From a filamentous cyanobacterium CCT1 (GTDB lineage Bacteria; Cyanobacteriota; Cyanobacteriia; Phormidesmidales; Phormidesmidaceae), in the NCBI GenBank assembly GCA_003017855.1, contig PYER01000035.1:1-34314 (forward strand): DNA of 34,314 nt. The letters run 5' to 3'. A model generated the notes under the pieces. The model worked only from the letters and a program-made list of their open reading frames with translations. It did not search any database and was not told the DNA's origin. A program made the translations under genes and the position numbers. Shown here one piece after another: positions 1-34,314 of this stretch (within the stretch, counting starts at the first letter, position 1; each line of letters begins with the position of its first letter).

Positions 1-402
1 GCTATCAAGTTGACCTCACGAAGCAGGTGGCTTAAGAACGGTCGAATCTTGGTTTGTCAGCTTTATTTTCAGGGCAAATCCTATTTAGTTAAACCCCGGT
101 TCATAATCAGGAACCTTGTAGAGGCGAAGCCTGTGTTATGCGACATAAGGGTAATTCCCCTGGCTACGCAATTTCAATTGGTGACAACTGCTGTTGATCG
201 ATACCCGCCCTGCGTCTTTGTGGGGCAGGTTATGCACGGACGTGAGGAACCTGCTGGCCATCAAATCCGTGGGTTCGCAAATTGGGATGCACTTTGTTTG
301 CAAAGCTACAGGTATTGCACCAGTGCAGCACCTCCTGGGGGTCGCCACCTGCATTTTGACCTTTGAGAGGCTAACCGTAGTAGCTCATGGCGCCAACAAA
401 CT
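1..402. other. Gene-free stretch at left edge
   Basis: I see no convincing gene here on either strand. The open frames crossing it are rich in Cys, Arg and His, lack family motifs and lack good ribosome-binding sites, so I treat them as chance. It lies downstream of the small membrane ORF at 403-525 on the minus strand and probably holds its 3' untranslated end. Confidence 0.5.
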
Positions 403-525
403 CTACAGTTTCTTTTTATCGGTGCTGGTGACCTCAGATGGAAACAGCCAGACCAGTATACCCATGCTGCTAAAGAGTAATAGGGCTAACACCAGTGCCC
501 CTGCCGGAACTGATAGTGCAACCAT
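403..525 (-). CDS. Small single-pass membrane protein, 40 aa, unrecognised
   Basis: A short ORF reads from ATG at 525 to TAG at 403. The product has a hydrophobic helix at about residues 6-27 (Ala/Leu/Val rich, ending GILVWLF) and then a polar tail, SEVTSTDKKKL. This hydrophobic-then-lysine arrangement suggests an N-out or lumenal end and a cytoplasmic tail, in the manner of small thylakoid complex subunits. A good ribosome-binding site (GAGGTGA) lies about 5 bases before the ATG. I could not match it to any remembered small photosystem, cytochrome b6f or NDH subunit, so no function is given. It lies about 106 bases beyond the histidine kinase stop on the same strand. A TTGACA hexamer at 595-600 (minus) could be a -35 box, but the matching -10 is poor. 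Confidence 0.6.
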   Translation of the reverse strand: MVALSVPAGALVLALLLFSSMGILVWLFPSEVTSTDKKKL

Positions 526-631
526 AGCAGTCACCTCAACGAGTTATTCCACTTCACTCTATGCAGAACCTGTGACTAAGCTGTGGCTAGGCTGTGTCAA
601 TTGCCTGTGTCGCTCTAGCCCTGCTACGGTT

Positions 632-1735
632 TTACGCTTGGGGCAGGGAAAATCGAAAGATGCTGCCTACGCCAACGGTGCTCTCGACCTCGATGCAGCC
701 ACCGTGCAGCTCGACCAGACGTTTTGTGATGGCCAGGCCAATACCCGTGCCGACTATAGTTGGGTTATGGGTTTGGTTGCGAAATTGGGATGAGCGCCAA
801 AACCGCTCAAAGACGTGGGGCAGTTCATCTGGCGCGATGCCAACCCCGGTATCGTGCACGGTAACCCAAATCTGGTTGTCAATGGCTCGAGCACTGAGGA
901 TGATGTATCCCTTGCGGGTGTGTTTGATGGCATTACCCAGCAGGTTGACGAGAATTTGCTCCAGACGATCGCGATCGGCCAGAACCGGAACCATATCGGC
1001 GTCGCAACGCCAACCCAACTGAGGGCCATCCTCAGCGATCTGGCTGTCAAAGCGCAGAAGCAGTTTTTCAAACAAGGGGGGCAGGGCGATCGCCTGCAAC
1101 TGTAGCGGCAGCTGTCCTGCCTCGGCTTTTGAGAGCTCCTGTAAGTCATTCACCAGTCGTTCTAGGCGGCGGGTTTCACGTACTAACAGCTGAGTGGCTT
1201 CGGGCGTGAGCGCCTGCGATGCTGCCACCGATTCCTCTAAATAGCCTCGAACAATGGTCAGGGGCGTTCTCAGTTCGTGGGTCAGGTCCTCAATGAGTTC
1301 CCGCCGCCGCTCTTCTACGCCTTGCAGGCTCAACGCCAGGCGGTTAAAGCTGCGGCTCAGCTGCGCTAGCTCTGGAATGTCGCTGCGGGGCACCTGCTCA
1401 GACCAGTTGCCCGCTGCAAACTGGTGAGTAATCCGCTCCATCTCAGTCAGGGGCTGGGTGATGCGCCGCGCCACCCAATAGCTCAGCGCCGCTGCCGTTA
1501 TCCCCCCGACCGTTAGCGACAGAATCGTGCTGCCACTCCAGGCATCTTCAAACCCCGATAGCAGCTCTGCGCGAATCGCGTAAACCGCCCGACCCATAGT
1601 AGCCATCTGGTCTAAATGGCCTGAAAACAAATGGTGGGAGGCAGCGCGGCTAATCACAATGAAACTGCCCACCCCTACCAGCATGACCACCAAGTGAGAG
1701 AAGAACAGCCGTCCCTGAAGCCCTACCCGCATCAT
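632..1735 (-). CDS. HAMP-domain sensor histidine kinase
   Basis: This is a membrane sensor that autophosphorylates on histidine and passes phosphate to the response regulator encoded just upstream. Order in the 367 residues: membrane helix about 11-28, a short periplasmic loop of about 40 residues, a second helix about 70-88, HAMP about 89-140, HisKA with the phospho-acceptor H153 in LTHELRTPLT, then HATPase with N-box residues N264/N268 and the G1 motif DTGVGI at 295-300. The late GTGIGLAI motif is also present. Its ATG overlaps the regulator's stop by 4 bp, so the two are translationally coupled. The short external loop suggests a membrane or small-ligand signal, as in BaeS-like kinases. 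The signal cannot be named from sequence. Confidence in family is high and in stimulus nil. Confidence 0.95.
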   Translation of the reverse strand: MMRVGLQGRLFFSHLVVMLVGVGSFIVISRAASHHLFSGHLDQMATMGRAVYAIRAELLSGFEDAWSGSTILSLTVGGITAAALSYWVARRITQPLTEMERITHQFAAGNWSEQVPRSDIPELAQLSRSFNRLALSLQGVEERRRELIEDLTHELRTPLTIVRGYLEESVAASQALTPEATQLLVRETRRLERLVNDLQELSKAEAGQLPLQLQAIALPPLFEKLLLRFDSQIAEDGPQLGWRCDADMVPVLADRDRLEQILVNLLGNAIKHTRKGYIILSARAIDNQIWVTVHDTGVGIAPDELPHVFERFWRSSQFRNQTHNPTIVGTGIGLAITKRLVELHGGCIEVESTVGVGSIFRFSLPQA

Positions 1736-2439
1736 GCATCATCCTCAAATTTGTAGCCCATGCCCACCACCGTTTTAATAAACTGAGGCTGCTTGGGGTC
1801 GAGTTCAATCTTCTTGCGCAGACGACCCACGTGGGTATCGACTACCCGTTCTTCGCCAAAAAAGTCGTTGCCCCAAAGCTTCTCGACCAGGTAGGCACGG
1901 CTCCAGGCACGGCCTGGGTGGCTGACAAAGGTGGCCAGGAGCTCAAACTCAATAGTGGTTAACTCTAGCTCTTTAGCACTGCCGCTGGCCTGATGGATAG
2001 CGACGTGGCGATCTAGATCTACCGTGAAGTGAGCGGTGCGATAGACCTGGCTTTGGGTCTCTTGGCGCAAGCTGCGGCGCAGCAGGGCGCGGACCCGAGC
2101 CACTAGCTCTATTGGGCTAAAGGGCTTGACCAGGTAGTCATCGGCCCCAGTCGAAAGGCCAATGACCCGGTCGAGGTCTTCGCCTTTAGCGGTCAGCATC
2201 AGAACATAGGGGTCGTAGGGGCCTGCCATCTTGCGAATGCGAGTGCAGACTTCCAGCCCATCAATGCCCGGCAGCATCCAATCGAGAATAATGAGCTGGG
2301 GCTGGTGGGCTTGAAACTGCCGTATGGCATCGTTGCCGTCGCGACTACACAGGCAGGTAAAGCCTTCTTTTGCTAATAGCTGTTGGATAAATCGGGCAAT
2401 CTCGGCCTCGTCTTCTACAATCAGAATCGTCTGCGCCAT
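1732..2439 (-). CDS. OmpR/PhoB-family response regulator
   Basis: This is a DNA-binding response regulator of 235 residues. The receiver domain (about 4-120) shows the acidic pair near E9/D10, the phospho-acceptor D53 in LIILDWMLPG, T83 and K105 in LVKPF. A winged-helix output domain follows at about 130-232, with the typical RVVDTHVGRLRKKIE recognition segment and the GMGYKF ending. I chose ATG at 2439 because MAQTILIVEDE is the normal family N-terminus; the longer frame back to 2523 adds 28 residues with no domain. It precedes and overlaps the kinase gene by 4 bp, forming one operon. Similar cyanobacterial pairs sense metals or envelope stress, but nothing here fixes the regulon. Confidence 0.95.
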   Translation of the reverse strand: MAQTILIVEDEAEIARFIQQLLAKEGFTCLCSRDGNDAIRQFQAHQPQLIILDWMLPGIDGLEVCTRIRKMAGPYDPYVLMLTAKGEDLDRVIGLSTGADDYLVKPFSPIELVARVRALLRRSLRQETQSQVYRTAHFTVDLDRHVAIHQASGSAKELELTTIEFELLATFVSHPGRAWSRAYLVEKLWGNDFFGEERVVDTHVGRLRKKIELDPKQPQFIKTVVGMGYKFEDDA

Positions 2440-2637
2440 GGCCTGAACCAGGATAAAAACATGAGGGTCAGCGTGGGGCTTTGCGCACCCATCCTTCGAC
2501 CCTAGCACGGCGGAAATCTTCAATAGATGCCCCAGTGCCTATCAATCGCACCCGTATATCAGATCAGAGTCTAACCCTCCGCCGGTAGCCCGCTCCCCCA
2601 GGCTGTGCTACACCAAAAGGGCCGAGCAGGATAACCC

Positions 2638-3291
2638 GTGTCGCCCATGCGAAGCCCATTGCCCTGGGGTTTGACCAGCTACCACATCAAGCTTCTAGCG
2701 GCGCTGACCATGCTGGTGGACCACATCGGCGTGGTGTTTTTCCCCAATGCGATCGGGCTGCGCATCATTGGGCGCATCAGCTTTCCGCTGTTTATCTGGC
2801 TGCTGGTGCAGGGCGAGGCCCACACCCGCAATGTCGGGCGCTATGGCCTCAGGCTGGCGATCTTGGGTGTAGTGTCTCAACCGATCTACCAGCTAATTTT
2901 TGATACCACTCGGCTGAATATTTTATTTGAGCTACTGGTGGGGCTGGTGTGTTTGCGCCTAGACCGCCGCTTTCCCCGGTTTCGGATTCCGATTTGGCTG
3001 GGGGGCGCGGGGCTGAGTGAACTGCTCAGCATGGGCTATGGCAGCTACGGCATTGCGCTGATCTTTCTAACGCGCTACTTTCGCCCCAAGCTACTGTGGG
3101 TGGTTGCCTGGGTTGGGTTTCACCTGGTTTGGACGGCGATCGCGGGGCCTTTTCAGCTGCCTGCGATCGCGGTTCCCCTAATCTTTTGGCTAGCCAATGG
3201 CGAACGGGGGCCAAAAGCGCGGTGGTTCTATGCCTTTTACCCCGGCCACTTAGCCCTGCTGTGGCTAATTCGACAATCCATGCTGACCTGA
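2638..3291 (+). CDS. TraX-family integral membrane protein
   Basis: This is a 217-residue polytopic membrane protein. It matches the TraX family by LTMLVDHIGVVFFPN near the N-terminus, the IIGRISFPLFIWLLVQG segment and the closing YAFYPGHLALLWLIR motif. In F plasmids TraX N-acetylates pilin; in chromosomal copies, including cyanobacterial ones, the acyl-acceptor is unknown, so acyltransferase activity is inference only. The frame opens with GTG at 2638; an in-frame ATG at 2647 is an equally good start giving 214 residues. It is divergent from the two-component operon (about 200 bases apart) and converges on the small gene at 3417. Confidence 0.88.
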   Translation: MSPMRSPLPWGLTSYHIKLLAALTMLVDHIGVVFFPNAIGLRIIGRISFPLFIWLLVQGEAHTRNVGRYGLRLAILGVVSQPIYQLIFDTTRLNILFELLVGLVCLRLDRRFPRFRIPIWLGGAGLSELLSMGYGSYGIALIFLTRYFRPKLLWVVAWVGFHLVWTAIAGPFQLPAIAVPLIFWLANGERGPKARWFYAFYPGHLALLWLIRQSMLT

Positions 3292-3416
3292 GCTCTGGGG
3301 TATTGAGCGGGTATTGCTCACGCATCGCCCCAAAACAAAACCACCCGCTGCCGGCTGACATCCAGTCATAACAGAGCCGTGGCGAGTGGTCTAGGGATTT
3401 TTATCTCAATCCAGGT

Positions 3417-3623
3417 TTAAAGGAAGTGGTCGATTGCCACAGCTGATACTGCCGCAAAGGCGGTGATAGCCAGGCCCGTGAGCGGGTTTTGCCCCTGGGC
3501 TACCGCAAAGGAAGTGATCACACCAGCGCCCAGGGCCGCGATCGCCACAGAGCCAATCCAATCTTTTTGTAGGTTATGCATGGGGTGGTTAAAAGCAGGA
3601 TATAACGCAAAAAGTGAGGCCAT
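3417..3623 (-). CDS. Small two-helix membrane protein, unrecognised
   Basis: The product is 68 residues with two hydrophobic helices, one around WIGSVAIAALGAGVITSFAV and one around LTGLAITAFAAVSAVAI, ending DHFL. I think similar short proteins occur across cyanobacteria but know no function. Start choice: ATG at 3623 has AAAGG six to seven bases upstream. A later ATG at 3581 gives a 54-residue product beginning MHNLQKDWIG, which looks more like a conserved N-terminus, so either may be used. The longer TTG start at 3641 is unlikely. A 15-base tandem repeat (3626-3656) overlaps the ribosome-binding site. Confidence 0.65.
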   Translation of the reverse strand: MASLFALYPAFNHPMHNLQKDWIGSVAIAALGAGVITSFAVAQGQNPLTGLAITAFAAVSAVAIDHFL

Positions 3624-3625
3624 AG

Positions 3626-3656
3626 CCTTTAGACAACGCAACCTTTAGACAACGCA
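3626..3656. repeat. 15-bp direct repeat, two copies one base apart
   Basis: CCTTTAGACAACGCA occurs at 3626-3640 and again at 3642-3656 without mismatch. On the minus strand each copy carries the TAAAGG that serves as ribosome-binding site for the small membrane gene, so the site itself is duplicated. It may be a slippage product. Confidence 0.9.
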
Positions 3657-3852
3657 GCTCTTAGAGAAACCACGTATTCACCCCCAAGGGATAGGTTGCT
3701 TTTCAGACCTCACGCTATCACCCCGTCTCCAACCAAAACATACCGCTCTGGAGAACTGATACCAAGCTTAAGGGTTAGTTAAATTAGTTAACATTTTCCT
3801 CAGGAAAGATGCAGGGCTTCCGGTAAAGTAACTACTCGCTCAGGGGGTGAGG

Positions 3853-4323
3853 CTATTCGGTTCGCTGGGTATTGCCCGCTTTAACCCAGCCTTCCTGACC
3901 GTTAGATACCACCCGCACCTTGACCCAATCCTGGTCGGCGGGCTCCTCCAGTACCACTACAGCTTCATTGACATCTACCCCACCCACCTGAGGAAACTCA
4001 ACTCCAGGGCCTTCGCGCATGACCAGGCCAATGGGCTGCACCACCACAGCTTCATAGGCACCGGGTTCGAGGGCTGGTTCAGGCGGCGCTACCTCGGGTG
4101 GGGCTTCAGCCTCGGGTGCCGCTGCAGCTGGCGCTTCGGGTGCCGTTTCGGGTGCCGCTTCGGTTGCTGTAGGCATCTCATCGCCGTAAAGGGGTTTGGG
4201 CGGCAGCACCGAAAGGCGACCCATAAAGTAGCGAGCGGTGGCTACCCCAGCCATCGACAGCAAAATTAGGGCGATCGCAACGCCCAAAATTAACTTAGAT
4301 AGGCCAATGAAAAATCCTTTCAT
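3853..4323 (-). CDS. Membrane-anchored SH3b-domain protein
   Basis: This 156-residue protein has an N-terminal membrane anchor (about 6-30, LILGVAIALILLSMAGV). A long Pro/Ala/Glu-rich linker follows (about 48-88), with repeats of the PEAPAAAAPEAEAPPE kind, and then a bacterial SH3 domain (about 95-153) with the signature LVMREGPGVEF and the closing DWVKVRVVSNGQEGWVKAG. Such proteins sit in the periplasm or cell wall, where SH3b domains bind peptidoglycan or proteins. The linker would let the domain reach across the envelope. No catalytic domain is present. It is 74 bases downstream of the Ycf46-like ATPase on the same strand. Confidence 0.85.
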   Translation of the reverse strand: MKGFFIGLSKLILGVAIALILLSMAGVATARYFMGRLSVLPPKPLYGDEMPTATEAAPETAPEAPAAAAPEAEAPPEVAPPEPALEPGAYEAVVVQPIGLVMREGPGVEFPQVGGVDVNEAVVVLEEPADQDWVKVRVVSNGQEGWVKAGNTQRTE

Positions 4324-4397
4324 GGGCAGAACCGACCAAAAATTCGTTTACAGCTTGCTAATGGTACAGCACCCCTGGCTAATCGGCATCGACCTGG

Positions 4398-5918
4398 CTA
4401 ATCGGTGTCGGGCAGCGTCGGGCGCAGCCTGGGGTCCAGGCCGCTGCGAGAGGCCATCCGAGCTTTACCCGACGCTGCCCATGCCTGCAGAGCTTCGATC
4501 TGCTCCTGGGCGGTACGGGCCAGAGGCACTATCTCACTGGCGGCGGTCAGAATGTCATCGGTAGTAAAGTCGCGGTTTTGGCTAAAGCCCAGGTGCATAG
4601 CCTCGACGATCGCCTGCTCGATCTCAGCCCCAGAGAAATCGGGGGTTTCGTAGGCCAGCCGGGGAATATCAAAGCTCTTTAGGGTGTGGGGCCGCAGGCG
4701 AGAGAGATGCACCTCAAAAATAGCCTGGCGATCGCTCTGGGTGGGCAGCCCGACAAAGAAAATTTCGTCAAACCGGCCCCGCCGCAGCATTTCGGGCGGC
4801 AGTGCATGAATATTGTTGGCGGTAGCGACCACAAACACCGGGGAGGTTTTCTCGGCCATCCAGGTAATAAACGTGCCAAAAACCCGGCTGGCGGTGCCTG
4901 AATCTCCCCGACCATCCATGCCCGCAAAGGCTTTGTCGATCTCGTCAATCCACAGCACGCAGGGAGCCAGGGCCTCGGCCAGCTGAATCATCTGGCGGGT
5001 GCGGGCCTCCGACTCGCCCACCAGGCCGCCAAACAGACGCCCTACGTCGAGCCGCAGCAGGGGCAGGTGCCAGTGGTGGGCGATCGCCTTGGCGGTCAGC
5101 GACTTGCCCGTCCCCTGAATGCCCAGCAGCAGCAGTCCGCGCGGGTGGGGCAGACCGTACTGGCGCGCCTTTTCTGAAAATGCCGCCCCCCGCTTCAGCA
5201 GCCAGTCTTTGAGATTATCCAGGCCGCCGATGTCAGAAATTTGCTCCTTAGCAGGGTAGTAGTCGAGAATTTGGGTCTGACGAATGCTCTGGCGCTTTTC
5301 GTCAAGAATCAGGTCGAGGTCATTGGGGTCAAAGGCTCCGTGGTAGGCTATCGCTCGAGCCAGCACCCGCCGAATTCGCTCCAGCGATAGCCCCTGGCAG
5401 GTGCGCACGACCTCCTCCAGCATGGCTGGCGGCAGGTTAGTGCTGGTGGCGCTCAAGAGCTGCTGCACCTCCTGGCGAATAGCGCCGGCATCGGGCAGGG
5501 TAAACTCCAGCACCGTCACCGTTTCGCTCAGTTCATCGGGAATGGTCAGCTGTGCCGAGAGAATGATCAGGGTTTTTGGCTGAGCCTTGAGACGACGGGC
5601 CAGATTGCGCAGCTTGCGAGAAACGGCCACGTCGTCTAAGAAGCGATGAAAGTCGCGCAGCACAAAGATGGCCGGGGCGGTAGCGGGCAGCCTTTCGACT
5701 AGCTCCAGCGCCTGCAGCGGGTTGCGCTTGCCAAAGCCAGCGTCGTTGAGGTTGCCCTGGTAGCCCTCGACAAAGTCCCAAGTGTAGAGGGCGCGACTGC
5801 CCTGGGCCGCCGCACAGGCGGCAATGTCGGCCTCGGCCCGCTCCTCCTCGGCAGTGGCAATGTAAACAATCGGGTAGCGGGCGCGAATCAGCAGCCCCAG
5901 TTCTTCGGTGAAACCCAT
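4398..5918 (-). CDS. ycf46: Ycf46-like AAA ATPase
   Basis: This is a 506-residue AAA ATPase of the Ycf46 family, found in cyanobacteria and in red-lineage plastid genomes. The N-terminal half (1 to about 215) is a degenerate AAA-like region. The C-terminal AAA module has Walker A GIQGTGKS at 266-273, Walker [10 protein letters not shown] at 320-328, sensor-1 ATANN at 365-369 and an arginine-finger segment [11 protein letters not shown]. The GIQGTGKS form, rather than GPPGTGKT, is characteristic of the family. Ycf46 has been linked to CO2 use and photosynthesis regulation in cyanobacteria, but its substrate is not established. The ATG at 5918 opens a typical [17 protein letters not shown]-terminus. 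It reads toward the SH3 gene. Confidence 0.93.
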
Positions 5919-6089
5919 GTCAGCGCAGCGCGGGTATCCTATAGCTCTCTAGTAACGTTTCCAGCCTATCGAATTTTGGAGAAGACTCTGCCTGGAGCGC
6001 TAAAAAGTTATCTCCTAGACTCAGCATCACAAAGCTTCTACTGGTGGCGAAAGACGCCCATAGTGAGCCTTTAGTTGAAAAGGAATGCC

Positions 6090-6605
6090 CTAAGCGTCTG
6101 GTGAATTGAGCTGCTGCTGCAGCTGAGCCAGGGCGGCCCAGCGATGGTCTACAGATTCGGCGGTAGGGGCGCCCTGATGGCGAGTTTCAATACCGGGGCA
6201 GTCTTCGTCGCAGATTTGGGGCTGGGGTAGGGCCAGACAAATCTGCTCGTAGAGCCAGGTTTCGGGGTAGAAGTGGCCGTTGGGCGGCAGGGTTTCGATC
6301 AGGTCGTCCACGGCTACCTCCCGCTCCAGCGGTAGGGTCGCGGGGTCGGGCTCATGCTCTAGCCAGATCATCTCTTGGGGAGCAATGACCACCCGGTGGT
6401 TGTAGGTCTTCAGGCAGCGATCGCAGCTCAGCGTCACAATGGTGTTAACCCTGGCCTTAACCTCCAAATAAGTGCCCTGATGAATAACGGTCAGCTCGCC
6501 CCGCACGGGGGTCAGGGTCTCCAGGTCGCTCAGGTGCGTGTCTAAGTCAACAACGAGGGTTTTCTCGGGCCGCTGCAGCAGGTGGGGTATATACACTTTG
6601 TCCAT
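6090..6605 (-). CDS. YceD/DUF177-family protein
   Basis: This 171-residue DUF177 (YceD) protein has the family core CDRCLKTY at about 80-87 followed by acidic, hydrophobic strands and a later Cys pair in CDEDCPG (about 132-138), which could bind metal. In most bacteria yceD sits before rpmF and the plant homologue is needed for 23S rRNA accumulation in plastids. Here it ends the yidC-jag string, which keeps it in a ribosome-biogenesis setting. The ATG at 6605 is 44 bases after the Jag stop. Confidence 0.88.
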   Translation of the reverse strand: MDKVYIPHLLQRPEKTLVVDLDTHLSDLETLTPVRGELTVIHQGTYLEVKARVNTIVTLSCDRCLKTYNHRVVIAPQEMIWLEHEPDPATLPLEREVAVDDLIETLPPNGHFYPETWLYEQICLALPQPQICDEDCPGIETRHQGAPTAESVDHRWAALAQLQQQLNSPDA

Positions 6606-6649
6606 CGCTCATCCCTCCCATGACTCGCATCTCAATCGCTTTGCCGGGG

Positions 6650-7150
6650 CTACTCAGGGGCCTGACCCGCCAGACAGACGACCAAACGGCGATCGGGCTC
6701 GCGGCCTCGACTGAACGTAGCTAGGCCCTCGTGGGCGGCCAAAAAGTGGTGCATCTGGCGGCGCTCGGCGGAAGATAGCCCCTGCATTTCGTACTCTTCA
6801 CCGCTGGCCAGCACGCGCTCGGCGGCGTCTGCCGCCATCGTTTTGAGTTCTTCTAGGCGCTTGGCCCGGTAGCCCGCCAGCTCGATTGTAAAGGCCTGCT
6901 GCTCATCCTTGCCCTTACCCAAGTTCAAGGTGGTATTCGCCAGGTACTGAATTGAGTCAAGCACCGCGCCGCCCTCGCCAATCAGAGCCTGCACCTGCTC
7001 CGATGACAGCGGCTCTTCAGCGATGGTGAGCCAGCAGCTCTCCCCAGACTCGTCTTCGACCGGATGGGCGCTGACGGTTGAGGTCAACCCCTGCATCGTC
7101 AGCAGGCTGGTTAACCAGTTCATGCCAGCGGTAGCAGCATCGGTGACCAT
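6650..7150 (-). CDS. khpB: Jag/KhpB-like R3H RNA-binding protein
   Basis: This 166-residue protein has a central KH-like region (about 50-95, including VQALIGEGGAVLDSIQYLAN, the equivalent of the GxxG segment). A C-terminal R3H domain follows (about 100-160), with the basic RAKRLEEL helix and the Arg/His pair in SAERRQMHHFL. KhpB/Jag binds RNA and in Gram-positives affects cell elongation together with KhpA. The N-terminal Jag-N domain is not evident; cyanobacterial forms are short in this way. It starts 3 bases after the yidC stop, so coupled translation with the insertase is expected. That order is ancestral in bacteria. Confidence 0.9.
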   Translation of the reverse strand: MVTDAATAGMNWLTSLLTMQGLTSTVSAHPVEDESGESCWLTIAEEPLSSEQVQALIGEGGAVLDSIQYLANTTLNLGKGKDEQQAFTIELAGYRAKRLEELKTMAADAAERVLASGEEYEMQGLSSAERRQMHHFLAAHEGLATFSRGREPDRRLVVCLAGQAPE

Positions 7151-7153
7151 AGA

Positions 7154-8305
7154 TTATGCCTTCTTCTTTTTGCTGCGCCCTGGCTCAAAGGGCAGGGTCT
7201 TGCGATCGTCGTCAGCCTTGGTTTTGGTCTCGGCATCGACAATTTTTTGCAGGTTCTCAGGCAGCGGCTCCCGCGACAGGATGAAGGTTTGCAGGGTCTG
7301 GAAGATGTTGGCAATCAGCATATACATCAGCACCCCGGCAGGCAGCGGAAAGAACAGAAACATGCCAGAGAAGATGATCGGCGTGAACTTGTTCACTGCC
7401 GCCTGCTGGGGGTTGTCGCTGGAGGTAGACCCCTGCCCTGAAAGCACCTGGTTGAGGTAAAGGCTGGCCCCAAAGCCCAGAATCATGATCAAAATATCCC
7501 AGTGGATGGCGCCGTCTTCGCCGGTTACGCCAATGCGGCCCAGGGCTTTGATAAAGAGAAAGCCCTTGTTGGCAGCCAGACCAGGCGCCTGCACCCGAAC
7601 CGTGGCTTCACCAGGAGCTAGCGCGGTAATGTGGCCTGCCTCATCCACCGCAATCACGTCATCGCCCTTGGTGACTTCCCAGCGGGGCTTAAAGCTGTCG
7701 ATGTCGTCGTTGTACTGGGTAACCAAAGACTGGATAGTTTCGCCCTCGGCGGTCTGCAGCCGCACATCGGTCTTCTCACCGACCACGAGCTTGTTGCCGC
7801 CGGGCACGACCGCCGAAATGGGAAAGTGCGAGCCGTCAGAGACGTAGATCGCCTTAGGCGGGGTGCTGAACACCTGGGGCTGAATCTGCTCAATTTTTTC
7901 TTGGGGAAAAACCTGAACGTTGACGTCGTAGTTGATGTCGGCGAACGGCGACCCCCGCAGGGTAGCAAACAGGGCAAAGAGAATGGGCATTTGCAGCAGC
8001 ACCGGGAAGCAGCCCGCTAGCGGGTTGCCAAACTCTTTGTAGACCCCGCTCATCTCCTCCTGGAGCTTCGTGGGGTTGTCTTTGTAGCGCTCCTGGATTT
8101 CTTTGACGCGCTTTTGCATCAGGGGCTGGGCCACCTTCATGCGACGCATATTGCGGATAGAGCCCGCGTTGAGGGGATACAGCGCAAACCGAATCACCAG
8201 GGTGAGGGCGACAATGGCCAACCCATAGCTGGGCACGATCCCGTAGAAAAAATCCAGGATCGGCAACATGATGTTGTTGGTCAGAAATCCAATTCCAAAA
8301 TCCAT
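7154..8305 (-). CDS. yidC: YidC/Oxa1/Alb3 membrane protein insertase
   Basis: This insertase places proteins into the plasma and thylakoid membranes, alone or with Sec. The 383 residues run: helix about 24-46 with the conserved groove arginine R39 in [10 protein letters not shown], a cytoplasmic coiled helical hairpin about 50-95, [19 protein letters not shown] at about 97-115, a long extracytoplasmic insert about 120-262, then helices about 268-290, 306-325 and 325-342, and a lysine-rich tail (KKKKA) that can contact ribosomes. The insert contains an Ig-like (BIG2-like) stretch at about 205-250. ATG at 8305 gives the usual MDFGIGFL N-terminus; GTG at 8311 would add two residues. It is co-directional with rnpA and jag. 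Confidence 0.96.
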
Positions 8306-8423
8306 GGGCACTAGAACCCTGCTACAGGGGATACGACGTTAACTGCTCAGTTACCTAATCTACCCCATAGACGGGGAGGCAAGCCGCCCGGTCACTGACG
8401 GATTGCCGTAGTTTTAAATAGAT

Positions 8424-8819
8424 TTAGACTTCACCTACGGCACCGCTGACGGCCTTAGCCGAGGGGGAGATGCGCTCGTTGATATAGTCGTAAACCTCAC
8501 GGAAGCGAGGCATAGAGCGCAGTTCTAGGCGACTGCCGTCTTTGAGGGTAACCACCATGTCACCCCAGAGGCCAATGCCGCGAGGCACGGTGACAATTTT
8601 ACTGATTTCGTTGTAAATCAGGTCGGTGCGATCGCGCCCCATCCAGCCGCCCGTAACCGAAATGCGTCGATTCGTGATGCGGTAGCGCAGCCACAGGGCA
8701 CGGGTGATGGCCCCGACCGTGAGGGGAAGGCAAATGATCGTAAACCCCAGCAGTAGGTTGACGATCAAATCGCCAATGTGGGGACCGCCCTCGTAGTACA
8801 CATCCTCACGAATGCCCAT
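8424..8819 (-). CDS. PH-domain (bPH_2/DUF304-like) membrane protein
   Basis: This 131-residue protein has one or two hydrophobic helices at about 16-45. A bacterial PH-like domain (about 46-118) follows, marked by RYRITNRRISVTGGWMGR and the strands around IVTVPRGIGLWGDMVVTLKDG. A gene of this type sits between rnpA and yidC in many cyanobacteria, where other bacteria carry yidD. Function is unknown; lipid or protein binding at the membrane is a guess. Its start lies 14 bases inside the end of rnpA in another frame, so it is probably coupled to it. Confidence 0.85.
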   Translation of the reverse strand: MGIREDVYYEGGPHIGDLIVNLLLGFTIICLPLTVGAITRALWLRYRITNRRISVTGGWMGRDRTDLIYNEISKIVTVPRGIGLWGDMVVTLKDGSRLELRSMPRFREVYDYINERISPSAKAVSGAVGEV

Positions 8820-9165
8820 GGATGACCTCTAGCTTTGTAAACAACTGCTCTAATTCTCGCAAAAATTCGCCATATTCGCACTGGGTGGCCTCGGGCTTGA
8901 GGTTAATCACGATCCAGAGGGAGGGTTTGAGACGGGGTAGCAGGGTTCTGAGGGCAGCACGAACCTGGCGCTTGAGGCGGTTGCGCACCACCGCCCGCTT
9001 GTGCACTTTTTGGCTGATGACAATACCAATGCAGGGGCTCTCGCTGAGGGCGGTAGGCAGCGGCAGCACCCGCATGATCAAATGGGCCGAAACGGCCTTT
9101 TTGCCCTGGCGATAGACCTGGGAAAACTGCCGCGATCGCCGCAGTCGATTGTGTTTGGGTAGCAC
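8806..9165 (-). CDS. rnpA: Ribonuclease P protein component
   Basis: This is the protein subunit that helps RNase P RNA cut the 5' leader from pre-tRNAs. At 119 residues it is of family length. The diagnostic RNR-type motif appears as KVHKRAVVRNRLKRQVRAAL at about 54-73, preceded by the substrate-binding region around FSQVYRQGKKAVS. Translation starts with GTG at 9165, with AGGGG about ten bases upstream; no better ATG precedes the conserved HNRLRRSRQF. It follows rpmH as in nearly all bacteria, separated here by 115 bases containing a stem-loop. Confidence 0.95.
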   Translation of the reverse strand: MLPKHNRLRRSRQFSQVYRQGKKAVSAHLIMRVLPLPTALSESPCIGIVISQKVHKRAVVRNRLKRQVRAALRTLLPRLKPSLWIVINLKPEATQCEYGEFLRELEQLFTKLEVIHGHS

Positions 9166-9210
9166 GGCCCAACCCCTAGCATTTCAACAGCATTTTCACC
9201 AACAGCAATA

Positions 9211-9238
9211 GCCCTGGAGCTTTTGGTAGCCCCAGGGC
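9211..9238 (-). other. Stem-loop between rpmH and rnpA
   Basis: GCCCTGG at 9211-9217 pairs exactly with CCAGGGC at 9232-9238, with two further inner GC pairs after one mismatch. No T-run follows on the minus strand, so it does not look like a classical intrinsic terminator. It may be an RNA-processing or stability element that uncouples rpmH from rnpA levels. Confidence 0.55.
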
Positions 9239-9280
9239 CAAAATGCTTGACACCCACGGTTTGAACTATCCCCAGCGGGG

Positions 9281-9418
9281 CTAGACGGCGAGCTTAGCTC
9301 GTCCCTTACGGCGACGAGCTTTGATCACGTTTTGGCCGGTGTGGGAGCGCATACGAGCGCGAAACCCGGACGTGCGCTTTTGCTTGCGGTTGGTGCCCTC
9401 TAGGGTGCGCTTACTCAT
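9281..9418 (-). CDS. rpmH: 50S ribosomal protein L34
   Basis: This 45-residue basic protein is L34 of the large subunit. It shows the family pattern [19 protein letters not shown] followed by [20 protein letters not shown] at 9418 is the natural start (MSKRTLEG); the open frame extends upstream to 9475 but adds unrelated residues. It heads the rpmH-rnpA-PH protein-yidC-jag-yceD run. Confidence 0.97.
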
Positions 9419-9475
9419 GACGTTGCCTGTTGCTGATAAAAAGTCACAGTCTACAATGGTAGCACCAACTGGCAA

Positions 9476-10054
9476 TTAACGACTACGCTGATTGTTATCG
9501 GTAGCAATCTCCAGGGGCCAGGTGCCCGTGTACTGGTTGATTACATCGCCCTGGTACATCATGCGCAGGTTGAAGTAGTGGTAGCCGTAGCGACGGGGGT
9601 TGCGCACATCGGAGAGCACCACCACCAGGTTGGTATTGGCGGGAATGGGCTCTTCGGGAATGATTTCAATGCGGTTTTCATCTTCGTACAGATCGACCAC
9701 CCTCAGGGGAATAGTCTCACCGCCGCGCCAGTCGCCGATGCGCAGCTCAATTTTGCTCGGATCGATGCGGCCGCCAATTTCGGTGAAGGTGTCGGGGTAG
9801 TCAATTTCCATGGAAATGACGTCGCGGGGCAGCTTGGTCCGCATGATGTTGAGGTAGTAGCGGGCGTTGGTGCTGTACGGGGTGTTGAAATCGATCAGGT
9901 AGCCGAGGCGATACTCGGGTTCAACCCCACCAAAGATGGTTAGACCAGTTTGGGCCTGGGTGGGCTGGGGTAGGGCTGTGCTAAGGCCCACGGCGGCCGC
10001 CACGGCGGCCAGCCCCAGGGCGGCAAATTTCAGCGATTGCTTTAGGGATGTCAT
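9476..10054 (-). CDS. DUF2808 secreted protein
   Basis: This 192-residue protein has a clear signal peptide: a basic start (MTSLKQSLK), a hydrophobic core at about 10-26 and a likely cleavage after TQAQ near residue 35. The mature part carries DUF2808 features, including YYLNIMRTKLPRDVISMEI, an IELRIGDWRGGE strand and DVRNPRRYGYHYFNLRM. DUF2808 proteins are largely cyanobacterial, predicted periplasmic or cell-wall associated, with unknown function. The start is well fixed: GGAGG lies six bases before ATG at 10054. The frame opens further upstream to 10228 but without a domain. It lies 57 bases upstream of rpmH. Confidence 0.92.
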   Translation of the reverse strand: MTSLKQSLKFAALGLAAVAAAVGLSTALPQPTQAQTGLTIFGGVEPEYRLGYLIDFNTPYSTNARYYLNIMRTKLPRDVISMEIDYPDTFTEIGGRIDPSKIELRIGDWRGGETIPLRVVDLYEDENRIEIIPEEPIPANTNLVVVLSDVRNPRRYGYHYFNLRMMYQGDVINQYTGTWPLEIATDNNQRSR

Positions 10055-10267
10055 GGTGTACCTCCAATGAAAACTATCTGGCCGGGTAGCTTGGGGCAAC
10101 CAATCTAGGCCACCCACTACAATACTCCCGGCGACCCAGCGCAGCACTGTGATCTGTGCCAGTGGTGCAACCGGGCTGCGCCGTGCCGTGAGCGATCGCG
10201 CCCGCACAGGCTGAGCCCAAGTCGCCAACGCGATCCTACCATTCGGGCTGGGTTCACCCTGGGCCCG

Positions 10268-13200
10268 CTATTCGCCATCGTCGTCAATAATCGCGTTGCG
10301 ATCGAGCAGCAGCAGGTTGCGCAGCTGGTCCGTGTCGAACTCGGTCAGCCAGCCTTCGCCAGCGCTGACCACCTGCTCAGAGAGCACCTTTTTGCTCTCA
10401 ATCATCTCGTGAATGCGCTCCTCGAGGGTGCCGGTGGTGACAAACTTGTGCACCTGCACGTTGCGGGTCTGGCCAATGCGAAAGGCGCGGTCGGTGGCCT
10501 GGTTTTCGATCGCCGGGTTCCACCAGCGATCGTAGTGGAAGACGTGGTTGGCTCGGGTGAGGTTGAGGCCCACGCCGCCCGCCTTGAGGGAGAGAATGAA
10601 GAGCCGGGGAGCGGCGGGGTCGTTCTGGAAGCGATCGACCATGGCCTCGCGCTGGTTTTTAGTGGTGCTGCCGTAGAGAAACAGGGCTTCTTGCCCCAGA
10701 TATGACTGCAGGTGCCGCTGCAGCAGCTTGCCCCACTCGGCAAACTGAGTAAAGATCAGGGCGCGATCGCCCTCGGCAATCACTTCCTCCAGCATTTCGT
10801 CGAGCCGCTGTAGCTTGCCCGATCGCCCCTTCAGCCCCAGGCTGGGCTCCTGCAAAAACTGGGCCGGGTGGTTGCAGATCTGCTTCAGCTTGGTCAGCAG
10901 CGCCAGGATCTGGCCCTTGCGCTGCACCCCGGTAGCGTCGTCGATGGTTTCGAGCGCCGCATCGACCGTCTGCTGGTAGAGGTTGGCCTGCTCCGCCGAG
11001 AGGCCGCAGTAGACGCTCATTTCCTGCTTTTCCGGCAGGTCTTGAATGATGCTGCGATCGGTTTTGAGCCGCCTGAGAATAAAGGGCTGCACCAGCCCCT
11101 TCAGCGCCCGCAGCGAGGCCGTATCGCCGTAGCGCTCGATCGGGGTGGCAAAGCGGCGCTGAAAAAAGTTCTTTGGCCCCAGATAGCCGGGATTGAGAAA
11201 ATCCATAATCGACCACAGCTCGCCCAGGCGGTTTTCGACCGGGGTGCCGGTGAGGGCGACGCGAAACTGCGCCTCGATCTGGCGGGCCGCTTTCGACTGC
11301 TTGGCATCTGAGTTTTTAATGTTCTGAGCTTCGTCGAGCACCAGACACTGCCAGTTCACCGACTGCAAAGGCTTAAGATCGCGGTAGATCAGGGCGTAGC
11401 TGGTGATCACCAGCTGCTTGTCCTGGACAGCTTTGGCCAAGGCGCTGCCGCGGGGCCGGCGATCGCCGTGGTGCAGCATTACCTTGAGCTTGGGCGCAAA
11501 TCGTTTGACTTCTTTCTCCCAGTTGCCCAGCACCGAGGTGGGGCAGACCAGCAGCACCGGGCTTTCCAACCAGCCGTTGTCCTGCAGGTAGAGCAAAAAG
11601 GCAATCAGCTGAATGGTTTTGCCCAAACCCATATCGTCGGCCAGGCAGGCTCCCAGGCCCCACTGTTCCAAAAAGGCCAGCCACGATACCCCCCGCGCCT
11701 GGTAGGGCCGTAGAGTCCCTTTAAAGCCGCTGGGGGCCTCGATTTCCTCCAGGGTTTGGTTACCCGTAGTCAGGGTTTCGATCAGGGTTTGCAGCGCCCC
11801 GGTGGCCTCAAAGCTCACCACGGGCAGCTTGTCGATCAGCTGGGTGTCACCCGTGCTAATTCGCAGGGCGTCTTCCACGGACAGCGGGGTCGCGGTTTTT
11901 TGACCAGCCAGAAACTGCCGCGCCGCCTTCACATCCTGGGGCTTGAGTTCGACCCAGCGGCCGTTGATTTCGACCAGCGGCGAGCCCTGGTTAATCAGCT
12001 GCTCAAACTCGTCGGCGGAGAGGGTTTCGTCTGCGATCGATAGCTCCCAGCGAAAGTTGAGCAGGCTCTTGAGGCCGAGGCGCTGCCGTTGTTTTTGGGG
12101 CGGGACCTCCGCCTGCACCTTGAGGCCCAGCCGCCCGCTGCCGTTCTCAGCAGTCTGGGCCAGGCCGGGGGGCAGCTCGACCTCAACGCCATTGTCCTGC
12201 AGCTGCCAGGCCGAGGCCTTGATGAACTGGTAGGCCTGGATTGGGTCGAGGTCGCAGTGGGTAGGGTGCTGCTGGCGCAGGCTCTCGCGGATGGGGTCGT
12301 AGAGGCGGGCGGCTCGACCCAGGGCACCTAGCAGGGTTTCTTGAGGAGCTTTGAGAATGGCCCCCTGGTAGTGCAGCTCGGCCACTGGGTGCTGCCAGAT
12401 CAGGTCGGCCCCCACCTGCCAGTCGGGGTTGGCGGCCGATTGGAGCTGGTAGCGCAGCTGCCAGGGCTGCTCAAGATCTAGAGGGGGCTGCAGCACCAGC
12501 CGCAGGCGAAACTGGCGGGACGGGTCTTCGGCCAGGGTTTGCAGCGGCGTGGTCCAGGTGGTCAGCGCCTCTTGAAGGCGGGCAGCGGCGGCGGCACTGG
12601 CTTCCAGGGTGCCTGTTGGCTGGCTCAGGGCCTGCAGCCAGGGCTGCAGCGGCAGCTCTTTGCCCAGATTGGCCAGACCGTTGAGGGGTTGCGCCTGGGC
12701 CACCTGGCGCACCTGGTAGTCGACTAAAGCGGTCAAAAACTTCAGCAGCAGCGGCTGAGGGTCCAGCAAAGGAAACCCGCAGGCCAGCGGTAGCACTCCC
12801 TTAGTCGCGACGGGCAAATGGGTCCGACAGGCCGGCGGCATGGCCAGGGAAAAGTGGCGCAGACGCTCCTGGTCGGGGGCGCTGTCAAGCAGGGGGTGCC
12901 AGCCAGCGGCCAGGGTTTGGCTGGTGAGTTCTAAATCGGGTAAAAACTTGCCTCGGGCCAGCAAATTTAGGCCCCAGCGGGCAATGTGGCCCCAGTAGCG
13001 CAGGTCGGCCCCAATGTCGCCAGGGCCAGTGGGGGTGTGCTGCCCCAGGGGCAGGGCCAGCAAAATCGGCAAAAAGTCGGCCATACCCAAGTGCCAGCCC
13101 TGCACTCGCCAGGGATGCAGTACCGTTTCGGCGTCAGCTTCAGACTCTGACTGAGCATCTAGCTTGGCCGAATGCACAGGCGCTAGCGCAGTAGCCAGCA

Positions 13201-13561
13201 GACGGGCTGGTAGCGGTAGGGTAATCTCACCCCAGACGGGGCCAGCAACCCCGCGCGCACCAGATTTTGAGGTGCGCGATCGCCGACTTCCCCCAGATGC
13301 CTTAGTTGTACTCTTACCAGCGGCGATCGCGGCCTCGGTCAGCACCGCCGGAAACACCTCCCCTGCCGCAGTCGCCCGTCCCGCCAGCTGTTTTTGCATG
13401 CCGACTAGCACCTGAGCCAAATCGGCCTGCCCCAGGGCGTAGGGGTGAAGATGCAGCCCTTCCCATGGGGCTAACCCCTCCGCTGGCAGCGGTTGCCAGG
13501 CCTCAGCCCAGAGAAAAAACTGCTGCGCCTGGGGAACCCAACTGACGTGTAGTATTGCCAT
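10268..13561 (-). CDS. SNF2/Swi2-family DEAD-box-like helicase, HepA type
   Basis: This is a 1097-residue DNA-dependent ATPase. The first 600 or so residues are the SNF2-associated N-terminal region with a strongly Pro/Leu/Ala-rich section. The ATPase core begins near 615 with FKGTLRPYQARGVSWLAFLE, then motif I DDMGLGKT (about 636-645), motif II DEAQ (about 740), LTGTPVENRLGELWSIMDFL, the CNHPAQ segment (about 897), and the C-terminal helicase half ending with QATDRAFRIGQTRNVQVHK (about 1020-1040). Bacterial members of this class (HepA-like) act in transcription recycling or DNA repair; in cyanobacteria an HepA helicase is linked to heterocyst envelope regulation, but orthology is not shown here. 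A short Ser/Arg-rich basic insertion lies near residues 88-105. It stands alone after the 13562-13773 gap. Confidence 0.95.
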   Translation of the reverse strand: MAILHVSWVPQAQQFFLWAEAWQPLPAEGLAPWEGLHLHPYALGQADLAQVLVGMQKQLAGRATAAGEVFPAVLTEAAIAAGKSTTKASGGSRRSRTSKSGARGVAGPVWGEITLPLPARLLATALAPVHSAKLDAQSESEADAETVLHPWRVQGWHLGMADFLPILLALPLGQHTPTGPGDIGADLRYWGHIARWGLNLLARGKFLPDLELTSQTLAAGWHPLLDSAPDQERLRHFSLAMPPACRTHLPVATKGVLPLACGFPLLDPQPLLLKFLTALVDYQVRQVAQAQPLNGLANLGKELPLQPWLQALSQPTGTLEASAAAAARLQEALTTWTTPLQTLAEDPSRQFRLRLVLQPPLDLEQPWQLRYQLQSAANPDWQVGADLIWQHPVAELHYQGAILKAPQETLLGALGRAARLYDPIRESLRQQHPTHCDLDPIQAYQFIKASAWQLQDNGVEVELPPGLAQTAENGSGRLGLKVQAEVPPQKQRQRLGLKSLLNFRWELSIADETLSADEFEQLINQGSPLVEINGRWVELKPQDVKAARQFLAGQKTATPLSVEDALRISTGDTQLIDKLPVVSFEATGALQTLIETLTTGNQTLEEIEAPSGFKGTLRPYQARGVSWLAFLEQWGLGACLADDMGLGKTIQLIAFLLYLQDNGWLESPVLLVCPTSVLGNWEKEVKRFAPKLKVMLHHGDRRPRGSALAKAVQDKQLVITSYALIYRDLKPLQSVNWQCLVLDEAQNIKNSDAKQSKAARQIEAQFRVALTGTPVENRLGELWSIMDFLNPGYLGPKNFFQRRFATPIERYGDTASLRALKGLVQPFILRRLKTDRSIIQDLPEKQEMSVYCGLSAEQANLYQQTVDAALETIDDATGVQRKGQILALLTKLKQICNHPAQFLQEPSLGLKGRSGKLQRLDEMLEEVIAEGDRALIFTQFAEWGKLLQRHLQSYLGQEALFLYGSTTKNQREAMVDRFQNDPAAPRLFILSLKAGGVGLNLTRANHVFHYDRWWNPAIENQATDRAFRIGQTRNVQVHKFVTTGTLEERIHEMIESKKVLSEQVVSAGEGWLTEFDTDQLRNLLLLDRNAIIDDDGE

Positions 13562-13773
13562 TGCCCTGTATCTACGACTCGCTCAAAACATGGAACGCGT
13601 TAGGAGCAGGTAGATAGGGCCTTTCACACCCGAACTGCGGGTAACACTTCAGGGTACGCCCCGGCGGGTAAACCCTTCCCCGAAGCCCGGCTACTCCTGG
13701 TGTGCAGAAAACCTGCCTAATGTGCTTATCTTACTCCCTCAGAAAAGCTCTGACAGGAGACCTGCCCAAAGCC
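13562..13773. other. Structured intergenic region, no ORF
   Basis: There is no gene in these 212 bases between exonuclease III and the helicase, both minus strand. Several complementary segments can pair: AGGAG (13602-13606) with CTCCT (13694-13698), the adjoining TAG with CTA, GGGC with GCCC, plus CCCG/CGGG at 13629-13641 and CAGG/CCTG around 13754-13764. The + strand also contains AGGAGACCTGCC at 13755-13766, identical to the core of the cobalamin-riboswitch B12 box. I could not find the remaining riboswitch core. It could be the helicase leader, a terminator for exonuclease III, or a small RNA. Confidence 0.4.
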
Positions 13774-14562
13774 TTACGCGTATTCCATAGTAACGGGGGT
13801 ATGGTCGCTAGGTTTCTCCCAGCGGCGGGGTTCGATGTCAATGGTGCAGCTGAGGGCGCGATCGCTCAGCCCCGCCGACAGATAGTGATGGTCGATGCGC
13901 CAGCCCATATTGCGTTGAAAGGCGGCGGTGCGGTAGTCCCACCAGCTAAAGTGGCCACCCTCCTCGTTGAACAGGCGAAAGCCATCTTTGAGGCCCACGG
14001 CCATTACCTCCCGCAGGGCCTCCCGCTCAGTGGGTGAAGACATAATGTGCTTCTCTTTACCCTCGGCATTGTAAATATCTTTGTCTTCTAGAGCGATATT
14101 GAAATCGCCACAGACGTTGAGGTTGGGATACTCCGCCAGCAGGGCAGTGAGATACTCCTTGAGGCAGGCCAGCCAGCGCAGCTTGTACTCATACTTCTCG
14201 CTGCCTATAGAACTGCCATTGGGTACGTAGAGGTTCACAATATAGATATCGCCCCACAGCCCGGCGATCACCCGCTTTTGATCATCCAAATCGCCTACCC
14301 GGTCTTCCCCGAGCACCGGGGCAAAGCCGTACTGAACCTTCTCCAGCGGCTGCCGACTGAGCAACGCCACCCCGTTGTAGGATTTTTGCCCATGGATGTA
14401 GGCGGTGTAGCCCAGCTCTGAAAAGGCTGCTGTGGGGAACGTCTCGTTCACCACTTTGGTCTCCTGCAGGCACAGCACATCCACGGGGTTGGTTTGCAGC
14501 CACTGGGTCGCATGGTCAAGGCGCGATCGAATGGAGTTGACGTTCCAGGTGGCAACTTTCAT
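13774..14562 (-). CDS. xth: Exodeoxyribonuclease III (AP endonuclease)
   Basis: This 262-residue enzyme of the exonuclease III family acts in base-excision repair: it nicks at abasic sites and degrades 3' ends. Visible signature parts are KVATWNVNSIRSRL at the start, the metal-binding glutamate in CLQETKV (about 35), YVPNGS with the catalytic Tyr/Asn region (about 114), CGDFNIAL (about 150), WRIDHHYLS (about 221-229) and the terminal SDHTPV (about 253). The length is normal and ATG at 14562 begins directly at the first conserved strand. It is divergent from the small gene at 14652. Confidence 0.96.
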   Translation of the reverse strand: MKVATWNVNSIRSRLDHATQWLQTNPVDVLCLQETKVVNETFPTAAFSELGYTAYIHGQKSYNGVALLSRQPLEKVQYGFAPVLGEDRVGDLDDQKRVIAGLWGDIYIVNLYVPNGSSIGSEKYEYKLRWLACLKEYLTALLAEYPNLNVCGDFNIALEDKDIYNAEGKEKHIMSSPTEREALREVMAVGLKDGFRLFNEEGGHFSWWDYRTAAFQRNMGWRIDHHYLSAGLSDRALSCTIDIEPRRWEKPSDHTPVTMEYA

Positions 14563-14651
14563 AGACGGAGTTAAGCTAAACGGGTAGGGTCACAACGTTC
14601 TAGCTTAAGGGGTTGACCGCCCAAAAAGATCGCGCCCAAAGGATCGCAACA

Positions 14652-14930
14652 GTGCCTCCAGAGTCTCCACTTGAGGGAAAAGCTTTAGTTAAAGAAGTGT
14701 GCCGCCGCATTCGCCTGGCCCGCAGCTACTGGGATGCCCACAACAACGCTGCCTGCCGGGGCGAGCGCGAAAAAGCGCTGGCCCTCTACAACACCCTCAC
14801 CAAAGAGCAAAAAGACCAGATTCCCCAAACCCTGCGGGTCTGGCTACGCTACCGCAGTGAAAAGTACTTTGGCGCCCATCAAACCCCGCCAGGGAATAAT
14901 GGGCGATCGGCGAAGGGACGAAAGCGATAG
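14652..14930 (+). CDS. Small basic protein, unrecognised
   Basis: The product is about 92 residues and highly charged. It has a helical centre (KEVCRRIRLARSYWDAHNN, then REKALALYNTLTKEQKDQIP and RVWLRYRSEKYFG) and a basic disordered tail (SAKGRKR). I believe such short soluble proteins recur in cyanobacteria but know no function; the basic surface suggests nucleic-acid or ribosome contact. Start choice: GTG at 14652 has AAAGGA eight bases upstream. The frame reaches back to a TTG at 14613, whose only Shine-Dalgarno-like bases abut it. It ends just before the tRNA promoter and tRNA-Ala locus on the same strand. Confidence 0.65.
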   Translation: MPPESPLEGKALVKEVCRRIRLARSYWDAHNNAACRGEREKALALYNTLTKEQKDQIPQTLRVWLRYRSEKYFGAHQTPPGNNGRSAKGRKR

Positions 14931-14948
14931 GAGAGAGTCTGTTTTTGG

Positions 14949-14954
14949 TAGAAT
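14949..14954 (+). promoter_or_regulatory. Candidate -10 box for the tRNA-Ala locus
   Basis: TAGAAT sits 15 bases before the first tRNA-like copy at 14969, inside TTTTTGGTAGAATACTTGC. A consensus -35 is not visible at the right spacing. A promoter here would transcribe the degenerate copies together with the intact tRNA. Confidence 0.4.
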
Positions 14955-14968
14955 ACTTGCAGTTCTGA

Positions 14969-15043
14969 GGGGAATGAGCCCGGTTAGCAAAGCCTTGCGT
15001 TCCCGCAGGTGGCCCAGGCCAATCGCACTGTTTTGGTTCACAA
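14969..15043 (+). pseudogene. Degenerate tRNA-Ala-like copy 1
   Basis: The first 38 bases match the second copy (15044) at 29 positions without gaps, including the full GGGGAAT acceptor strand and the segment TGCGTTCCCGC. After an anticodon-stem-like segment it carries about 22 extra bases, then CAATCGCACTG, which resembles the tRNA-Ala(CGC) anticodon loop, and GGTTCAC reminiscent of a T-arm. No acceptor 3' strand follows; the next copy begins at once. It cannot fold as a normal tRNA. Confidence 0.5.
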
Positions 15044-15134
15044 GGGGAATTAGCTCAGCTGGTAGAGCGCTGCGTTCCCGCCAGGGTATCCGAAAGACAA
15101 TCGCGCCGCAACGGTGAATCATACAGCAAAATAC
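15044..15134 (+). pseudogene. Degenerate tRNA-Ala-like copy 2 with exact 5' half
   Basis: Bases 15044-15074 are identical to the first 31 bases of the intact tRNA-Ala (15135-15165): acceptor 5' strand, D-arm and anticodon-stem 5' strand. It then diverges with about 25 bases (15075-15099, starting TTCCCGCC) before ATCGCGCCGCA, which resembles the anticodon loop and 3' stem. The T-arm and acceptor 3' strand are missing. It looks like a partial tandem duplication carrying an insertion in the anticodon loop. Confidence 0.75.
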
Positions 15135-15207
15135 GGGGAATTAGCTCAGCTGGTAGAGCGCTGCGATCGCACCGCAGAGGTCAGGAGTTCGAATCTCCTA
15201 TTCTCCA
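15135..15207 (+). tRNA. tRNA-Ala (anticodon CGC)
   Basis: This is an intact 73-base cloverleaf. The acceptor strand GGGGAAT pairs with ATTCTCC through a G3-U70 wobble, the identity element read by alanyl-tRNA synthetase, and the discriminator base is A. The D-arm is GCTCAGCTGGTAGAGC, the anticodon stem CTGCG/CGCAG encloses ATCGCAC (anticodon CGC, reads GCG), and the T-arm is AGGAG-TTCGAAT-CTCCT. CCA is not encoded, as usual in cyanobacteria. It sits at the end of a tandem array of partial copies. Confidence 0.95.
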
Positions 15208-15554
15208 TCCTCAAAACACCTCAAACTATTACACAGCCTTTGTTGCGGTTTTTGTATTTTGACCATTTTGGGGTCGGTTTAGGCGTTTTTAAGGCACTTT
15301 GGGAACTCGTTTGGGCACTCTCGGGCACTCTCAGAAACCTTTGTGGTTAAGTGATTTTAAGGCCGTTCTGATGCACAAGTACTATGCCCGTAAGAAGTGC
15401 CAGACACTTCGGGTAGGTACCCATCATGGCAAGCAAGAGTTAGAAATCTCACAAGGGCACAGTTTCGATTTTGAGTCAGAAAGGGCTGCTGCGCCTGCGG
15501 TGGCGACTATAGAAGGTAGAAAAAAGACCGTTGTTGTACCTAACCTTAGTTCGC
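15208..15554. other. Stretch without a recognisable gene
   Basis: Between tRNA-Ala and the transposase remnant I see no supported gene. An open frame at 15299-15574 (+) contains a Lys/His-rich stretch (KYYARKKCQTLRVGTHHGKQ) that matches nothing I know and lacks a clear ribosome-binding site. A perfect 10-base tandem repeat, GGGCACTCTC, lies at 15313-15332. The position between a tRNA and an IS relic fits leftover mobile DNA. Confidence 0.5.
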
Positions 15555-16096
15555 AGTCTCAAGGTGTGCCATAACCGCTGGATTCGACGCCACAGAGTGT
15601 TTTGCGGCCTGGCGGCCCGTGGCAAAACCTCAGTGGACTGGTTCTTTGGCTACCCTAGGGGAAGGCTGGGCCTACAAGCTCCACCGGGTGGTCAATGACC
15701 AGAGTGAGTTGCTTAGCATCCAAATCACACCGGGCAACACCGGCGACCGCAAGCCCGTCGAAGTCTTGCTTCAAGCCCTCCATGGCAAGGCCTTCGCTGA
15801 CCGTGGCTATGTCTCCCAAGCCCTCGCACAACGGCTCTTTGAGACCTATGGCATCGAGTTCTTTGCCAAACCCAGACGCCACATGAAAAACCACCTCATG
15901 CAGCTCACGGACAAGTTGCTGGCGCGCCATTGTCGAAACCATCGACCAGCTCAAGAACATCTCCCAGATTGAGCATTCTAGGCATCGCAGCCCCACCAAC
16001 TTCATGGTCAACGTTATCTGTGGGTTGATTGCCTACTGCCATCAACCCAAGAAGCCCTCACTCAATCTTGACTTCGCTCTTCCGCCATCGGCTTAA
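15555..16096 (+). pseudogene. IS982-family transposase remnant
   Basis: These are the C-terminal two-thirds of an IS982-type DDE transposase in three frames. It begins abruptly at SLKVCHNRWIRRHRVF, just past where the first catalytic Asp should be, continues RGKTSVDWFFGY, then shifts frame. A 22-base insertion (about 15654-15675) separates this from YKLHRVVNDQSELL, TPGNTGDRKPVEV (second Asp) and FADRGYVSQAL. A second shift near 15922 in a GCG-rich run leads to [32 protein letters not shown] and a TAA at 16094. The N-terminus, first Asp and left end are absent, so it is inactive. It lies between tRNA-Ala and crtI. Confidence 0.9.
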
Positions 16097-16170
16097 CCCG
16101 AACTCAGGCTAAAAAACCAATCGTCTGCGGACTGGCTGGCAGGTATTGCCCGCCCGCCAGCGGTTCTGCT

Positions 16171-17814
16171 CTAGAGGATGCTTAGCTCAGGGCTGGCTTT
16201 GCCACTGACGATCGCATCCTCTACCCCATAGTCTTCGGCGACCAGGCGAGCGGTCATTTTGGCCGACATCATTACGCTGGGGGTACCCGCGCCGGGCTGG
16301 GTACCGGCCCCAACCAGGTACAGCCCGTTGATGTCCTCGCTGCGGTTGTGGGGCCGGAAGAAGGCCGACTGCACCAGCAAAGGCTCCAGGCCAAAGGCGT
16401 TGCCCGCGTAGGCGTCGAGGGTACCCTCAAAGTAGTCGGGGGTGATGTAGCTGTGGCACACCAGGCGATCGCGCAGGTTGGGCAGGTAGCCGCGCTCCTC
16501 CAGAAAGTCAAAGACGATATCGCGCAGGCGATCGCCCACCTCAGACCAGTTAAGACCCGACTTGTTGTTGGGCATTGGCACCAGGGTGTAAGCGGCATGG
16601 TGCCCAGGAGGTGCCAGCGACGGGTCGGTGAGCGTCGGCAGGTGCAGGTACTGAGAGAAATCTTTGGGGAGAATTTTGCGACCAAAGATATCTTTCAGCA
16701 GCTCCTCGTAGCGGGGGCCGAGAATAATGGTGTGGTGGCACAGCTTATCGGTTTCGTTGCCGTCGGCCTTGAAACCGAAGTAGATCACAAACACCGACAT
16801 CGACTGCTGAGCCAGCTTCACCCGCAGGTCGCTGTTCCAGAAGCGGTACTGGGGCTCGATCAGCTTGCCGTAGGTGGTAGCCCAGTCGGCGTTAGAAACC
16901 ACGGCATCGGCCGCCATCGTCAGGCCGTCGCCCAGGGTGACTCCAGTGGTCACCTTTTTGCCGCCTTTGCGGATGACATTGATCTTGGTGACGGGGGCGT
17001 TGTACTTGATTTTGCCGCCCAGATCCTCAAACTTTTTCACAAAGCCCTGCACCAGCGCCCCGGTGCCGCCCATGGCAAAGTGAATGCCCCAGGTCTTTTC
17101 GACAAAGTGAATCATGGCGTAGATGGCGGGCACGGACAGGGGGTTACCGCCCACCAGCAGCGGCTCGAAGGTGAACACCTGGCGCAACTTGTCGCTCTTG
17201 AAGTAGCGGCTGCTAAAGCGGAACAGGTTGCGTACGGCGTCGAGCTTGAGCAGGTCGGGGGCGACCTTGAGCATGGTGCCGACATCGCCAAAGTGGGTGT
17301 AGCCTAGCTCTAAAAAGCCCCGCTCGAAGATCGCGCGGGCCTGCTCGTGGAAGCGCTGGTAGCCCTCCAGGTCGCCGGGCTCACCCAGTGCGAGAATTTG
17401 CTCGTGGGTATGGGCTTCGTCGCCGTCGTAGTCAAAGAAGGTGCCGTCGTCAAAGTAGATGCGGTAGAAGGGCAAAATGGGAACGATCTGCACGTAGCGG
17501 CTGGTGTTGGGACCGCCCGAAACGCCCTCTTTGATCCGCTTATTTTCATCGACGATGGTGGAGGGGAAGTCTTCGGCGGTCAAGTTGGCGCGATCGCGCT
17601 CCAGCGAAAACAATTCTTCAATAAAGTGGGGAACTGTAATCACCGTCGGCCCCATGTCGAAGGTAAAGCCCTGCTCGCGACGCACGTAGGCCCGTCCACC
17701 AGGAGCATCTAGCGCCTCGACAATGGTGGTGTCAAACCCCAGGCTCTGTAAGCGAATGCCCATGGCCAACCCGCCAATGCCCGCCCCAATCACGATCGCC
17801 TGCTTCCGGCCCAT
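16171..17814 (-). CDS. crtI: CrtI-type phytoene desaturase
   Basis: This is an FAD-dependent carotenoid desaturase of 547 residues. The N-terminal dinucleotide fold is [15 protein letters not shown] (about 8-22) with the acidic end of strand 2 in [11 protein letters not shown]. The substrate region [16 protein letters not shown] is typical of bacterial CrtI, as are [14 protein letters not shown] and [15 protein letters not shown]. The C-terminal FAD motif is [24 protein letters not shown]. It differs clearly from the cyanobacterial isomerase CrtH and from plant-type CrtP/CrtQ. Compared with the usual YVDLVPLDPFYRI it has a short extra stretch ([15 protein letters not shown]) before [13 protein letters not shown]. 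CrtI converts phytoene to lycopene in one enzyme. It is a single gene next to an IS relic; horizontal origin is an inference. Confidence 0.9.
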
Positions 17815-17876
17815 GCTTGACTCCTGAGAGAACTGTTACAAACGTTAATAACTTGTCTGTATTCTACTACTGCTGG

Positions 17877-18452
17877 TTAACCTCGCGCTGCAAACAGGCG
17901 GGCTACCCCGCAGGCAAATCCTGGCAGCAGGTCTGAGGTAATCGTGTCTTGGGCTAGAAGGGTTGTGGTCAACGTCAGCTGAGCTTGCTCGCGGCGATAG
18001 ACCTCAATACGCTGGGCGGTGCGATCGACAATCCAGTATTCTTGCACGCCCTGAACGGAATAGAGTTTGAGCTTGGCAGATCGGTCGCGGTCTTCGTTGG
18101 CTTTGCCCGGCGAGAGCACTTCTACTACTAACTCTGGAGCGCCCTGGAAGTGACCAGCCTCGTCTTGAATTTGGGTAATACGTCCGTCGCTAGCCCACAC
18201 CACATCAGGGGACACATTATCCGAGTCAGAAAAAATTAGCCCCGGCATAATGGACGCCTCACCTTGGCCGGAACTGAAAGCCCAATCATCCAGCGCGGCA
18301 AAAATACGGCCAGCCAATTGCTGATGCTTGTGGTGAGGCGATCGCGTCACAAACAGCTCTCCATCAATGATCTCGTAGCGAACCCACTCGTTCTCAGGTA
18401 GCGCTTCGATGTCCTTCGTGGTCCAGCGAACTGGGCTTTTGGCGACGCTCAT
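17877..18452 (-). CDS. Uma2-family (DUF820) putative nuclease
   Basis: This 191-residue protein has the PD-(D/E)xK-like Uma2 fold. Family marks are RYEIIDGELFVTRSP, the PGLIFSD strand, the aspartate in VSPDVVW (D83), PELVVEVLSPG with E111, and K129 in AKLKLYS, followed by GVQEYWIVD and RIEVYRR. Cyanobacteria carry many such genes; biochemical roles are poorly known and nuclease activity is inferred from the fold. The start at 18452 gives a normal N-terminus, WTTKDIEALPENEWVRYE. It is 72 bases from trpG on the same strand and probably separately expressed. Confidence 0.92.
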   Translation of the reverse strand: MSVAKSPVRWTTKDIEALPENEWVRYEIIDGELFVTRSPHHKHQQLAGRIFAALDDWAFSSGQGEASIMPGLIFSDSDNVSPDVVWASDGRITQIQDEAGHFQGAPELVVEVLSPGKANEDRDRSAKLKLYSVQGVQEYWIVDRTAQRIEVYRREQAQLTLTTTLLAQDTITSDLLPGFACGVARLFAARG

Positions 18453-18524
18453 ACTGAAAAACCCGAAAAAGCTGTATCTCTAAATTGTAGTGTTCAGACC
18501 AACTTGGCAGGAGAATGCCCTTCT

Positions 18525-19130
18525 CTAAACCATTGCAGGTACCGGCAGTGACACCAAAAAATTCCGCAGAATCTGCATACCCGCATCGGTCAAAATGCTC
18601 TCGGGGTGAAACTGCACCCCTTGCAGGTGGGGGTAGTCGCGGTGCTGCACCCCCATAATGGTGCCGTCCTCCACCCAGGCCGTGATTTCCAGCACCTTGG
18701 GGCAGGTGGGGCGATCGATCACCAGGCTGTGGTAGCGGGTAGCTTGGAAGGGATTGTCTAGGCCCGCAAACACACCCTGGCCAGTGTGAAACACGGGTGA
18801 TGTCTTGCCGTGCATGAGTTCGGCAGCGCGCACCACGTTTCCGCCAAACACCTGACCCAGGCTCTGGTGGCCCAGGCACACGCCCAGAATAGGCATTGTG
18901 GGGCCAAGCCGCTCAATAATTTCTAGCGAAACCCCGGAGTCGTCAGGGGTGCCGGGGCCGGGCGAGATGACGATGCCACTGGGCCTGAGGGCAACAATCT
19001 CATCTACCGTAATCTCGTCGTTACGAAACACCAGCAGCTCGCTTGCCACCGGAAGCTCGGCTCCCAGTTCGCCCAGGTACTGCACCAGGTTGTAGGTAAA
19101 ACTGTCATAGTTGTCGATAACTAAAATCAT
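18525..19130 (-). CDS. trpG: Anthranilate/aminodeoxychorismate synthase glutamine amidotransferase subunit
   Basis: This 201-residue class I glutamine amidotransferase releases ammonia for the partner TrpE or PabB. The catalytic Cys85 lies in [13 protein letters not shown], with His175 and Glu177 in [13 protein letters not shown], and the oxyanion segment is [11 protein letters not shown] (about 56-66). The N-terminus [20 protein letters not shown] is textbook and fixes the start at 19130; the longer frame to 19202 overlaps the preceding gene. Sequence alone does not separate trpG from pabA, and in many bacteria one protein serves both tryptophan and folate synthesis. It is 20 bases after the DgkA-type gene. 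Confidence 0.94.
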
Positions 19131-19150
19131 GGGGGCAGGCCAAATAAGGG

Positions 19151-19615
19151 CTAAAGCAGCTGAAGCATCAACTGGTGCCAGAGGGGTGGCAGCAGCAGGC
19201 AAGCTGCCACCGACAGGGAAATGAGCGCTGAAATGAGCACGGCGGCGGCGGCGCAGTCTTTGGCGATCTTAGCGAGTTCGTGGTAGGTCTGCTGCACTGT
19301 GAGGTCGACCACCGATTCTAGAGCGGTGTTGATCAGCTCCAGGGTGAGCACGACGCCGCAGGTGAGGATAATTACGGCTAACTCTACCGGGACCAGATGC
19401 AGGGCGATCGCCAGACTCACCGCCAGACTGCCCACCACCACGTGAATGCGAAAATTGCGCTGAGTGCGAAAGGCGTAGGCTACCCCCTGCCAGGCGTACT
19501 TAAAGCTCACCAGCAGGTTGGTGGCCACGCGCCAGGAGAGCGATCGGCTGACCGAATCGAGGTTGCCCTCGGGCACCGGCACCACCGACTCGGAATTTTC
19601 GCTATAGAGAGTCAT
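19151..19615 (-). CDS. dgkA: Diacylglycerol/undecaprenol kinase family protein
   Basis: This small integral membrane lipid kinase has 154 residues. Three hydrophobic helices follow a cytoplasmic N-terminus of about 35 residues. Family marks are [21 protein letters not shown] (split across about 38-58), the catalytic [13 protein letters not shown] (about 92-104) and [12 protein letters not shown] (about 116-127). In Gram-positives this class phosphorylates undecaprenol, in others diacylglycerol. The N-terminus (about 1-30) is longer than minimal homologues. ATG at 19615 is preferred to a TTG further up. It ends 20 bases before trpG and follows ybeY, giving the common cyanobacterial order ybeY-dgkA-trpG. 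Confidence 0.92.
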
Positions 19616-19686
19616 AGACACTATTACATAGAGGCGATCGGGCAATATGCCCCTATACCGTACCGTGGAGAACGAATCAGGGCAAT

Positions 19687-20199
19687 TTAGCCTACTTTTT
19701 CAGACTTTAACCCGGCGGTGGTGAGCAACTCGCTCTGTTTATTCAGCATAGCGACCAGGGTAGTCTCGTCGGGGTGATCCCAACCCAGCAGGTGCAAAAA
19801 CCCGTGGGCGGCGAGCCACGCGGTTTCCCAGCGCAGCGAGTGGCCTGCCTCGGCGGCCTGACGGGTGGCGGTATCGAGCGAAATAATAATGTCGCCCAGG
19901 TACAGCGGTTCTGTATCTAAAAGTTCATCTGCTAGCGGAAAGTCGTTCTCCAGGGCCGCAAATGAGAGCACATCGGTAGGCTGGTCGAGCTGGCGAAACT
20001 GCTGGTTGAGGGCGGCAATTTCAGCGTCGGTGGTCAGCTTGAGCGCCAGCTCGTAAGCTCCAATAGGTGACCCTTGCAGCGCCATCTGCTGGCCCCACTG
20101 ACTAAACCAGCGCTCCCACTCGTCGTTAGTAACCACCGCAGCGTCGGGGTGGTCGGTTTCTAGGGCCACCTCAAGGGTCGGCGGTGTCGGACTTACCAT
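19687..20199 (-). CDS. ybeY: Endoribonuclease YbeY (16S rRNA maturation)
   Basis: This zinc-dependent endoribonuclease processes the 16S rRNA 3' end and takes part in ribosome quality control. At 170 residues it shows the diagnostic HGFLHLLGWDH metal site (H132, H136, H142), preceded by DVLSFA (about 76-81) and LYLGDIIIS (about 99-107). The N-terminal 25 residues are less conserved. ATG at 20199 lies 3 bases past the DUF3285 stop, so the two are probably coupled. Confidence 0.96.
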   Translation of the reverse strand: MVSPTPPTLEVALETDHPDAAVVTNDEWERWFSQWGQQMALQGSPIGAYELALKLTTDAEIAALNQQFRQLDQPTDVLSFAALENDFPLADELLDTEPLYLGDIIISLDTATRQAAEAGHSLRWETAWLAAHGFLHLLGWDHPDETTLVAMLNKQSELLTTAGLKSEKVG

Positions 20200-20202
20200 C
20201 GG

Positions 20203-20400
20203 TTAACGGGTCAGGTAGGCCAAACCCACCAGCAGGCTCAGCAGCGCGGTCACGGTCAGCGAAAAGTGGAACAGCGACTTGCCGCCCTTTTTGACCATGT
20301 TGCGCATGGCCAGTTTGACAAAGCTGGGGGGCGCTTCGGCAGGTTCAGGAGACAGCTGATCGGTCGTGGCGGGGTCTAGGGTTGTTTGGTCCTGACTCAT
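20203..20400 (-). CDS. DUF3285 small membrane protein
   Basis: This is a 65-residue protein with an acidic, Pro-rich N-terminus and then the DUF3285 core SFVKLAMRNMVKKGGKSLFHF. One membrane helix (about 47-62, TVTALLSLLVGLAYL) ends in TR. The family is confined, as far as I know, to cyanobacteria and lies beside ybeY, as here. Function is unknown. ATG at 20400 has GGAG eight bases before it; the upstream ATG at 20409 is less well placed. Confidence 0.9.
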   Translation of the reverse strand: MSQDQTTLDPATTDQLSPEPAEAPPSFVKLAMRNMVKKGGKSLFHFSLTVTALLSLLVGLAYLTR

Positions 20401-20494
20401 GGGGAACACTCCAAGGCGAGATAGCTTTAATGTACCGGTTTTTTGGGGTTGGTAGAGTAGGGGCGATCGCCCTCCTCTGCACCACCTTTCTACC

Positions 20495-21445
20495 TCAATA
20501 GGTAGCCTGCAACCGGCTCAGCAGGTAGTCTCCAGCAGCAATCGGCGGGTAACGGGGCGGGTGGCTCGGCCCCTGACAGGTGGGCAGGCAGCTAATCAAG
20601 GCATCGGCATCGGGTTCACAAAAAAAGGCGATGGAGTAGCGATCGCGCTGGGCCTTTTCGCCCTGGGGCAGACTCACTCGATGCCTGGTCGAGCGAAACA
20701 CGCCGTTACTCCACCGCTCAGTCAAGTCGCCCGTGTTGATCAGCACGGCACCGGGGATCGCTGGGGCCGCAATCCAGTTTCCCGCAGCGCTGAGCACTTC
20801 GAGTCCGCCCACGCCATCCTGAAACAGCAGGGTCAGGGTACCGTAGTCGGAGTGGGCCCCGGCCCGAATTTGTCCCGGTTTAGGAGATGTGTGCAAAGGC
20901 GGGTAGTGCAGTAGCCGCAGGGTGTAGTTTTGAGTCGTGTGGTGGGCGACGATAAACTCCTCTGGCATGTCCAGTGCCAGGGCAAAGGCGCGAAAGATCT
21001 TGGCTGCCGCTGTGGCGCAGGTGTCGAAGAACTCGGTTAGCGTGGTGCGAAAGTCAGCGGGTTTGGTAGGCCACCGGTTCTGCACCAGCGCTACGTCTTG
21101 ACTGGCGATCGCGGCGGGGTCTGTCTCTCGGCCCAGGTTGAAGGCTTCTTTGAGATCGCCGGGCTGGGTTTCGTCAAGCCGCTCGCGCTCCAGGCCAATA
21201 TAGCCTCGGTTGCTGACCTCGCTCGACCAGGCGGTCGCCTGTTTCTCGGCCAGAGGCAGGGCAAAAAACTGCTTCGACTGGGCAAAAGCCGCCGCGATCG
21301 CCCCCTCGGGAATGCCGTGGTTGGTCAGGTAGAGAAAGCCCGCCTCATGACAGGCGTGATAGATGTCAGCCGCCACCTGAACCTTGCCCACCGGGTCGTC
21401 GGTGAGAAAGGGCGAAAAATTGATCAGGGGAATCTCAGTTTGCAT
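20495..21445 (-). CDS. 2-oxoglutarate/Fe(II)-dependent oxygenase, isopenicillin-N-synthase-like
   Basis: This 316-residue oxygenase has the double-stranded beta-helix site. Fe(II) ligands are H198 and D200 in GAHSDYGTLTLLFQD and H255 in RHRVSLP, and the 2-oxoglutarate carboxylate anchor is R269/S271 in RYSIAFF. The N-terminal DIOX_N part is IPLINFSPF with LYLTNHGIPEG. In bacteria these proteins oxidise small metabolites, including ethylene-forming, flavone-like and amino-acid substrates; the substrate cannot be told. ATG at 21445 starts at the conserved strand. The longer frame to 21511 runs through the prfB terminator-like hairpin and is rejected. Confidence 0.92.
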   Translation of the reverse strand: MQTEIPLINFSPFLTDDPVGKVQVAADIYHACHEAGFLYLTNHGIPEGAIAAAFAQSKQFFALPLAEKQATAWSSEVSNRGYIGLERERLDETQPGDLKEAFNLGRETDPAAIASQDVALVQNRWPTKPADFRTTLTEFFDTCATAAAKIFRAFALALDMPEEFIVAHHTTQNYTLRLLHYPPLHTSPKPGQIRAGAHSDYGTLTLLFQDGVGGLEVLSAAGNWIAAPAIPGAVLINTGDLTERWSNGVFRSTRHRVSLPQGEKAQRDRYSIAFFCEPDADALISCLPTCQGPSHPPRYPPIAAGDYLLSRLQATY

Positions 21446-21470
21446 GGTTACGGCTTGGCCACCTAACGGT

Positions 21471-21493
21471 AAAACGTCCTCCTTATAGGAGGA
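21471..21493 (-). terminator. Likely intrinsic terminator after prfB
   Basis: On the minus strand a 7-bp stem TCCTCCT/AGGAGGA with a three-base loop is followed after two bases by TTTT. It lies about 58 bases past the prfB stop and before the oxygenase start, and would separate the two genes. The stem contains AGGAGG, so it could instead affect initiation. Confidence 0.5.
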
Positions 21494-21550
21494 TGCTCTT
21501 GTGGTGGGCAAGTGCCCACCCTGCGGTGGCTCTAGGGTACCGGCTGGAGC

Positions 21551-22676
21551 TTAAACGGTCTGCTCCTGGAGAACCTGATTTTCCTGACGCAGGTAGGCCT
21601 GAATAAAGGCCTCCAGCTCCCCGGCCATGACGTCGTCGATCGCGGTGGTCTCAACTCCGGTGCGCAGGTCTTTGACAAGCTGGTAGGGGTGAAACACGTA
21701 GTTGCGAATCTGGGCACCCCAGCTTGCTTCCACCATGTCGCCGCGAATTTCGGCGATCGCCTGGGCCTGCTGCTCCTGGGCAATGATCAGCAGCTTGGCT
21801 TTGAGAATAATCATTGCCTTTTCGCGGTTTTGTAGCTGCGATCGCTCCTGGGTACAGCGCACCGAGATCCCCGTGGGCAGGTGGGTAATGCGCACCGCCG
21901 TCTCCACTTTGTTGACGTTCTGACCGCCCGCGCCGCCTGATCGCGAGGTCTTAATCTCCAGGTCTTTCTCAGGAATATCCAGCTCGATATTCTGATCGAG
22001 AATGGGCATGATCTCGACCCCGGCGAAGCTGGTCTGGCGCTTGCCGTTGGCATTAAAGGGCGAAATTCTCACCAAGCGGTGAGTCCCTTTCTCCGACTTG
22101 AGGTAGCCGTAGGCGTAGCGCCCGGTGATCTCCAGCGTGGCCGACTTCAGCCCCGCCTCTTCTCCCTCGGAGATTTCCACCAGGTGCACCTGATAGCCCT
22201 GGCGCTCGGCCCAGCGGGTGTACATGCGCAGCAGCATCTCCCCCCAGTCCTGGGCGTCGGTGCCGCCCGCCCCAGCGTTGATGGTCAGCACCGCGCCTTT
22301 TTTGTCGTAGGGGCCAGCCAGCAGCTGCTGCAGTTCCCACTGGTCGAGTTCCTGACTCAAACGACCAACGGTGCCCTGGGCTTCCTGAAAGAGCGCTTCG
22401 TCGTTGTCCTCCTGCAGCAGCTCAAGGATAGCGACGGTGTCGTCGAGGTTGGCCTGCCAAGTGGTGAGCTGGGTCAGGTTGGCCTTGTAGTCGCTCAGCT
22501 CCTGCAGGGTGTCCTGGGCTTTGCTCTGGTCATCCCAAAAGTCGGGCTGAGCCGCTAGCTGCTCCAGGTCCTGAATTTTGGCTTCGAGGGCAGGAATGTC
22601 AAAGATAGTCCTGGGTCTTACCCAGGCGATCGGTGAGCGTCTCAAGTTCACGCTTGAGGTCGGTGGTATCTAGCAT
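21551..22676 (-). CDS. prfB: Peptide chain release factor 2 with programmed +1 frameshift
   Basis: RF2 ends translation at UGA and UAA. Translation starts at ATG 22676 ([14 protein letters not shown]) and runs 25 codons to CTT-TGA-C at 22604-22598. Ribosomes slip +1 on CTT, skip base 22601 and continue [14 protein letters not shown] to 21551, giving about 374 residues. The slip site reads TATCTTTGAC, as in E. coli, with AGGA just upstream as the stimulatory internal Shine-Dalgarno. The downstream part has the peptide anticodon SPF (in [11 protein letters not shown]) and the catalytic GGQ ([12 protein letters not shown]). The site is autoregulatory: low RF2 slows reading of UGA and promotes the shift. 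A conventional gene call would start falsely at 22651. Confidence 0.97.
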
Positions 22677-22754
22677 GGTTTGCCGTGGTGGACTGGAAGA
22701 TCACTATAGCGGATGTTGACGGGGGACGGTTGAGGGGCATCCAAAGGTGGGGAG

Positions 22755-22770
22755 TTCAAAATTCAAAATT
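22755..22770. repeat. AT-rich TTCAAAATT repeat, left of the S23-type gene
   Basis: TTCAAAATTCAAAATT lies directly before the ribosome-binding site of the four-helix-bundle gene. The same motif recurs at the gene's other end. It is a pair of overlapping 8-base units, unlike the GC-rich surroundings. Confidence 0.85.
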
Positions 22771-22781
22771 AAAGGTGCAAA

Positions 22782-23156
22782 ATGGTTCAGGTGGCGAGGC
22801 CGATTACGGAGCGGACGTTCGAGTTTGCGGTGCGGATTGTAAAACTGTGCCAGACATTAGGGAAGATGTCAGCCATCAATCAGCCATTGGTGAGGCAGTT
22901 GATTCGGTCAGGTACATCGGTGGGGGCAAATGTGGAGGAGGCTCAGGCAGGGCAGAGTCGGGCAGATTTTATTCACAAGATGGAGATTGCGCTGAAGGAG
23001 CTGCGAGAGACTCGCTACTGGCTACGCTTACTGGTGGCAACGGACTTGGTAACAGAGGCGAGATTGACAGGACTGATTGATGAGTCGGAAGAGTTGGTAA
23101 GGGTGATGTCGAAGATTGTGGTGAGTGCGAAGGAGAGGGGGAAGAGTTCAAAATGA
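22782..23156 (+). CDS. Four-helix-bundle (S23/IVP-type) protein
   Basis: This 124-residue all-helical protein belongs to the family first found inside 23S rRNA intervening sequences. Signature parts are RTFEFAVRIVKLCQTL (helix 1), INQPLVRQLIRSGTSVGANVEEAQAGQSRADFI (helix 2 into 3, shown here only by its ends SGTSVGANVEEA and SRADF), then KMEIALKELRETRYWLRLL and a last helix. These proteins form pentamers; a function outside rRNA is unknown. The start at 22782 is preceded by AAAGGTG. The gene is flanked on both sides by TTCAAAATT repeats, and the stop codon lies within one. Orphan placement between prfB and a membrane gene suggests a mobile cassette. Confidence 0.92.
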   Translation: MVQVARPITERTFEFAVRIVKLCQTLGKMSAINQPLVRQLIRSGTSVGANVEEAQAGQSRADFIHKMEIALKELRETRYWLRLLVATDLVTEARLTGLIDESEELVRVMSKIVVSAKERGKSSK

Positions 23157-23205
23157 AAAATTCAAAATTGTTGATCAGCCTCCTATTTTTGAACTTTGAA
23201 TTTTA
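23147..23205. repeat. AT-rich TTCAAAATT repeats, right of the S23-type gene
   Basis: TTCAAAAT at 23147-23154 overlaps the stop codon, TTCAAAATT follows at 23161-23169, and an inverted relative (TTTGAACTTTGAATTT) lies around 23188-23203. The direct and inverted copies can pair into an AT-rich stem of about 10 bp, which may act as a terminator. Confidence 0.8.
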
Positions 23206-23264
23206 CACTTTGAACTGACAAGCTAACCTTGGCAAACACTCAATTCATCCACCCTCCCACCCTC

Positions 23265-24032
23265 CTACGCCACTTTGAAGAAGCGAATAATCTCGCGGAC
23301 GTGCTCTAGGAACTGGCCATCGGCGCTGAGCTGGGCGATCGCCTGCCTCCCCTCCAGCGTCAGCTGCTGATGCTCTGCCTGGTTAGTTGCTACCAAAGCT
23401 GAGACCTCAGTAGCGAGAACCGTAAGATCCTGCCTTAGAGCCTGGCGCTGGCGCTGCTCAGTGGCAACCCAAGATATGGGGTCGTCGGTGTCGAGATTAG
23501 CGGTGAGCTGCTCTAGTTTGGTTTCGGCCTGGGTGAGGCGATCGCTCAGCCAGACCACGTCTTCGCGGGGGTACTGAAACTGCTGCTGAATTGCGGCAAT
23601 GCGGGCGGCGAAGTACTGGTAGGTGCGCAGGGCAGGCCGCAGACCGCTGAGGAGCAGGGCGGCGGCTGAGCCCCAATAGCCCAGCTGGCTGATGCCCGTG
23701 CTGGCGAGCAGGTAGAGGCCCAGGGCGGTAATCAGGTGGAGGGCTAGCACCAGGCGCAGTGACCAGCGGGCCAGCGATCGCACGTAGTCAACCTGGCGAT
23801 CGTCCACGGCAATGCCCTTTTCCTGGGAGAGCTTGGCTTCGCTCAGCGCGGTCTTGGCCTCAAAGTAAATGTTCCAGGGCACGGTGGTAATGGTCAGCAG
23901 CCAGCCGAAGCTGGCCAGCCCCACCACCCAGTCGGTAAAGGTGCCCACTGGGATTTGCCACCACTGGGCCAGGCCAAAAATCAGCACCAGCATCAGCACC
24001 AAACCCAAACTCAAATAGCTCGCCACCATCAA
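23265..24032 (-). CDS. Polytopic membrane protein with coiled-coil tail, unrecognised
   Basis: The product is 255 residues with about four hydrophobic helices: 5-23, 36-52, 90-112 and 118-132. A charged C-terminal half follows (about 145-250), rich in Gln, Leu and Glu with heptad-like spacing (LTQAETKLEQLTANL, QLTLEGRQAIAQLSADG), likely a cytoplasmic coiled coil. I do not recognise the family. The ATG at 24032 is followed by another at 24029; either may serve. It lies downstream of glmM on the same strand with a strong hairpin between, so it is probably a separate unit. Confidence 0.7.
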   Translation of the reverse strand: MMVASYLSLGLVLMLVLIFGLAQWWQIPVGTFTDWVVGLASFGWLLTITTVPWNIYFEAKTALSEAKLSQEKGIAVDDRQVDYVRSLARWSLRLVLALHLITALGLYLLASTGISQLGYWGSAAALLLSGLRPALRTYQYFAARIAAIQQQFQYPREDVVWLSDRLTQAETKLEQLTANLDTDDPISWVATEQRQRQALRQDLTVLATEVSALVATNQAEHQQLTLEGRQAIAQLSADGQFLEHVREIIRFFKVA

Positions 24033-24050
24033 TTTCGAACTCCAAAGCTA

Positions 24051-24088
24051 AGGGGCAGCCAGAACTAATGAAGTCCTTGGCTGCCCCT
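24051..24088 (-). terminator. Hairpin between glmM and the membrane gene
   Basis: GGGGCAGCCA at 24052-24061 pairs perfectly with TGGCTGCCCC at 24078-24087, flanked by one more A-T pair, with a loop of about 16 bases. It lies about 67 bases past the glmM stop. There is no strong T-run on either strand, so it may be a 3'-end or processing hairpin rather than a full intrinsic terminator. Confidence 0.55.
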
Positions 24089-24154
24089 ATGGTGGCCGTG
24101 ATGATTGGCTCCAGCGATCGCGCTGGGCCGATTTTTGAGCTGTTCCTGCTTAGG

Positions 24155-25660
24155 CTAAGCGGCCAGGTGCTGGGTGACGGCCTGCACAATGTGCTGGGTC
24201 CAGCGATCGACCAGGGTGCCGTCGATCGCTTCGACCATAACGCGCAGGACGGGCTCGGTGCCGGAGGGGCGCACCAGCACCCGGCCCTCGCTGCCCATCG
24301 CCTGTTCGGCGGCGGTCACGGCTTGGCAAACGGGGGCGCAGTCTTGCCAGTTGAGGCGGCGATCGCGATCGGTCACCTGCACGTTTTGCAGCTTTTGTGG
24401 GTAGGTCGTAAAGCTGTCATCCACCAGAGCGGCCAGTGACCCGCCCAGGGTTTGCACCAGCGCCGCCAGGTGCAGCGCCGTGAGAATGCCGTCGCCCGTG
24501 GGGCTGTAGTGGTGGCAGAGAATGTGGCCCGACTGCTCGCCGCCAAGCTTGGCCCCGCGGCTCACCATTTCGCTGTACACGTGCTGGTCGCCTACCTTAG
24601 TGCGCACCAGGGTGCCGCCCAGCTTTTCCCAGGCACGCTCAAAGCCCAGGTTGGCCATCACCGTCGAGATCACGGTGTGGTTGGGCAGCCGGCCCTGCTC
24701 GTGCAGACGCTTGCCCCAAAAATAGAGAATATAGTCACCATCGACTACGCGGCCCTGGGCATCGACCGCCATTACTCGGTCGGCATCGCCGTCGAAGGCA
24801 AAGCCCAGGTCGGCCTGGTGCAGCGCGATCGCGGCTTTGAGCGGTTCCAGGTGGGTCGAGCCACAGTCGACGTTGATGCGATCGCCGTCGGGGGCACCGT
24901 GCAGGGCAATCACCTCCGCCCCGGCTTCCAAAAATACCTGCTCGGCCAGGCGGGTGGCTGAGCCCCAGGCCATATCCAGCACCACCTTCATGCCGGTCAA
25001 ATTGAGGCCGGGCTGCAACGGCTCGTGCAAAAAGCTGGCGTAGCGGTTGACCAACTCTGGCCGGTAGTAGCACTGGCCCCAGGTGGTAGTCACCTCTAGT
25101 CCGGTCAGCTGGCCCCGCAGCGCCGCTTCAATCGCCGTCTGCACCGGGCTGGCCAGCTTGGTGCCGTCTCCGCCAAAAAACTTGATGCCGTTGTCGGCGG
25201 GGGGGTTGTGGCTGGCCGAAATCATAATTCCGCCCAGGGCCTGGCACGACTCGGCCAGGTAGGCTACTGCCGGGGTGGGGCACAGCCCAATGTGCCAAAC
25301 GTCTAGCCCGGCGGCGGTCAAGCCCGCTGAGAGGGCCGAAGCCAGCATGTGACCCGAGGTGCGCGAGTCTTGGCCCAGAATAATCGGTCCGTTGGTCAGC
25401 CCGTTGGCCTGCATGACCTGCCCGGCCCAGTAGCCAATGTCCATAGCTAGAGGAGCGGTCAATAGGTCGCCTGCTTTGCCGCGAATGCCGTCGGTGCCGA
25501 ACAACGGCCCTGGCGGCAGCGGCAGTCGGGCCAGACCTCTAGCACAGGAGTCAGTGCCTAACAGCTCAGCACTCAGTGACTCAACACTGGGGCTGGGGCT
25601 GTCGTCCTGCTGCTGGTCTACAGGTAATGTGCCCGTAGGTCTTACCGGAGAACTTACCAT
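24155..25660 (-). CDS. glmM: Phosphoglucosamine mutase
   Basis: This enzyme interconverts glucosamine-6-P and glucosamine-1-P for UDP-GlcNAc and cell-wall synthesis. In 501 residues it shows FGTDGIRG at 54-61, the phosphoserine loop [12 protein letters not shown] (active Ser150), the Mg site DGDADR at 290-295, the sugar-binding GEQSGH and the phosphate-binding RPSGTEP near the C-terminus. About 50 N-terminal residues precede the conserved start; this Ser/Pro/Gln-rich tail is longer than in E. coli. ATG at 25660 has GAGG about nine bases before it; the upstream ATG at 25675 lacks such a site. It is divergent from the DUF309 gene. Confidence 0.95.
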
Positions 25661-25751
25661 GTTAATTTTCCTCACACCTCACACTCACAGTGGAGGATAG
25701 CACCTCTGCCCTAGGATGGAACTATCTCTGTAGGCCAGTTCTGCCCCTTCT

Positions 25752-26225
25752 ATGGCTAGTCGTATTTCTACCGAAAGTGTTGATCCCCGCCTGAAAGAGG
25801 GCATTGCTCTGTTTAATCAGGGTGAGTACTACCGCTGCCACGACGTGCTGGAGGCCGCCTGGATGGAGGCCGACACCCTAGAAAAGCCGTTTTACCAGGG
25901 TATTCTGCAAATTGCCGTGGGGCTGTATCACCTGGGCAACCTCAACTGGCGAGGGGCCTCGATTCTGCTGGGGGAGGGGGTCAACCGCCTGCGCCCGTTC
26001 GAGCCTGCCTATGCCGGGGTGGATGTGGTCCGCCTGGTGGACTGCGGCTGGGCCTGGCTGACCATGCTGCACCAGACCGGCCCCGATCGCGTGGCTGAAG
26101 TAGCTGCTGCGGTACCTTTGGCCCAGGGTGACCCCAACCCTGAGGCTGACCCCGACGCTGTGGTTGCGATCGCAGGCGTCGACTCTTTGCTCCCGGCTCT
26201 GTATGTCTTTCGCTCCTTGGGTTAG
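25752..26225 (+). CDS. DUF309 protein
   Basis: This 157-residue DUF309 protein shows the core EGIALFNQGEYYRCHDVLEAAW (named here by its ends) with EYYRCHDVLE followed by KPFYQGILQIAVGLYHL and RGASILLGEGVNRLRPF. The family is helical, TPR-like, small and soluble in cyanobacteria, algae and other bacteria; no reaction is known. The conserved His/Glu pair in CHDVLE has led others to guess at a metal or hydrolase role, but I cannot support that from sequence. It is divergent from glmM and about 150 bases before the cysteine desulfurase. Confidence 0.9.
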   Translation: MASRISTESVDPRLKEGIALFNQGEYYRCHDVLEAAWMEADTLEKPFYQGILQIAVGLYHLGNLNWRGASILLGEGVNRLRPFEPAYAGVDVVRLVDCGWAWLTMLHQTGPDRVAEVAAAVPLAQGDPNPEADPDAVVAIAGVDSLLPALYVFRSLG

Positions 26226-26376
26226 CTCTATTTAGATGGACCAGTCTCATCCTTAAGTCTGAGGTCAGTCGCGCTGTCCTCAAGCGGGGGAAAACGACGC
26301 TCGTTAGCGGCAGCACGCCCTGCTAGGATGAATGCTGTGCCGCTGGGGCGCGCTGTTCTCTGGACCAATGTTGACC

Positions 26377-27540
26377 ATGCAAATTTATTTAGACTACAGC
26401 GCTACCACGCCCCCGCGCCCGGAGGCGATCGCCGCCATGAGCGCCTGCATGGCTGACCAGTGGGGCAACCCCTCCAGTCTGCACCAGTGGGGCAGCCGCT
26501 CGGCCACGGTGCTCGAACAGGCGCGATCGCAGGTGGCCGGGCTGCTAAATGCCCCAGCCGATGCCGTGGTGTTTACGGCGGGGGGCACCGAGGCCGACAA
26601 CCTGGCCCTGATGGGAGTCACCCAGCGCTACCGGGTGCCCCAGCACCTAATTATTTCGTCAGTAGAACATTCAGCGATCGAGAAACCGGTTCAGCAGCTC
26701 GAAGCGCTTGGCTGGCAGGTGACCCGACTGCCGGTAAATGCCCAGGGACGAGTCAGCCCCAGCGATCTGCGTCAGGCCCTGCGCGACAACACCGTGCTGG
26801 TGTCAATTATCTACGGCCAGAGCGAAGTCGGCACCCTGCAGCCGATCGAGGCACTTGGCCAAATTGCCCGCGACCACGGGGCGCTGTTTCACACCGATGC
26901 GGTGCAGGTGGCCGGGCGGCTGCCGGTGGACGTGCAAACGCTGCCGGTCGATTTGCTGTCGCTTTCCAGCCACAAAATCTACGGCCCCCAGGGAGCCGGA
27001 GCGCTGTACGTGCGGCCTGGGGTGGAGCTGGTGCCGCTGCTGGGCGGCGGCGGTCAGGAGTTTGGCCTGCGATCGGGCACCCAGGCGGTACCGACCCTGG
27101 CCGGGTTTGGGGTGGCGGCGGCCCTAGCCGCTGAGGAAATGGCGACTGAAACGCCGCGCCTGATCGGTCTGCGCGATCGCCTCTTCGATCAGCTGGCCAG
27201 CGTGGCCGAACTGTCACCCACGGGCGATCGCTACCAGCGGCTGCCCCACCACGTCAGCTTTTGCGTTGCCGCCGACGGTGAGCAGGTCAGTGGTCGCACC
27301 CTGGTGCGCGAGATGAATCTGGCCGGCATTGGCATTAGCGCCGGAGCGGCCTGCCGCAGCGGCAAGCTCAGCCCCAGCCCGGTGCTGCTGGCGATGGGCT
27401 ACAGCGATCGCGAAGCCAGCTGCGGCATTCGTCTCACCCTGGGGCGGCACACCACCGCCGCCGATATCGACTGGGTGGCGCTGGTGCTGCGCCAGGTGCT
27501 GAGTCGCGCCCTGGCCACCCTCACCCTGACCCCCGCATGA
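26377..27540 (+). CDS. Cysteine desulfurase (IscS/NifS-like)
   Basis: This PLP enzyme takes sulfur from cysteine for Fe-S clusters and thio-modification. The 387 residues run from MQIYLDYSATTPP, through the PLP histidine H98 (VEHSAIEKP), the lysine Schiff base K200 in SLSSHKIYGPQGAG, the LRSGTQ motif (about 231-236) and the active cysteine C326 in SAGAACRSGKLSPSPVLLAMG. The long loop at the cysteine places it with group I (IscS/NifS) enzymes. One oddity is IIYGQSEVGTLQP where IscS proteins usually have VNNEIGT. Start: ATG at 26377 gives the normal N-terminus; ATG at 26368 adds three residues. It is 37 bases from the DUF1995 gene, same strand. Confidence 0.95.
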   Translation: MQIYLDYSATTPPRPEAIAAMSACMADQWGNPSSLHQWGSRSATVLEQARSQVAGLLNAPADAVVFTAGGTEADNLALMGVTQRYRVPQHLIISSVEHSAIEKPVQQLEALGWQVTRLPVNAQGRVSPSDLRQALRDNTVLVSIIYGQSEVGTLQPIEALGQIARDHGALFHTDAVQVAGRLPVDVQTLPVDLLSLSSHKIYGPQGAGALYVRPGVELVPLLGGGGQEFGLRSGTQAVPTLAGFGVAAALAAEEMATETPRLIGLRDRLFDQLASVAELSPTGDRYQRLPHHVSFCVAADGEQVSGRTLVREMNLAGIGISAGAACRSGKLSPSPVLLAMGYSDREASCGIRLTLGRHTTAADIDWVALVLRQVLSRALATLTLTPA

Positions 27541-27577
27541 TGTTCTACGTGTAGTGTTTTACGTGCTGATAGCCACC

Positions 27578-28348
27578 ATGACTCAAGCCGCAAACGACGA
27601 CAATGCCGCAAATTCTGCCGCAAACACCGTACCAGCCAGTCTGGAAGAAGCGATCGCCCAGGCCCGAGGGGCCACCCAGGCGGCTATTCAAGCGGGGGTG
27701 CCCCGCATGGTGGTCGAGCTGGCCTATTCCGAGCTGAAGGGTACGCCCGTGGCCCAGCAGTTTTACCCCGTGCTGCAAGAGATGGGCCTGGTATTCAAGG
27801 TTTACTTTCCCGATGCGGGGGGTGCGGCGCTGGCCCGTCGCGACTGGGGCAACCCCGACTTTGTGGTGCGCGGCATCGGCGAGCTGCACAGCGAAATGGA
27901 ACCCGGCGACCAGGCCTACCTGTTTGTCGAGCCCTCGTCGATTGAGGTAAATCAGGTCGAGGACATGTGCACCGAGGCTGGGGACAAGTTTGTGATCATG
28001 CTCAACCCCAAGCTAGAGGACGTGGCCACCATTGGTATTGGCTATGCCGGGCGGCAGCTGCGCGATCGCTTCCTCAGTACCCTAGAGCCGATCTACTACC
28101 TGCGGCCCCTGGAGGGGGCGGTGCTGCTGCGCTGCTACCCCCACCCCTGGCAGGTGTGGCAAGAAACCGAGGCGGGCTACAAGCTGCTGGCCGAGACGCC
28201 TCAAAAGCCCTCTGGCGAAGAAATTGATCGCATTTTGCTAGGCGAAACCACCGCAGACTCAGGCACTCCCGCCGATGCCTCACTCAAGGGCAAACGGGGC
28301 GGCTTTTTAAGCGAGCTGCAGGGGTTTATTCGGGCCCTCACCCAATGA
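27578..28348 (+). CDS. DUF1995 protein (LPA3-like)
   Basis: This 256-residue DUF1995 protein has the core SLEEAIAQARGATQAAIQAG, RMVVELAYSELKG, FLFVEPSS-like YLFVEPSSIEVNQVE, IMLNPKLED and RFLSTLEPIYYLRPLEGAVLLR. Plant relatives include LPA3, which assists photosystem II assembly in chloroplasts; by analogy a photosynthesis-assembly role is plausible but unproven. The last 40 residues are linker-like with a basic end. The frame is open from a GTG at 27554, but ATG at 27578 better fits the family. It follows the cysteine desulfurase closely and may share its transcript. Confidence 0.88.
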   Translation: MTQAANDDNAANSAANTVPASLEEAIAQARGATQAAIQAGVPRMVVELAYSELKGTPVAQQFYPVLQEMGLVFKVYFPDAGGAALARRDWGNPDFVVRGIGELHSEMEPGDQAYLFVEPSSIEVNQVEDMCTEAGDKFVIMLNPKLEDVATIGIGYAGRQLRDRFLSTLEPIYYLRPLEGAVLLRCYPHPWQVWQETEAGYKLLAETPQKPSGEEIDRILLGETTADSGTPADASLKGKRGGFLSELQGFIRALTQ

Positions 28349-28391
28349 TTTGTCAACCGCTGTCCAAAGAACGAAGTTATTCCCACCATTC

Positions 28392-28407
28392 AGGCAAGAT
28401 CGTGCCT
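28392..28407 (+). other. Small hairpin in the DUF1995-cphA gap
   Basis: AGGCA (28392-28396) pairs with TGCCT (28403-28407) around a six-base loop, 43 bases past the DUF1995 stop. There is no T-run after it. The remaining gap to cphA presumably carries the cphA promoter; TATACT at 28440-28445 could be a -10, but the -35 spacing is poor. Confidence 0.35.
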
Positions 28408-28530
28408 CAGGGATACTGTCTTGAGCCCTGACCTGGGGTTATACTTCACTACACCCTGACCGATCAGCCCCCATCATCTGCGCTACTCTCAAGCCAACCC
28501 TGTTCTAAGACTGGTGAGTTACGACAGCCC

Positions 28531-31239
28531 ATGCGAATTCTTAAAACCCAGACTCTCCGAGGGCCAAACTACTGGAGCATCCGCTACCCCAACCTGATTT
28601 TGATGCGGCTGGATCTGGAAGACCTCGCCGATCGCCCCTCTGACCAAATTCCTGGGTTTTATGAAGCGCTAGTCGAAACGCTGCCCAGCCTGATCGAGCA
28701 CTTCTGTTCGCCGGGGCATCGCGGCGGCTTCTTGAGCCGGGTGCGCCAGGGCACCTATATGGGCCACATCATCGAGCACGTAGCCCTGGAGCTGCAGACC
28801 ATGGCCGGCATGCCCGTTGGGTTTGGCCGTACCCGCGCGGTGGCCGAACCCGGCGTTTACCAGGTGGTGTTTGAGTACCAGAACGAGCAGGCCGGACGCT
28901 ATGCCGCGCGGGCGGCGGTGCGGCTCTGCAACAGCCTGATCGAAACCGGCCACTACGCCAAAGAGGAGCTGGAGCAAGACCTGGCTGACCTCACCGAGTT
29001 TCGCCTCGACGCCGCCCTCGGCCCCAGCACTGAGGCCATCGTGCGCGCCGCCGAAACCCAGGACATTCCCTGGATGCAGCTCTCGACCCGAGCCATGATT
29101 CAGCTCGGCTATGGCCGCTACCAGCAGCGGGTGCAGGCCACCCTGAGCAGCAAAACCAGCATTTTGGCCGTCGAGCTGGCCTCTGACAAAGAGGGCACCA
29201 AGCAGATTTTACGCAACGCCGGAGTGCCCGTGCCCCGGGGCACCGTGATCTACTACCTCGACGAGCTGGAGAATGCGATCGAGGACGTCGGCGGCTACCC
29301 GATTGTGGTGAAGCCCCTAGATGGTAACCACGGGCGCGGCATCACCATTGATATCGATACCTACCAGGCTGCCGAAGAAGCCTACGAAGCCGCCAAGGAC
29401 GTCTCTAAGGGCGTGATCATTGAGCGCTTTTACCGGGGCCGCGACCACCGGGTACTGGTGATCAACGGACACGTCATCGCGGTAGCCGAGCGGGTGCCCG
29501 CCCACGTGGTCGGCGACGGCAAATCGACCATTGAGCAGCTGATTGACATCACTAATCAAGACCCGCGCCGGGGGGTTGGCCACGACAACCTGCTCACCCG
29601 CATCGAGGTCGATCGCACCACCTGGCAGCTGCTCGATCGCAAGGGCTACAGCCTCGATACCGTACTGCCCGAGGGCGAGATGTGCTACCTGCGGGCCACC
29701 GCTAACCTGAGCACCGGGGGTATCGCCATCGATCGCACTGACGACATTCACCCCGACAACATCTGGGTGGCCCAACGGATCGCTAAAACCATCGGTCTCG
29801 ACATCGCCGGTATCGATGTGGTTACTACCGACATCTCCAAACCCCTGCGCGAGGTGGACGGGGTCATTGTCGAAGTCAATGCGGCCCCAGGGCTGCGCAT
29901 GCACGTCTGCCCCAGCGTTGGCATTGCCCGCAACGTGGCCGAGCCGATTCTGTCGATGCTGTTTCCGGCCGGCACCCCGGCCCGGGTGCCCATCGTGGCG
30001 ATCACCGGCACCAACGGCAAAACCACCACCACCCGCCTGACCGCCCACATCTTTAAGCAGACGGGGCAGATGGTGGGCTTTACCACCACTGACGGCATCT
30101 ACATCGGCGACAACATGGTTGAGCCCGGCGATACCACTGGCCCCCAGAGCGCCCAGGTGATTTTGCAAGACCCCACCGTTGAAGTAGCGGTGCTGGAAAC
30201 GGCGCGGGGGGGCATTCTGCGATCGGGGCTGGCCTTCAAAGACTGCGACATCGGCGTGGTGCTCAACGTCGCCGCCGACCACATGGGCCTGGGCGACATC
30301 GAAACCCTCGAAGATATGGCCCACCTCAAGAGCGTGGTGGCCGAAACCGTGCGCCCCAGCGGCTACGCGGTGCTCAACGCCGACGATCCCCTGGTGGCAG
30401 CGATGGCCCAGCGGGTCAAGAGCCAGGTGGCCTACTTCTCAATGGACCCCCACAACGAGCTGGTGCGCAAACACTCCCAGCAGGGGGGGTTAGCCGCCGT
30501 CTATGAGCAGGGCTACCTGTCTATTCTCAAAGGCGACTGGCTGCTGCGCATCGAGCAGGCCGAGAAAGTACCTCTCACCATGGGCGGCAAGGCTCCCTTC
30601 CAAATCGCCAATGCCCTGGCGGCCAGTCTGGCGGCCTTTGCCCAGGGAGTCGATATCGGCTGCATTCGCCAGGCGCTGCACACCTTTGAGGCCTCTACCG
30701 ACCAGACCCCAGGCCGCATGAACCTGTTTAACCTGGGTAAGTTTCACGCGCTGGTCGACTACGCCCATAACCCCGCCAGCTACGAAGCGCTGGGCGGCTT
30801 TGTGAAGAACTGGCCAGGGCGGCGGATTGGCGTGGTCGGGGGGCCGGGCGATCGCCGCGACGACGACTTCATTACCCTGGGCAAACTCGCCGCCCAGATG
30901 TTCGATGACATCATTGTCAAAGAAGATGACGACACCCGCGGCCGCGATCGCGGTGACGCCGCCAAGTGGATCGTCCACGGCATCGAAGAAGTGATCGGCG
31001 AAGCCACCTACCGCACCATTCTGAACGAAACCGAGGCCATTAACACGGCCCTAGACGGTGCCCCCAACGACAGCCTGGTGGTAATTTTGCCTGAGAGCGT
31101 CACCCGCGCGATCGCCCTGATTAAAGCCCGCAACCCGTTGCCCCACCAGACATTGACGGCTAACGGGGCAATCGAGGCCGTGCCCCAGTCCATTGATCAG
31201 TACGTCGAGGTGGCTCCTTCGGGTCTCCGCCAAGGCTAG
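28531..31239 (+). CDS. cphA: Cyanophycin synthetase
   Basis: CphA builds the nitrogen reserve cyanophycin, a poly-aspartate backbone with arginine side chains, using ATP. In 902 residues it has an N-terminal domain (about 1-160, MRILKTQTLRGPNYWSI), an ATP-grasp domain (about 215-480, with IVVKPLDGNHGRGITIDID given by its ends and VIVEVNAAPGLRMH) and a Mur-ligase-like C-terminal domain (about 490-880) with P-loop GTNGKTTTTR at 493-502 and DYAHNPASYEALGGF. Length and order are those of CphA1. The partner cyanophycinase cphB, often directly upstream, is not in this window; DUF1995 is there instead. Confidence 0.97.
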   Translation: MRILKTQTLRGPNYWSIRYPNLILMRLDLEDLADRPSDQIPGFYEALVETLPSLIEHFCSPGHRGGFLSRVRQGTYMGHIIEHVALELQTMAGMPVGFGRTRAVAEPGVYQVVFEYQNEQAGRYAARAAVRLCNSLIETGHYAKEELEQDLADLTEFRLDAALGPSTEAIVRAAETQDIPWMQLSTRAMIQLGYGRYQQRVQATLSSKTSILAVELASDKEGTKQILRNAGVPVPRGTVIYYLDELENAIEDVGGYPIVVKPLDGNHGRGITIDIDTYQAAEEAYEAAKDVSKGVIIERFYRGRDHRVLVINGHVIAVAERVPAHVVGDGKSTIEQLIDITNQDPRRGVGHDNLLTRIEVDRTTWQLLDRKGYSLDTVLPEGEMCYLRATANLSTGGIAIDRTDDIHPDNIWVAQRIAKTIGLDIAGIDVVTTDISKPLREVDGVIVEVNAAPGLRMHVCPSVGIARNVAEPILSMLFPAGTPARVPIVAITGTNGKTTTTRLTAHIFKQTGQMVGFTTTDGIYIGDNMVEPGDTTGPQSAQVILQDPTVEVAVLETARGGILRSGLAFKDCDIGVVLNVAADHMGLGDIETLEDMAHLKSVVAETVRPSGYAVLNADDPLVAAMAQRVKSQVAYFSMDPHNELVRKHSQQGGLAAVYEQGYLSILKGDWLLRIEQAEKVPLTMGGKAPFQIANALAASLAAFAQGVDIGCIRQALHTFEASTDQTPGRMNLFNLGKFHALVDYAHNPASYEALGGFVKNWPGRRIGVVGGPGDRRDDDFITLGKLAAQMFDDIIVKEDDDTRGRDRGDAAKWIVHGIEEVIGEATYRTILNETEAINTALDGAPNDSLVVILPESVTRAIALIKARNPLPHQTLTANGAIEAVPQSIDQYVEVAPSGLRQG

Positions 31240-31279
31240 TGGCTTTTAGAGGCCTCATTTTGGGAATCTACGGATAAAT

Positions 31280-31307
31280 ACGCTCAGGCAAAGCCTCGCC
31301 CGAGCGT
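31280..31307. terminator. Candidate bidirectional terminator after cphA
   Basis: ACGCTC (31280-31285) pairs with GAGCGT (31302-31307); inside, AGGC pairs with GCCT around AAA, leaving a five-base bulge. It lies in the 113-base space between convergent cphA and the TPR gene, as a shared terminator would. The T-run is absent. Confidence 0.45.
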
Positions 31308-31352
31308 CAGCCATGTTCGTAGGACTATACGTGAAGCAGCATCGCGCAAGGA

Positions 31353-32363
31353 TTACAGCGCCAGCAGGCGGTTGATGAACTCGGCCTCTAAGGATTTTTG
31401 CTGCAGGCGGCGCGCAATCTGTAGCCCCTGAGTAAAGGCCTGCTCGGACCGAGCGGGGGCATCGGTTTTGAGGTAGTAGTCCCCTAGCCAGCGGTAGGTG
31501 AGAGCTGTCTGCAGATCGGGAGGGGTCGTGCCCAGGGTCAGAGCGCTGCGCTGGTCGAGGTACTGCTTGGCGATGTCTAATTCGTCTCGGTCCAGGTAAA
31601 TGCCCAGCAGGCCATCAAGGGCGCGGATTTGCAGAGCGCTGTTGCCCGCCTCGACTCCGGCGCGCAGCCCTACCCGGTAGGCTCCGATCGCGTTTGTCTC
31701 GCGGCCCAGGGCCACGTACACATCCCCCAGACTGTTGGAGGAATGGGCTTCACCCACGTAGTCGCTGGCCAAAATGCGGTAGTTGGCCGCCGCCTCCAGC
31801 AGCCGCACCGCCACGTCCAAATCACCCCGCTGAGTCGCCACCTGGCCCAGGTTGCTCAACGACAGCCCAATCGCCCGCGAGTCGCCCGTGGTGCGAGCAA
31901 TTTGCAGCGCCTCCTCAAAGTAGGTCTGACCCTGCATCAGTCGCCCCTGGTTGATGTAGAGATTGCCCAGGTTGTTGAGGCCATAGACCTGGCCCAGGGG
32001 GTCATCGTTGTCGCGGGCGGTGCCAATGCGTAGCACCAGCGCCCGCTCGGCCTCGGGATATTGCCCCAGAGTGGCAAAGGCCGCTCCAATTGAGCCGTAG
32101 GCCTGCCCTGCTGCCTGGCCATCGCCCAGCAGCCGATAGATCTCAGCCGCCTCGGCCCAAGAATCCACGGCCTCGGTCAGGTTGCCCTCGCTCAGCTGCT
32201 GGTTGCCCAGCTGCATCCAGCCGTCGGCGACGTCTCGCGACGGCCCCTGGGTAGCGTCGAGGGGGCGAATGTCAAGCTGCTCTTCGAGGTTGAGCGCCGA
32301 GGCAGGCTGGTTCAGCCCCGGTAGCAGCAACAGTCCCAGGACGAGTAAATAGCTGTGCTTCAT
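31353..32363 (-). CDS. Secreted TPR-repeat protein
   Basis: The product is 336 residues. A signal peptide (MKHSYLLVLGLLLLPGLNQPASA, given by its ends; likely cut after ASA near residue 23) is followed by at least six TPR repeats, such as GWMQLGNQQLSEGNLTEAVDSW, AYGSIGAAFATLGQYPEAERAL and YGLNNLGNLYINQGRLMQGQ (each shortened here). The repeats fill most of the mature protein, so it is a periplasmic or lumenal protein-protein interaction scaffold with no enzymatic domain. ATG at 32363 has GGGAGG about nine bases before it; the frame runs back to 32501 into the preceding gene. It is co-directional with the sigma-like gene and possibly in one operon. Confidence 0.85.
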   Translation of the reverse strand: MKHSYLLVLGLLLLPGLNQPASALNLEEQLDIRPLDATQGPSRDVADGWMQLGNQQLSEGNLTEAVDSWAEAAEIYRLLGDGQAAGQAYGSIGAAFATLGQYPEAERALVLRIGTARDNDDPLGQVYGLNNLGNLYINQGRLMQGQTYFEEALQIARTTGDSRAIGLSLSNLGQVATQRGDLDVAVRLLEAAANYRILASDYVGEAHSSNSLGDVYVALGRETNAIGAYRVGLRAGVEAGNSALQIRALDGLLGIYLDRDELDIAKQYLDQRSALTLGTTPPDLQTALTYRWLGDYYLKTDAPARSEQAFTQGLQIARRLQQKSLEAEFINRLLAL

Positions 32364-32445
32364 TTCTGGTGCCCTCCCCAGGCATAGTCCCAAAGTCTTC
32401 TCCCACGGCTTAACGCGATGGATTCGCGGCTGGCGGTGGGCTAGC

Positions 32446-33210
32446 TCAGTTAGCCCATTCGTTGCCCAGTTCTCCCCCAGCGCCAACCAAATTGATGTCA
32501 TCTAGCCCTGCCCCCTCCAGATCGGGTACGTCCAGCAGGGTGTTGAGGTCGTCGGGCAGGGGCTCGGGCCGCAGGGGGCTATCGCCCAGATAGATCTGGC
32601 GAATGTCCTCGGGTAGAGCGGCTTCTAAATGCTGAAACGCCAGCCCCAGCTTTTGGCGCACCTCGGCAGCGGTGAGCGTTTCGCCCTCGGCCTGCAGGTA
32701 GGCCGCAATCCGGTTTTCGCTCCAGCGAAAGGTGAGGGCCATCACGGCCACCAGGCGCTCAACCGCAGGCAGCCGAGCGAGCGCCTGCTCGACGTAGCAC
32801 CAGAGGGGCGGGGTCGCCTGCTCCAGCGAATAGTGAATGGACTCGACCTCGGGCACTACCGCCTGGTTAATGCACAGGGCGGTAATGTTGATCAGCCAGT
32901 TTTGCAGGGTAAAGGCACCCGGCCCTTCGCCCGCCACGGCCTCTGGGCACTCCACCCCGCCTAGCTCGTGGAGAATGTGCCGCCAGGTGAGGGCAAACAG
33001 GTACTCGGCCTGTACAGGCGATCGCGCCGAGTGGCGAATCAGGCTGTAGACCATGGGGCTGTAGCGACAAAAGATGGCCGTGAAGTAGCGCCCGGCCTCG
33101 CCGTGGTGCTGAAACAGCTGCACCAGCTCGCGATCGCTCAGGTGGTGCAGCCCTTGCACCAGCCGGTGGTCGCACTCAGGAAAGTTGGGAATATGCGCTG
33201 TGCTAGACAT
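32446..33210 (-). CDS. ECF-sigma-like regulatory protein
   Basis: This 254-residue soluble protein is laid out like an ECF sigma factor. A region-2-like helix set (about 28-85) includes LSDRELVQLFQHHGEAGRYF and YSPMVYSLIRHS. A region-4-like part (about 140-195) contains ALARLPAVERLVAVMALTF, RWSENRIAAYLQAEG and LTAAEVRQKLGLAFQHLEA. The -10 and -35 recognition helices look degenerate, and an acidic, Gly-rich tail (DDLNTLLDVPDLEGAG) follows. It may bind RNA polymerase without classical promoter choice. Related proteins in cyanobacteria are called sigma-70 family, but activity is unproven. It precedes the TPR gene by 82 bases. Confidence 0.6.
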   Translation of the reverse strand: MSSTAHIPNFPECDHRLVQGLHHLSDRELVQLFQHHGEAGRYFTAIFCRYSPMVYSLIRHSARSPVQAEYLFALTWRHILHELGGVECPEAVAGEGPGAFTLQNWLINITALCINQAVVPEVESIHYSLEQATPPLWCYVEQALARLPAVERLVAVMALTFRWSENRIAAYLQAEGETLTAAEVRQKLGLAFQHLEAALPEDIRQIYLGDSPLRPEPLPDDLNTLLDVPDLEGAGLDDINLVGAGGELGNEWAN

Positions 33211-33605
33211 GGGTTAAGCCGTGAAAAACATTCGCCACCACCCTACAGCTGCCGCCGCTGGGGCAAAAGGCCCGCCGCCGACCAAATCTGCGGATAAATC
33301 AGCCTCTAATATACCTAGCGTGGCGATTTTGGCGACTTAATTTTTTTGAAAACCAGGTCTGAATTGCAAAGTTTTAGCGATTGTAGGGGCTTTAACGCTC
33401 CCCTGCTCCAGGCTCGATTCAGGTGATCGCAACGCTTGCATCGGCCAATCGCAGCGATTCAGGCTCAATAACTATGAAGCTGTCATCAAGATAGTCGTTT
33501 CTAAGCCAGGAGAGTTTATTGCAGAATTGATACACTGAGAAAAGCCGGCTTGCCGCCTGTAAAATACTTCGCCAGCCGCCGCTTTGTTATCTCTCCTGTG
33601 GGCCT
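33211..33605. promoter_or_regulatory. Divergent intergenic region of 395 bases
   Basis: This separates the leftward sigma-like gene from the rightward VOC gene and must hold both promoters. TAAAAT at 33560-33565 (+) is a plausible -10 for the VOC gene, about 40 bases before its ATG, with no clear -35. An AT-rich block with TTTTTTTG lies around 33342-33350. I see no ORF with support in it. Confidence 0.4.
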
Positions 33606-34184
33606 ATGCTGCTTAACCTATCCCCAATTGCCCCTGCCCCAGTAGCCATGCTAGGGCTGCCCCTCGATAGCATCATGTCAACTCAGGGGGTTATGGTCAT
33701 GCTGCTGGTGGCCTACGCCGGGGCCATGTGGATGTTTCTCAAAAGTGCCCCCAAGGTCTACACCGTCATGGTGTCTGATCTTGAGATAGCTCGCCGCTTC
33801 TACGAGGGCATGCTCAACCTGCCCGCCGCCGAGGTGCCGCTGCACTACTACTACAACTACGAGCAAACCCTGGGTACCGCTGGGCTTGACCCCATGTACC
33901 TGGGCGGGGCCACCAGCTTTGCCAACCAGAGCACCCTCAGCAGCCCCGAAGGGCTGTGGTATCAGCTGCGCAAAAACACTCAGCTGCACGTGGTGAGCGG
34001 AGCCAGTCTGGGCCATCGCAACCAGCAGCGCCACGTCTGCTTCGACCACAACTGCCTGGAATACATTTTGATGCGGGTGCAGCTGGGCGGAGTACAGCAC
34101 AAAATTCGCAACGAAAAGCCCCTCAACTTTCTGGTCCGAGACTACGAAAACCAGGTGATTGAGCTGGCCGAGATCAACGACTAG
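33606..34184 (+). CDS. Membrane-anchored VOC/glyoxalase-like protein
   Basis: This 192-residue protein has a hydrophobic helix at about 28-45 (GVMVMLLVAYAGAMWMFL). A glyoxalase/VOC-like fold follows: KVYTVMVSDLEIARRFYEGML (named by its ends; helix after strand 1), a Tyr-rich stretch LHYYYNYEQ, and a second half with HVCFDHNCLEYILMRVQ and NFLVRDYENQVIELAEI. The last segment is typical of VOC C-termini (DPDGNxxEL). Metal-ligand histidines are not clear, so enzymatic action is unproven. ATG at 33606 is the longest start; ATG at 33675 (MSTQGVM) is an alternative that keeps the helix. It is followed by a palindrome GTTCAAGCGTTTGAAC at 34204-34219. Confidence 0.7.
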   Translation: MLLNLSPIAPAPVAMLGLPLDSIMSTQGVMVMLLVAYAGAMWMFLKSAPKVYTVMVSDLEIARRFYEGMLNLPAAEVPLHYYYNYEQTLGTAGLDPMYLGGATSFANQSTLSSPEGLWYQLRKNTQLHVVSGASLGHRNQQRHVCFDHNCLEYILMRVQLGGVQHKIRNEKPLNFLVRDYENQVIELAEIND

Positions 34185-34203
34185 AGCCTCGTTACAGTAC
34201 AGC

Positions 34204-34219
34204 GTTCAAGCGTTTGAAC
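34204..34219. terminator. Short palindrome after the VOC gene
   Basis: GTTCAA and TTGAAC enclose GCGT, giving a six-bp stem 19 bases beyond the stop. No long T-run follows, so it is a weak terminator candidate or an operator for the downstream gene. Confidence 0.35.
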
Positions 34220-34257
34220 TGGAGTTTGTTCAAATAAGGTGAGCCAAAGCTAGGAAA

Positions 34258-34291
34258 GTGGTAGTGACGTGAAATTGCAAAGCACTACCAC
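34258..34291 (+). other. Strong hairpin before the right-edge ORF
   Basis: GTGGTAGTG (34258-34266) and CACTACCAC (34283-34291) are perfect complements around a 16-base loop. The 3' arm ends two bases before an ATG at 34294, so the hairpin could hide its ribosome-binding site. Subterminal hairpins next to a small transposase start are typical of IS200/IS605 elements, a possibility only. Confidence 0.6.
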
Positions 34292-34293
34292 CT

Positions 34294-34314
34294 ATGAGCA
34301 CCCATCTTGAAACG
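34294..34314 (+). CDS. Start of a truncated ORF at window edge
   Basis: ATG followed by codons for STHLET reaches the end of the window. Seven codons are too few to name a product. The hairpin directly upstream makes an IS200/IS605-type TnpA conceivable. Confidence 0.3.

Follow-up and report, generated by a model that had tools for sequence, protein, structure and literature searches.

A tRNA-Ala(CGC) array in a filamentous cyanobacterium: probable decayed tandem gene copies interrupted by SDR5-type repeats at a HIP1 site

The window, i.e. the whole stretch of 34,314 nucleotides that was analysed (contig PYER01000035.1 of assembly GCA_003017855.1, filamentous cyanobacterium CCT1, of Nodosilinea type), was found to contain three tRNA-Ala(CGC)-like copies starting at 14969, 15044 and 15135. 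A 105-aa open reading frame (14613-14930) was located directly 5′ of the array; it gave no Pfam match and could be recognised at the corresponding position in many congeners. A 117-aa DDE transposase fragment (PF13612; 15619-15972), probably a remnant, was located just 3′ of the tRNA. The array was found to contain the following features.

14949..14954, + strand: -10-like hexamer TAGAAT, single, 5′ of the whole array (sequence; motif position in relatives)
14969..14999, + strand: copy 1, degenerate 5′ half of tRNA-Ala(CGC) (repeat family D1, 74% identity over 39 nt)
15000..15021, + strand: copy 1 insert, probably a decayed SDR5-type element, 22 nt, TTCCCGCAGGTGGCCCAGGCCA, with GCG/ATCGC flanks (family alignments, covariation)
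15022..15043, + strand: copy 1 3′-side remnant (ATCGCACTG...) and spacer, without T-arm or acceptor 3′ strand (sequence)
15044..15074, + strand: copy 2, 31-nt 5′ half without differences from the intact tRNA (repeat comparison)
15075..15099, + strand: copy 2 insert, probably a decayed SDR5-type element, 25 nt, TTCCCGCCAGGGTATCCGAAAGACA, with GCG/ATCGC flanks (sequence, alignment)
15100..15134, + strand: copy 2 3′-side remnant with degenerate tail hairpin (15104-15116, CGCCG-CAA-CGGTG) and spacer (alignment)
15135..15207, + strand: intact tRNA-Ala(CGC) (ARAGORN; Rfam RF00005, 66.2 bits)
15163..15170, no strand assigned: uninterrupted HIP1 octamer GCGATCGC in the anticodon stem and loop, an empty target site (sequence)

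The array was found to be real, and its outline in the first-pass annotation was reproduced: the 31-nt 5′ halves of the second and third copies were identical, the copy at 14969 was a third, degenerate one (compared with the copy at 15044 as reference), and both inserts began with TTCCCGC and were followed directly by ATCGC, the GCG...ATCGC segment of copy 1 spanning 14997-15026. The T-arm and the acceptor 3′ strand were missing in both interrupted copies. The covariance-model scan that had been proposed recovered copy 3 alone with Rfam, and neither copy 1 nor copy 2 was credibly called a tRNA by ARAGORN or Rfam, even at a relaxed Rfam threshold, or showed a cloverleaf with T-arm and acceptor. 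The anticodon stem and loop of the intact gene read CTGCG-ATCGCAC-CGCAG, hence the HIP1 octamer within it. The functional tRNA-Ala(CGC) gene appeared to be single in the genome, the other matches being at most 81% identical, with tRNA-Ala(TGC) as the best of them.

What had been described as an anticodon-loop insertion, and left unrecognised, is on sequence grounds an SDR5-type small dispersed repeat inside the HIP1 octamer, the class being assigned by insertion point, length, hairpins and dispersal. The SDR elements are reportedly 21-27 nt long and may move through RNA. The window inserts were found to split HIP1 between bases 3 and 4 (GCG/ATCGC), which is the insertion point given for SDR5 in a passage of PMC4390886 citing Elhai et al. 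2008. The insert in relatives was almost always 24 nt long (TTCCCGCAGGGTGGCCGAAGGCCA, TTGGCGCAGCCTGGCCGTTGGCCA and similar) and contained TT followed by a hairpin (GGC-GNA-GCC, CCC-GNA-GGG and similar) and a second hairpin of 5 bp, and the junctions on both sides of the 24 nt were precise, without target duplication. Two-helix covariation was found in 95 element-pattern sequences, with 93.0% of the cells paired against 68.7% after shuffling and a covariation score of 0.607, reached by 0 of 500 shuffles, against 0.165; columns 8 and 12 of this alignment were set by the search pattern and are uninformative.

The element was found to be dispersed: its pattern matched seven times in the genome to which the window belongs and as many as 9 times in congeners, with none for the reversed control; across the pattern searches, Nodosilinea genomes contained up to 12 copies, against 0-1 for reversed controls. 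In a flank-free search, 15 of the 30 loci listed lay exactly in HIP1 and 9 more lay in it with one mismatch (24 of 30 in all), whereas CG/A was present at the junction in 27 of the 30. Nested inserts of 48 nt, one SDR5 within another, were found in G224 and G153. At L111 and L112, SDR5 was found repeatedly at HIP1 sites of tandem-repeat genes, where its 24 nt equal eight codons and the frame was kept. Pattern matches in non-cyanobacterial genomes lay outside tRNA genes and were set aside as chance matches.

The HIP1 insertion point, the 24-nt hairpin element, the dispersal and the nesting are thus shared with the SDR5 of cyanobacteria as far as it is described from Elhai et al. 2008 in PMC4390886, the difference being the occurrence here in tRNA gene copies and in tandem arrays of Nodosilinea and relatives. 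The REP/REPIN elements (PMC3116915; PMC3733652) are likewise small dispersed palindromic repeats presumed to be mobile without genes of their own, but the target of the insert is HIP1, and neither a GTAG/CGTC tag nor a REP doublet was seen.

The search of related genomes that had been suggested recovered the same arrangement in many of them, which shows that the array did not arise by chance. The relatives found were Nodosilinea by name, plus Halomicronema sp. CCY15110, and of 22 further congeners searched with the array sequence, most contained the locus. About 54 interrupted copies were found in 27 genomes, a count from which false matches in G007, G010 and G021 were left out, and all of them contained an insert, mostly of 24 nt (48 nt if nested). 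The array-bearing relatives contained 1-8 interrupted copies, located upstream or downstream of the intact gene or on both sides, whereas the working tRNA-Ala(CGC) gene was never found to carry an insert and an intact copy was always present where the contig allowed. The layouts included the following (S, interrupted copy; T, intact copy).

Window: S S T
G011: S S T
G038: S S S T
G001: S T S S
G018: T S
G041: S T S
G387: S T S S
G211: eight S, then T
G060 (another family): five S, then T
G158 (third family): T S

The array of G211 (L130, G211:C2:1054751-1055603) contained eight near-identical 104-nt tRNA-SDR5 units before the intact tRNA, which suggests recent array growth. The unit sequence of G060 (L146) was almost identical to that of Nodosilinea G038, and the congener of G060, G037, contained a lone tRNA; horizontal transfer is possible. 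A second SDR5-like element, on the opposite strand and at or beside a CG/A junction, was found in the T-loop of downstream copies in G001, G018, G041, G178, G376, G381, G158 and G387. The low-scoring calls in G007, G010 and G021 were rejected as false matches (by direct check for G007 and G010, by reading the flanks for G021), and the orphan 5′-half matches at G001:C153, G013:C332, G021, G007 and G010 were found to be ordinary tRNA-Val genes. The SDR5-type element itself is already known; tandem tRNA-SDR5 arrays across three families were not described in the literature searched, to which the original SDR description did not belong, so that a claim of novelty may be wrong.

A lone clean tRNA preceded by random sequence, which the first-pass annotation had named as the finding that would speak against its reading, was encountered in some relatives and the array in others, so the presence of the array is variable. 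Eight congeners (G004, G002, G012, G006, G019, G014, G017 and G021) contained a clean tRNA only and three others (G007, G010 and G008) contained deletion scars at the locus. Together with the full-length and partial tandem copies of other relatives, these bear out the reading of a decayed tandem duplication.

Group I introns occur in tRNA anticodon loops of cyanobacteria, and the insert resembles them in interrupting the gene near the anticodon, but it is 24 nt long, has no intron core and is dispersed outside tRNAs. A related reading, in which the insert is a tRNA intron removed from the RNA and the copies are working tRNAs, draws on the insert lying where the anticodon loop begins and on two downstream copies in relatives (G178 and G085), which gave a recognisable tRNA-Ala(CGC) when their flanks were joined. 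It is refuted for the window copies, as their joined flanks gave no tRNA fold, and in general it is almost certainly wrong, since the same element is dispersed across the genome outside tRNA genes and several downstream copies contain the second, oppositely oriented insert in the T-loop.

The tRNA-Ala(CGC) gene was found to be an integration site in relatives, as seen from detached 3′ halves starting exactly at ATCGC elsewhere in their genomes (L055, L056 and L059) and from a 389-aa tyrosine recombinase (PF00589) located 3′ of the tRNA in L014 (L014:1706-2875). The tRNA and the ATCGC boundary used by these tRNA-targeted integrative elements with an anticodon-loop crossover are those of the array, and the 5′ halves could on this evidence be regarded as att-site scars. 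This is extremely unlikely, because the integrative elements at this tRNA carry and duplicate the 3′ half, whereas the array consists of 5′ halves with SDR5; the extra copies contain the 24-nt element, full-length downstream copies exist, and no integrase was found between the copies. The window copies do not show the duplication of the tRNA 3′ end at an element boundary that marks an att duplication, and the earlier view that the array is no ordinary att duplication holds for the 5′ halves in the window.

The hexamer TAGAAT, which had been said to precede all three copies, occurred once and not before each copy. TAGAAT or TAAGAT was found 18-20 nt 5′ of the first copy in most array-bearing relatives and at the same distance 5′ of the intact tRNA in array-less relatives, so the array is placed between promoter and gene, and the extra copies 3′ of the promoter are probably transcribed as a leader. 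The hexamer is a candidate -10 element for the whole array; a promoter scan gave no full sigma-70 match and a terminator scan detected nothing.

A reading in which the upstream copies serve as a structured, functional tRNA leader, or give rise to RNAs resembling 5′ tRNA halves, with conserved hairpins, would fit this placement, in which the -10-like motif is as far from the first copy as from a lone tRNA, as well as the compensatory changes in the SDR5 part and the keeping of stems across genera, including the tail hairpin GCACCG-NNN-CGGTGC, which was present in most upstream units. The stems of upstream units were better kept than expected (93.1% paired against 86.4% after shuffling), and together with the spread over genera this could reflect constraint acting once the element was in place; recurrent insertion, or conversion, would produce the same pattern, and the stem figures do not distinguish between these. 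A functional leader is nevertheless very unlikely. The eight congeners with a clean tRNA only and the three with deletion scars do without the array, and the copy number ranges from 0 to 8. In the alignment of the element family the window copies were found to carry hairpin changes, hairpin B of the copy 2 insert being broken (hairpin A was retained), as was the tail hairpin in copy 1, and copies 1 and 2 folded no better than shuffles (z +0.91 and +0.86). The array was judged, from these sequence comparisons, to be non-functional, and the proposal that 5′ tRNA-half fragments are released from a precursor found no support, the array being absent from several congeners and decaying in this genome.

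The occupancy of the copies is more puzzling. HIP1 was found at a spacing of about one per 715-1085 bases, i.e. several thousand sites per genome, and about 2-12 strict SDR5 matches were counted in the genome of most congeners, so that about 0.1% of the HIP1 sites were occupied. A tandem extra copy without an insert was not found among the matches listed in a sample of 388 genomes, for which the per-genome counts were complete; the two intact tRNA copies of G362 were located on separate contigs. The occupancy of every extra copy, at a site occupancy of about 0.1%, is not easily explained by independent duplication and insertion. Selection for an intact tRNA explains that the working copy was never hit, but not the universal occupancy of the duplicates, which could reflect shared descent from few events, recombinational loss of uninterrupted duplicates, or insertion and duplication being linked.

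Such a link, in which the SDR5 insertion itself causes a local tandem duplication and so yields an adjacent uninterrupted copy, is a compatible variant of the explanation by interrupted pseudogenes and is itself rather unlikely, though less so than the readings discussed above. Possible routes are copying of the target during insertion, or recombination of interrupted and intact chromosomes in a polyploid cell. The variant is favoured by the occupancy of all of the approximately 54 extra copies and by a like layout at an ABC-transporter ATPase gene, where an incomplete second copy bearing SDR5 at its HIP1 site lay behind an intact 3′ end in the window's genome (G000:C64:12189-12579; L213 and L116) and in G010 (G010:C7; L214), the gene being single and uninterrupted in G016 and G007. 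If true, the coupling would explain both the universal occupancy of the extra tRNA-Ala(CGC) copies and this ATPase layout. Against it, the ATPase case was the only flank duplication among about 43 other dispersed SDR5 sites, a small number of events may lie behind many of the tRNA cases, and part of the pattern is accounted for without coupling if an intact tRNA is selected for.

The array is therefore best explained as decayed, non-functional tandem copies of one tRNA-Ala(CGC) gene, interrupted by SDR5 at HIP1, and this reading, which takes up the observed insertion point, covarying structure, dispersal, array recurrence and persisting intact copy, is very probably correct. The tRNA-Ala(CGC) gene would have been duplicated in tandem, before or together with the insertion, and an SDR5-type element would have entered the extra copy between GCG and ATCGC of HIP1; movement through an RNA or single-strand DNA intermediate would agree with the hairpins, the absence of target duplication and the fixed orientation. 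The interrupted copy would survive because the intact copy keeps the function, and the units would later multiply or disappear through unequal recombination or slippage, with the unit series of G211 and the deletion scars in other species as examples, and then drift. The extra copies cannot form a tRNA and most likely do nothing.

The decayed, interrupted copies account for the tRNA-like partial repeats at this locus, which annotators could take for tRNAs that are split or contain introns. Of the mobile DNA elements that have been proposed, SDR5 ranks with the smallest, and the arrays, in which occupied and unoccupied target sites lie next to each other in many species, keep a natural record of how elements inserted and nested and how the arrays grew. 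As one tRNA copy is under selection to stay intact, the arrays could be used to test the linkage of insertion and duplication.
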